Of a stretch of DNA of 43,037 nt, positions 1-43,037 are shown one piece after another; position 1 is the stretch's first letter, and each line of letters begins with the position of its first letter. Source of the DNA: a virus. The notes beneath the pieces are model-generated. The model was not told where the DNA came from. It saw only the letters and a program-made list of their open reading frames with translations, and searched no databases. Made by a program: the position numbers and the translations under genes. The stretch covers positions 1-43,037 of IMG/VR virus record IMGVR_UViG_3300043398_000403, one strand, 5' to 3'.

Positions 1-1
1 C

Positions 2-76
2 CGAGATCGCGAACTCCTGCTACTAGCAAACGGCGTGCACCTCGTGGACGAGGGCGGGAACTGGACGGGGGCATGA
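2..76 (+). CDS. 3' end of an unknown gene (partial)
   Basis: The frame is open from the left edge and closes at TGA 74-76, giving about 24 C-terminal residues (ending GGNWTGA). The stop overlaps the ATG of the next small gene in an ATGA arrangement. That coupling is the main reason to think it is real. The start lies outside the window and nothing can be said about function. Confidence 0.5.
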   Translation, partial: RDRELLLLANGVHLVDEGGNWTGA

Positions 77-240
77 ATGGCACTCGAATCAAGCGCAGCG
101 AACGCGCAACGGGCAACGGGCAACGGGATCGTGAACTGATGCGCTTAGGTTTTCGGGGGGTTCGCTTCACCGGCGCCGAAGTCCCCTCGAACGCGGACGC
201 CTGTGTGTCGGAGGCCGCAGCGCCGGCGTACATGCAATGA
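73..240 (+). CDS. Small hypothetical protein, 55 aa
   Basis: The gene starts at ATG 73, which overlaps the previous stop, with a purine-rich ACGGGGGC just upstream as a likely ribosome binding site. It ends at TGA 238-240, overlapping the ATG of the primase/helicase gene. The predicted 55-residue protein is basic at its N-terminus and has no recognisable domain. Its coding sequence contains a triple heptamer repeat. Tight overlap on both sides supports a real cistron in the replication operon. The function is unknown. Confidence 0.5.
   Translation: MNGTRIKRSERATGNGQRDRELMRLGFRGVRFTGAEVPSNADACVSEAAAPAYMQ
107..127 (+). repeat. Heptanucleotide tandem repeat (CAACGGG)x3
   Basis: Three perfect head-to-tail copies of CAACGGG lie inside the 55-aa gene at 73-240. 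Because the unit is 7 bp, gain or loss of one copy would shift the reading frame. Three copies is short and may be chance. Confidence 0.7.
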
Positions 241-2540
241 AGCTCACTTATTTTCCCCCGCGCGACCCGCGCCCGGATCCCAGCCTGTCAGACCGGGACT
301 ACGCCGCTGCGCACTGCCAGCAGGTCCAGCCTGGCCGCACCGTGGACCTGGACCTCCAAGCGCTGGAGGTGGCCTGTCGCGCGGCGGCCGCCGTTGGACG
401 GAAGGGCGACGCGGGTTACATCACGGCGTGCGCCTACGAGCCCTCTCAAACGCGGCGCGAGGGCGGTCCAGCCGAATTCGCGCTGATCGACCAAGACGAG
501 GGCGGCGCAGAGCCAGACTGGACCGCGCTGGACGAGTACGAGGGCTTCGCCTGGACGACCGCTTCACATCGTCCCGACAAGCCCTCCTGGCGCGTCGTGA
601 TCCCGTTCGTAGAACCCAGCGCGCACGGGAAGCTTCGGTGCCCGTTCCGAGGCGCGTTCATCCGCAACCGGACGCAGCCCGCCTTCTTGCCGACGCATCG
701 GACGTCGGTGGATGCGATCGAATGGCGACGCCTGCGCGGTTCCAAGCGCCTGGACGCTGTTGCCCTGGGCGCCGTGGAGCATGCCTTCGAGGCCCGTCCG
801 GACTCGCTGCTCGGCGCTGCATTCGAGGCTGCCGGCATGGTGCTGCGCGAGCAAACGGGCGGCCTGGTCGTGCGTTGCCCGTGGGTTCACCTGCATTCGG
901 ACGGCGACGTGGGCGGCACGGCCGTCTTCCACAGTGATCCCGACAATCGGGGCTTCGGGAAGTTCCACTGCTCCCGGACGGAGTGCGCCAAAGCGAATCG
1001 CACCTCATGGGATGCGCTCAACGCGATTCGGAACATCCCCGCCGTCGCGGAGGAACTGCGGCACTGGCCGGACCCGGGCCTGGACGGCTACCGACGAGTC
1101 GAGGTTCCGCCGGCGCCGCCCGTCCAGGTGCAGCCCGCCGAGCCCGCCCCGATGGCGCCCGTCGAGGTGCCCGAAGGCGCGCGAGCCACGCCCGAGACAT
1201 GGGGCGCGTTGATGAACCAGCGGCACACTGTGCTGACCGCGGTCGGGGGGAAGTGCAGGGTGCTCTCCTGGACGCGCAACGACCTCGGCTGGATCGCGCC
1301 CGTGCTTTCGAGCACGCCGGACTTCAAGGCGCGCTACCAGGCGAAAAAGATCTTGGTCGAGGGCCTGAAAGCGCCCATCTCGATCGCTGAGTGGTGGCTG
1401 AATTGGCCTGAACGCGCAGAGGCGGAGTCGCTCACGTTCCGCCCTGACGTGCAGGCCCCGCGCGTGGACGGGAAGCTCAACCTCTGGCACGGGTACGGCG
1501 TCGAGCCGCGCCCCGGATCATGGGCGCTCACGCAAAGATTCCTCGAGGAGATCGTAGCTGCCGGCGACCCGGAGCACCTCAAATACATCCTCGGCTGGCT
1601 CGCGTGGGTTGTGCAAAACCCCGGCGAACGACCGGAAGTCGTGCTCGTCCTGCGCGGCCGCCGCGGTACCGGCAAGAACACAATCCTGGACGCGCTGTGC
1701 AAGCTGTTTGGGCAGCACGCCAAGACGGTCTCGAACCCTCGGCATCTCGTCGGACACTTCAACGCTCACCTAGCGGACTGCGCACTGTTGTTTGCCAACG
1801 AGGCGATCGCTGCCAGCGACAAGACCGCAGAGGCTGTGCTGAAAACCCTCGTGACGGACGGCACGCTGCCGATCGAGCGCAAGGGTATCGACGTCGAGAT
1901 GTGGATGAACCGCTTGAGCGTGTGCATGGCCAGCAACGAGGACTGGTGCGTGCCGGCAGGGCTCGACGAGCGCCGCTTCGCGGTGTTTGATGTGAGTCCT
2001 GCCAAGATCCAGGACGTGAGTTACTTCGCGGCCATCCACGCGGAACTCCGCGCAGGGGGCTACCAGGCGATGCTCCACGATCTGCTCGCGCTGCCGCTTG
2101 GCGATTGGCACCCGCGCCAGCACGTGCCCAAGACGGAGGCGCTCGTGGAGAACCAGCTGGACGGGCTCCGAGGCTGCGACCGCGTCGTGCATCAAATCCT
2201 GGACACTGCGGTGGTCGAAGGTGGCTGGTCGCACTTCGAGACGGCGCTCCCTCACGTCTCAGGCTCTGTGTTCATTCCTACCAGCGTGGTGGCGGGCGGG
2301 GATATGCGTCGACTGGTTTCGGCGGCGCGGGCACTGTCTCGTTGCATCCGGACCGAGGGGGGCTCCAGAGCGCTGTCCAGCCTGGCAACGGTCAAGAACG
2401 GTTTCGAATCGATGCGCACCCGCGGGTTCGTCCTCCCGCCCCTGCCGGAGGCTCGCGCCAACTGGGCGGAGGCGAGCAGGCTGAAAGTGTCCTGGAACGA
2501 GATACCCGAGTGGACTGCCGTGCCTCCGAAGCGCTTCTGA
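237..2540 (+). CDS. Phage primase/helicase (DUF5906-type), 767 aa
   Basis: This is probably a bifunctional replication enzyme that primes and unwinds DNA at the phage fork. The N-terminal ~200 residues resemble an archaeo-eukaryotic-type primase: an acidic IDQDEGG motif near residue 84, then a stretch ending RVVIPF. A putative zinc site follows at about residues 213-250 (RCPW..H..H ... FHCSRTEC). The C-terminal half is a superfamily 3-like ATPase of the DUF5906 type. Its Walker A is GRRGTGKNT with K480, and the hydrophobic strand LLFANEA near 515-522 is a likely Walker B. The usual 'rkg.d.e' and 'SNE.W..P...D.RRF' segments follow. The start ATG overlaps the stop of the 55-aa gene. The ATPase call is firm; the primase call rests on pattern only. 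Confidence 0.85.
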   Translation: MKLTYFPPRDPRPDPSLSDRDYAAAHCQQVQPGRTVDLDLQALEVACRAAAAVGRKGDAGYITACAYEPSQTRREGGPAEFALIDQDEGGAEPDWTALDEYEGFAWTTASHRPDKPSWRVVIPFVEPSAHGKLRCPFRGAFIRNRTQPAFLPTHRTSVDAIEWRRLRGSKRLDAVALGAVEHAFEARPDSLLGAAFEAAGMVLREQTGGLVVRCPWVHLHSDGDVGGTAVFHSDPDNRGFGKFHCSRTECAKANRTSWDALNAIRNIPAVAEELRHWPDPGLDGYRRVEVPPAPPVQVQPAEPAPMAPVEVPEGARATPETWGALMNQRHTVLTAVGGKCRVLSWTRNDLGWIAPVLSSTPDFKARYQAKKILVEGLKAPISIAEWWLNWPERAEAESLTFRPDVQAPRVDGKLNLWHGYGVEPRPGSWALTQRFLEEIVAAGDPEHLKYILGWLAWVVQNPGERPEVVLVLRGRRGTGKNTILDALCKLFGQHAKTVSNPRHLVGHFNAHLADCALLFANEAIAASDKTAEAVLKTLVTDGTLPIERKGIDVEMWMNRLSVCMASNEDWCVPAGLDERRFAVFDVSPAKIQDVSYFAAIHAELRAGGYQAMLHDLLALPLGDWHPRQHVPKTEALVENQLDGLRGCDRVVHQILDTAVVEGGWSHFETALPHVSGSVFIPTSVVAGGDMRRLVSAARALSRCIRTEGGSRALSSLATVKNGFESMRTRGFVLPPLPEARANWAEASRLKVSWNEIPEWTAVPPKRF

Positions 2541-2575
2541 ATTAGCGCCCGCCCGGACGCGCTGAATTGCGCGCG

Positions 2576-2606
2576 AGCCCGCCTCCGAATTACCGGAGCG
2601 CGGGCT
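2576..2606 (+). terminator. Hairpin between convergent genes
   Basis: AGCCCGC-CTCCG pairs with CGGAG-c-GCGGGCT around a 6-base loop AATTAC, a 12-bp stem with one bulged base. It lies between the rightward primase/helicase gene (ends 2540) and the leftward RHH gene (ends 2610). There is no clean T-run, only CTACTTTCG a few bases on. It is probably a terminator serving one or both strands. Confidence 0.55.
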
Positions 2607-2609
2607 TCG

Positions 2610-2855
2610 CTACTTTCGCGCCAGGGACCTCAGCGCGTTCAACTGCAGTTCATCCAGGTCATCCTTGGCGGCGACATGCGCATCGCAGGCCATACGGAAG
2701 GCCTCCGCGCGCACGTCGGACGTGCCAGCGCCGATGAGGCGGCGGACGAATTCGGCGCGCGTTTGACCAGCGCGTGCTGCGGAGATCTCCACCAGCAGCA
2801 ATTCCTGCTCGCAGAGTCGAAGGGGGAATTGCCGGTCTCTAGCGTGTTTTGACAT
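2610..2855 (-). CDS. Ribbon-helix-helix DNA-binding protein, 81 aa
   Basis: The N-terminal half (FPLRLCEQELLLVEISAARA then TRAEFVRRLI) has the beta strand, helix A and helix B pattern of a CopG/Arc-type ribbon-helix-helix domain. These dimers bind operators through an intermolecular beta sheet. The C-terminal ~35 residues look helical and have no recognised match. The gene points left and is fed from the non-coding control region at 2856-3276, so it may be an early repressor or autoregulator there. The upstream sequence on its strand is TACCGT, five bases, then ATG, a weak version of the leaderless promoter type seen elsewhere in the window. Confidence 0.7.
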   Translation of the reverse strand: MSKHARDRQFPLRLCEQELLLVEISAARAGQTRAEFVRRLIGAGTSDVRAEAFRMACDAHVAAKDDLDELQLNALRSLARK

Positions 2856-3276
2856 GCAGAACGGTATGACACGGCGCTAGGGTCGGGGCCACTCTTGAAG
2901 AACCCGAACAGCGAAAAGCTTAACAAAATCGCGTTTATGCCCCCGCGATCGGGTTGATCTGCCGAATGACAACCTTAACCGTACATCTTCTACACGACGT
3001 CATACGTAATACGCGTAATACGGGGAGTCTATTTTCTATGACTTACAGGGGGGTATACCCGATCGACGTAATAAGAGACCGGCACGGTTCAGGTTTTCGA
3101 CGATCGCCTGTTCCCGATGATACGAACACGACCGTCTCACCCGCTTGAGCACGACCGGCGGGACCGGACGATCGGACAATTCATACAATGTCGACTGACA
3201 TGCCGGGGAATTTGCCCGTGGGCCGACTTTCACGGAGCCGCTCAAGGCGCGCCCGCACCGCGCCGTTCAACTCGTC
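2856..3276. promoter_or_regulatory. 421-base non-coding control region
   Basis: No convincing gene is seen on either strand. The stretch is visibly poorer in G+C than its surroundings and contains short direct repeats (CGTMATA units at 2998-3020 and 3067) and a 10-bp palindrome GGGTATACCC at 3051-3060. It separates the leftward RHH gene from the rightward genes that follow, as expected for divergent promoters with operators. An origin function is possible but has no specific support. Confidence 0.55.
2998..3073. repeat. CGT(A/C)ATA direct repeats
   Basis: CGTCATA (2998-3004), CGTAATA (3005-3011), CGTAATA (3014-3020) and a distant CGTAATA (3067-3073) lie in the control region. The three clustered units have near-regular spacing of 7-9 bp. 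Such short direct repeats next to an RHH gene fit an operator array, since RHH dimers bind adjacent half-sites. The role is inferred. Confidence 0.5.
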
Positions 3277-3582
3277 ATGACCAAGCCCACCCACGATCGC
3301 CCCACCATCCCCGCGCCGCCCAGTGCGCACGCGCTCAACGCCTGCCGTGCGCACGCCGCTGCTGTCGGCCTGCCCTCGCAGATCGAGCGCAAGCGCCGCG
3401 CTGCTCAGAAGCGCCTGCTCGCGCGCCAGGCGGAGATCGAAGCGCGCCGCGACACCGTGCCGGCGCCGGCGCTTGACAAAGTCGCCCGAGAAGGACGCGG
3501 GCCTTCGCCTCCTGCCACGCCGTCCGAAGGCGCCGCCCCTTCCGACCCGACACGCACACCGCCGCCCGCTCGAGATCGGTAA
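3277..3582 (+). CDS. Hypothetical basic helical protein, 101 aa
   Basis: ATG 3277 is preceded by CGTTC plus exactly eight bases, the same leader geometry seen before four other small genes, which supports this start. Residues ~15-60 look like a basic helix (QIERKRRAAQKRLLARQAEIE). The last ~30 residues are low-complexity Pro/Ser/Arg and resemble antisense sequence of the opposing reading frame at 3335-3886. Either the two genes overlap tail to tail or one has a frameshift. The function is unknown. Confidence 0.5.
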   Translation: MTKPTHDRPTIPAPPSAHALNACRAHAAAVGLPSQIERKRRAAQKRLLARQAEIEARRDTVPAPALDKVAREGRGPSPPATPSEGAAPSDPTRTPPPARDR

Positions 3583-3886
3583 GCTCGCGCTCGAGCCGCT
3601 GCCACCCGACGTTGAGTTCCCAACCGTTGCTGCAGCGCCGCGCAGCGGCCCACAACGCCGCGTCAGCGCGCGCCAGCGCCTGAGCGGCCGCCTCCGCGCG
3701 TGCGGCCGCCAGCGCGTCAGTTAGGGGCGCTGGCAGCGGTCTAATGGCGGGCGGGCGTCGGCGTTCGGTCAGGCACCAGCGCGCCTCTGCGTCCAGGCGT
3801 TCCGGACTGGACAGCAGGCGGAGCGCTTCGGCGATGCGAGAAAAGTCGGGGCATTGGACAAGCGCACTGCGACCGGTCAAACTCAT
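3335..3886 (-). CDS. Possible hypothetical protein opposing 3277-3582
   Basis: An open leftward frame runs from ATG 3886 (MSLTGRSALVQC) to 3335, 183 residues. The first ~130 residues read like a normal Ala/Leu/Arg-rich helical protein. The last ~50 (Arg/Ala/Gly/Cys-rich) look like the shadow of the rightward gene at 3277. There is no good ribosome binding site, and its start abuts the transglycosylase start on the other strand. I regard it as uncertain. Confidence 0.35.
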   Translation of the reverse strand: MSLTGRSALVQCPDFSRIAEALRLLSSPERLDAEARWCLTERRRPPAIRPLPAPLTDALAAARAEAAAQALARADAALWAAARRCSNGWELNVGWQRLERELTDLERAAVCVSGRKGRRLRTAWQEAKARVLLGRLCQAPAPARCRGALRSPPGARAGASEQRGACARSARAGRQQRRAHGRR

Positions 3887-3899
3887 GGTTCTGCTTCGC

Positions 3900-4580
3900 A
3901 TGGTGCAATACCTAACCGGCGTGCACAACGACGCAGTTGCAGCAGTTGCTCACGCTTGTAACATCGGATTGCTGGTTCAGCCTGGGAATCGGTATGATAA
4001 GCACGCGCACCGGTACCCGTCGTGGGCCGGCGACAACGGCGCGTTTACGCGAAAACCTGGCGGTTTCAACGCGCGAAAGTTTCGCGAGATGCTGAGGCGT
4101 TCCGAGTTGCTCGCGGCGCGTTCAACATGCCAGTTCATCGTCGCTCCTGATTGCTTGTTGGTGCAGGCTGACGGCACTGTCATCGGGGATGCGCTTAGAA
4201 CGCTTATCCAGTTTCGCGGATGGTCCGGCGAGATCCGTGCGTTGGGGTACCCCGTGGCGCTGGTTGCTCAGGATGGGCTTGAGAGATACTTGGCGTTCGT
4301 CCCGTGGGAATTGGTGGATGTGCTGTTCATCGGCGGATCGGATGGTTGGAAACTCGGCGAGGACGCGCAGAAGTGCGTAGAGGCAGCCCGGCAACGCGGT
4401 AAGCGCGTCCACATGGGGCGGGTCAATTCCGCGAAGCGGATGATGCGAGCTCAGGACATGCAGGTAGATTCGGTGGACGGGACGTATCTGAAGTTCGGAC
4501 CGGACGTTAATTTGCCCAACCTGATCGTTTTTCTGGAGAAGTGCGCGCGCAGGACGTTAGACTCATTGGAGGTAAAATGA
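3900..4580 (+). CDS. TGT/DpdA-like deazaguanine transglycosylase, 226 aa
   Basis: This probably exchanges guanine for a 7-deazaguanine base, most likely in phage DNA. The protein opens with YLTGVHNDAV. An Asp in a DNGAF motif (D45) sits where TGT enzymes have the catalytic DSGGF. FIVAPD follows near residue 80, then LVAQDG, and an FIGGSDGWK motif like the GG substrate loop of TGT folds. It ends with VDGTYLKFGPDVNLP, a pattern I recall from small phage members of the DpdA group. It overlaps QueC by ATGA, which supports a shared pathway. ATG 3900 and ATG 3885 are both possible starts and neither has a good ribosome binding site. The exact subgroup (DpdA2 or other) is not certain. Confidence 0.65.
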   Translation: MVQYLTGVHNDAVAAVAHACNIGLLVQPGNRYDKHAHRYPSWAGDNGAFTRKPGGFNARKFREMLRRSELLAARSTCQFIVAPDCLLVQADGTVIGDALRTLIQFRGWSGEIRALGYPVALVAQDGLERYLAFVPWELVDVLFIGGSDGWKLGEDAQKCVEAARQRGKRVHMGRVNSAKRMMRAQDMQVDSVDGTYLKFGPDVNLPNLIVFLEKCARRTLDSLEVK

Positions 4581-5212
4581 AAACGTTGGTTCTTTTGAGC
4601 GGAGGTCTGGACTCGACGGCCGCGCTGCTATGGGCGCGGGCCAACGGTGGCGTAGATGCCGCGTTGTGGACCTACTACGGACAGCCCGCAGCGACGCGCG
4701 AGGGTGAGCGTGCTGTGGCTGTTGCGAAGCGTTTCGAATTGCCGTTCTTGCGCTTGGACATCGCGTCTGCGTACTTCGGCGGCGCGCCTCGCGGTCTGTT
4801 CCTGCCGAAGCCTGCGGGCGTCGAGGGGGGCGTGGATCGGGCTTTCGTGCCATTGCGCAATCCGCTTTTACTGTCCGCGGCGGCCGCGCGAGCGCTGCGT
4901 ACGTGGCCTGACGGGGGTGTGCGTCTGGTGGTTGGGTTTAACGCGGACGACGCTGCGGGTTTTCCCGATTGTCGACAGGCTTTTTTGGTCGCGTTTGCAC
5001 AAGCGCTGAACGCAGGCTTGCCCGAACCTCAGGTTGTTTTTGCCGTGCCATGGTTGGATGTGCCTAAGGCCGGTGTGGTGCGATGGGTGCTTGAGAACGC
5101 GCCAACGGAGATGCCACTCATCGAGGCTTCGTGGTCGTGCTATCGAGAGCAAGGCCCGTGCGGCGAGTGTACCGCGTGCGTCACCCGTGCGAAGGCGTTT
5201 TCGGAGACCTGA
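4577..5212 (+). CDS. queC: QueC, 7-cyano-7-deazaguanine (preQ0) synthase, 211 aa
   Basis: QueC converts 7-carboxy-7-deazaguanine to preQ0 using ATP and ammonia. The ATP-binding PP-loop SGGLDS is at residues 8-13, GFNADDAAGFPDCR matches the family's substrate loop, and a C-terminal zinc site is formed by C188, C195, C198 and C201. The length is near the family norm. ATG 4577 has an ideal GGAGGT site and overlaps the stop of the transglycosylase gene. The downstream XRE gene overlaps it by TGATG, so the cluster is one transcript. Third codon positions look richer in T than in the virion genes, hinting at separate origin. Confidence 0.93.
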   Translation: MKTLVLLSGGLDSTAALLWARANGGVDAALWTYYGQPAATREGERAVAVAKRFELPFLRLDIASAYFGGAPRGLFLPKPAGVEGGVDRAFVPLRNPLLLSAAAARALRTWPDGGVRLVVGFNADDAAGFPDCRQAFLVAFAQALNAGLPEPQVVFAVPWLDVPKAGVVRWVLENAPTEMPLIEASWSCYREQGPCGECTACVTRAKAFSET

Positions 5213-5451
5213 TGCCATCACCGGCTAAACGCAACTTGGAGTTCGACATGGCGGCGCGAGGCCGCGCCCGCCGTCTTGAACTCGGGTTGACGCAACTCCA
5301 GCTCGGCACGCGAATGGGGTTTTGCGATAAGCGCGTATCCCTGTTGGAACAGGACGGTGCCGCGACCCTTCGGATCGTGCGGGTGTGGGCGAAGGCTTTA
5401 GACATGTGTCCAGCTAGGTTGGCTTTTGGCGTTGGCGCGACGGATGTTTGA
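5212..5451 (+). CDS. Small XRE-type helix-turn-helix protein, 79 aa
   Basis: Residues ~16-70 form an XRE/HTH_3-like fold: [20 protein letters not shown], then the recognition helix region [10 protein letters not shown] and a hydrophobic tail helix. ATG 5212 overlaps the queC stop (TGATG), and its own stop overlaps the start of queD by eight bases, so it is translationally embedded between two queuosine-pathway genes. It may regulate this cluster or another phage operon; nothing in the sequence identifies the operator. Confidence 0.75.
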
Positions 5452-5803
5452 GATCTTCAAGGAATTCACATTCGAGGCGGCGCATCGGTTGCCCTTCGTG
5501 CCCGAAGGTCACAAGTGCGGCCGTTTGCACGGGCATTCGTTCCGATGCGAGTTGCACGTTCAAGGTCCGTTGGACTCGCAGGGCTGGGTGCTAGACTTCG
5601 CTGACTTGAAGCGCGCGTGGGTCCCTTTGGATGCCATATTGGACCATGCGTACCTGAACGACGTGCCGGGGTTGGAGAATCCGACGTGCGAGGTGCTGGC
5701 GCGTTGGATTTGGGAGCGTCTCGCGCTGAGTTTGCCCGGGCTTTGCGCGATTGTCGTCCGAGAGACCTGCACGTCCGGTTGCGTCTACCGCGGAACGCCC
5801 TAG
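5444..5803 (+). CDS. queD: QueD, 6-carboxytetrahydropterin synthase, 119 aa
   Basis: QueD turns dihydroneopterin triphosphate into 6-carboxytetrahydropterin, the second step towards preQ0. The zinc ligands H14, H29 and H31 (EAAHRL, RLHGHSF), catalytic C25, the D67-H68 pair (LDHAY) and E107 (VVRETC) are all present. The length matches the family. ATG 5444 lies inside the end of the XRE gene. FolE (before it) and QueE (after it) are not seen in this window, so those two steps must come from elsewhere. Confidence 0.92.
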
Positions 5804-5829
5804 ACCGGCCGTAGGTTCTGCGCTAGGCT
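5801..5829 (+). promoter_or_regulatory. Predicted leaderless promoter before the portal gene
   Basis: TAGACC (5801-5806), a 17-bp spacer and TAGGCT (5824-5829) precede GTG 5836 by six bases. The layout matches the TTGACC-N17-TAAGGT promoters at 8943 and 17041. A start site about seven bases after the -10 would make the mRNA begin at the start codon. It overlaps the queD stop. Confidence 0.55.
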
Positions 5830-5835
5830 GGCGGC

Positions 5836-7311
5836 GTGAGCCGAAAGCGTCCGCCGTCCAGCCCTGCACTCGTTCGAAACGACGCCGCCGAAAGTCCAAC
5901 GTGGGCGCGATGGGGCGGAGGCGTCGTGCGCTTGCTCGGCGCGCTTCGCCAGGACGGATGGCGGTCCACGCTGGGCGGGCTCGGCTCGCGCGCGGATCGC
6001 GGCAGGCCCGGTTCACTCGAGTTCATCGACCAGCTACCGCTGACGGACTATGAGCTCACGGCGGCCTATCGCAACCTGTGGCTCGTCCGGCGCCTCGTCG
6101 AGGACCCGTCCAACGAAGCGTTGCGTGAGGGCTTCGGCATCGAGCAGGACGATATCCCGGAGTTCATGCGCTTGAATTACGGCGGCTACCACAGCGAGGG
6201 CGCCTTCGAGCGCGCGCTGCGCATGGCCGAGCTCAAGGGCGGCGCGGGCATCTATGTCGGTTACTCCGACGTGCGCGGTCCGGATGACCTCTTGCAGCCG
6301 GCCCCGGAGGGTGAAGCCGAGGTGACGTTTCTCGAGACGTTCGACCGCTTCCAACTCCAGGGCGAGCAGCCCGACACGGACACGCACTCGCCCACGTTCG
6401 ACCAATCGCAGGTCTGGTGCGTGAGCGGACAGCGCCGCGCGGGCATGCGTTTTCACACGTCCCGGATGATCAAGTTCAAGGGGGCGCCGCTCGCGGGGGA
6501 TCTCGGACTCGCGCAGCAGGATCGCGAGTGGGGCGACAGTTCGCTTCAAGCGGTGTGGACCGACGTCCAGCGCTACGGCGTGTTCTGGCAGAGCGTCGCA
6601 CATCTTTTGCAGGTCAGCAGCGTGGGCGTGGTCAGCTTGAGCGGGCTCATCGACATGCTCGCGTCGCAGAACCAAGACGTCGCTCGCGATCGCATCGAGC
6701 TGATGAACGAAGCGATGTCGATCACGCGCTTGTTCCTGCTCGACGCCTCCAAGGGCGAGACCTACCATCGTGAGGCTGTCTCGTTCTCCGACATGCCTGC
6801 GCTGTTGCAGGAGGTGCAACTCGCGACTGCGGGCGCGTTCCGGCGCCCGGTAACGAAGTTGTTCGGGCGCGCGCCTGCAGGGCTCAACGCAACCGGCGAA
6901 AGCGACATGCGCAGCTGGTACGACGAGGTTGAGTGTTATCGCGAGCGCCAGGTGAAGCCTGCGCTTCGTGCCCTGCTCGCGATCACGGACGGCATCGAGC
7001 CCGACGCCATTGACTTCTCGCCGCTGTGGCAGCCTACGGAAAAGGAATGCGCCGAGACCTCGAAGATTGTGGTCGATCGATACGAGCGTCTATGGTCGAT
7101 GAAGGTCGCTTCAGCGGCGGAGATTCGAACGGCGTTGAACGAGGACAAGCCGCTCGAAGAATTGCTGACGGGTCCGCCTCCCGAGCCTGAGGAGCTGCCC
7201 GTTGACGGCGCGCAACCCGACTTCAACCAGCAGGGTTACGAAGGCGCGCCCGGGGGCGCAGATCCCGAAGCGCCGCCCGCTGACGTCGAGGCTCCGCCGG
7301 AAGCGACATGA
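5836..7311 (+). CDS. Portal protein (DUF1073 family), 491 aa
   Basis: The portal forms the dodecameric ring at the unique capsid vertex through which DNA is packaged. The diagnostic segment GLNATGESDMRSWYD lies near residues 354-368, preceded by LFGRAP, as in DUF1073 portals. The mixed alpha/beta clip and wing region is at ~60-330, and a Pro/Gly/Glu-rich tail covers the last ~60 residues. The GTG start has no ribosome binding site but a well-placed -10 box. The stop overlaps the MuF-like gene (ATGA). The terminase that should dock on it is 30 kb away on the other strand. Confidence 0.88.
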   Translation: MSRKRPPSSPALVRNDAAESPTWARWGGGVVRLLGALRQDGWRSTLGGLGSRADRGRPGSLEFIDQLPLTDYELTAAYRNLWLVRRLVEDPSNEALREGFGIEQDDIPEFMRLNYGGYHSEGAFERALRMAELKGGAGIYVGYSDVRGPDDLLQPAPEGEAEVTFLETFDRFQLQGEQPDTDTHSPTFDQSQVWCVSGQRRAGMRFHTSRMIKFKGAPLAGDLGLAQQDREWGDSSLQAVWTDVQRYGVFWQSVAHLLQVSSVGVVSLSGLIDMLASQNQDVARDRIELMNEAMSITRLFLLDASKGETYHREAVSFSDMPALLQEVQLATAGAFRRPVTKLFGRAPAGLNATGESDMRSWYDEVECYRERQVKPALRALLAITDGIEPDAIDFSPLWQPTEKECAETSKIVVDRYERLWSMKVASAAEIRTALNEDKPLEELLTGPPPEPEELPVDGAQPDFNQQGYEGAPGGADPEAPPADVEAPPEAT

Positions 7312-8936
7312 CGTCCGCCGGCGGGGCGCCCGTGTCGCTTCGGCGCCTGACGGCGCCCCGCCCGCCTCGCTCCGGGCGGCAAGGTCGCCAAGGCCGTGCG
7401 TCTGCAGTGCCCGGCGAGGTTCGCGACACCTCGAAGTTGAGTCACCGTGCGCGCCGCCGCATCGCCAGTCCGCCCATGCCCGCCATCGAGCGCGCAGTGA
7501 ACGCCGTGGGGGCTGCGCTGCAGCGATGGGCGGATTATTTCGTCGAGGCGGTGTTGCGCGATGTCGTGGAGAGCTTGCGTCCGCATCGCCTCGGCCCGGT
7601 TGAGATCTCAGACGCCACCGTCGATCAGGTGTTCGTCGCGCTCGGTCGGAGCCCGGAGGTTGCGCGCTCGACGCTTGTGTCTACGTTCCGCGCTGTCGAT
7701 AAGGCGAGTTCAGATGACCTGCGTGTGATGGGCGTGGCGACGGACCAGGTCGTCGAGGGCGCGCCCCGGCTGCAGCGCGAATGGCTGCGGCAATCCACCG
7801 ACTTGATCCGAGCACAGGAGGACGTGCGCCGCCGCGTCGAGCGCGTGATTTCGGATCCCGTCACGTCGGGGCGCTCCGTCGATGACATCCGAAAGCTGCT
7901 GCAAGAGCAGGTGGGCTACTCGCGATCGCGCGCTGAGCTTACGGCTCGCGACCAGACGCTCAAGTTGTACGGTCGGATTCAAGAGCAGCGTCAGACGGCG
8001 GCGGGCTTCACGCACTACGTTTGGACGACGTCGCTCGACGAGCGCGTGCGCGAGGACCACGCAGCGCTCGATGGCAAAGTGTTCGCTTGGGATGACCCGC
8101 CGATCGTGGACACGCGCACGGGCAGGCGCGCGCATCCTGGTTTCGATTTCGCTTGCCGCTGCAGCGCCGTGCCCGTGCCTAACGACGCGCCTTCGGTTGA
8201 GGAGCAGGAGAACTCCGGGTTGTCGCTCGGCGCCATCGCGGGACTGGTAGCGGCGGAACAGTTTGTGGCGGGCTTCGCGTACGAGGCGGTGCGCGGAACA
8301 GCCGCGGCCGTCGAGGTTTCAGCGCGCGTCGTGACCGCTGCCGAATCGTCGGCGCTTGGCATCGAGGGCGTGCTCGAGGAAGCTGAGCGCGGGCTTACGC
8401 CGCGCGCATTGCCCGTCGGCGCCCGCCCGCCGTTGCAGCTGACTGAGGGCGCGCCTCGCACGTGGGAGCAGCAGATTGAAGCGTTTCGGCGCCAGGGGGA
8501 GACGGCGCTCGAGGGTCGTCCCGCGTCGCTGTCGGAGCGGGAGCCGCTACGCGCGTGGACGCCGCCCCGAACCCTGATCGCACGTGAACCGCTGATCCGC
8601 AGGCCTGCCGTGCCCGCCCAACCCCGCGCGCGCATTGAAGTGCAAAAGCCGGTGCTGAAGGAGCGCGAAGTACCCAAGTGGGTGCGCGGGAACACGCGCA
8701 ACTATCTGAGCTGGCTGATCGATAACCCGGGCGCTTCGCTGTCCGATCTGCAGCGCGCTTTCGGTGGACGGCAACTTCACGGGGTCGTGGACCGCCTCGT
8801 CGATCGGGGGGTCGTGTTCCGGGGGAAAGCGCGGGACGGGTCGGTGTCCTGGGCGAAGGGCCTGTTTGTCGAGCAGCGGTTTATCGGCAAGGCCGGCATT
8901 GACGATTCGGTGGACGCGCGACGGCCCTTGCGCTGA
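7308..8936 (+). CDS. MuF-like head morphogenesis protein with C-terminal winged-helix-like extension, 542 aa
   Basis: This is a minor capsid protein of the SPP1 gp7/Mu gpF type, usually injected or bound to the portal. The MuF domain is at about residues 205-290: AELTARDQTLKLYGRIQEQ, then TTSLDERVREDHAALDG, a DDPP motif and HPGFDFACRCSAVPV. After a Pro/Arg-rich linker, residues ~457-525 (NYLSWLIDNPGASLSDLQRA, then LVDRGVVFRGKARDGSVSW) have the helix-helix-helix-wing pattern of a winged helix, which is unusual for this family. The first ~50 residues are basic and disordered. Start ATG 7308 overlaps the portal stop. Confidence 0.85.
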   Translation: MTSAGGAPVSLRRLTAPRPPRSGRQGRQGRASAVPGEVRDTSKLSHRARRRIASPPMPAIERAVNAVGAALQRWADYFVEAVLRDVVESLRPHRLGPVEISDATVDQVFVALGRSPEVARSTLVSTFRAVDKASSDDLRVMGVATDQVVEGAPRLQREWLRQSTDLIRAQEDVRRRVERVISDPVTSGRSVDDIRKLLQEQVGYSRSRAELTARDQTLKLYGRIQEQRQTAAGFTHYVWTTSLDERVREDHAALDGKVFAWDDPPIVDTRTGRRAHPGFDFACRCSAVPVPNDAPSVEEQENSGLSLGAIAGLVAAEQFVAGFAYEAVRGTAAAVEVSARVVTAAESSALGIEGVLEEAERGLTPRALPVGARPPLQLTEGAPRTWEQQIEAFRRQGETALEGRPASLSEREPLRAWTPPRTLIAREPLIRRPAVPAQPRARIEVQKPVLKEREVPKWVRGNTRNYLSWLIDNPGASLSDLQRAFGGRQLHGVVDRLVDRGVVFRGKARDGSVSWAKGLFVEQRFIGKAGIDDSVDARRPLR

Positions 8937-8942
8937 ACGCGC

Positions 8943-8971
8943 TTGACCGCCCGTCCGGGCTGAGTTAAGGT
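8943..8971 (+). promoter_or_regulatory. Predicted sigma70-like phage promoter
   Basis: TTGACC (8943-8948), 17 bp and TAAGGT (8966-8971). About 30 bp is nearly identical to the promoter at 17041-17069, and resemblance continues downstream (GTCCAGG...CTGACCC). At 17041 that downstream part is the start of a lipoprotein gene; here no such gene follows, and the protease gene starts 45 bases on at ATG 9016. Confidence 0.65.
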
Positions 8972-9015
8972 CCGTTGCGACCCTGGTCCAGGCTGACCCG
9001 GGTTCAGCGCGACTC

Positions 9016-10143
9016 ATGGCCCTCGTCCAGCGATACGACATCGGCAGGCTCAGCAAGGCGACCCGCACGGGCGCCGGCGGCGCGCGCGTGCCCGCCTCGA
9101 TCGCTCGCACCGGGATTCAGGTGTACCAGGACGCGAACGGCAATACGGTGCGGGAGTACCGCGCGCCGGACGTGGTGTTCGACCCGGCCGCGCTTGCGAG
9201 CCTCGCGAGCATCCCGGTAACGATCGGGCACCCCGGCAAGGTGGACGCTCGCACATGGCGCCGGCATGCCGTCGGCCACGTCACGGATGCGCCGCCTACG
9301 CGCCGCGCTGACGAGGCCACCCCGGGCGTCGAGTGGGTGGACTCGGCTATCGTGGTTCAGGACGCCGCGGCGCTGGACCGCATTGACCGCGAGGACCTCG
9401 TCGAGGTGAGCATGGGCTATCTGGCGGATGTGGTCGCGGAAGCGGGCGTCACACCCACGGGTGAGCGGTACGACGCCGTCCAGCGGGGGATTCAGTTCAA
9501 TCATCTCGCGCTCCTGCCAGCGGGCAAGGCGCGTGCGGGGTCCGGCGCGAGGCTGCGCTTGGACGGAAACGAAGTCGCGCTCGGCGACGAGGAGATTCAC
9601 GTGGGCGATCGAAAAATCAAGGTCGACGGCGTCGAGTACGATTTCGGCTCGGAGTCGCATATCAGCGCGCTCGACGCGCTTCTCGCGCGCAGCGCGCAGC
9701 AACTCGGCGAACTCAAGGCGAAGTTCGACGCGCAGGAGTCCGAACTCGCGAAGCTCAAGGGCGTGGACGTGAACGCGCTGGTTCAGGACGAATTGGACTT
9801 CCGCGTTGCCATTCTACCGGCGCTGCCGAAGGGCGCGAACGGCGAGGCGTATAGCTTCGCTGGGAAAACCCGCGACCAGGTCCGCGCGGACGCGGTCGGT
9901 GCCGAGGTGATGGCGAAGGTCGCCAAACTGCCGGAGGCGGAACGCCCCGGGTACATCACGTTCGCACTCGAGCAGCGCCTGGCCGAGATCGCGAAGGGCG
10001 CCGGCGCGACGCGCGAGCGCAAGCCGCTGCACGTCGTGAAGCGCGACGAGGACAAGGAGAAGCCCGCGCCGAAGGCGGACCCGATCCTGGACGCCTACAA
10101 CAAGTCGTGGACCCAGTGCGGGGCCAACGGGAGCATGAAGTAA
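9016..10143 (+). CDS. DUF2213 prohead protease/scaffold protein, 375 aa
   Basis: The N-terminal ~170 residues match DUF2213 proteins that sit between MuF and capsid genes and are thought to be maturation proteases. They carry TREYRAP-like substrate strands, TIGHP near residue 75, VEVSMGYLADV near 131 and FNHLALLP near 160. The rest (coiled coil ~210-245, then an Ala/Glu/Lys-rich tail) looks like a fused scaffold. No textbook catalytic triad is assigned. ATG 9016 is preceded by GGTTCAGCGCGACTC and lacks a strong ribosome binding site. Confidence 0.8.
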   Translation: MALVQRYDIGRLSKATRTGAGGARVPASIARTGIQVYQDANGNTVREYRAPDVVFDPAALASLASIPVTIGHPGKVDARTWRRHAVGHVTDAPPTRRADEATPGVEWVDSAIVVQDAAALDRIDREDLVEVSMGYLADVVAEAGVTPTGERYDAVQRGIQFNHLALLPAGKARAGSGARLRLDGNEVALGDEEIHVGDRKIKVDGVEYDFGSESHISALDALLARSAQQLGELKAKFDAQESELAKLKGVDVNALVQDELDFRVAILPALPKGANGEAYSFAGKTRDQVRADAVGAEVMAKVAKLPEAERPGYITFALEQRLAEIAKGAGATRERKPLHVVKRDEDKEKPAPKADPILDAYNKSWTQCGANGSMK

Positions 10144-10146
10144 GCC

Positions 10147-10932
10147 ATGACATCGTTCATCAGCACCAACGAGACCCTCGCGCGCGCGCAGGCGGGTGTT
10201 GTCAGCCGCACCGGCGGCAAGATCACGAACCGCGTGCTCGAAGTCGCCGCGGGCGTGGACGCTGGTATCTTCGTGTGCCCGAGCGGCACCGCAGGCATCG
10301 CGTGTGAGAACATCGACAGCGCCGCCGACTGCGGAAAGGCGCTAGGCCTGACTGTGTTCCGCCCGATGTCGTACGACGCGGATCTGACCGACGGCTCGCC
10401 GCACTACGCCGAGAACGAAGTCGCGGCCATCCTCGAGGAGGGTTACATGTTCGTCTCCGCCGAGGGCACGGTGGTGGCAGAGTCGCCTGTCTATGCTCGA
10501 CACACCAGCGACGGCGGGTCGAACACCACGCTGGGCAAGGTGCTCGGCAACAGCGGCGGCACCCTGGTGATCGACACGACCGCGACCGCTGAAGGCCAGT
10601 ACACGGTAATCCTGTTCAACGGCGTCCTGGAAGAGAAGTTCCAGTATTCAACCGACGGTTCGGCGACGAACGCCGAAATCATCGCTGGGCTGGTCGCAGC
10701 CATCGACGCAAGCGCCAACTACTCGGCGGCGGGCACGACCGAGGTCACTGTCACGCTGGTTGTCGGCACGGAGATTACGCTCATCGAACTCGGTTCTCCG
10801 ACGTCGACGTCTCAAGGTCAGTGGACCACGACGGATAACCAGAAGGCCGCGCGCGTGCCCAACGCCTACTTCGCAGAGAGCCGCACGGGCGCGGGCCTCG
10901 TGGAAGTGCGCATCGGGGCGCCGAACCGGTAA
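10147..10932 (+). CDS. Capsid cement/decoration protein with inserted beta domain, 261 aa
   Basis: It lies between the DUF2213 protease and the major capsid protein, where phages of this gene order carry a gp24-type structural cement protein. The conserved-looking outer part is residues 1-130 plus 235-261 (VSRTGGKITNRVLEVAAG; ending GLVEVRIG). Residues ~136-230 form a separate Thr/Ser/Val-rich beta domain containing GLVAAIDAS. A similar segment is inserted in the tail sheath of this phage. It starts four bases after the protease stop. The assignment rests on position plus composition. Confidence 0.65.
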   Translation: MTSFISTNETLARAQAGVVSRTGGKITNRVLEVAAGVDAGIFVCPSGTAGIACENIDSAADCGKALGLTVFRPMSYDADLTDGSPHYAENEVAAILEEGYMFVSAEGTVVAESPVYARHTSDGGSNTTLGKVLGNSGGTLVIDTTATAEGQYTVILFNGVLEEKFQYSTDGSATNAEIIAGLVAAIDASANYSAAGTTEVTVTLVVGTEITLIELGSPTSTSQGQWTTTDNQKAARVPNAYFAESRTGAGLVEVRIGAPNR

Positions 10933-10954
10933 TTCAGGTCCAAGGACAACGAAA

Positions 10955-12028
10955 ATGGAACTCAAGCTCGACCGAAACGGCCTGATCGACCTGGACTGGT
11001 GTCGACAGGCGCAGTCCCGGGGCGCCATCCGCCTGGGCTATCCCGCCGGCATCTCGATGCGGCATGACGCCTCGGACGACGGTTCCGAGCAGCTGATCGA
11101 GGACGCCAGCGTACCGCTCGCGCGTGACCTGAACTTCGTCCTGCAGACGGTCCGCGACAATTACCGTCCGACCAAATGGGCGCAGGTGTTCGGCGGGCTC
11201 ATCGAAGCGGTGCCGGATTGGGCGGAGAACTGGGAAATCAGCAAGATCGTCGGCACGGGCTCGATCAAGCCCGCCGGGCAACTCGGTCCAGTGGACGTGC
11301 CCAAGGGCGACTTCTCGAGGTCGACGACCACGGGTCGGATGATCGAGATGATCAACGGGTACGGCTACTTCAACCGCGAGCTCATCCGAGCGGCGCGGCT
11401 GGGCGTAAACCCGAGCGTCGAGCGCGCGATGGCGCAGGCGCAGGCCGCCGATGAGTTCATGGATCAGCTTTGCTGCACCGGCGACAGCTTCGGGCTCGGC
11501 TTCACGGGCATCGGCAATAACAGCGATGTGGCGGGATCCCTGGTCGTTGGCACGACCAAGTCGACCACGACCAGCTGGACCGCGGCGACGACGGCGGATT
11601 ACGATCTCGTCCTGCGAGACTGCCACGCCCTGACGGACGCTCCGTACGTGGCATCGAAGGAGCGCAGGATCTCGGATACGATGTTGCTGCCGCTGGACGA
11701 GTATCAGGCGCTCAACCGCCTGCGGCCTGCGAACTACTCGGAGAACGCGCTCACGACGTTCATGCGAGAGTGGCAGGCGAAGGCCGGCAAGCCCGTGCGC
11801 ATGGTCGTGTGGGATCGGCTCGCGGCGATCGGCAGCATCTCAAGCGGCCCTCGGTTGGTCGCGTTCGACTCGAACCGCTTGGTCGTCGCGCTGATGCAGG
11901 GTAAGGCCTATGGTGTCGATCAGGTGCTCGAAGTGCCACGCGGCTTCGAGGCGTTCGCCAGCCTGGTGACGGGCGGCGTGCGAATCCTCGATCAGTCCGG
12001 CATCCGGTATCTCGACATCAACGCTTGA
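10955..12028 (+). CDS. Major capsid protein (DUF2184), 357 aa
   Basis: This is the shell protein of the head. The sequence from residue ~55 (LARDLNFVLQTVRDNY) through the Trp/Glu-rich EAVPDWAENWEIS and the C-terminal FEAFASLVTGGVRILDQSGI pattern fits DUF2184 coat proteins, which accompany DUF1073 portals and DUF2213 proteases. ATG 10955 has AAGGA upstream with good spacing. A strong terminator follows directly, as expected for a highly expressed gene. Confidence 0.82.
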   Translation: MELKLDRNGLIDLDWCRQAQSRGAIRLGYPAGISMRHDASDDGSEQLIEDASVPLARDLNFVLQTVRDNYRPTKWAQVFGGLIEAVPDWAENWEISKIVGTGSIKPAGQLGPVDVPKGDFSRSTTTGRMIEMINGYGYFNRELIRAARLGVNPSVERAMAQAQAADEFMDQLCCTGDSFGLGFTGIGNNSDVAGSLVVGTTKSTTTSWTAATTADYDLVLRDCHALTDAPYVASKERRISDTMLLPLDEYQALNRLRPANYSENALTTFMREWQAKAGKPVRMVVWDRLAAIGSISSGPRLVAFDSNRLVVALMQGKAYGVDQVLEVPRGFEAFASLVTGGVRILDQSGIRYLDINA

Positions 12029-12052
12029 GGTTCCGCTTCGCGGCGCCGCGAG

Positions 12053-12090
12053 GGGCCCGGCGCCGTGCGCGCTCGGGCCCTTTCTCTTTC
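12053..12090 (+). terminator. Intrinsic terminator after the major capsid gene
   Basis: GGGCCCG (12053-12059) pairs with CGGGCCC (12074-12080), and an inner GCGC/GCGC pairing is possible. TTTCTCTTTC follows at once. It should end capsid transcripts before the homing endonuclease. Confidence 0.8.
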
Positions 12091-12094
12091 GTGC

Positions 12095-12100
12095 TAGAGT
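12095..12100 (+). promoter_or_regulatory. Predicted -10 box (TAGAGT), leaderless start
   Basis: TAGAGT lies seven bases before ATG 12108, the same spacing as at other leaderless starts in the window. No good -35 is seen, because that place is occupied by the terminator hairpin. Confidence 0.45.
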
Positions 12101-12107
12101 GCGTCCA

Positions 12108-12734
12108 ATGGCCTACGTCTATTCGATCGTCCACAAGGACACAGGGGCGGAGTTCATCGGCGTTACGTCCAAGTCCGTGGACTTCCGGTGGAAGCAGCAC
12201 CTATACGCGGCCCGGAAGAACACAGGCGGGTGTCGCAGACTGATCAACGCTTTGCGCAAGTACGGACCTGAAGCGTTCCAGCTAAGAACGATTGCGGAAC
12301 TGCCAACGCTTGAAGAAGCCCTGATTGCGGAGCGTATCGCGATCGCAGTTGAGCGTCCCTGTTTGAATCTAACTGCGGGAGGTCAAGGCGGTATTGGCCG
12401 AGAGACTTCGGACGAAACACGAGCGAAACTCAGCGAGCGTGTGTTCACGCCGGAGTGGCGCGCCGCGCTCAGCCTCAAGGCGAAGTTGCGCCAGTACCAA
12501 AAGCGAGGGCCGATGTCGGAAACCGCCAGGGCCAAGCTGTCTGTCGCCGCCAAGCGGAGGCCTCCGCCGTCCGCGGAGACTCGCGCAAAGTTGGCGGTAG
12601 CTAATCGTGGACGTGTGCACTCACCTGAGACTCGCGCCAAGATCGCAGCCGGTAACACTGGCAAGGTGATGTCTGCAGAGGCCCGAGCTAAGATCTCGGC
12701 CGCCGCAAAGGAGCGCCATGGCCGCAAGCGTTGA
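12108..12734 (+). CDS. GIY-YIG homing endonuclease with NUMOD3 repeats (copy 1), 208 aa
   Basis: This is a selfish nuclease that cuts phage DNA lacking it and spreads by repair. The GIY-YIG core is at residues 2-90: VYSIV and EFIGVT for the two motif strands (the usual Tyr of YIG is Phe here), an Arg in FRWKQH, the catalytic Glu in LIAERIAIA, and LNLTAGGQGG. About five NUMOD3-type DNA-binding repeats follow (SPETRAKIA, SAEARAKIS and similar). It is a free-standing gene inserted between the capsid and connector genes. Its last codons contain the AAGGAG site and ATG of the next gene, so the insertion does not break tail-gene translation. ATG 12108 is chosen over an upstream in-frame GTG because of the -10 box. 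Confidence 0.9.
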   Translation: MAYVYSIVHKDTGAEFIGVTSKSVDFRWKQHLYAARKNTGGCRRLINALRKYGPEAFQLRTIAELPTLEEALIAERIAIAVERPCLNLTAGGQGGIGRETSDETRAKLSERVFTPEWRAALSLKAKLRQYQKRGPMSETARAKLSVAAKRRPPPSAETRAKLAVANRGRVHSPETRAKIAAGNTGKVMSAEARAKISAAAKERHGRKR

Positions 12735-13032
12735 GGGCTTTCTGGTTGCGTACCCCGAATTCCGCAATGCGGGCACCGCGCTTCTAACGTCGCAACTCGC
12801 GCAGGTTGAGATCATCGTGAGCGATAGTTTCGGTACGCAGAGGGACCAGGTCGTGTATCTGACCCTCGCGGATCGCTTGGCGACGTCGCCGGCAGGACGC
12901 GATGCGCGTCTCACGACAGAGAAGGCCCCGACGTCGACGTACTCCGTCGAACTGGAGCGTTTGAAGTCCGCGAACGCAGTGCGCGCCATCCGCTTCGGCG
13001 TGGACGACAACGGAGCGGCAGCATGCCGGTGA
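12718..13032 (+). CDS. Head-tail connector/adaptor (DUF4054-like), 104 aa
   Basis: A short helical adaptor bound under the portal is expected here. The opening FLVAYPEFRNAG and the following pattern of two helices resemble DUF4054 proteins of similar phages. ATG 12718 has AAGGAG five bases upstream, both located inside the 3' end of the homing endonuclease. The stop overlaps the next gene. The family match is by pattern only. Confidence 0.6.
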   Translation: MAASVEGFLVAYPEFRNAGTALLTSQLAQVEIIVSDSFGTQRDQVVYLTLADRLATSPAGRDARLTTEKAPTSTYSVELERLKSANAVRAIRFGVDDNGAAACR

Positions 13033-13484
13033 AAGACTCGGGCTCGGTCAACCCAATCGCGGGGTGGACCGATGGCGACCTGACGATCACGGTCGGTGTG
13101 CACTCCGACGACGCCGAGCACACGCACGCGGGCGGCGAGGGGCTGACCGTGGGCGATATCGCAACGTTTCACGAGTTCGGGACGCAGACCGTCCCGCAAC
13201 GCAGTTTCATTCGCGCCTGGTTCGACGAAGGCCAGGACGAGCACCAGCGCGTGATCCGGGAGGAACTCGACGCGGCCGCGAAAGGCGTTCCGCTACAGAC
13301 GGCGCTTGAGCGGATCGCGCTTCGCTTAGAAGGCTCTTGCAAACAGCGCATGGCGCAAGGAATCCCTCCGCCCTTGTCGCCGGTCACCGTCGCCCGCAAG
13401 GGCTCGAGCACGCCCTTGATTGATACCGGGCAGTTGCGCGGGGCGATTCGGGCGCGCGTGTCCAACGGCGGCGAGGAGCGTTGA
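13023..13484 (+). CDS. Neck/tail completion protein (HK97 gp10 or Mu gpG-like), 153 aa
   Basis: HEFGT followed by [10 protein letters not shown] near residues 50-67, and [21 protein letters not shown] then LRGAI near the C-terminus, are hallmarks of this virion morphogenesis family. These proteins join head and tail. It starts inside the end of the connector gene (ATG 13023). The next gene starts directly after its stop. Confidence 0.8.
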
Positions 13485-13485
13485 G

Positions 13486-14901
13486 ATGCCGAACAATCGC
13501 ATCGTCGGTCAGAACTTGCCCAAGCCCCCGAAGGGCCGCACGCCGCGGCGCCCAGCGCCGCCCATCCAAGGTCCCGCAGGGCGCCAGGGGCCCGCAGGCG
13601 TTGGAGTACAGGGGCCGACAGGTCCAACGGGGCCGACGGGTCCCGGCGGCGACGGCGTCGAGGGGCCGACAGGACCGACAGGGGCCACCGGAGCGACGGG
13701 TGCCGCGGGTTCGAACGGAGCAACCGGCGCCACGGGAGCGACGGGCGCTACCGGCACGTTCACCGCCGCGACTGGAAGCGAGAACGGCTACCGATCGCGG
13801 CGAGTCTACGCGCATGCGTCGTCGACGAAGGTCGGCACGACGTTCATGGGCGTAACGGTTCTCGCCTGTCCGGCGAGCTTTACGTCGATGAGCGATTTCG
13901 CGGATGGCAACATCTTCCGCATCGGCTTGGCTGCGGCGGGCGCCAGCGGCACGACCGGATCGCGAGCGACGGCCACTGCGGGCGGTTTCCCGAGCCCGGC
14001 CGGTGGCGGCGGGGCGTTCCGTGAGATACCGATGATGTCACGTGCGCAACTGGTGGCGTTACTCGCGATCGGCGCCATCACATTGTCTGCACCGTTAGGT
14101 GGCGCGGCTGTCACTGGCCCGACGTCCAGCGCGACGTCGTCCACGGCACCGACGGTGGGCAACAACCCCACTGGACCGACGGTGTTCGGTCCGTGGTCTG
14201 TTTACCCGGGTGGAGCAGGCAACGCCGGCGGTGGTGGTACCGCGCGCGCGGGTGGAGGAGGAGGCGGATGGCTGGGCGCGGGGGAGGGCGGGGTAACCGG
14301 AACCGGGTCGAATAACGGCGGAGCGCCGCAAGCGCTCACGCCAGTGCAAAACCCGACCGTCGCAGCTAACACGGGTCTGTATGGTGGCGGGGGGTGTATC
14401 GCGCCGTCGTCCACGACAGGCGCGACGGGTAATCCCTCAATGTGGGGAGGCGCCGCCGGATCGACGAACGGCGCCACGGCGAGTAGCCCGCGCGCAGGCG
14501 GCGATTCGGAGCACGGGGCCGCCGGTGGCGGGTGTGGGGGATGGGGGAATAACGGTTCCGGCGGCGACGGCGGCGACGGTGGCTTGGCGGGAGGACGCAC
14601 GTCGCGCGCGGCCGCAGGCGTCGCATCGACAGGAACGGGCGCCAGGACCGGCGGCAACGGCGCCGACGGCGCGGATGCCACGGATGTGTGGCGAGGCTGC
14701 GGTAACGGCGGAGCAGGCGGAGGAGGGGGCGGATCGTCCAACAATAGCGCCACCGGCGGCAACGGCGGCAAGGGGGGATTCCCTGGCGGCGGTGGCGGCG
14801 CAGGAGGCGCGGGCACCACGCAAGCGGCGGGTCAGACGTCGACGGGCGGCAACAGCGGCGCAGGCGGCGACGCTCTCATCATTATCGAAACCTACCCTTG
14901 A
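13486..14901 (+). CDS. Collagen-like, glycine-rich virion surface protein, 471 aa
   Basis: Residues ~29-90 are Gly-X-Y triplets ([11 protein letters not shown], then GATGATGATG), which form a collagen-like triple helix. Residues ~95-225 look like a compact beta domain. Residues ~240-460 are extremely Gly-rich with Asn/Ala/Ser, typical of polyglycine-II-type or phage receptor-tip sequences. It ends in a hydrophobic strand [12 protein letters not shown] 13486 has GAGGAG upstream at good spacing. Lying among connector genes, it is probably a head or neck fibre rather than the main tail fibre. It could mediate surface adhesion. Confidence 0.75.
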
Positions 14902-14913
14902 AAGGGGGCGACA

Positions 14914-15282
14914 ATGGCAGTGGTCTATTATGACAGCGGCACCGGGGCGACGACAGGCAAGGCGCTGCAACTGACGTCTGGACTTGGTGACAATAAGCTC
15001 TGCAACGCGAGTTATTACGTCAAGATGACGGACCCAGGCGCGGCAGGACTCATCTACTTCGTATTCAGGTACACCGACCGCGACGGCACTTCGCAGGTGC
15101 ACACCAGCGCAGCTTTGGCGATCGCCGGGACTGCGGTGGTGCGTGGCGTGGTGCCGTTCTGGTCGGAGGACGCTGCTGGGCAAGGCGCATACGCCGGCTT
15201 CGAGATCACCACGGTTGGCGCGCTCGGCTCGTATGAATACGAATGGTGGTGCGCTGTCGATGAACTCGGTCAGGGTAACTGA
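14914..15282 (+). CDS. Putative virion decoration or head-fibre protein, 122 aa
   Basis: An all-beta-looking protein with alternating hydrophobic strands (LIYFVFRYTDRDGTSQVHTS, YEYEWWCAVDEL) and no charge clusters. It follows the collagen-like gene with a strong AAAGGGGG ribosome binding site and is the last rightward gene before a convergent junction. Position and fold suggest a partner of the collagen-like protein. No family is recognised. Confidence 0.55.
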   Translation: MAVVYYDSGTGATTGKALQLTSGLGDNKLCNASYYVKMTDPGAAGLIYFVFRYTDRDGTSQVHTSAALAIAGTAVVRGVVPFWSEDAAGQGAYAGFEITTVGALGSYEYEWWCAVDELGQGN

Positions 15283-15304
15283 CCTAGCGCGCCCCGTCCT
15301 GTGA

Positions 15305-15323
15305 GCGCGCCAAGTCGGCGCGC
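15305..15323. terminator. Hairpin between convergent genes
   Basis: GCGCGCC (15305-15311) and GGCGCGC (15317-15323) form a perfect 7-bp stem with loop AAGTC, exactly between a rightward gene ending at 15282 and a leftward gene ending at 15326. There is no T-run on either side, so it may be a weak or factor-assisted terminator. Confidence 0.45.
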
Positions 15324-15325
15324 GG

Positions 15326-15521
15326 TCAGCTACCGAACTGCGTCTGGATGTCCTGCAGGTCGGTCAGGCCAGCCTGCTGTTGGTTGATGCGGTTCTGGAC
15401 TTCGGCATCGACGAGCGCGTTGGCGGCGCTGCGCGACGTCGCGTCCTGGACCTCGATCGGGTTTCCGATCTGCGTGCCGTTGTCCTTCTTGAGCGTGTAT
15501 CGAACGGTGAACTTGGCCATG
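15326..15521 (-). CDS. Small hypothetical protein, 64 aa
   Basis: A beta strand region at the start (KFTVRYTLKKDNG) is followed by a helical, Gln/Asn/Asp-rich tail. It is the last gene of a leftward block inside the virion module. ATG 15521 follows CATTC plus six bases, a loose form of the CGTTC leader motif. The ~145 bases upstream of it hold no clear gene. The function is unknown. Confidence 0.6.
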
Positions 15522-15666
15522 CTTGTGAATGTTCCTGTCTTGGTGCCTCGGTCCGACGTGGACGCAAGGGAGCTCGTTGGCTCGAGTCCGGACGCGCAGG
15601 CAAGGGAGGGGGTGGAACCTCGCAAGCGCGTCCAGGCTCGGGCCCCTGAGCGGGACCCCTGCGCCT

Positions 15667-15942
15667 TCACCAGCCGCCGCGTGCGGCGTCGGTCATGCGC
15701 GCCAGCGCCTCCTCGTGATCCAGTTCTGCGAGCGCGGAACGTCCCTGGACAGTGAGCGTGAATGTCGTGGTGGATGGCATCGGGAATCGCGGGGCCGCCT
15801 TGAAGGCGGTTACCTCGACTAGTCCGTAGCTGCACAGTCGGTGCATGATCGGCACCGCCGGGTGAGTGCTCTTAACCTCGCGTCCGAGGCGCGTTGCCAG
15901 GAGGGCGTGCGCCTCGACCTGGGTCAGTTCGCGGACGTTCAC
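15667..15942 (-). CDS. Small winged-helix-like hypothetical protein, 91 aa
   Basis: The pattern IMHRLCSYGLVEVTAF, then TTTFTLTVQGRSALAEL resembles the recognition helix, wing and final helix of a winged-helix domain. That would make it a small regulator, but the match is weak. GTG 15942 overlaps the stop of the preceding 49-aa gene, so both come from one leftward transcript. Confidence 0.6.
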   Translation of the reverse strand: MNVRELTQVEAHALLATRLGREVKSTHPAVPIMHRLCSYGLVEVTAFKAAPRFPMPSTTTFTLTVQGRSALAELDHEEALARMTDAARGGW

Positions 15943-16088
15943 GCGGCCGCCTTCGCCGCCGAGGCGGCCTGCATCCGGAGGGCAACCCGCATCGAGGCGG
16001 CCACGCAGAGGTCCTTCACGCGGGCGTCCTCGGCCGGCTCGGCGAAAACGGCGCGCTCGAGTTCGGCGTTCAGTGCTGCGTTGGTCAT
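15939..16088 (-). CDS. Small helical hypothetical protein, 49 aa
   Basis: ATG 16088 opens a 49-residue Ala/Glu/Arg-rich helical protein (TNAALNAELERAVFAEP...). Its TGA overlaps the GTG of the next leftward gene. It lies 55 bases downstream of the small lipoprotein gene in the same direction. No family is recognised. Confidence 0.55.
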   Translation of the reverse strand: MTNAALNAELERAVFAEPAEDARVKDLCVAASMRVALRMQAASAAKAAA

Positions 16089-16143
16089 GCTCTGAATGAA
16101 CGGCGGGTGTCGGCGGGCCTTGAGCGAAATCTTTGAGGGCGGT

Positions 16144-16308
16144 TCAACAGGACTGACCCGGGGTGAGCACCTGCGTGCATTTTTGGACCTTCGCGGGGGC
16201 CGGCTTCGCATCGCACGACGCGAGCGGGACGATCGCCAGGGCGGCGACGGCCGAGAGGGTCAGGGCGAGAATGATGCGGGTCATCGAGGTCATCAGCGAC
16301 GTTGTCAT
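16144..16308 (-). CDS. Small lipoprotein, 54 aa
   Basis: Residues 1-31 form a signal peptide with a long hydrophobic core (IILALTLSAVAALAIVPLAS). A lipobox LASC at 29-32 gives a mature lipoprotein of only ~23 residues with two more Cys, which could form a disulfide. Known phage lipoproteins of this size block receptors against superinfection or act as outer-membrane spanins; the sequence does not tell which. The start may be ATG 16308 or the internal in-frame ATG five codons on, since the -10 box TATACT is only three bases before 16308. It heads a leftward block embedded in the rightward virion genes, like a moron. Confidence 0.7.
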   Translation of the reverse strand: MTTSLMTSMTRIILALTLSAVAALAIVPLASCDAKPAPAKVQKCTQVLTPGQSC

Positions 16309-16399
16309 GCTAGTATAGACGGGCCGTTTCGAGTTGTGATGTAGTTAAGGGTGCGTTTGGGAGCGTTAATCCCGCGCTCGACAGCCCGCTGGAGGCGAA
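16309..16399. promoter_or_regulatory. Divergent promoter region
   Basis: On the leftward strand TATACT (16312-16317) is a near-consensus -10 for the lipoprotein block. On the rightward strand TAGTTAAGGGTGCG near 16345 resembles the -10 of the TTAAGGT promoters, without a matching -35. GGAGG at ~16391 is the ribosome binding site of the gene at 16400. Confidence 0.5.
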
Positions 16400-17017
16400 A
16401 TGACTACGTGGGCTGAATTCCGAGATGCCGTCGCGGCCGCTGCGAGCGCCGCAATGCCCGCTGCCGTGCGCGAGCCGACCAACCTGGACGGGCCGACCGT
16501 CTCGTGGACCGATGACGCGCGCCCGTTCGGGCAGCACAGGATCCTGCTGGACGTCCTGTCGACGGTGCTTGAGCACGACCGGGACTCAGCGCTGTCCAGC
16601 GGCGGCGAGCAGGAGCTCAGCACCATGGCCACGATCACGGTGCAGGTGACGTTCGAAAGCGTCCACGACCGCTCGTTCGCGGGCACGGGCAGCCCGTCGA
16701 GTGCCCCTGCGGACGCGCTGTGGCTGGTCGAGCAGGTCCGCCTGGGCCTGCGCCGGGTGCCCGTGGCAGAGGCGCTGGCGGCAGCGGGCTGCCCGATCGT
16801 TGGGTTCCCCGGGGCGGTCGTGAAGCGGTCCTACGCGGCGGACGGGCGCATCGTCAGCGCGCGCAGCTTCGATGTCCAGTTCCGAACCGTGTTCGATTTC
16901 GACACCTCCGAGGACGACCCGGTTGAGCAGATCGAGCACGTCGAGGCGGAGGGCGGGCCGGACACCGACGTGGCCGCGGTTTCGTTTACCGTGGACGACC
17001 CGACGCCGGACGTCTGA
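16400..17017 (+). CDS. Tail terminator/neck protein, 205 aa
   Basis: It sits just before the sheath and tube, where similar phages encode a neck terminator that caps the tail. The alternating strand-helix pattern fits (VTFESVHDRSF, LWLVEQVRLGLRRV, FDVQFRTVFDFDT), as does the acidic, flexible C-terminus. ATG 16400 has GGAGG at proper spacing. It resumes the rightward virion module after the leftward interruption. The assignment is by position and pattern. Confidence 0.6.
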   Translation: MTTWAEFRDAVAAAASAAMPAAVREPTNLDGPTVSWTDDARPFGQHRILLDVLSTVLEHDRDSALSSGGEQELSTMATITVQVTFESVHDRSFAGTGSPSSAPADALWLVEQVRLGLRRVPVAEALAAAGCPIVGFPGAVVKRSYAADGRIVSARSFDVQFRTVFDFDTSEDDPVEQIEHVEAEGGPDTDVAAVSFTVDDPTPDV

Positions 17018-17040
17018 GTCCAATCAGACCTGGGTCGCGC

Positions 17041-17069
17041 TTGACCGCCCGCCCGAACCGGGTTAAGGT
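17041..17069 (+). promoter_or_regulatory. Predicted promoter, near-leaderless
   Basis: TTGACC (17041-17046), 17-bp spacer, TAAGGT (17064-17069), then eight bases to ATG 17078. No ribosome binding site lies between. It is nearly identical to the promoter at 8943-8971. It serves a lipoprotein gene placed inside the tail operon. Confidence 0.7.
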
Positions 17070-17077
17070 CCGTTTCG

Positions 17078-17329
17078 ATGTCGTCCAGGTCCAAGCTGAC
17101 CCTCCTGTTCGCAGTTGCGGCGCTGGCGGGCGCCGCGGGCTGCGCGTCCAACCCGCCTCCTCCGCCGGAGGCGCTCGCGACCGTGCACTGCGTCGCCCGC
17201 GCGGTCCAGGCTGCCGGTGACCCGCGCGAACTCAGCCCTCACGAAGCCCTCGCGCTCGCGGCTCGAGTCCGCGCATGCTTGCCGGAGCGCGACGCCGCCG
17301 ATGCGGGTGCCACCTCGGGAGGGCGCTGA
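17078..17329 (+). CDS. Small lipoprotein, 83 aa
   Basis: A basic start, a hydrophobic core (LTLLFAVAALAGAAG) and C22 in an AAGC lipobox mark an exported lipoprotein. A Pro-rich linker (SNPPPPPE) and a helical domain with two Cys (VHCVARAV, VRACLPE) follow. It has its own promoter and lies directly before the tail sheath, an odd place for an envelope protein. It is best viewed as a moron, perhaps for superinfection exclusion. The sheath start uses the GGAGG in its last codons. Confidence 0.75.
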   Translation: MSSRSKLTLLFAVAALAGAAGCASNPPPPPEALATVHCVARAVQAAGDPRELSPHEALALAARVRACLPERDAADAGATSGGR

Positions 17330-17332
17330 GCG

Positions 17333-18691
17333 ATGGCCATCAGCGACATCATCAGCGTCGCGATCAGCGTCAGCGACTCCGCGCCCAAAGCCCCGGCGTT
17401 CGATACCCCGCTGATCGTCGCCAAGGCGCCCTACGTCGGTGTGCGGCTGTACACGCTGGACGCGAGCGGCCTCGCGTCGATGGCGACGGACGGCTTCCCG
17501 ACGTACTCCCGCGCGTACCAGCTGGTCCAGCGCATGTCGCAACAGTCGGGCGGCGCGGGGCAGGCGTACATCTTCGCGCGCACGACGCAGCACACGCCCA
17601 CGCTGGACCTCACGGTCGACATCGCCAAGACGCGCGTGGGGCAGGTCTTGACGTTCGATATCAGTTACCAGGGCGCTTCGTCCACGATCACTCACACGAT
17701 CGCGACGAACACCGTCGACGCGATTTTGGACGCGGTCAAGACGGCCATCGACGCGAGCACGGCGGGTCTCGCGGGTCTCACGGTCACGGCTGACAACGCG
17801 ACGGCGACCAAGCTCACGATCACGACCGACACGACCGGCGAGTTTTGCCAGATCGACCTCGGCGGCGATCCGAGCTTCAGCCTCGAGGATACCGGCGCGG
17901 ACGGCTCGCTCGCGGCGCAACTCACGGCCGCCGCGGCGCTGGTCGTGAGCGGCGTCCCGCTGAACGACCTGTTCTACGGACTCCTGATCGACTCCTTCGC
18001 CGAGACCGAGATCAATCTGGCCGCGGCCTTCGCCGAGTCCAACAGCAAGGTATTCCTCGGACAAGCGCCGGACCAGGAGATCCTGGAGTCTGGCCAGACC
18101 GACGACATCGCGAGCGACCTGAAGGGCTCGAGTTACACGCGCAGCGCCGTTTGCTTCACACGTAACATGACGTCCGATTGGGCAGCGGGGCTCCTTGGAC
18201 AGATGCTCGGGCAGACGCCTGGCAGCGCGACTTGGGCGTTCAAGACGATCGCGGGTGCCGACGCGGACGTGCTGTCCTCGACGCACTTCAGCGCGGCTCG
18301 CACCAAGCGCGCGCTGCTGTACACGACCGATCGCGGTATCGCGCACACGTGGGACGGCTTCGCCGCGAGCGGTCGATACTTCGACATCACGCACGGCGTG
18401 GACTTCCTCAAGGCGGACATCGAGACGCGGGTTTACCAGCTCTTGCTGAACCAACCTAAGGTGCCGTTCACGGCGACGGGGCTATCGCAGATCGAGGGCG
18501 AGATCCGCGCGGCCTTGGCCGCCAGCGAAGCGAGCGGGCTTATCATCCCGGGCTGGACGGTCACGATGCCGAGCCTGACTGGATACTCGTCGGTGGACAA
18601 GGCCGCGCGCCTTCTCCGAACCATCCGTTTCACGGCGACGCTCCAAGGCGCCGTCCACAGCGTGACCGTTGCGGGCGTGCTGACGATCTGA
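17333..18691 (+). CDS. Tail sheath protein (DUF3383), 452 aa
   Basis: This is the contractile sheath subunit. The start ISDIISVAISV, the middle FYGLLIDSFAETEINLAAAF, and the C-terminal AALAASEASGLIIPGW and RLLRTIRFTATLQGAVHSV regions match DUF3383 sheaths. Residues ~101-185 are an inserted Thr/Ala-rich beta domain (VGQVLTFDIS..., TAIDAS, LTITTDTTG), probably exposed on the tail surface. ATG 17333 follows GGAGG. Confidence 0.88.
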   Translation: MAISDIISVAISVSDSAPKAPAFDTPLIVAKAPYVGVRLYTLDASGLASMATDGFPTYSRAYQLVQRMSQQSGGAGQAYIFARTTQHTPTLDLTVDIAKTRVGQVLTFDISYQGASSTITHTIATNTVDAILDAVKTAIDASTAGLAGLTVTADNATATKLTITTDTTGEFCQIDLGGDPSFSLEDTGADGSLAAQLTAAAALVVSGVPLNDLFYGLLIDSFAETEINLAAAFAESNSKVFLGQAPDQEILESGQTDDIASDLKGSSYTRSAVCFTRNMTSDWAAGLLGQMLGQTPGSATWAFKTIAGADADVLSSTHFSAARTKRALLYTTDRGIAHTWDGFAASGRYFDITHGVDFLKADIETRVYQLLLNQPKVPFTATGLSQIEGEIRAALAASEASGLIIPGWTVTMPSLTGYSSVDKAARLLRTIRFTATLQGAVHSVTVAGVLTI

Positions 18692-18713
18692 GTTCGAAGG
18701 ACGAAAGAACGAA

Positions 18714-19148
18714 ATGTCGAGAGTTACAGCGTACGACATCGCGGGCGTGGACCTGATCGTTGCCGGCATCCCGATCAAGGATGGCCTGGTGAGCGCGGCC
18801 TTCCAAATGGAGGGCGACGCCTTCGCGGACGAGATCGGCGCCGACGGTCACGTTTGCGTGTACGCCACCCACGAGAATCGCTGCAACGTGGACATCGCGC
18901 TGAAGGGCTCAAGCGAGGAGCACGCCAAGCTCAGCGCGCTACACGCGGCCGCCAAGAACGCGACAAACGGACTCGCGATCGTGCCGCTGTTCTTCCGCGA
19001 CAACAACGGCACTACGTCGGTCGGCACCGACAGCGCCTATATCAAAAAGCTTCCGGACAAGACTTTTGCCGCGTCGCCGGGTGACGTGACTTGGAACCTC
19101 CGAGCTGTGCTCAGTGCGCCGTTGAACGCGATCATCGGAGGTAACTGA
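18714..19148 (+). CDS. Tail tube protein (DUF3277-like), 144 aa
   Basis: This is the inner tube subunit of the contractile tail. It follows the sheath directly and shows the small beta-barrel pattern of DUF3277 (VDIALKGSSEEHAKL, LAIVPLFFRDNNG, ending DVTWNLRAVLSAP). ATG 18714 has AAGGA upstream. The stop overlaps the chaperone start (TGATG). Confidence 0.82.
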   Translation: MSRVTAYDIAGVDLIVAGIPIKDGLVSAAFQMEGDAFADEIGADGHVCVYATHENRCNVDIALKGSSEEHAKLSALHAAAKNATNGLAIVPLFFRDNNGTTSVGTDSAYIKKLPDKTFAASPGDVTWNLRAVLSAPLNAIIGGN

Positions 19149-19570
19149 TGCCCGCGGCGACGACCTTCGAGATCGAAGGCCGGACCTTCGAGCTCGAGCA
19201 CCTCGATATCGACGAGGCGTGCGCGGGACTCGAGGTGCTCGCGAAAGCACTCGGTCCCGCGCTGGGCGCCGCTGCGCTGGACGGCACTGTGAATGAAGCG
19301 GGTCTCGTCACGGCGCTGCTCGGTCAGGCCTCGCAGGTATCCGTCCTGCTGCGGAAGTTCGCGCCGGCGGCCAAGGTCAGTCGGAAGCCCGACGGCGCTT
19401 TCGAGACGGGCGGCGCCATGGTCGACCTGAAGCCGTTTCTGTCCGACGTGTTCGTCGGTCGCGTGGACCTGATGATCGCTTTTCTCGCGAAGGCTGTCGA
19501 GTTTGAGTACGGCGCTTTTTTAGGCGGCGCGCCCGCGCTGGCGGCGCTGGTTCCGACGCCGAAGTCCTGA
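19148..19570 (+). CDS. Tail assembly chaperone, short form (gpG-like), 140 aa
   Basis: It lies between tube and tape measure, the invariant position of tail assembly chaperones, which bind the tape measure protein before tube polymerisation. The mostly helical sequence and the C-terminal sequence after the slippery site (GGAPALAALVPTPKS) are typical of the short product. ATG 19148 has an excellent GGAGG. Ribosomes that slip at 19516-19522 make the long form instead. Confidence 0.82.
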   Translation: MPAATTFEIEGRTFELEHLDIDEACAGLEVLAKALGPALGAAALDGTVNEAGLVTALLGQASQVSVLLRKFAPAAKVSRKPDGAFETGGAMVDLKPFLSDVFVGRVDLMIAFLAKAVEFEYGAFLGGAPALAALVPTPKS

Positions 19571-19746
19571 GCATCCCGGCAGGCGCGCAGGCGTTTATCT
19601 GGCGCGTCGTCCTGGATCAGCGCGTGCCGGACGGGCTTGCGGATTTGCGAGCGTGCTGGTGCCTGGACGATCTGGTACACGCGCACGACTTCCTCGATCA
19701 GCTGGACGCGCTCGAGGCGCGGCAGCGTGCTAAGGTTCGGCACTGA
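19148..19746 (+). CDS. Tail assembly chaperone, -1 frameshift product (gpGT-like), ~199 aa
   Basis: Codons 1-125 are read in the first frame to TTA at 19520-19522. After a -1 slip the ribosome reads from 19522 to TGA 19744-19746, adding 74 residues. The added part has no start codon of its own and is clearly protein-like: SIPAGAQAFIWRVVLDQRVP, then ACWCLDDLVHAHDFLDQLDAL, a helical segment typical of the T extension. It stops four bases before the tape measure gene. Known homologues produce both forms in a fixed ratio. Confidence 0.85.
19516..19522 (+). promoter_or_regulatory. Slippery heptamer T TTT TTA for -1 frameshifting
   Basis: In the chaperone frame the codons are GCT TTT TTA, giving the X XXY YYZ heptamer T TTT TTA, one of the strongest -1 slip sites known. 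GC-rich sequence downstream (GGCGGCGCGCCCGCGC) can form a stimulatory stem-loop. Confidence 0.88.
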
Positions 19747-19749
19747 GCG

Positions 19750-21447
19750 ATGGCAGGGCTGCGTGAGATCCTAGCGACGTTCGTCATCAAGGTTGACGGA
19801 CTCAAGTCCTTGATGGCTGCGGATGCGGCCGTGGGCCGCTCCGTCAAGTCGTTCGCTGCGTCAACGGCCGCGACGCTGGGCACGGCCGTTGCGCTCGGCA
19901 AGTTCGCGAAGCAGTCGAAGGACTTTGCCGGTGAGGTTGGCGCGTCTGGCGGCATCCTAGCGTTCCTGTTCAAATACCGCCTCGGCATGCTTCAGCTGGC
20001 GGAAGCGGCGGGCGTGGCCACGGCGCTGAAGCGCATCACCGAGGTCACGATCGACCAGGCGGATGCGCTCGGCAAGGCGGCGGCTCGCGTCGGTGTGACA
20101 ACGAAGGAGTACCAACTCCTGCAGGCCGTGAGCGATTCGGCGGGCACGTCCGTCGAGACGATCGGCGTGGCGTTGCGCGGGCTGCTCGTGAACGCAGATG
20201 AGGCGGCGCGGGGAGGCAAAGACGCGAGTGCCGCGTTCAAAGAACTGGGTGTCAACGTCAAGGATTCAAAAGGCCAACTGCGCCCGACCGCCGATCTGCT
20301 GCTCGAAGTCGGCGGCAAGCTCGGAGACGTTGAAAACAACGCGAAGCGCGTCGCCCTCGCCCAACATCTCATGGGGCGCGCAGGGTACGAACTCCTGCCG
20401 GCATTCAAGGGCGGGTCCAAGGCTGCTGAAGCCCAGCGTAAACAACTTGCCGAACTCGCGGAGGTCTATGACACCGCGTTGGTCGGGGCCGCAGAGAAGT
20501 ATAAGGATACCTTAAAGCGCATCGAACTCGCACAGAAGTCTCTCGCAGGCGTGCTCACGAAAGACACGCTACCGTGGCTGCAGCGACTCCGGGACTTCCA
20601 AGAGCGCCTGACACGCCAGTTCGTGAACTGGGCGAAGCAAATCAACTTCGTGCGTTTAGCGCTGACGTTTTTGACGGGCGGCGTGCTCAAGCTCGCAACG
20701 GTGTTTGGCCGAGCGATCTTCGGGCTCGGCGGCGCGGCTGCGCGCACCGGGTTGCTGTATCGCGCGCTACGCGCGCTAATCCCGGTCCTTCGGTTCGTGG
20801 CCGTGCAGCTTGCGCGTCTGCTAATCCCGCTCCTGATCGTCGACGACGTCATTGGCACGCTCGAAGGCGCCGACAGCATCTTGCGTCGAATCGTGGACGG
20901 GCTGTTCGGCGTCGGCGCCACGGCGGACGCGGTCCAATTCTTGAGCACGGCGCTCGCCAGCGTTTGGGAGTCAATCAAGCTGATCGCCGCGCTTATCCGC
21001 GGCGATATCGGCATCGACGAGTTCACGGAAAAGTTCCTCGATGCATCTCAGTTCATTGGCGACGCTTTCGACAACCTGTTCGCTTCAATTGGCGAGGGCT
21101 TCGCGAACCTGCTCATCTGGTTGGGGCACAAGGCGAAGGCGATTCCTGGGATGCTCGTCGAGGGTGTCAGCGGATGGGCACGCAGCCTGTTTGGGGGCGT
21201 GGATCCGAACTCGAGCTTCTCGCAGTCGCTAACGGGCATCGCTGCGGATCGCGAACGCGCTTCGATGCCGATGCCAGGGGGCTTGCGGGAACCGACGCGC
21301 GCGGAGCAGTCTGCAAACATGTCGATCAGTGGGGATCGCAATATCACGATCAACATGACGCCCGGAGCGAGTCCGAAGCAGGTAGCTGATCGTGTAGGGG
21401 TTGAGTTGGATCGCGACCGGGCGGCGACCCTCGCGGCGGTGCAGTGA
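19750..21447 (+). CDS. Tape measure protein, 565 aa
   Basis: It sets tail length and is ejected into the host. It follows the chaperone and starts with a helical N-terminus. The middle carries helical repeats (AKRVALAQHLMGRAGYELLP near 196-215). Two hydrophobic stretches lie at ~300-335 and ~345-370, fit for membrane insertion. The C-terminus is NITINMTPGASPKQVADRVG, a common tape-measure end. At 565 residues it predicts a rather short contractile tail (about 85 nm by the usual 1.5 angstrom per residue rule). The ribosome binding site is weak. Confidence 0.9.
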   Translation: MAGLREILATFVIKVDGLKSLMAADAAVGRSVKSFAASTAATLGTAVALGKFAKQSKDFAGEVGASGGILAFLFKYRLGMLQLAEAAGVATALKRITEVTIDQADALGKAAARVGVTTKEYQLLQAVSDSAGTSVETIGVALRGLLVNADEAARGGKDASAAFKELGVNVKDSKGQLRPTADLLLEVGGKLGDVENNAKRVALAQHLMGRAGYELLPAFKGGSKAAEAQRKQLAELAEVYDTALVGAAEKYKDTLKRIELAQKSLAGVLTKDTLPWLQRLRDFQERLTRQFVNWAKQINFVRLALTFLTGGVLKLATVFGRAIFGLGGAAARTGLLYRALRALIPVLRFVAVQLARLLIPLLIVDDVIGTLEGADSILRRIVDGLFGVGATADAVQFLSTALASVWESIKLIAALIRGDIGIDEFTEKFLDASQFIGDAFDNLFASIGEGFANLLIWLGHKAKAIPGMLVEGVSGWARSLFGGVDPNSSFSQSLTGIAADRERASMPMPGGLREPTRAEQSANMSISGDRNITINMTPGASPKQVADRVGVELDRDRAATLAAVQ

Positions 21448-21456
21448 GGCACGACG

Positions 21457-22236
21457 ATGGCGACCGAAGGCAGCAATGACCTGATCCAGTTCGCAGGCGG
21501 CGCGCTGGTGGCCGACATGGTCGCGGATCTCAACGCGGAGAACTCGCTCGAGCTTTCGCGGTACGCCCTTGAGAACGGCGCGTCGATCAACGATCACGCA
21601 GTTATGCAACCTCGGAGCCTTTCATTGGTCCTCGTGCAGACGGAGACACCGCTTGCAGGAACTCCTGGCTTCACGCAGGTACAGCAGGACCTGAGCTTCC
21701 GTGAGACGACGCCCGGCACGCAGACGAACGTCCTAGGCGTGCCGCAGAAGGAGTTTCGGCCGACGTCGTTCCTAGCGCTGAGCCAAGGCGTCCAGACGCT
21801 GTTGTTTGGCGGCGCTTCGCGAACGCTGCGTGTGACCAGCTTCAAGGCAGACGGCGGCGTGCGAGAGTCGCCGCTCAAGGTTACTGTGCTGGCCGCCAAC
21901 GCGGACCTCGGCAGAGTCAATGAGTTTCACGAACAGCTGATCGCGTTGCTTGAGTCGGTAACGCCGTTGCAGGTGACTTTCAAACAGCGCGTCTACTCCG
22001 AGATGGTGATGACATCCGTCGCGCGGAACGATGCGCAGGGCCAGGTTGGTGCCGCCCGTTTCACGGTGCAACTGCAGCAGGTCGCCACGGCCGAGACGCG
22101 CATCGTGGACCTTCCGCCCGTGCCGCAAGCCACCAAGAAAGCCGACCAGGGCAAGAAAGACGGCAAGAACGCGGACACTGCAGCAACGCGGAAAACACTC
22201 GCGGCCGCGTTGGCGGATGCCGCGAATCCGTTCTGA
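21457..22236 (+). CDS. Baseplate distal tail (Dit-like) protein, 259 aa
   Basis: It comes directly after the tape measure and before the plug and hub, where short-baseplate myophages have a Dit-like ring protein. A long central beta region (FRPTSFLALSQGVQTLLFGG, SRTLRVTSFKADGGVRESPL) is followed by ARFTVQLQQVATAETRIVDL and a Lys/Ala-rich disordered tail. ATG 21457 has GAGG at good spacing. The family is inferred from position and pattern. Confidence 0.6.
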   Translation: MATEGSNDLIQFAGGALVADMVADLNAENSLELSRYALENGASINDHAVMQPRSLSLVLVQTETPLAGTPGFTQVQQDLSFRETTPGTQTNVLGVPQKEFRPTSFLALSQGVQTLLFGGASRTLRVTSFKADGGVRESPLKVTVLAANADLGRVNEFHEQLIALLESVTPLQVTFKQRVYSEMVMTSVARNDAQGQVGAARFTVQLQQVATAETRIVDLPPVPQATKKADQGKKDGKNADTAATRKTLAAALADAANPF

Positions 22237-22248
22237 GGGGGCAACCCA

Positions 22249-22596
22249 ATGGCCATCCTCCAAATCCCCACCCTGACCGACGGCACGCAGTCCTACATCC
22301 AACGGACCGAGTTGGACGGCGACGATTACCTGATGTCGTTCTTGTACAACCTGCGGCGCGATCGGTGGTCGATGTCGTTGCAGTCGTTGGACGGGACGTT
22401 CGTCCTGACCGGGCAGACGATCCACCTTCAGATACCCTTGAACCGACGCGCGGTCGGGGGCCCGCCGGGCGTGCTCATCGCGCTGCCCGAGGCGGGTGAG
22501 GTCGACGCGCCGGGGCTCCACGACCTGGGCGACGGCGGGTCGGTCAAGCTTTATTATGTCACGGCGGACGATCCGCTGTTGACGGGCTCAAGTTGA
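22249..22596 (+). CDS. Baseplate plug protein (Pam3 gp18-like), 115 aa
   Basis: A small beta protein with the pattern YLMSFLYNLRRDRWSMSLQS, then DGTFVLTGQTIHL..PLN, a PPG loop and LYYVTADD. It resembles the plug domain described for cyanophage Pam3, which closes the tube end at the baseplate. ATG 22249 follows GAGGGGGC. Confidence 0.75.
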   Translation: MAILQIPTLTDGTQSYIQRTELDGDDYLMSFLYNLRRDRWSMSLQSLDGTFVLTGQTIHLQIPLNRRAVGGPPGVLIALPEAGEVDAPGLHDLGDGGSVKLYYVTADDPLLTGSS

Positions 22597-22608
22597 GCGC
22601 GGGAGCGC

Positions 22609-22621
22609 CGTTCAGAGGGGC
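22609..22621 (+). promoter_or_regulatory. CGTTC-N8-ATG leader motif (copy 2 of 5)
   Basis: GAGCGCCGTTCAGAGGGGC ends at ATG 22622. CGTTC lies exactly eight bases before the start codon, with AGAGG between. It is nearly identical to the leaders at 23728 and 36015. Confidence 0.7.
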
Positions 22622-22798
22622 ATGGCACGTACCCACACTATCGATCTGGTCAAGTCCTTCGTGGACCCGTACACGGTACCCGAAGGTACGCTGATCGAAG
22701 GCGCCTCTCGAATCTGCGCTGAGCGTTTGCGCTCAATCCAAAACAAGTTGGCGCGTCGCGGGCTCACGATTCGGGGTGGGATGGTTGTTAAGAGATGA
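22622..22798 (+). CDS. Small basic hypothetical protein, 58 aa
   Basis: ATG 22622 opens a 58-residue protein (start ARTHTIDLVKSFVDPYTVPE; basic helix ICAERLRSIQNKLARRG). Its TGA overlaps the ATG of the hub gene. The start carries the CGTTC leader motif in place of a standard ribosome binding site. It lies between plug and hub and could be a small baseplate part or an accessory gene. No family is recognised. Confidence 0.6.
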   Translation: MARTHTIDLVKSFVDPYTVPEGTLIEGASRICAERLRSIQNKLARRGLTIRGGMVVKR

Positions 22799-23703
22799 CC
22801 GTCCAGTTCATCAGGGCCTACCGCGTGACAATCGGCGACACCGAGATCGACACTCGTACGGGCGTCGGGATCGGCAGCATGCACGTGGCCTTCGCCGTCC
22901 AGCGCGACACCAAGCGGGTGCCGAACAACGCGGAACTCGAGGTCTGGAACCTCGCGCCGTCCACGCGCGCGCGGCTGGTCAAGCTGACGGCCGTGCCGGT
23001 GCGCATCGAGGCGGGTTACCTCGGCAGCGACATCGGGACGATCTTCCTCGGCGACTTGCGCCGGGCGCACTCACGGCGTGAAGGCGCCGACATCATCACG
23101 CGCGCGTCCGCAGGCGACGGGCAGAAGGCCGTTCGGATCGCGAAGCTCGCCAAGACGTTCCCGGCCGGCACCAAGGTCGGGAGCGTGATCTCGGAGCTTG
23201 GCAAGGCGCTGGGCGTGAAGCCCGGGAACCTGTCGGCGTTCCAGGGCGCGCGGCTTCAGGACGGCAGCACCGCGCTCAAGCGCTCCCTCACGATCCACGG
23301 GGCGGTCTATGATGAGCTCGAGCGCATCTGCCGTTCGTGCGGGCTCGAGTGGTCCGTCCAGGACTCTGAATTGCAGCTGAAGGAGATCGGGAAGCCTGTC
23401 GGCTCGGCCGTCGGTGCGCAGGGGCCACTGTTGCGCGCGGACAGCGGCCTGATCGGCACGCCGGAGGTCGAGACCGCGGAGGAGGTGTCGAAGGGCGATG
23501 CGAAGAAAGCTGCAGCCGTCAAGGGGCAGGTGATTGTCTCGGGCACGTGCCTGCTTCGGAGCGACCTGCGACCGGGGCTTCCGTTCCGCGTCGAGTCAGA
23601 TGCGTTCACCGGCAATCTGGTATGTAGGACGACGGAGCACAGAGGCGACAGTCACGGGACCGGGGAGGACTGGACCGTCACATGGTCCGGCGTGCCTTAT
23701 TAG
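22795..23703 (+). CDS. Baseplate hub protein (gp27/gpD-like), 302 aa
   Basis: It sits between plug and spike. The N-terminal beta domain (RVTIGDTEIDTRTG; AELEVWNLAPSTRARL; AGYLGSDIGTIFLGDL) is the usual start of hub proteins of this class. A central helical/beta part contains SLTIHGAVYDELERIC followed by a GLEW strand, and the C-terminal part has LLRSDLRPGLPFRVES. It would form the trimeric hub linking tube to spike. The start overlaps the 58-aa gene stop (ATGA). Confidence 0.75.
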   Translation: MTVQFIRAYRVTIGDTEIDTRTGVGIGSMHVAFAVQRDTKRVPNNAELEVWNLAPSTRARLVKLTAVPVRIEAGYLGSDIGTIFLGDLRRAHSRREGADIITRASAGDGQKAVRIAKLAKTFPAGTKVGSVISELGKALGVKPGNLSAFQGARLQDGSTALKRSLTIHGAVYDELERICRSCGLEWSVQDSELQLKEIGKPVGSAVGAQGPLLRADSGLIGTPEVETAEEVSKGDAKKAAAVKGQVIVSGTCLLRSDLRPGLPFRVESDAFTGNLVCRTTEHRGDSHGTGEDWTVTWSGVPY

Positions 23704-23727
23704 CTCTCAAGTCACGAGCGCGAGCGC

Positions 23728-23740
23728 CGTTCAGAGGAAC
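23728..23740 (+). promoter_or_regulatory. CGTTC-N8-ATG leader motif (copy 3 of 5)
   Basis: GAGCGCCGTTCAGAGGAAC ends at ATG 23741; CGTTC is eight bases from the start codon. It is in the short gap after the hub gene. Confidence 0.7.
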
Positions 23741-23947
23741 ATGAATGACAACATGCCTTGGCGACCTGAGCAGATCAAACGTGAAGCCGGTCGAATCTAC
23801 AAGGCCGCAGTCCAGGCGGTCGTGGACGACGTAAACGCAGCTGACGGCACGTTGGATCTACTCGTTGTTGAGCACATCCTTCGCGCCGTGCTAGAGGTCT
23901 TGTCACCCGAGCAGCGCGCCTCGATTCTTCGAAAGGTTTCCAGATGA
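23741..23947 (+). CDS. Small helical hypothetical protein, 68 aa
   Basis: A mostly helical 68-residue protein (IKREAGRIYKAAVQAVVDDV; LLVVEHILRAVLEVLSPEQR) that probably forms a small helical bundle. ATG 23741 is preceded by the CGTTC leader motif; its stop overlaps the next ATG. The hub and spike genes flank this group of three small genes. The function is unknown. Confidence 0.65.
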   Translation: MNDNMPWRPEQIKREAGRIYKAAVQAVVDDVNAADGTLDLLVVEHILRAVLEVLSPEQRASILRKVSR

Positions 23948-24240
23948 ACCGCAACTGGAAATGCCCGGAACGCTGGGTGCTCGGCGGGCGGCATGCGTCG
24001 CACTGTCAGTCGAAAGGCTGCCAATCCGTCGGCCCGCACCCGGATGCGCCGCCTCCGTCCGAGTCGAGCGTTCGCGTCGCGCCGTCGCAGCTGCCGCAGT
24101 GCCCGTATGGGATCGCGCGGCTGGACTGCGACTATCACAAGACGCCGCAGGCGCCCGCGAGCGAGCAGGGGCCGTACGATTACGCCACGCCAGATGCCTG
24201 GATCGACATCCCCGGTTGCAACTGCGGCAGGTGCCGGTGA
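23944..24240 (+). CDS. Cys-rich hypothetical protein, 98 aa
   Basis: Eight Cys and several His are spread along the chain (WKCPERW; HCQSKGC; QCPYG; DCDYH; GCNCGRC), suggesting one or two zinc sites or disulfides. The middle is Pro/Ser-rich. ATG 23944 overlaps the preceding stop, and the TGA overlaps the next GTG. Position suggests co-expression with baseplate genes, but Cys-rich baseplate proteins are not usual. The function is unknown. Confidence 0.65.
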   Translation: MNRNWKCPERWVLGGRHASHCQSKGCQSVGPHPDAPPPSESSVRVAPSQLPQCPYGIARLDCDYHKTPQAPASEQGPYDYATPDAWIDIPGCNCGRCR

Positions 24241-24587
24241 TCGTCAATCTCATCCGCGATGCCGACACCTGCAGCGCCGAAGCGCCGGGCGTGCCCGCCC
24301 ATCGTGTCGCCGCCACGCCCTTCGACGCCGCTGAGCGCGAGGTGCGCCGGCGGGTCCTACGCTCGCTCGCGGACCGGGAGAACCCGCCCACGGCGGTCGT
24401 GTTCGTTCGGACGTGGGAGCTTCCGCCGGAGGGAATCGAGCCGTTCAATCCCGTTTCGGCGGGGTATGTAGATGACGGCATGCCCCTTGGCGCAACGGTG
24501 CCGGTTAACGCTGAAAGATTGGCGCAAGCCATCGTGGCCGACGGCGCGCCTCCGCCCGCCGAGGGCCGTCGAGGGCGCCGCAGATGA
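24237..24587 (+). CDS. Hypothetical protein, 116 aa
   Basis: GTG 24237 overlaps the stop of the Cys-rich gene (GTGA). The protein has an alpha/beta start (IVNLIRDADTC), a helix (AEREVRRRVLRSLADREN), a strand TAVVFVRTWELP, and an Arg/Pro-rich C-terminus. The open frame extends further upstream, but that part is the shadow of the Cys-rich gene. The stop overlaps the spike gene start. The function is unknown. Confidence 0.6.
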   Translation: MIVNLIRDADTCSAEAPGVPAHRVAATPFDAAEREVRRRVLRSLADRENPPTAVVFVRTWELPPEGIEPFNPVSAGYVDDGMPLGATVPVNAERLAQAIVADGAPPPAEGRRGRRR

Positions 24588-25147
24588 GCGCGCTTCCCTC
24601 ATGGGAGGAGATCCTGGACGCCGCCTTGACGGCGCGCCTGCGGGGCGTCCACACGGCGCTGCCGGGCACGATCAAGGGCTACTCCGAGGCGCACCAGACC
24701 GCCACGGTCGAACTCGCGGTCCAGCTTGAGACGACCGTGGAGCAGTTCGTGAAGGTCCCGGATTTGGCCGATGTCCCGGTTGTTTGGCCAGGAGCTTGGT
24801 CGGCCGGCGACAAGTGCCTCGCGATTTTCTGCGAGGAGAGCTTCGCTAAGTGGTTCGATACGGGCTCGGTCGAGCCGCCCGACGTGCTCGCACGCCACGG
24901 GCTGCACGCGGTCTGCATCCCGATCGTCGCGCTTGCGGGGCAGGCCGTCCAGTTCGTGGCCCTGAAAAACCTCGTCGAGGCGGCGCTGCTGGACCTGCTG
25001 GACAACATCATCACGGCCGCCGGCAGCATCACGGCGCCCGGCGGCGGGCCCGCCTTCGTAGCGGCGCTGCAGGCGTACCAGCTGTTGATCACTACGCCCG
25101 GGCCGACGGCGCTGCAGGTGGGTGCGTCCAAGGTGAAAGCGCGGTAG
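24584..25147 (+). CDS. Baseplate central spike protein (Gp138-like), 187 aa
   Basis: This is the membrane-piercing tip under the hub. Residues ~22-105 match the Gp138 N-terminal OB-type domain: TALPGTIKGYSEAHQTATVE, LADVPVVWPGAWSAGDKCL, then FCEESFAKWFDTG and a HGLHAVCIPI strand. The C-terminal ~75 residues are helical and then Pro/Gly-rich. The length is near the small end of the family. Confidence 0.82.
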   Translation: MSALPSWEEILDAALTARLRGVHTALPGTIKGYSEAHQTATVELAVQLETTVEQFVKVPDLADVPVVWPGAWSAGDKCLAIFCEESFAKWFDTGSVEPPDVLARHGLHAVCIPIVALAGQAVQFVALKNLVEAALLDLLDNIITAAGSITAPGGGPAFVAALQAYQLLITTPGPTALQVGASKVKAR

Positions 25148-25150
25148 GAT
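25145..25150 (+). promoter_or_regulatory. Predicted -10 box (TAGGAT), leaderless start
   Basis: TAGGAT overlaps the spike stop codon and lies seven bases before GTG 25158, as at other leaderless starts here. No clear -35 is present. Confidence 0.4.
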
Positions 25151-25157
25151 GGGCGCC

Positions 25158-25331
25158 GTGGAATCATCTCGTCCGGTTCGCCCTGCGCCCATCGTGCCAA
25201 TCGAGCGCCCCACCAAGGTTGTGCATCGCGCGCCTGGGCACGAGGACTACTTCGGTCCGACGCCCGCGGCGGTTGATGTGTACCACTATGATGAGGACTG
25301 CGCCTTGTTTCTCGAAGGTGATTGGACCTGA
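25158..25331 (+). CDS. Small YFG-motif protein, paralogue A, 57 aa
   Basis: The core is RPAPIVPIERP, then VVHRAPGHEDYFGPTPAAVD, and the end is EGDWT. A second gene at 28064 encodes the same pattern (KPAPIIAVN, then EEYFGDTPPCADV, end WGDWD). GTG 25158 fits the TAGGAT box; an in-frame ATG at 25149 is the alternative start. The stop overlaps the gp25-like gene (TGATG). The two copies lie one before each of two baseplate gene groups. The function is unknown. Confidence 0.65.
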   Translation: MESSRPVRPAPIVPIERPTKVVHRAPGHEDYFGPTPAAVDVYHYDEDCALFLEGDWT

Positions 25332-25705
25332 TGGCGTTCAACCTCGGGTTCAATGTGCGTGGCGATCTGGCACTGTCCGAGGATGGGACGGAACTGCTCC
25401 TGACGTCCGGCGCGCCGATGGCGCAGCGCCAGATCGAAGCCGGCTCGGAGATCTGGACCGGCACGCTCGCGTGGGACCCGGACGCGGGCCTGCCGATGCT
25501 CGGGCAGATCTTGGTCAAGGGGCCCGACCTGCGGGTGATCCAGCAGATCTTCCGGGACTTCCTGCTTGAGACCGCCGGGGTGACGTCCGTCCTGGAACTC
25601 AGCTGCAACCTGGACCGGAGCGCTCGAGCGCTGACCGTCCGATTCAAGGTCCTGTGCGAGGACGGGTCTACGGCTTCCGACGAAATCGGCTTCACGTTCG
25701 CCTGA
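25331..25705 (+). CDS. Baseplate wedge protein (gp25-like), 124 aa
   Basis: The sequence GDLALSEDGTELLLTSGAPM, QRQIEAGSEIWTGTLAWDPD, GLPMLGQILVKG and the final alternating strands fit the small gp25/GpW-type wedge proteins that start sheath assembly in contractile tails. It precedes the gpJ-like gene, as usual. ATG 25331 has AAGGTG at 25315-25320 and overlaps the upstream stop. Confidence 0.78.
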   Translation: MAFNLGFNVRGDLALSEDGTELLLTSGAPMAQRQIEAGSEIWTGTLAWDPDAGLPMLGQILVKGPDLRVIQQIFRDFLLETAGVTSVLELSCNLDRSARALTVRFKVLCEDGSTASDEIGFTFA

Positions 25706-25735
25706 CGATTCCCCTTCAGCCCCGGCGCGCTCGGA

Positions 25736-25748
25736 CGTTCACAGAGGC
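25736..25748 (+). promoter_or_regulatory. CGTTC-N8-ATG leader motif (copy 4 of 5)
   Basis: GCTCGGACGTTCACAGAGGC ends at ATG 25749; CGTTC is eight bases from the start codon and CAGAGG lies between. Confidence 0.65.
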
Positions 25749-25955
25749 ATGCACAACATCGTGATCGAAACCTCCCGCTCCGGCAACCACACCGTTTGGT
25801 GCACCAACGCGATCGCCCCGGGCGGCGTCAACTGCCTCGGCCCCATTGCCGCCCGCCACGGTGACGCGATCGACGTCATCCCGAAGGCGCTCGAGCGCGC
25901 CCGCCTCATGGGCTACAACCCCAATCCGAACGTCGAGCTTCGCCGCTTCGGATGA
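25749..25955 (+). CDS. Small hypothetical protein, 68 aa
   Basis: A short mixed strand/helix protein (HNIVIETSRSGNHTVWCTNA; AIDVIPKALERARLMGYN) with two Cys. It starts after the CGTTC leader motif. Its last 14 codons lie in the left arm and loop of a perfect 24-bp inverted repeat, and its stop overlaps the next ATG. The function is unknown. Confidence 0.6.
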   Translation: MHNIVIETSRSGNHTVWCTNAIAPGGVNCLGPIAARHGDAIDVIPKALERARLMGYNPNPNVELRRFG

Positions 25956-25978
25956 GCTCGACGTTCGGATTGGGGTTG
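25916..25978. repeat. Perfect 24-bp inverted repeat, 15-base loop
   Basis: The left arm is 25916-25939 (begins CAACCCCAATCC), the right arm 25955-25978 (ends GGATTGGGGTTG). They are exact reverse complements. The loop 25940-25954 contains the ATG of the gene at 25952. The arms encode the C-terminus of one protein and the N-terminus of the next. There is no T-run, so it is not a standard terminator. Confidence 0.92.
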
Positions 25979-26311
25979 ACCTGGCGACACCGGGTCGCGA
26001 TTCGAGATGCGGCGCCCTACGGGGCGCCGAGTCGTTTGGAGGGAAGGCTGAAGCCGCTGCACGGGTCCGACGTGCAGGACTGGCTGGTCGCGAACGGGCT
26101 CGGCGGGCCCGGCAACGTCGAGGCGTTCCTGGACGACATGGTTCAGCGCGGGATGCTTCGGCGCCTCGGCAAGTTCCTGGTCCAGCGGCAGGAACTCGCG
26201 AAGCGAGCGTCCAGCGCGTCCGGCTGGGCTGACAATTCCCCCTTGCATTTCTGGTACGAAGCGCTGGCGGGCCCGCCCTGCCCCTGGTATCGGGCGCCCG
26301 CAGGCGAGTGA
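25952..26311 (+). CDS. Hypothetical protein, 119 aa
   Basis: ATG 25952 overlaps the upstream stop and sits in the loop of the inverted repeat. Residues ~30-75 (LKPLHGSDVQDWLVANGLGG, then EAFLDDMVQRGMLRRLGKFL) look like a helix-turn-helix or winged-helix-like helical domain. The C-terminus is Trp/Pro-rich. The first ten residues come from the right arm of the repeat. The function is unknown; it could be DNA-binding. Confidence 0.5.
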   Translation: MSSTFGLGLTWRHRVAIRDAAPYGAPSRLEGRLKPLHGSDVQDWLVANGLGGPGNVEAFLDDMVQRGMLRRLGKFLVQRQELAKRASSASGWADNSPLHFWYEALAGPPCPWYRAPAGE

Positions 26312-26313
26312 CG

Positions 26314-26343
26314 TTGGACGCACGGGCCGGAACGTGTTAACGT
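26314..26343 (+). promoter_or_regulatory. Predicted leaderless promoter for homing endonuclease 2
   Basis: TTGGAC (26314-26319), 18-bp spacer, TAACGT (26338-26343), then six bases to GTG 26350. It shares the ending GTTAA(C/G)GTCC with the promoters at 8943 and 17041. Confidence 0.6.
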
Positions 26344-26349
26344 CCAGCC

Positions 26350-26922
26350 GTGCCCGTCGCAATCTACTCGATCAAGCATCGCGCAACCGGCAACGAGTAC
26401 ATTGGACTGACGGCGCATTCGCTGGCCCGACGTTTCGCGCAGCATCAGCACGCGGCCAGTCGCTGTCACAAGCTGCGGAATGCGCTAAAGAAGTATGGGC
26501 CTGACGCGTTTCACGTTCGTGAGGAGGCGTCGCTTCCGACTCGACACGAGGCTGCCATTGCGGAGCGAATTCTGATCGCGGTGCGAAAGCCGGCGTTCAA
26601 CATCACGCCTGGCGGCGAAGGCCGTGTCGGCAAGCGTTCGCATTCTCCCGAAACGCGAGCGAAGATCTCAGCTGCGCTGACCGGTAGGAAGCTGACGAAC
26701 GAGGCGACTCGGGCGAAGCTAAAGGCTCGTAAGCCCGCCAATAAGGGCGTCCCGATGGCCCTGGACGTTCGCGCGAAAGTGTCCGCCGCCAAGCGTGGCG
26801 TGAAGCCATCGCCAGAAACAGTTGCTAAGCGAGCTGCGAGCAACCGCGAATACTGGAGGTCTGACGAGGGCCGCGCGAAAGCCCGCGATCTGGCCTTCCG
26901 GAGGTGGCGATGCCCCCGCTGA
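26350..26922 (+). CDS. GIY-YIG homing endonuclease with NUMOD3 repeats (copy 2), 190 aa
   Basis: The GIY-YIG core is at residues 3-85: AIYSI, NEYIGLT, an Arg in ARRFAQHQ, the catalytic Glu in AIAERILIA, and FNITPGGEGR. NUMOD3-like repeats follow (SPETRAKIS, NEATRAKLK, SPETVAKRA). It has the same plan as the copy at 12108 and shares NALKKYGPDAFHV-type sequence with it. The GTG start has no ribosome binding site but a promoter six bases upstream. Its 3' end overlaps the gpJ-like gene start and supplies that gene's GGAGG site. Confidence 0.9.
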   Translation: MPVAIYSIKHRATGNEYIGLTAHSLARRFAQHQHAASRCHKLRNALKKYGPDAFHVREEASLPTRHEAAIAERILIAVRKPAFNITPGGEGRVGKRSHSPETRAKISAALTGRKLTNEATRAKLKARKPANKGVPMALDVRAKVSAAKRGVKPSPETVAKRAASNREYWRSDEGRAKARDLAFRRWRCPR

Positions 26923-28067
26923 CTGACACGGGTTTCGAACGGCGAACGCAGGCCGACATCCTCGAATCGATTCAGGATGCGCAGCGTTCGACCATCAGCG
27001 CCAAGCTGGACCTGTCCAACCGGACGGTGCTCGGTAGCCTGAATCCGATCTTCGCGGAGCACGTCGACCAACTCGAGCAACTCGCCGAGGAGGCCTACAA
27101 CGCCTTCGACCCGGACAGCGCCAGCGACGACCGTTTCGTCGCGATCTGTCTGCTAACGGGCGTCCCGCGGCGCGGCGCAACGAAGGGCCTGGTCACGGCC
27201 ACGGTCAACCTGCAGGCGAGCAAAACCTACGCCGCGGGCGACCTGGTGGCGCACGTCACGGACGAGCCCACGAACCGTTGGCTGAATCGGGATGCCATCA
27301 CGTCGACGACGGCTGGCAACTATTCGGCGGTTTTCGAGTCCGAGTTCGCGTCGAGCAGCGCGGTTGCGCTGGCGGGCACGCTCACGGTGATCGCTAGCCC
27401 AGTCGACGGCTGGAACTCGATTACCAACGCGGCGGACGCGGACGCAGGCACGGACATCGAATCGATCGAGGCGCTGCGCCTGCGCCGCGAGCAAGCGGTC
27501 TCGCTGGGCGGGTCCCGCACGCGCAACTCGATCCGCGCGAAGATTGTCAGCCTCGACGGCGTCCTGAGCTGTGAGATGTTCGAGAACGTCACCAGCGCCA
27601 CCGACGGCAACGGGCTGCCCGCGCATTCGATCCGGGCTGTCGTGTGGGATGGCAGCACGCCGGCGGCGGACGATGATGAAATCGCGCAGGCCATCTGGGA
27701 TCACAAGGCGGAGGGCATCTCGAGCGGAGGCGGCGAGTCCGGCACGGCGCAAGACGAAGTTGCTGGCCCGCAAACCGTCAACTTCGCGCGCGCCGTTGAG
27801 TCCGCGATCACTGTCGAAGTCGACATTGAGTCGACGGCGGGCGTCAGCGCGGACGACGTCAAGGCCGCCATTATCGCGCAGATGCCAACGCGCGTTGGGC
27901 AGGGCGTCACGTACAACAAGCTCACGCAAGCCGTGTTCGACGTCGAGGGCGTGGACAACTGGACCTTGTTCGAAATCAACGGGGCGACAGCGAACCTGCC
28001 GGCGCTCATCACGACGATTTACACCTTGAGTTCGGGAGACATCACTGTGACGGGGGATGCAACATGA
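26910..28067 (+). CDS. Baseplate assembly protein J-like wedge, 385 aa
   Basis: This is a main wedge component of simple contractile baseplates. GFERRTQADILESIQDAQRS at the start, the ALRLRREQAVSLGGSRTRNS motif near residues 191-210, LPAHSIRAVVWDGS, and the final ADDVKAAIIAQMPTRVGQGV pattern match the Baseplate_J/gp47 family. ATG 26910 has GGAGG five bases upstream, inside the homing endonuclease gene. Confidence 0.9.
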   Translation: MPPLTDTGFERRTQADILESIQDAQRSTISAKLDLSNRTVLGSLNPIFAEHVDQLEQLAEEAYNAFDPDSASDDRFVAICLLTGVPRRGATKGLVTATVNLQASKTYAAGDLVAHVTDEPTNRWLNRDAITSTTAGNYSAVFESEFASSSAVALAGTLTVIASPVDGWNSITNAADADAGTDIESIEALRLRREQAVSLGGSRTRNSIRAKIVSLDGVLSCEMFENVTSATDGNGLPAHSIRAVVWDGSTPAADDDEIAQAIWDHKAEGISSGGGESGTAQDEVAGPQTVNFARAVESAITVEVDIESTAGVSADDVKAAIIAQMPTRVGQGVTYNKLTQAVFDVEGVDNWTLFEINGATANLPALITTIYTLSSGDITVTGDAT

Positions 28068-28240
28068 AGCCCGTCAAGCCCGCCCCTATCATTGCTGTCA
28101 ATGACCGACGTCGCGTGATGCACGTTGCGTCGGGCTTCGAAGAATACTTCGGCGACACGCCGCCATGCGCTGACGTTGAGCAGGAAGAACGCACAGGACG
28201 CTGGCGTCTCGACCGAACGCTTTGGGGAGATTGGGACTGA
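28064..28240 (+). CDS. Small YFG-motif protein, paralogue B, 58 aa
   Basis: The start KPVKPAPIIAVN and the core VMHVASGFEEYFGDTPPCAD, with end GDWD, align over the full length with the 57-aa protein at 25158. The ATG overlaps the gpJ-like stop (ATGA), and GGGGGA serves as ribosome binding site. Its stop overlaps the next gene. The function is unknown. Confidence 0.7.
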   Translation: MKPVKPAPIIAVNDRRRVMHVASGFEEYFGDTPPCADVEQEERTGRWRLDRTLWGDWD

Positions 28241-28449
28241 TGACTCGAGAACCTTGGAAACCCTGCGCTGTGGTGAAGCTCGCACACGCCGCTGCGAAGC
28301 GCGCTTGCCTGACGTCCGCCGCTGAGTGGCAGCGCCTAGCGAAGGCCGCTGTTCAAGAGCACCTCGAAGTCGAGGCGGAGAACGCGCGGCTCAAGGCGCT
28401 GATCAAAAACCACGGCCCGAAGTTTCAGGGCATGACGGAGCTGGCATGA
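28240..28449 (+). CDS. Small helical hypothetical protein, 69 aa
   Basis: ATG 28240 overlaps the upstream stop (TGATG). The protein is an amphipathic helix-rich chain; residues ~42-57 (EHLEVEAENARLKALI) form a short coiled coil. Its stop overlaps the next ATG. It is one of three consecutive overlapping mini-genes between the wedge and a beta-structured virion protein. The function is unknown. Confidence 0.6.
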   Translation: MTREPWKPCAVVKLAHAAAKRACLTSAAEWQRLAKAAVQEHLEVEAENARLKALIKNHGPKFQGMTELA

Positions 28450-28640
28450 GCTTCGTAATCCCGAGCACGCCTCTGCGCGCTTGCGAGCGCGGGCGCACGC
28501 GAACTGTGCGCTGCCAGACCGATAGAACGGCGGTTCTAGGTTGGCGCTGGCAGACGGTCTATCTTCCGAAGCGCCGCAACCTGCTCGCGCAGCTGCGCAT
28601 TCGCTGGCAGGTTCTCCTTCGACGTTGGGGGTACGCATGA
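28446..28640 (+). CDS. Small basic hypothetical protein, 64 aa
   Basis: It is very Arg/Trp-rich (ACERGRTRTVRCQTDRT; LGWRWQTVYLPKRRNLLAQL). Overlaps with both neighbours (ATGA) are the main support; composition is close to that of shadow frames, so caution is needed. No other frame here gives a better gene. Confidence 0.45.
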   Translation: MSFVIPSTPLRACERGRTRTVRCQTDRTAVLGWRWQTVYLPKRRNLLAQLRIRWQVLLRRWGYA

Positions 28641-29056
28641 CGGTTTCGCGTATAGACCTCTCAACCGAATACTTCGGCGGCATGAACGCGCCGACGGTTG
28701 AGCAGGCCGGCGCGCACGTGCGCGTGGACGCCACCGGCTTGAACCTGGAGTACCCGGGCACGCAGCAACTCGTGGCGAGCGGCACGTGGGATGGCGAAAG
28801 CCACACGCTGCACGTGAAGGGCTCCGGCGCTCGCACGATTGCGCTGCCCGACCCGGACAACGGCATCCCGGGCACGGAGGTCCTGATCGTGGACGCGCTC
28901 GGCAATTCGAATGCCGGCAACATCACGATTGACCCGGCCGCATCTGGAACGATCGCGAGCGCCGGAGGCGCCGCTGCCTCCACGCTGGTGCTCAGCACGA
29001 ACTACGCCTCGGCGAGGCTGCAGTTCATCGCTGCCGGGACGTGGGTGCGCGTGTGA
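28637..29056 (+). CDS. Putative beta-structured virion protein, 139 aa
   Basis: Alternating hydrophobic/Gly/Thr strands (LNLEYPGTQQLVASGTW; GNITIDPAASGTIASAGGAA) suggest a fibre or decoration domain like the small beta proteins accompanying tail fibres. It begins inside the end of the previous mini-gene and overlaps the next gene. No family is recognised. Confidence 0.6.
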   Translation: MTVSRIDLSTEYFGGMNAPTVEQAGAHVRVDATGLNLEYPGTQQLVASGTWDGESHTLHVKGSGARTIALPDPDNGIPGTEVLIVDALGNSNAGNITIDPAASGTIASAGGAAASTLVLSTNYASARLQFIAAGTWVRV

Positions 29057-29463
29057 GCGAGCGCGACAACCGCGGAGGCCGATCGCGATTCGACGGCGCA
29101 GATTGGCGCGAAGGCGTCTGGCGAGAACTCGACCAGATCCGTGAAACGATTCAGCGCCAAAGCGAGTTGTTCGAACGGACCCTGGCCAAGCTGGAGTCTC
29201 GTGACGAGCGGCGCGACGAGGAGATCTCGGAACTCCGACTGCAGGTGAACGCGCTCAGAAACGAGTGCAAGCGCAATCTCAAGCGCGATGCGGGCTTGGC
29301 GTCGGTGCCAACGGTGCTGGTGGCCGCGATTGTCGGGGCGCTCAATTACTTCGCCTCGCAGCCGCGGCCCGTGACGGCCCCGACGTCCGCGCAGGTCCTT
29401 CCGACGCCGTCCCCGCCCGTCGCACCTGCGCCGCTGTACGTACCCGCCCTGCCGGAGCATTGA
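29053..29463 (+). CDS. Coiled-coil single-span membrane protein, 136 aa
   Basis: Residues ~20-75 form a charged coiled coil (ELDQIRETIQRQSELFERTL ... EEISELRLQVNALRNECKRN). One membrane segment follows (SVPTVLVAAIVGALNYFAS, ~85-103), then a Pro-rich tail (TPSPPVAPAPLYVPALP). The layout resembles small phage membrane proteins linked to lysis (XhlA-like or inner-membrane spanin-like). It is unexpected between tail genes. GTG 29053 overlaps the upstream stop. Confidence 0.6.
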   Translation: MSERDNRGGRSRFDGADWREGVWRELDQIRETIQRQSELFERTLAKLESRDERRDEEISELRLQVNALRNECKRNLKRDAGLASVPTVLVAAIVGALNYFASQPRPVTAPTSAQVLPTPSPPVAPAPLYVPALPEH

Positions 29464-29466
29464 GTC

Positions 29467-30024
29467 GTGTCCTTGGTCAAATACGAGCAGCACGTCGAGG
29501 AGGGGATCGTTTCCCTCGCCCCGCCGTGGTGGGGAAAACCGCGGATCGCTGCGCTGCTCGCCAGCTATCTGCAGCGCATCCAAGACGTCGAGGACGACCT
29601 TTGGGAGATCTTGGATATCCGCACGCTCGAAAACGCGGACCTGCCGCGGCTCAAGATCTTGGGGTCACTGATCGGGCAGCCCCGGCTTCTCTTCTCCGAG
29701 GAGATGTACCGGAAGGTCCTTCAGGCTCGCGCGCTGGCCAACGTCAGTCGCGGGCGCGCGAGTGACATCCTGGCAGTGCTCGAAGTGCTCATCGGGCCAG
29801 GGGATTACTTCCTGGCGGAGGTCGGAGACGCCACGCTGCTGCTCAGCGTGCTCGTCGCGATCGATGCCGAGCAACTCGCGGCGCTGGTGCAGGTCCTGCC
29901 GGACGTGCGCGCCGCAGGCGTCGGCTTTCAACTGCTTTTCGCCGCGGACCTGACCGACACGGGCGTGTGGGGCGAGTCTCTATGGGGCGCGCCAACGGAA
30001 TGGGGGACGGTGCGGGTTCTCTGA
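29467..30024 (+). CDS. Baseplate/tail protein (gpI-like, DUF2612-type), 185 aa
   Basis: LASYLQRIQDVEDDLWEILD followed by LENADLPRLKILGSLIGQPR is the usual opening of tail proteins that join wedge to fibre. LFSEEMYRKVLQARALANVS and the segment DILAVLEVLIGPGDYFLAEV complete the pattern. It lies after the gpJ-like gene and directly before the fibre. GTG 29467 starts four bases after the upstream stop. Confidence 0.78.
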   Translation: MSLVKYEQHVEEGIVSLAPPWWGKPRIAALLASYLQRIQDVEDDLWEILDIRTLENADLPRLKILGSLIGQPRLLFSEEMYRKVLQARALANVSRGRASDILAVLEVLIGPGDYFLAEVGDATLLLSVLVAIDAEQLAALVQVLPDVRAAGVGFQLLFAADLTDTGVWGESLWGAPTEWGTVRVL

Positions 30025-30048
30025 GCGCCGCCCGCCAAAAGGAACACG

Positions 30049-31092
30049 ATGACACTCGGACTCGCCTGGGCGACCAACGCAAATTACTCCTCCGGCCCCG
30101 ACCTGGGAACGCCTACGAAGGTGAACCCCGCCTCGACGGCGAACGGGTTCGTCGCTGGCACAATCATCGCGCCGCAGCACGTCAACTTCCTGTTCGACGC
30201 CGCGGGCGACGAGCTCGCCAAGGCCGTGGATGGGATCGGTGGCGGAACGTACGCGATGACCGCGCCGCTCATCTTCACCGGCGACGATATCCGTGTCGGC
30301 AGCGGCGCCGACCTGCAGATCCTCACGGGCGGCGCGATGCACGTTCAGGGGACGGCCCGCCTGGTCATCGAGGGGCCCGACGCGGAACTCACAATCGACC
30401 CGTTCGGCACGCTGTTCGTCGACACGGACGGTGCGCTGCAGATCGATGGCGACTTTATCCACAACGGCACGGGCACGGTCGGCTCGGGCGCGACCTTCCG
30501 CATCCACACCAGCCAGCAGCTCACGATCAACGCGCCGACGGACTCGTTCCGCCTGACGCTCGCGCCGCAGTCCGTCCAGGCGGATGCGGGAGGAACGGAC
30601 CCGTCGTGGCGCCCGCGCACCTCTGCCACGGCCTTCTGCGGAACCACGGAGGGTTGGTTCCAACACGACGTGACGGCGGGCTTCACGATCGCCTTTCCGC
30701 TGAACTTGCCGGTAGGCGACGACATCGTGACGGCAGTCGCGCAGGTGGACGGCTCACAGGGCGGGGTCGACCATGCGGCGAAGCCGACAGGCGGCGACCT
30801 GCCGACGCTGGCGCTGGTGCGCGTGGATGGCACGGGTGTCGCGTCTGTCGTGGCCCGCCGTGCCGATCAGTCCGCCAACGTGACGGCGTACAACTCGCTC
30901 CACACGATCACGCTCGCCAGCGGCGCATTGGACGCAGGCACGCTGCCGCACACTGTAGACGCGAACTACTCTTATTATCTCGTGATGACCGGGGAGACTG
31001 GCGGCAACGCCGAGGCCGACAAGTTCGGAATTCTCTCGCTGAGCGGCACCTGCACGGCGCGCACGTATCGATCGGCGCTGATGGTCTACTGA
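30049..31092 (+). CDS. Tail fibre/receptor-binding protein, 347 aa
   Basis: It is the last gene of the virion module. Residues ~75-175 show repeated short strands (IRVGSGADLQILTGGAMHVQ; GTLFVDTDGALQIDGDFIHN), fit for a beta-helix shaft. Residues ~200-347 look like a globular beta tip. The first ~65 residues would attach to the gpI-like protein. ATG 30049 has AAAAGGA. It ends just before a strong terminator. Confidence 0.75.
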   Translation: MTLGLAWATNANYSSGPDLGTPTKVNPASTANGFVAGTIIAPQHVNFLFDAAGDELAKAVDGIGGGTYAMTAPLIFTGDDIRVGSGADLQILTGGAMHVQGTARLVIEGPDAELTIDPFGTLFVDTDGALQIDGDFIHNGTGTVGSGATFRIHTSQQLTINAPTDSFRLTLAPQSVQADAGGTDPSWRPRTSATAFCGTTEGWFQHDVTAGFTIAFPLNLPVGDDIVTAVAQVDGSQGGVDHAAKPTGGDLPTLALVRVDGTGVASVVARRADQSANVTAYNSLHTITLASGALDAGTLPHTVDANYSYYLVMTGETGGNAEADKFGILSLSGTCTARTYRSALMVY

Positions 31093-31131
31093 AAAAGCAA
31101 CGGGGCGGGCGCCATCACCTTCGCCCGCCCC
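31092..31131. terminator. Strong convergent terminator
   Basis: GGGGCGGGCG (31102-31111) and CGCCCGCCCC (31122-31131) form a perfect 10-bp stem with a 10-base loop. On the leftward strand the stem is followed by GTTGCTTTTT, a proper T-tract, so it ends the long leftward operon. It also faces the end of the fibre gene and may stop both. Confidence 0.88.
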
Positions 31132-31141
31132 GCTGACAAGT

Positions 31142-31249
31142 TCAAGGCGCTTCGAGGAGCCAGATCACGAACGCCGTTGCACCGATTGCGGCAGTGCCGA
31201 GGGCGACGCCAATCGCGGCCTCGATGAGCGCTCGCTTCAGGCCCGGCAT
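31142..31249 (-). CDS. Single-span membrane mini-protein, 35 aa
   Basis: ATG 31249, one base after the lipoprotein stop, encodes a basic start (PGLKRALIE) and one membrane helix (AAIGVALGTAAIGATAFVIW). It is the last gene before the terminator. It might be a holin-like or host-interaction peptide; no evidence decides. Its position next to a lipoprotein gene supports an envelope role. Confidence 0.55.
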   Translation of the reverse strand: MPGLKRALIEAAIGVALGTAAIGATAFVIWLLEAP

Positions 31250-31250
31250 C

Positions 31251-32186
31251 TCAGAACCCGCAGTCTGGGTTCAGTTGCCACACGTCGCGCTTGGTCCCGT
31301 TGTCCCCCATGGCGTTGCCGATGCATTCGAGCGAGAAAGTGTCGATGCACGGGTTGTTGGGCAACTCTCCGTCTGTGTTGCAGAAGCCGCCATCGGGCTC
31401 GATGCCGACGTTGAACGCAAATGCGTCAAGCCCGAATCTCAGCGCCTGGCGCTCCAGGTTCAGCTTCTGGCTTGAACTCAGAGCGCGCCCCTGGATCTGT
31501 CCGCGGTCGATGTGGAGCACGGGGACCGTGCCGTCCGCCCACGTGTGGTAGGTGCCCTTCAGCGGGCTGTGCTTCGTCACGCCAGTAGTGCTTCCCGTGA
31601 AGCACGCGTTCGCCGTCAGATTGCCGGATGACCCCGTGCACACGCCCGAGATCGAGCTGTTCGCATCGATGATGAGGTTCAGGTTCGGGTCGTCGATGCC
31701 AGTCGCATACCGGATGACGGTCCCGTCAAAGCCGTACGTCGGAACGTCCTTCAGGCCGCCGCCAACGAATCGGTTTGTTTTCCAGATGTCGAACTGGTTT
31801 TTGATGGCGGTGACGGCCGCGGGCGTGCCCTGAACCAGGGCGACGACGCCCTTGTGCCCGTCAGGCAATCCCCGTGCGATCACGCAGTTCTGCGAGTTGT
31901 TCAGCAGGTCGCAGGCCTGCAGGGTGCCGTCCGCTCGGACGCCGGGGGCGAACTCGCTGCCGGTCTTGGGCACGATGAACGCCTGCTCGCTCTGGGCGAT
32001 GTCGTACTGGATGGCCTGCACCGGCTCGAACAACGGCACGCCGTGGTCGAACCCGACGAAGTGCTGTTCGACGGCGGGCTCGATTTCGGACGCTGCGGCG
32101 CCTCCACATCCCAGCAGCCCTGCGATGACTGCAGCCGCGATCGCGAGCGTCAGGCCCGCGGAAGTACGAGTTCTTGGATTTCTCAT
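31251..32186 (-). CDS. Large secreted lipoprotein, 311 aa
   Basis: A signal peptide with core LTLAIAAAVIAGLLG and lipobox LLGC (C27) is followed by a ~285-residue exported domain with eight or more Cys, mostly in the C-terminal half (VCTGSSG; ANACFTG; GFCNTDGELPNNPCIDTF; LNPDCGF), likely disulfide-bonded. There is no known catalytic motif that I recognise (no HExxH, no GxSxG). ATG 32186 has AAAGGAA at good spacing. An envelope-located phage protein of this size is unusual; exclusion of other phages or host surface change are options. Confidence 0.7.
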   Translation of the reverse strand: MRNPRTRTSAGLTLAIAAAVIAGLLGCGGAAASEIEPAVEQHFVGFDHGVPLFEPVQAIQYDIAQSEQAFIVPKTGSEFAPGVRADGTLQACDLLNNSQNCVIARGLPDGHKGVVALVQGTPAAVTAIKNQFDIWKTNRFVGGGLKDVPTYGFDGTVIRYATGIDDPNLNLIIDANSSISGVCTGSSGNLTANACFTGSTTGVTKHSPLKGTYHTWADGTVPVLHIDRGQIQGRALSSSQKLNLERQALRFGLDAFAFNVGIEPDGGFCNTDGELPNNPCIDTFSLECIGNAMGDNGTKRDVWQLNPDCGF

Positions 32187-32206
32187 TTCGTTCCTTTCGT
32201 TGTTCT

Positions 32207-32848
32207 TCAGAGCTTTTCGAGCCCACGCCTCGACCATTCCTTGAGACCAATAGTTTCAATCACGAGTGCATGCAGCAGCGCCTCCAGTTCCCGCACCCGG
32301 GTCTCCACCTCCAGCTTGCTCCGTGCCGCCGCGTCCAGCGCAGCGTCAAGCTCGGCGATGCGCGAGCGCAGGTCGGGGGCCTCGGAATCGAGTTCTCTGA
32401 CCCGCGACTCGGCGCGCTTGTTCTGCGCTTGCTCCTCGCACGCTTCCAACCTGGACTGCGACTCCCGATCGAGCACTGCCTCGAGCTCGGCGATGCGCGT
32501 GCGCAGGTCGGATGCGTGGGCTTCGAGCACATGCACTCGGGCCTCTGCCGCTTTCCACCTGCCAACAGTCGCTTTCGTGTCGACATGCGCCTGCTTCGCA
32601 TCCTCCTCCGCCGCTGCCAGCGCCTCGGACAGGCGGGTCACTTCGGCTTCGGCGGTGACCTTTAGGCCCCACGCGTGATCATGTCCACGCTCCCAACTCT
32701 CGGCCTTCCGGGTCGCGGCGTCGGCCCGGTCCCGCTGGACCTGCGCTTCCACGCGATGCGCCTCCGCCGCGGCCTGCCACTCAGCGGCCGTGGCCTCCGC
32801 GGCTTCGAGTTGGCGCTGCATCACGACGGCGTCGGTCCAGCCGGTCAT
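32207..32848 (-). CDS. Long coiled-coil protein, 213 aa
   Basis: Almost the whole chain is heptad-like Ala/Glu/Arg/Leu sequence (LEAAEATAAEWQAAAEAHRV; DLRTRIAELEAVLDRESQSR; DLRSRIAELDAALDAAARSK). The repeated DLR(T/S)RIAEL(E/D)A block suggests internal duplication. There is no other domain. It resembles the coiled-coil protein at the right edge (42346). It could be a structural scaffold or a host-binding protein. Confidence 0.7.
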   Translation of the reverse strand: MTGWTDAVVMQRQLEAAEATAAEWQAAAEAHRVEAQVQRDRADAATRKAESWERGHDHAWGLKVTAEAEVTRLSEALAAAEEDAKQAHVDTKATVGRWKAAEARVHVLEAHASDLRTRIAELEAVLDRESQSRLEACEEQAQNKRAESRVRELDSEAPDLRSRIAELDAALDAAARSKLEVETRVRELEALLHALVIETIGLKEWSRRGLEKL

Positions 32849-33111
32849 TCGTCAGCCTCCGCTTCGCGTAGTCCCATGGCTGGAAGAACGTACCCGTCAT
32901 AGGCGTCAGGGACCCAGCCATCCTGCAACGCCGCGTCGCGCATCGCCTCCGCAATGCCAAGAGGCCAACCCACGACGCCGCTGCTTCCAGGCTCACAGAG
33001 CGTGTACCACCTGCTCCACGAGGACAGCCCCAATAGCCACCAGCGCCGGCTGCGTTCGCGTACGCGAACGCCGTAGCAGGGACCGATCGGCACAAGCACC
33101 GCCTGTCTCAT
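32845..33111 (-). CDS. Hypothetical Trp-rich protein, 88 aa
   Basis: ATG 33111 has a full AGGAGG three bases upstream and overlaps the preceding gene. The sequence RRWWLLGLSSWSRWYTLCEP and the end DGWVPDAYDGYVLPAMG suggest a small compact fold. It ends inside the start of the coiled-coil gene. No family is recognised. Confidence 0.65.
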   Translation of the reverse strand: MRQAVLVPIGPCYGVRVRERSRRWWLLGLSSWSRWYTLCEPGSSGVVGWPLGIAEAMRDAALQDGWVPDAYDGYVLPAMGLREAEADE

Positions 33112-33431
33112 GCGCCTCCTGACGGGCGCGTGCACGGCACGGCTGGCGATGCCGGCCCGTCCTCGACGAACTCAGGCAGTTCCGCACTCGGCCAGGTGTC
33201 GCGCGCGTCCAGGTCGGTTGGCGCGCGAGGCGGCTTGAGGTCCCGCGGCACGCGCGGCGGACGGGGCAGCGTCGCTGGACATTGTTCGTCCGCCACCGGC
33301 CGGCCCTCGAGCATCGCCTCGATGTCGCTAGCCAGGTCCACGATAGCCGCGCGCAGGTCCGAAGGGCGCTCGAAGCGCACGGCGCGCATCAGCCGGGAGC
33401 GGATGCGTTGGAGACGTTCACGTTCAGTCAT
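33108..33431 (-). CDS. Hypothetical protein, 107 aa
   Basis: The N-terminal half is helical (ERERLQRIRSRLMRAVRFER; LRAAIVDLASDIEAMLEG). The C-terminal half is Pro/Arg/Asp-rich and disordered. ATG 33431 is preferred because it fits the overlap with the upstream gene. The function is unknown. Confidence 0.6.
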   Translation of the reverse strand: MTERERLQRIRSRLMRAVRFERPSDLRAAIVDLASDIEAMLEGRPVADEQCPATLPRPPRVPRDLKPPRAPTDLDARDTWPSAELPEFVEDGPASPAVPCTRPSGGA

Positions 33432-33624
33432 CCACAACTCCCGCGTCGCGCAAAAGCGCCCCCGCTGCTAAAGGCTGAGACCTGAAGTGCTTCGGCCACG
33501 CTGAATTGTAGGAGTAGCTACCGTCCAACCAGACGACGCCGCGGTACGTTCCGCTCACGTAAAGGTCCCAACCCCGAGTTGAGCCTTCTGTTTCGTCCCG
33601 TTTCCGCCATTCAACGTAATACAT
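33424..33624 (-). CDS. Small hypothetical protein, 66 aa
   Basis: The short beta-rich start (YYVEWRKRDETEGSTRGWDL, YVSGTYRGVVWLDGS) resembles a small barrel domain. The tail AAGALLRDAGVVDD is helical. It overlaps the next gene by eight bases. The function is unknown. Confidence 0.65.
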   Translation of the reverse strand: MYYVEWRKRDETEGSTRGWDLYVSGTYRGVVWLDGSYSYNSAWPKHFRSQPLAAGALLRDAGVVDD

Positions 33625-33625
33625 C

Positions 33626-33859
33626 TTAGTACCTCCCGTTCGGTCGTTGGCCGAGCCCGGCGGCGATGGCGGGGGCGCTCGGCTTGGAGGGCGTGGACGG
33701 CGCCACGCCGATCAGCGTTGGGCGCCGCTGCGGCGCGGGCGCGTCCAGGGCCTTGAGCTTGGCGAGCATCTCAGCCTGGGCCGTCAGGGCGGCGTTAGCG
33801 CGGTCGCGCGCGGCGAGGAAAGCGGTGAGTTCGGGCGTGCAGTGCATGGGCGTGGTCAT
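33626..33859 (-). CDS. Small hypothetical protein, 77 aa
   Basis: A helix (LTAFLAARDRANAALTAQAE, MLAKLKAL) is followed by a Pro/Ala-rich tail. ATG 33859 is preceded by CCGTTC plus nine bases, a near match to the CGTTC-N8 leader family. The stop is one base before the next start. The function is unknown. Confidence 0.55.
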   Translation of the reverse strand: MTTPMHCTPELTAFLAARDRANAALTAQAEMLAKLKALDAPAPQRRPTLIGVAPSTPSKPSAPAIAAGLGQRPNGRY

Positions 33860-33874
33860 GTTTTAGAGGAACGG

Positions 33875-34300
33875 TCAGGCGCGCCAGGACTTGAGCGTCC
33901 AAGTCAGTGCGCGGGTGAAAAGACTGCCGGCGGCGTGGGCCGGCGGGGGCGTCCGGGGAGCGCCAGGCAGGCGGCGCACCTGGACGAGCGGGAACGGCGC
34001 CTCCCCTGCGGCCTCGAGCGCAGCCGCCGGCGAGGGCATGCCGGGCGTCGTTTGCCCGAGGGCGGGCGGCGTGCGGCGAACCACGCGCACCGGGTCGGGG
34101 GCGAGCCCGGACAGCGTCGCCGTCGGGCGCTGCCGTGCCGGCGCCTGGAGCGATCGGCACAGCTCACGGCGGAGGTAGGCGTCCGCAAGCAGCGCTCGCG
34201 CGCCGGCAATCAGGCCCAGGTCGGTGCGGCCCTCCTCGAAGTGCGAGCCGGACTCAGCGCGCAGCGCGTCGGAGGCGGCCTTCAGGTAGGCGGGGTTCAT
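33875..34300 (-). CDS. Hypothetical protein, 141 aa
   Basis: A helical N-terminal domain (AYLKAASDALRAESGSHFEE; LGLIAGARALLADAYLRREL) is followed by a long Pro/Arg/Ala-rich region and a Trp-containing end (SLFTRALTWTLKSWRA). ATG 34300 overlaps the 57-aa gene stop. The function is unknown. Confidence 0.6.
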   Translation of the reverse strand: MNPAYLKAASDALRAESGSHFEEGRTDLGLIAGARALLADAYLRRELCRSLQAPARQRPTATLSGLAPDPVRVVRRTPPALGQTTPGMPSPAAALEAAGEAPFPLVQVRRLPGAPRTPPPAHAAGSLFTRALTWTLKSWRA

Positions 34301-34470
34301 TTGGCTGGCTCCTCCGCCTTCGCGGCGGCAATCAGGTCGGCTTCGAGGCTGACAGCGCGCTCGGCCTCGTCGGCGGGAAGATAGCTGAGTTCCGACATCA
34401 GACCGAGGGCGAGCAGTTGGTTGAGGGTCCAGGTGTCGACGTTGGACGGGCAGGGCATCGTGCTGTGCAT
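34297..34470 (-). CDS. Small hypothetical protein, 57 aa
   Basis: ATG 34470 (or ATG 34458) opens VDTWTLNQLLALGLMSELSY, then PADEAERAVSLEADLIAAAK, a two-helix mini-protein. The stop overlaps the next gene (ATGA), and the upstream gene ends 21 bases before, so it fills the only gap in the operon. The function is unknown. Confidence 0.6.
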   Translation of the reverse strand: MHSTMPCPSNVDTWTLNQLLALGLMSELSYLPADEAERAVSLEADLIAAAKAEEPAK

Positions 34471-34490
34471 GCAGATCTGGACGGCGGGCG

Positions 34491-34742
34491 TCAGCCGGAC
34501 TTTAGGGCCTTCTTGACGTCGTCGAATCCTCGCTGCGCGATCGACCGCACCGCCTCGGCAGAGGAGTCGTGGTCACAGAGGTAGGCATCCTCGTCAGACA
34601 TGTCGACGTAGTTTAGCACCTCCGTAAGGGCAGACTCCGCTTCGACTAAAGCGGCACGGAAGCGATCGCGTTGGTCTGCCATTCGGTCGTAGTCCTCCCG
34701 GGAAACGGGAACGGAGCGATCGAGGATGGGCGGGTCGGTCAC
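34491..34742 (-). CDS. Small helical protein, DRSVPVSRED family copy A, 83 aa
   Basis: Residues ~8-32 carry SVPVSREDYDRMADQRDRF, found almost unchanged in the 94-aa protein at 40932-41216. After it the helical C-termini differ (DMSDEDAYLCDHDSSAEAVR in this copy). The DNA is also alike over this stretch, so one copy probably arose by duplication within the phage. GTG 34742 overlaps the upstream stop. The function is unknown. Confidence 0.7.
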   Translation of the reverse strand: MTDPPILDRSVPVSREDYDRMADQRDRFRAALVEAESALTEVLNYVDMSDEDAYLCDHDSSAEAVRSIAQRGFDDVKKALKSG

Positions 34743-35116
34743 GAGTCCTCCAACATCGAGCGCACGAAGGTCTGCTCGGACAGGAACAGGGCTTCCGCAG
34801 CCTCCGCAGCCTGCCGCAGCCCTTCAGCGCGCTTAGCCAGCCGCATCAGGTCGACGTTGGCGGCAGCGATCTGGAGCGCTTCGCTGCCGGGCAGGTAGTG
34901 GTCTCCGCATCTGACTACCACGACACCGCGTTCGACCAACCGCGCCAGCGCGTCAACCTGCACGCGCTTGGGTTCGCCGTCGTCGCGACGGCCGTACGAC
35001 CCGATGCGCTTTCCGCGTGTACGTTCCACGACTTGGCGTCGGGAAGCGCCGTGACCAGCGTCGTTGATGGCGCGGATTCTGTCTACCAGCCCTTGCTCGG
35101 TTCGGGGGAGCTTCAC
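34739..35116 (-). CDS. Winged-helix-like hypothetical protein, 125 aa
   Basis: Residues ~5-75 (TEQGLVDRIRAINDAGHGAS, RRQVVERTRGKRIGSYGRRD, ALARLVERGVVVVRCGDHYL) resemble a winged-helix fold with a wing ending in HYLPG. The rest is helical (AKRAEGLRQAAEAAEALFLS). It may be a transcription regulator of the leftward operon. The GTG start overlaps the upstream gene. Confidence 0.6.
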   Translation of the reverse strand: MKLPRTEQGLVDRIRAINDAGHGASRRQVVERTRGKRIGSYGRRDDGEPKRVQVDALARLVERGVVVVRCGDHYLPGSEALQIAAANVDLMRLAKRAEGLRQAAEAAEALFLSEQTFVRSMLEDS

Positions 35117-35334
35117 GTCGCCCTCACATCGCTTGCGGGCGGCGGTTCAGTTGCAGGCGCATCACGGAGGTGCACGGCGGCCCACACCTCGGCCTCCTCA
35201 AGCCCATCCAGGGCCGCCAGACGAAGGGCCTCAGCGCTGGCGGTCTCGCGGTTGAACCGCACGAAGGTGTATTCCTTTCGAGCGGTCCTGCCGGCGTATC
35301 GCCCGACCACCCGAATCTCCCACACGCCGGTCAC
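35113..35334 (-). CDS. Small hypothetical protein, 73 aa
   Basis: GTG 35334 (TGVWEIRVVGRYAGRTARKE, YTFVRFNRETASAEALRLAA) gives a beta hairpin plus helix protein with a short Pro-rich end. The frame is open further upstream, but that part is the shadow of the 78-aa gene; the GTG overlaps that gene's stop. The function is unknown. Confidence 0.6.
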   Translation of the reverse strand: MTGVWEIRVVGRYAGRTARKEYTFVRFNRETASAEALRLAALDGLEEAEVWAAVHLRDAPATEPPPASDVRAT

Positions 35335-35567
35335 GCTACCACCGTGGTGCAAACCCCGGCGCGCAGCGGATACGCTCGGTCGTGAATCGCGACCTTGCAC
35401 GCCGCGATGGCGCGCTCGACCAGCAGTCGCTTGCCGGCCTGGTGCGGCAGGCACTTCACCCACACGCCGTACAGCATGAGCAGTCTGGCGCGGGGGTCCT
35501 GGTGTTCGATACGCGGCGACCACGAAACGAGTCGCCCGGCAAGTTGCGATGCTGGCGGATGGTGCAT
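35331..35567 (-). CDS. Small hypothetical protein, 78 aa
   Basis: Basic, with LMLYGVWVKCLPHQAGKRLL and VERAIAACKVAIHDRAYPLR. Spacing to both neighbours is operon-like. A 36-base gap upstream holds no clear promoter. The function is unknown. Confidence 0.6.
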   Translation of the reverse strand: MHHPPASQLAGRLVSWSPRIEHQDPRARLLMLYGVWVKCLPHQAGKRLLVERAIAACKVAIHDRAYPLRAGVCTTVVA

Positions 35568-35569
35568 GC

Positions 35570-35953
35570 CTAGATCAGACGGCCCGCCGCGTCAGAGGTT
35601 GAGTTAAATCGACCGCCGCCCCGGCGCTGACGGCACGAGGGGGACCGACGTCGTCGAGGGCAGCCAAACCCACCCGCCCACGCTCGAGCGCGTTTCACCC
35701 ACCCACGCCACGCGGCCGAGGCGCTGCAACTCCGCACACGCGCGTTGCGCCCGCTCGTCCGATGAGGCGAACAGCAGGCCCCGCAGGTTGGCGCGCTTGA
35801 CGGCGGTCTCGACTTGATGAGGGTGTCCTGCCATGCGGCAGGGGCTGGAGCGGGGGCGGGTGGAGGCGGCTCGGCCGCCGGCTGGAGCGATTGCGCAGCG
35901 CGTTGGCAGACCTGAGCGAGTACAATGAGAACTCGGTGCAAGAATCGGCGCAT
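35570..35953 (-). CDS. Doubtful small membrane-like protein, 127 aa
   Basis: From ATG 35953 the frame reads RRFLHRVLIVLAQVCQRAAQ, then a Pro/Ala stretch (PPPPAPAPAPAAW). The second half is Cys/Arg/Ser-rich and overlaps the better gene at 35604-35834 in another frame. The first 45 residues could be a real short membrane or spanin-like protein, but there is no ribosome binding site. Confidence 0.25.
   Translation of the reverse strand: MRRFLHRVLIVLAQVCQRAAQSLQPAAEPPPPAPAPAPAAWQDTLIKSRPPSSAPTCGACCSPHRTSGRNARVRSCSASAAWRGWVKRARAWAGGFGCPRRRRSPSCRQRRGGGRFNSTSDAAGRLI
35604..35834 (-). CDS. Small hypothetical protein, 76 aa
   Basis: The sequence VETAVKRANLRGLLFASSDE, RAQRACAELQRLGRVAWVGE, then VGGWVWLPS looks like a compact alpha/beta fold. 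It is the first convincing leftward gene after the rightward zinc-finger gene. The function is unknown. Confidence 0.6.
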   Translation of the reverse strand: MAGHPHQVETAVKRANLRGLLFASSDERAQRACAELQRLGRVAWVGETRSSVGGWVWLPSTTSVPLVPSAPGRRSI

Positions 35954-35971
35954 GAGCAAAAGGATGCCACG

Positions 35972-36008
35972 GCGCATTCGCGCCGGCAAAGCCTCAAGTC
36001 GAATGCGC
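35972..36008. repeat. Inverted repeat upstream of 36028
   Basis: GCGCATTCG (35972-35980) and CGAATGCGC (36000-36008) are exact reverse complements 19 bases apart, just before the CGTTC leader of the rightward gene at 36028. It may be an operator or a hairpin. A TACAAT -10-like box lies at 35921-35926 on the rightward strand. Confidence 0.55.
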
Positions 36009-36014
36009 GGCGGC

Positions 36015-36027
36015 CGTTCAGAGGGCC
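36015..36027 (+). promoter_or_regulatory. CGTTC-N8-ATG leader motif (copy 5 of 5)
   Basis: GCGGCCGTTCAGAGGGCC ends at ATG 36028; CGTTC is exactly eight bases before the start. This copy lies in the leftward block but faces right. Confidence 0.7.
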
Positions 36028-36312
36028 ATGACGCTCTCACTTGAGGACCTCGCGAACGACTTCGCGCGGACGTTCGTACCTAAACCGATGGCCACCCGAG
36101 TTGCCGTCGTGCGTTACAAGGACGACACGCTCCACATCGTGCGCGCGTACATGCAGACGTCTTGCACGCAGCCTTGCGGCGAGATCGTGCGTAAGGAAAA
36201 TGTGGCGGACGGCGCGCGTGCCTTGCCTTCGGACATCATTGTCGCGTGCCTGGCATGCGGAGACGAACCGCATGGCACTTGTCCGAAGTGCGAGCGCTAC
36301 GCGCTGCCCTAG
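36028..36312 (+). CDS. Zinc-finger-like hypothetical protein, 94 aa
   Basis: This is the only rightward gene inside the leftward block. The N-terminus (TLSLEDLANDFARTF) is helical. Residues ~25-70 look like strands, with an extra pair of Cys (TSCTQPCGE). A C-terminal zinc ribbon candidate reads CLACGDEPHGTCPKC. It carries the CGTTC leader motif and overlaps the terminase stop by four bases tail to tail. It looks like an independently expressed insertion. Confidence 0.65.
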   Translation: MTLSLEDLANDFARTFVPKPMATRVAVVRYKDDTLHIVRAYMQTSCTQPCGEIVRKENVADGARALPSDIIVACLACGDEPHGTCPKCERYALP

Positions 36313-37916
36313 CGTCGACCGCGCTGAGCCGCCAACAGCTTGACCTGCTCCCAATACAGCGCCTGACCCTGGACGAGTCTAGCTAACGCCATGCTGGATG
36401 AGTCGACGCGGTCGTCCCTGGCTCCTCGTGGGAACGCGAGCAGTTCCTTCCGGAAGGCGTCGGGCCCCATCCCGTTCGTGGTCGGCGCCCATGGCGGCAG
36501 CAGCACCCGCAGCGCATGCCACTCGCCCAGGTTGGACGTGTGCCGGTCCACCTTGTCCTGCTGCGCCAGCGCCTTGCAGGTATCGTCGATCTCGTGGAAG
36601 GCGATCACGCTCGCGAATTTCCGCTCGTATCTTTGGATCACGCCGATGCCGGCGGCCTTCGCCTCAATGATCCGCTGGTGCGCGCGAGCCCACAGCGGCC
36701 GCCCCTGGACGGACTCGAACAGCTGCTCGGACTGCGGAACGGTGTAGTGGCCCCACACCTCGTCGACGAGCAAGAACCGGTGCTCCTTGTTCACCTGCGC
36801 GACGGGCGCGTGGACCGCCGGAGCGCCCTTCTCGCGGTCCGCGATCAGGTTGGTGAGCTCCCGGACCTGGGTCACCTCGCAGCAGACCCATAGCGCGCCG
36901 TGGACCGCCGAGTGCGTGGCCGTCGTCCCCTTCGCCGCGAAGTCCCACACCTGGATCCAGTAGCCCCCGACCTTCGGGAGTTCGACCCATTCGAATCGCA
37001 GGTGCTGCTCCTCGAGCAGGCCGCCCGTGCGCGGGATCGGGTTCTGGTCGAGCTGAGCGGAAGCGTGCTCGCCAAGGCTGGCGTAAAGGTCCGCCGTGAC
37101 GTCCTCCGGGTAGCGCGCCGGATGCAGCAGTTCCCCGGATTCCGTCCGACGCTCGAGCTTCGCGCTCCAATCGCCCCGGATCCAAGTCGCCTGCGGCTCA
37201 TAGCGCATCGGCAGGCACAGGTGCGCGTAGCCGCGATCTAGGCACGTCTCCGCGAGGTCCTTTTCCCTCAAGCGCTGCATCGTGACCATGATGCCGAAGC
37301 GGCGCGGGTCCGCCCGGCGCGTCTGGAGCGTGCCGTCGAACCAGCGTTGCGCGCGCTCGAGCGCCACGTTGACCTCTGCGACCTTGCCATCCAAGACGTC
37401 CTGCGCCTTCACCGGATCGTTGACGGAGACGGAGGTGAAGTGCCGTCCGAGGCCCTTGCCTTCCGGGGTTGTCGCGAAGCGGTAGCCGCCCTGCGTCGTC
37501 CAGAGGTTCCGCTTGGCGCGCATGTCCGGGCGGAGCTCGGCGCCCGGCCACGTCCGACGGAACAGGTCGCTCGATAGAATCGACTGGATCTTGTCCGCGT
37601 CGCGCAGTCCAAGATCGAGATCGTACGCGCATGTCAGGAACTTGTGGCCCGGCTCGAGCGCCCAGACCCAGGCGTCGAAGAACACGTCCACGAGCAGGGA
37701 CTTCCCGGTCCCGGGCGGCAAGTTCAGAACGGCGTTGTTGAAGTCCCGCCGATACCAGGCTTCGAGGAACTCGCAGACGGCGTCCAGATGCCACCCGGGC
37801 AGGAACGGCGCCGCGGGCTCGACGATTGGCCAGAACACCTCGACGAAGGCGCGTAGCCCGCCCGGGGCGTGGGCGCGCGCCCTCAGAGCGGCAGAGCGTT
37901 GGGCGAGGAGGCTCAC
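36309..37916 (-). CDS. terL: Terminase large subunit, 535 aa
   Basis: This is the DNA-packaging motor and nuclease. Walker A LPPGTGKSL is at residues 66-74, in the strand VLNLPPGTGKS typical of large terminases. The Walker B region reads VSVNDPVKAQD (~163-173), with Asn where the first Asp of the usual DDP is found. ATTPEGKGLGRHF precedes it, MVTMQRLREKDL (~210-221) is the coupling motif, and QLDQNPIPRTGG the linker. The RNase H-like nuclease opens with IQVWDFAAKG (D325), then LLVDEVWGH and DDRVDSSSMALARLV. The GTG start overlaps the upstream zinc-finger gene. It lies far from the portal and on the opposite strand. No small terminase is recognised. Confidence 0.92.
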   Translation of the reverse strand: MSLLAQRSAALRARAHAPGGLRAFVEVFWPIVEPAAPFLPGWHLDAVCEFLEAWYRRDFNNAVLNLPPGTGKSLLVDVFFDAWVWALEPGHKFLTCAYDLDLGLRDADKIQSILSSDLFRRTWPGAELRPDMRAKRNLWTTQGGYRFATTPEGKGLGRHFTSVSVNDPVKAQDVLDGKVAEVNVALERAQRWFDGTLQTRRADPRRFGIMVTMQRLREKDLAETCLDRGYAHLCLPMRYEPQATWIRGDWSAKLERRTESGELLHPARYPEDVTADLYASLGEHASAQLDQNPIPRTGGLLEEQHLRFEWVELPKVGGYWIQVWDFAAKGTTATHSAVHGALWVCCEVTQVRELTNLIADREKGAPAVHAPVAQVNKEHRFLLVDEVWGHYTVPQSEQLFESVQGRPLWARAHQRIIEAKAAGIGVIQRYERKFASVIAFHEIDDTCKALAQQDKVDRHTSNLGEWHALRVLLPPWAPTTNGMGPDAFRKELLAFPRGARDDRVDSSSMALARLVQGQALYWEQVKLLAAQRGRR

Positions 37917-38116
37917 GCAGGGGCCCGGTCGCGCATGCGCTCAACCTCGGCGGCATACCAGTCGTCCGCCTCAGCCTGCGCGCGCGCCTTGCGAAGCGCT
38001 TCCAGACGAGGCTGAACCCAGCATCGAAAGCATTCGCTCCGCCCGTCTCGATACAACGAACCGCATGCGCATCGCTGCAACGCACGCAAGTCTTCTCCTG
38101 GGCTAGGACCGATCAT
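37913..38116 (-). CDS. Zinc-finger mini-protein, 67 aa
   Basis: A four-Cys site CACGSLYRDGRSECFRC lies near residues 15-31, followed by a helix (PRLEALRKARAQAEADDWYA). ATG 38116 has GGAGG. It overlaps the terminase start. Position directly before terL would suit a small terminase, but size and zinc motif do not. It could be a DNA- or RNA-binding partner. Confidence 0.65.
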   Translation of the reverse strand: MIGPSPGEDLRALQRCACGSLYRDGRSECFRCWVQPRLEALRKARAQAEADDWYAAEVERMRDRAPA

Positions 38117-38276
38117 TGGATGCCTCCCGCGCACGCGCTTCGCGTTGCCTTCTTCCGCTGCCGTCAACGTAATCTGCCTCGTCGCAGATGCCGCACCTCT
38201 CACCTTCGTTTGCTTGGCAACGCGCGCAATACGGCAGCGGCTTTGGCGCTTGCTCAGGTTCAGCCGGTCTTAGCAT
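38103..38276 (-). CDS. Zinc-ribbon mini-protein, 57 aa
   Basis: CARCQANEGERCGIC (two CxxC knuckles, residues ~17-31) is followed by a basic tail (GRRQREARAREASNDRS). ATG 38276 has GGGAGG within the end of the methyltransferase gene. It overlaps the next zinc-finger gene by 14 bases, so two zinc mini-proteins are made in a row. Confidence 0.65.
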   Translation of the reverse strand: MLRPAEPEQAPKPLPYCARCQANEGERCGICDEADYVDGSGRRQREARAREASNDRS

Positions 38277-39105
38277 TTGTAGCCTCCCACGTACGCACGC
38301 GCTCAGCGCAGTGCTGCGCCCACTGAAGATCAGAATCAACCAGGATGACTGAGGCTCCGCGTTCGAGCGCCGCCATTCCGAGGTTGCCACTGCCTGCGTA
38401 TCCGTCGAGCACGCAGTCACCCTCGTTCACGAACCAGGCGGCGAGTTGCGCGCACAGCCCGGCAGGCTTTTGGGCGGGGTGCCGTTTCTCGGCGCGCTCC
38501 CGGCCGTGCTCGACGAAGGACGGAGCCCCCTCCGCCTGCAGCCCGGACAGCCAGGCTGCCTGCTCTTCGAGTTCGTTCGCAGTGGCGCATCCGTGCCGGA
38601 CATCGCCGGGAGCGCGCGTGCCGTCGTGGAATGCGTGCTGACCCTTGCCGTTCCAAGACAGCTTGCCGCCGGGGCGGTGCAGCAGCGCCCAGCCTTCGCA
38701 GGAGTTGGCGGGGCGGTCTCCGCTCAGCTGCGGCGCTGCCTGCTGCTTGCGCCAGATCCCAGAGCGCACGTGCGCGCCGCCCTTCGTCGAGCGCGGGCCG
38801 CCGGCGGCGCGCTGGTAATCGCCGAGTTGCTCGAGCGCGCAAAAACAGAGAACCCAACGCTTGGCGACCGCGAGCAGCGCCGGGACGTGCTCGTATCCCT
38901 GCAATGCCTCGAAGTTCAGATCATAGGTTTTCACCTTCACGGAGCCGCTCGTTGAGCACGACCGGACGTTGGCCTGCACGTGTTCGGTGTAGGGCGGGTC
39001 TGTCAGCACGACGTCGACAGAGTCCGGGGGCAGCCCGATCGACTGCCATGCGCCGTGAAACACCATTGCGCGCGATGACTGGTACAGCATCGTCGGTGCG
39101 CTCAC
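38260..39105 (-). CDS. DNA methyltransferase (N6-adenine or N4-cytosine, beta-type order), 281 aa
   Basis: It transfers a methyl group from S-adenosylmethionine to an exocyclic amine. The catalytic DPPY is at residues 36-39 (VVLTDPPYTEH). The SAM-binding motif VLDGYAGSGNLG is at 232-243, followed by VILVDSD. HPAQKP before it is the usual motif X. Catalytic motif before SAM motif is the beta-class order. GTG 39105 overlaps the upstream gene; ATG 39090 is a possible later start. There is no partner endonuclease nearby, so it is an orphan enzyme, likely protecting phage DNA. Confidence 0.88.
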   Translation of the reverse strand: MSAPTMLYQSSRAMVFHGAWQSIGLPPDSVDVVLTDPPYTEHVQANVRSCSTSGSVKVKTYDLNFEALQGYEHVPALLAVAKRWVLCFCALEQLGDYQRAAGGPRSTKGGAHVRSGIWRKQQAAPQLSGDRPANSCEGWALLHRPGGKLSWNGKGQHAFHDGTRAPGDVRHGCATANELEEQAAWLSGLQAEGAPSFVEHGRERAEKRHPAQKPAGLCAQLAAWFVNEGDCVLDGYAGSGNLGMAALERGASVILVDSDLQWAQHCAERVRTWEATNAKTG

Positions 39106-39281
39106 CCGCACCTCCCGCCGCAGATGATCGCGAACAGCGCCAGCGCGACGACGATCGCGATGGCGTCGCCCGGGTGCCAGATGACGGGACCCGTGCTGAA
39201 GCGGCGGAAGTCCGCCGTGACGTAAGGCTTGCGCTTCCAAGGCGCGCGCAGCCAATCGCGCAGATACTGCAGGAATTTCAT
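39102..39281 (-). CDS. Small membrane-anchored protein, 59 aa
   Basis: ATG 39281 opens a basic, aromatic N-terminal half (KFLQYLRDWLRAPWKRKPYV) and a C-terminal membrane helix (AIAIVVALALFAIICGG). It overlaps genes on both sides. It may be a tail-anchored inner-membrane protein. The function is unknown. Confidence 0.65.
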   Translation of the reverse strand: MKFLQYLRDWLRAPWKRKPYVTADFRRFSTGPVIWHPGDAIAIVVALALFAIICGGRCG

Positions 39282-39535
39282 TTAGCAACCGCCTTCCGCG
39301 TAGCAGTCTCGTAACGCCGAACGCGCATGATCGCGGTGCGTTTCATAAACAGCCCCAACGTCGGTCTCCAGCGACGAAATCGGATGATGATCTGGTCATC
39401 GCCTTCAGGCTCGATGGCGTCGACGGTGCGCTTCATCTCCCGCATTCGCTTTCGATCCAGAAAGCTGATCACGTCTCCGGGTTTCAGGTTCCAAGCTCTC
39501 ACGTTCCGGCTGCGCCATTCTTTGACGGGTTTCAT
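39278..39535 (-). CDS. Small basic hypothetical protein, 85 aa
   Basis: NLKPGDVISFLDRKRMREMK, RTVDAIEPEGDDQIIIRFRR suggests a small beta barrel (SH3- or Hint-like 'PGD' start) that may bind nucleic acid. ATG 39535 has GAGGTG upstream and overlaps the RHH gene stop. The function is unknown. Confidence 0.6.
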   Translation of the reverse strand: MKPVKEWRSRNVRAWNLKPGDVISFLDRKRMREMKRTVDAIEPEGDDQIIIRFRRWRPTLGLFMKRTAIMRVRRYETATRKAVAK

Positions 39536-39753
39536 TTGGTCACCTCCGGCTCAGGCGCCCACGCAGCGCGCAGCAGGTCCCGGATAACGGAACTCCGGTT
39601 CGCTTTCGCCTGTCCGCCGGAGCGCGCTTCGGTGACCAGGCGATCAACCTCGATGAGGTCCGAATCGAGCAGACCGATCGACACACTGCGCACGCACTCG
39701 GCCGTGGGCTTGATCTGGAAGGGCCGGTACGCCCGGCTGTAGGCACGGCTCAC
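39532..39753 (-). CDS. Ribbon-helix-helix protein, 73 aa
   Basis: Residues ~22-66 (RSVSIGLLDSDLIEVDRLVT, EARSGGQAKANRSSVIRDLL) follow the RHH plan: strand, helix A, turn, helix B. It is a likely DNA-binding regulator of the leftward operon. GTG 39753 overlaps the preceding stop; the open frame upstream is a shadow. Confidence 0.72.
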   Translation of the reverse strand: MSRAYSRAYRPFQIKPTAECVRSVSIGLLDSDLIEVDRLVTEARSGGQAKANRSSVIRDLLRAAWAPEPEVTK

Positions 39754-39959
39754 CTGCAACCCCCTAACGCAGCTTCGGCGTCCAAGCGCTGGATGCCGCG
39801 TTCCGTCGCAACCCAGACACCTTCGCGCTGCGTTGCGAAGCCGTTGCCGGTCAGGAACTCGAGGGCTGCGCCCAGCGCAGCGCCCCACGGGATAGAAGGT
39901 CCGCGACCTGCCAACATCCGCAGCACCTGAAGCTCGAAATCGCACAGATCTGCACTCAC
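39750..39959 (-). CDS. Small winged-helix-like protein, 69 aa
   Basis: LCDFELQVLRMLAGRGPSIP, then LEFLTGNGFATQREGVWVAT and ERGIQRL gives the helix, recognition helix and wing of a small winged-helix protein. It pairs by overlap with the RHH gene downstream. It starts at a GTG overlapping the upstream stop. Confidence 0.62.
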   Translation of the reverse strand: MSADLCDFELQVLRMLAGRGPSIPWGAALGAALEFLTGNGFATQREGVWVATERGIQRLDAEAALGGCR

Positions 39960-40249
39960 AGCTTCGCCCTTTCCGCGCGCAGGCGTTCAATCTCCGCATC
40001 GATTTCGATGGCGCGTCTTTCGCGTTCTCTGCGGCGCGTCGCTTCACAATCGAACCCGTGCCGCTCGAGCCATGCGTTACACGCCTGCTTCGGCGAGGTC
40101 GTGGCGAATTGGCCGTTGTGGCCGTCCTCCCCGAATCCGCTAGCAAGCGCCTTAATCAGTTCAACCGCAGACCCGTAGCGGTTCAGGTGGATTTCGTGCC
40201 AACTGACGTTGCACTCCTCGCGCTCGTCCTCGCGTCCGTGGTGACTCAC
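39956..40249 (-). CDS. Hypothetical protein, 97 aa
   Basis: The N-terminal part (VSWHEIHLNRYGSAVELIKA; TTSPKQACNAWLERHGFDCE) is globular. The C-terminal part is a charged helix (RERERRAIEIDAEIERLRAE). GTG 40249 overlaps the exonuclease stop. The function is unknown. Confidence 0.62.
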   Translation of the reverse strand: MSHHGREDEREECNVSWHEIHLNRYGSAVELIKALASGFGEDGHNGQFATTSPKQACNAWLERHGFDCEATRRRERERRAIEIDAEIERLRAERAKL

Positions 40250-40935
40250 AGCGTACCTCCGAGCACCGGCAGCCCGAAAAACGTTCGGACCGTGTTGATC
40301 GATTGGTGGCAGTCATCCAATGCGCGATGGCGCGTGTTCGTCTTGACGCCCGACCCGCCGCCGAAGCGCTGTTCGGACATGAACGCGAAGTTGGTGTCAT
40401 AGCAGCGGTAGTGGAACATCGCCGCGAGCTTTGGCATCTTTTCCCGCATCCACAACCAATCGAACTTGCCGACGTTCGACCCGCACAGCGGGCTGCCGGC
40501 GACGATTCGGCGCTCCCGCAAGTCCGTTGCGTACCCCGCTTCCTTGGCCTGCTGGATCTGGGCCCAGTGAGTGTCGCTGATGTTGTAGACGGGAGGCGCG
40601 AACGTCGCCACGAACTGACATGCAACTGCTTCGGCTTCGGCGAGCGTCGGCAGCCCGCCCGACTCGAAGGTCTGGTGGGCGCGGCCCGACGTGAGTTCCG
40701 CGTACAGCCCGCTGTTCTGATGCATCTCGAGCGTGCCGCACCGGCGCAGGCAATCGGCCAGATCGCCGTGGAAGTACTTCACGGGCGAGGACCACTCGCA
40801 GACGATCTGTAACTTCGCGTCGACGGCGGCGAGGCCGATCTCGAGGATGTGTGAATCGGTTGGATGCCGTTCGTCCAACGTCGTTGTCTCGAAGTCGACC
40901 CAGATCCAGTTGTCCGGCCTCGTGTCAGCGGTCAT
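40246..40935 (-). CDS. DnaQ-like 3'-5' exonuclease (oligoribonuclease-like), 229 aa
   Basis: The metal ligands D14 and E16 lie in WIWVDFETT (ExoI), and HRALDD near the C-terminus (H203, D208) gives the HxAxxD ExoIII motif of DEDDh nucleases. NVGKFDWLWMREKMP supplies the ExoII-type Asp region. Overall it resembles oligoribonuclease, which degrades short RNA or DNA. It may recycle nucleotides or trim nucleic acid during phage growth. The stop overlaps the next gene, and the start overlaps the 94-aa gene. Confidence 0.85.
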   Translation of the reverse strand: MTADTRPDNWIWVDFETTTLDERHPTDSHILEIGLAAVDAKLQIVCEWSSPVKYFHGDLADCLRRCGTLEMHQNSGLYAELTSGRAHQTFESGGLPTLAEAEAVACQFVATFAPPVYNISDTHWAQIQQAKEAGYATDLRERRIVAGSPLCGSNVGKFDWLWMREKMPKLAAMFHYRCYDTNFAFMSEQRFGGGSGVKTNTRHRALDDCHQSINTVRTFFGLPVLGGTL

Positions 40936-41216
40936 CGCGACACCGCCAACAGAGCGCGGTGCAACGCGGCAGCAGCGCGACCAAGATCGAAGCAGGCGTC
41001 CACCCAAGCATCACTGCGATCGCAGGTATCGAACTCCTTTAGTCGGTCTACGATTTCGTCGATCGCCCGATTGGCTTCTCCGAGTTCTGCTTTGGCATCG
41101 ATCAACGATGCCCTGAAGCGGTCGCGCTGGTCCGCCATGCGGTCGTAATCCTCCCGCGAGACGGGAACGGAACGGTCGATCTTGGGATCCGGTACGGACG
41201 GGGCTTGTTCACTCAT
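40932..41216 (-). CDS. Small helical protein, DRSVPVSRED family copy B, 94 aa
   Basis: It shares SVPVSREDYDRMADQRDRF with the 83-aa protein at 34491. The following helices (LIDAKAELGEANRAIDEIVD; DACFDLGRAAAALHRALLAV) are different. It is the first gene of the leftward operon and starts seven bases after a -10 box. The function is unknown. Confidence 0.7.
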   Translation of the reverse strand: MSEQAPSVPDPKIDRSVPVSREDYDRMADQRDRFRASLIDAKAELGEANRAIDEIVDRLKEFDTCDRSDAWVDACFDLGRAAAALHRALLAVSR

Positions 41217-41223
41217 GCGTCCA

Positions 41224-41252
41224 AGCCTGGACCAACGCTGCGGAGGCGTCAA
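41224..41252 (-). promoter_or_regulatory. Predicted promoter of the leftward operon, leaderless
   Basis: On the leftward strand: TTGACG (41252-41247), 17-bp spacer, CAGGCT (41229-41224), seven bases, ATG 41216. It shares GCGCTTGAC with the promoters at 8943 and 17041. Confidence 0.55.
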
Positions 41253-41346
41253 GCGCCCCAAGTCTCCTTGCGCGTCCAGCGCGGCTATGACAGGGTGAGG
41301 CCTTCACAGTGCGCCACGCCCGGCGCCAGAAAGGACCAGGTCACGA

Positions 41347-41442
41347 ATGACCCAGCCGTTCAACCCGTACGACTTGAGCGACCCCAACCATCCCGCGAAG
41401 CTGATGTGGGAACGGTTGCGCGGAAAGCGAGGCTCGAAGTGA
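41347..41442 (+). CDS. Micro-protein, 31 aa
   Basis: ATG 41347 with AAAGGA upstream encodes TQPFNPYDLSDPNHPAKLMW, then a basic end (RLRGKRGSK). Its TGA overlaps the GTG of the next gene. The tight coupling and normal-looking composition support a real leader gene of the rightward operon. The function is unknown. Confidence 0.5.
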   Translation: MTQPFNPYDLSDPNHPAKLMWERLRGKRGSK

Positions 41443-41849
41443 GTGCGCACACGCACCGAAAGCTGTTCATCGGTCGCGTTCTCTCTGTGACGCAGACGAC
41501 CGTGATCATGACCGCCGCTGACGAGCTTGGACCGCTGCCGGAGTCGGCCATCTCGCTGCAGGCGGGCGCCGTCGTGCTTGAGCAGGCGCGCGGCTTGATT
41601 GGACGCATCGTCCGATACACCGCGGAGGTGAGCGAGCAAACGCAGTGCCTCACGAAGCCCAAATTCGTGATCGGCAGCGAGGTGGGCCTGCAGGCGGTCA
41701 CCGTCCACGGCGCGCCTCAGGTCGCGGTGGAGCGTGCGACGCGGGACTTCGCAGGATGGGGCGCTCGCGAGGAACGTAACGACCTAAGCACGCCTCGCGA
41801 CAAGTACGCTGGCAAGCTCCCGCACCAAGTCCGAGGCTGGAAACCGTGA
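41439..41849 (+). CDS. Hypothetical protein, 136 aa
   Basis: GTG 41439 overlaps the micro-gene stop. Strands and helices alternate (KLFIGRVLSVTQTTVIMTAA; AVVLEQARGLIGRIVRYTAE). The C-terminal part (ATRDFAGWGAREERNDLSTP) is polar. The frame is open far upstream, but that region contains the divergent promoters. The function is unknown. Confidence 0.6.
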   Translation: MSAHTHRKLFIGRVLSVTQTTVIMTAADELGPLPESAISLQAGAVVLEQARGLIGRIVRYTAEVSEQTQCLTKPKFVIGSEVGLQAVTVHGAPQVAVERATRDFAGWGAREERNDLSTPRDKYAGKLPHQVRGWKP

Positions 41850-42349
41850 TCCACGAGTCCACCTGCGTCGTTTGTGAAGTGCGCTTCACCTATTCCGCCG
41901 GTCCCGGCGTGCCGCGAAAGACATGCTCGAAGGTCTGCGCGAACAAGCGGCGCAACCAGATGCGGATTGCGCGCAACTTTCGCGCCACGGCCGCCTTCAA
42001 GGCCGTCATGCCTGCCGGCGGGCGCTCGTTCGCGCAACTCTGGCGGTGCGACTGCCTGCACTGCGAGGAACCCTTCGACCAGTGGGGCAGGCGCGGGCGG
42101 CTTCGGCAAACGTGCTCAGACGAGTGCCGCGACGCACGCGCGGAATGGCGTCGAGGCCCGCAGCGCCGGCAATGGTACGCCGAACTCGTTGCGGCCGGCG
42201 CGCACTTCACACTGGCGCAGACCGCCTGCCAAGGACGGCATGCATTCGCCGCGGCGATGTCGGCACTCGCAGACGCGAAGGCTGCGGCAGCCACGCAGCC
42301 TGTGGCGGTTGCGGGATTCCAACGGAAGAAGAGAGGGAAGCTGGCATGA
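41846..42349 (+). CDS. Cys-rich zinc-binding protein, 167 aa
   Basis: Two similar Cys modules are seen. The first is CVVCEVRFTY...RKTCSKVCANKRRN (residues ~8-37), and the second is CLHCEEPFDQ...RQTCSDECRDAR (~70-97). Each has the CxxC...CxxxC spacing of small zinc fingers found in HNH-like or DNA-binding proteins. No HNH catalytic motif is visible. A helical tail follows. It starts at a GTG overlapping the previous stop. Confidence 0.7.
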   Translation: MIHESTCVVCEVRFTYSAGPGVPRKTCSKVCANKRRNQMRIARNFRATAAFKAVMPAGGRSFAQLWRCDCLHCEEPFDQWGRRGRLRQTCSDECRDARAEWRRGPQRRQWYAELVAAGAHFTLAQTACQGRHAFAAAMSALADAKAAAATQPVAVAGFQRKKRGKLA

Positions 42350-43037
42350 CCTTAGAGACACTGACAGATGAGCAAAAGAGCATCATTCGGCGTCACGCCG
42401 AATCGCTTCTGGCCGACGATGAGTCGTCATTGTGGGGGCGCTGGCTGTATCAGATGCTACGCATCATCGACGCCCACGCCGCGGACCGAGCCGCGCTCGT
42501 GTCCCAGTTGGAGGCGGCGAACGGGCTGCTGCATCGGGCACTGGATAAGGACCCGATGGTGCGGCGCGATATCCGCGTGTTCTTCAAGCAACCTGGCATT
42601 GTGCCGCCCGCCCATGCCGCGCTCGTGGCCCAGCTCGAGGCTGCGGAGCGTGCTAGAGACGCAGCAATAGCTGGCAATGCGCGCGCCACCGAAGAGGCGC
42701 GACAGTTACGCGAGCGGCTCTCCACTGAAGAGGGTGCGCGCTCTCGGTCGGAGTCGTTACTGCAGAAGACAGCTTGGCGACTGGAAGCCCTGCATGTCGC
42801 GGCACATGCGGCGTGCGGCATGTGGGAGCGCACCCCGAGCGCCAGTCTGCACGACATCCGGACGGCGATGCGATCGTTGCGCGACGTCCTAAACAAGCCG
42901 AACCTGGGGTCCAATCCAGATGCCGCGCTCGTGGCCCAAATCGAGGAGCTGACCCGTGAGCGGGACGAGACTGGGCGCACCGTCCTGCAGTTGATGCCAG
43001 AGATAACTCGCCTACAGGACGAAGTGGCCCGCCTGAC
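42346..43037 (+). CDS. Coiled-coil protein, 5' part (runs off the window)
   Basis: ATG 42346 overlaps the upstream stop and the frame stays open to the right edge (230 codons). Three copies of an AALV(S/A)Q(L/I)E motif recur (RAALVSQLEAA, HAALVAQLEAA, DAALVAQIEEL) at irregular intervals of about 45 and 100 residues, in a largely heptad-like chain (EEARQLRERLSTEEGARSRS). It resembles the leftward coiled-coil protein at 32207. The function is unknown. Confidence 0.65.
   Translation, partial: MTLETLTDEQKSIIRRHAESLLADDESSLWGRWLYQMLRIIDAHAADRAALVSQLEAANGLLHRALDKDPMVRRDIRVFFKQPGIVPPAHAALVAQLEAAERARDAAIAGNARATEEARQLRERLSTEEGARSRSESLLQKTAWRLEALHVAAHAACGMWERTPSASLHDIRTAMRSLRDVLNKPNLGSNPDAALVAQIEELTRERDETGRTVLQLMPEITRLQDEVARL

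Follow-up and report, generated by a model that had tools for sequence, protein, structure and literature searches.

A perfect 24-bp inverted repeat at the stop codon of a small open reading frame in a variable insert between phage baseplate genes

The gp25/gpJ junction and its insert

The window, i.e. the whole stretch of DNA analysed (43,037 nt), is a virus record with head, contractile-tail sheath and baseplate genes. Its features of interest are listed in Table 1. Two small open reading frames (ORF1 and ORF2) and a free-standing homing endonuclease gene are located between the Gp25-like and GpJ-like baseplate wedge genes. The palindrome described here lies where ORF1 ends and ORF2 is annotated to begin.

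Table 1. Positions of the palindrome and of neighbouring features in the window.
Feature	Position	Strand	Remarks
Gp25-like baseplate wedge gene	25331..25705	+	left border of the insert
ORF1, 68 aa	25749..25955	+	coding-like codon use; no database relatives
Arm 1 of inverted repeat	25916..25939	+	CAACCCCAATCCGAACGTCGAGCT; codes for part of the ORF1 C-terminus (YNPNPNVEL)
Loop, 15 nt	25940..25954	+	TCGCCGCTTCGGATG; holds the first two bases of the TGA stop codon and the ATG at 25952-25954
ORF2 as annotated, 119 aa	25952..26311	+	read from ATG 25952; part before ~26048 probably non-coding
Arm 2	25955..25978	+	exact reverse complement of arm 1; first base completes the stop codon; probably non-coding
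Second GC-rich hairpin	26010..26029	+	CGGCGCCC-UACG-GGGCGCCG; 3' of the palindrome, 5' of GGAGGG
GGAGGG, Shine-Dalgarno-like	26038..26043	+	4 nt 5' of CTG 26048; candidate region of the true ORF2 start
GIY-YIG/NUMOD3 homing endonuclease gene, free-standing, 190 aa	26350..26922	+	49% local identity to the L011 endonuclease at the same junction
GpJ-like baseplate wedge gene	26910..28067	+	right border of the insert; own GGAGG within the 3' end of the endonuclease gene

Nine relatives with 60-69% protein identity in these baseplate genes were found by a search from which records very close to the window may be missing. In eight of them (L012, L013, L014, L089, L090, L093, L095 and L109) gp25 and gpJ are joined by a 9-nt spacer with no insert; the ninth (L011) carries only a related endonuclease at this junction. 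Because the relatives lack ORF1, ORF2 and, L011 excepted, the endonuclease, these three were regarded as a lineage-specific insert. The eight bare spacers and the one endonuclease standing alone mark the region as recent and variable. A DNA search of the phages collection with the 2.8-kb region gave no match, and none of twelve endonuclease relatives was accompanied by ORF1 or ORF2.

GIY-YIG endonucleases occupy the same gp25/gpJ junction at 26350-26922 of the window and at L011:3144-4001, in two phages related at ~62-65% identity, with the eight other junctions bare. Judged from these sequences, insertion into the baseplate genes recurs at this point. A predicted fold (26305-26375; -30.3 kcal/mol) encloses the GTG start of the endonuclease gene and, by analogy with T4-type endonucleases, possibly hides it; L011 lacks such a fold. 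Elsewhere between the baseplate genes, the small ORFs at 25149-25330 and 23700-23960 appear to differ from their positional counterparts in the relatives with 60-69% identity, which suggests that these junctions are hypervariable. Among cellular genomes, the gp25-like gene had a single relative, on the Sorangium sp. MAG contig L109, which hints weakly at myxobacteria as hosts of these phages.

Codon use of ORF1 resembles that of the phage's own genes up to the end of the ORF. The last 17 codons had a coding score of 0.25 (27% of true-gene windows score 0.25 or lower). Single-sequence modelling gave a compact beta-beta-beta-alpha-beta fold (pLDDT 73), in which arm 1 corresponds to the last strand. 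No relatives of ORF1 were found in viral_contigs or phages, no match in Pfam, PHROGs or NCBIfam, and no match with E < 0.1 when the model was compared with viral structures using Foldseek.

Geometry and predicted folding of the palindrome

The two arms are exact reverse complements over all 24 bp (100%), and 15 nt separate them, as a preliminary description of this DNA had stated. Its remark that a T-run is absent also holds, arm 2 being followed by ACCTGGCGACACC. What is firm at the boundary of loop and arm 2 is the stop codon that ends ORF1 (TGA, 25953-25955), which thus lies within the palindrome. Within the loop, CCG-CTT-CGG can form a small inner hairpin.

With up to 3 mismatches allowed, the arm sequence had a single site in the window (0.00 expected from shuffles). 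In 60 first-order Markov simulations of the window, which keep its dinucleotide make-up, the longest perfect arm measured 11-15 bp, and the second-best real arm in the window measured 13 bp (loops of up to 100 nt in both cases). In 822 kb of phage DNA, comprising the window and the fetched phage loci, the next longest perfect arms were 18, 16 and 14 bp (loops of up to 60 nt). A chance origin of the 24-bp palindrome is excluded. An exact search of IMG/VR with an 18-mer from the arm returned two matches, both in contigs without similarity to the window; they were taken as chance.

As RNA, the palindrome is predicted to fold with -52.5 kcal/mol (z = -11.6). The second hairpin follows 31 nt on; the stretch that holds it, 26005-26036, is predicted to fold with -22.9 kcal/mol (z = -5.0). 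Scanning the window against Rfam gave no match at the curated cut-off and only weak matches to generic long hairpins. No comparable palindrome was found at the gp25/gpJ junction of the relatives checked, including the L011 insert. Since these relatives lack both flanking ORFs, comparison of the junctions is no test of the palindrome.

Two further perfect inverted repeats were seen in other phage loci. One, of 18 bp with a 19-nt loop, is located between gpV-like and gp25-like genes (L025:3319-3373, also L026) and is identical in two datasets. It is enclosed by a possible 25-aa ORF that overlaps the neighbouring gene at either end; no close relative was found from which an ancestral state could be traced. 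Like the present palindrome, it is perfect and lies where baseplate genes meet, here in a distant relative, but it differs in sequence, in the junction occupied and in lying within a separate possible tiny ORF, and there is no homology. The other is a GC-rich 14-bp repeat with a 30-nt loop directly past an ATGA (L033:7585-7642), which may be a gene junction.

Coding signal of ORF2 and its start

The ATG at 25952 lies in the hairpin loop, as the preliminary description noted; that it starts the gene is doubtful on coding signal. The 32 codons that follow had a coding score of -0.18, a value reached or undercut by 0.1% of 932 in-gene windows. The score returns to 0.43 at 26048-26232, ~96 nt past the ATG. 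No Shine-Dalgarno sequence for ATG 25952 was found in or near the stem. The candidate start CTG 26048 follows GGAGGG at a spacing like that between the gpJ gene and its GGAGG; genes rarely start with CTG. By chance alone, about one in four genes ending in TGA would show ATGA at the stop. Codon scores are also low elsewhere in the insert (endonuclease, 0.1; ORF2 C-terminus, -0.39) and are a poor guide where genes may be foreign. Single-sequence modelling of ORF2 gave a poor model (pLDDT 46, with residues 1-38 below 50), which would weakly agree with a late start. No ORF2 relatives were found in viral_contigs, genome_contigs, phages or plasmids, and no match in Pfam, PHROGs, NCBIfam or PDB sequences.

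ATG 25952 is therefore probably not the start of ORF2. Because the codon score is low past this ATG and the signal is back from 26048, behind GGAGGG, arm 2 is probably a non-coding copy. The gene model can be corrected accordingly: ORF2 probably does not start where annotated, and what separates the two baseplate genes here is a variable insert. An ATG inside a hairpin loop is, by itself, no evidence of an RNA switch.

Origin of the palindrome and comparison with known systems

The reading that we favour, with moderate confidence, is a single fold-back template switch that copied the end of ORF1 behind itself and left a very stable hairpin at its 3' end, perhaps acting as a passive terminator or insulator. 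The growing strand would have folded back via a small imperfect hairpin at the 3' end of ORF1 (GAGCT..CCG..CGG..AGCTC), copied ~20-24 nt of the ORF1 end and then switched back, which would place an exact inverted copy directly past the ORF1 stop codon. The inner pairs GAGCT/AGCTC and CCG/CGG present in the sequence are a possible seed for such a fold-back. The arms are perfect reverse complements at short distance and exceed chance expectation, and the lack of decay over 24 bp is what a single recent copying event would leave. Of the two arms, arm 1 is more likely the original, as it sits in the coding-like ORF1 and encodes the last predicted strand of the model. The event may have arisen in, or arrived with, the lineage-specific insert of ORF1, ORF2 and the GIY-YIG endonuclease. 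Since relatives of ORF1 and ORF2 were not found, no ancestral sequence is available for the copying event or for the direction from arm 1 to arm 2 that we infer. An inverted duplication had been proposed before, as the source of a new N-terminus. The duplication is the best-supported origin; the N-terminus fared less well, being non-coding-like in its codons and preceded by no Shine-Dalgarno sequence.

In the resulting mRNA, the stop codon is predicted to lie at the centre of a hairpin of about -52 kcal/mol, followed 31 nt on by the second GC-rich hairpin, before GGAGGG. If this has any effect, a passive one is the most plausible: between ORF1 and the endonuclease part, a hairpin cluster with no U-tract might slow or partly end transcription or shield the mRNA end. 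However striking, the palindrome is probably an ordinary relic of mutation, left by a known kind of event where a gene ends within a variable phage insert.

The palindrome could instead owe its making or its survival to selection. A cis-acting RNA hairpin under selection, which translation of ORF1 opens so that reinitiation is coupled at the ATGA, or which keeps ORF2 and the endonuclease off, is unlikely. The ATG in the loop overlaps the stop codon in a layout common for coupling, the RNA fold is very stable, and control by hairpins is documented for the phage homing endonucleases I-TevI, segB and mobE (PMC2988022). The GTG start at 26350 is likewise inside a predicted fold (z = -2.9), but the start of the L011 endonuclease is not (z = +1.0). 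The hairpin sits at ORF2, ~370 nt upstream of the endonuclease start, and its stem was not found to hold a Shine-Dalgarno sequence together with a real gene start, ATG 25952 having none nearby and being followed by codons that are not coding-like. None of the relatives was found to carry the site, so none shows compensatory changes. The narrower form of this idea, in which the palindrome is a selected RNA element of the mobile endonuclease insert and ribosomes finishing ORF1 open the stem and so gate ORF2 and the endonuclease, is very improbable; to our knowledge, no stop-codon-centred switch of such a kind has been described. The RNA switch on the downstream start that had been suggested earlier has no direct support, as the start is doubtful and neither an Rfam family nor a relative with the structure was found. 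A selected, functional terminator that closes ORF1 as a separate accessory gene unit and overlaps its stop is unlikely. The hairpin does coincide with the stop codon, another GC stem follows after 31 nt, and hairpin-cluster terminators are reported to need no U-tract (PMC8355165). Against this reading, the GC stem is not followed by the T-run of a canonical intrinsic terminator, and a terminator scan detected nothing at the palindrome and no regional excess (10 found, 11.2 expected). Stems of 24 bp exceed the usual length in intrinsic terminators. Termination here would cut expression of the essential gpJ downstream, barring another promoter. A scan with the sigma-70 consensus, which may not be that of the host, gave a single promoter-like site over 19 kb, located elsewhere and on the opposite strand, and none within the hairpin. 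With gpJ downstream and no promoter recognised in between, complete termination is unlikely.

Two explanations concern the DNA itself. An assembly or library fold-back artefact in the metagenome contig is improbable. The record is a single virus contig, and the arm occurs in no second record save the two chance matches in unrelated contigs. A fold-back chimera, however, would go on to repeat the upstream sequence in reverse complement; arm 2 enters unique sequence after exactly 24 nt and is followed by ORF2, the endonuclease and the expected gpJ in the same order as in the relatives, which argues against the fold-back artefact raised in the preliminary description. A k-mer misjoin would not set the shared word twice 15 nt apart, and records from two datasets agree exactly in the comparable 18-bp perfect hairpin of L025/L026. 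A recombination or protein-binding site, such as a recombinase crossover site or a scar or target of homing endonuclease insertion, is extremely unlikely. The palindrome does lie inside a mobile insert and near an endonuclease gene, but it is set back from both edges, by ~210 nt on the left and ~930 nt on the right. The arm has no second copy in the window, and the palindrome does not recur at insert edges: neither the L011 insert nor any of the eight uninterrupted junctions contains it. The earlier proposal of a recombination site is accordingly unsupported.

In T4-type homing endonucleases (I-TevI, segB, mobE), RNA hairpins hide ribosome binding sites (PMC2988022). The palindrome is likewise very stable and located in a phage insert carrying a GIY-YIG endonuclease. 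Unlike those hairpins, its stem holds no ribosome binding site and precedes a different ORF, and no internal promoter was found. Hairpin clusters lacking a U-tract have been described at terminators, nearly all of them no more than 80 nt from a stop codon (PMC8355165). The present site, with two predicted hairpins inside that distance and no T-run, resembles them, but differs in that the first stem is 24 bp long and overlaps the coding end.

The favoured fold-back template switch has closer counterparts. Template switching is documented to create perfect hairpins (PMC8794818, PNAS 2022) and is reported to act at quasipalindromes in E. coli (PMC7202029). The palindrome shares with such hairpins a long perfect stem, a short loop, the lack of a sequence family, an inner imperfect seed and a plausible one-step origin. 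Those cases are supported by ancestral or parental sequences; for the present site none was found, and it overlaps the end of a phage gene on the 3' side. Should the copying-slip origin be true, the palindrome would be a clean phage example of one replication error giving rise to a long perfect gene-end hairpin in a single step.
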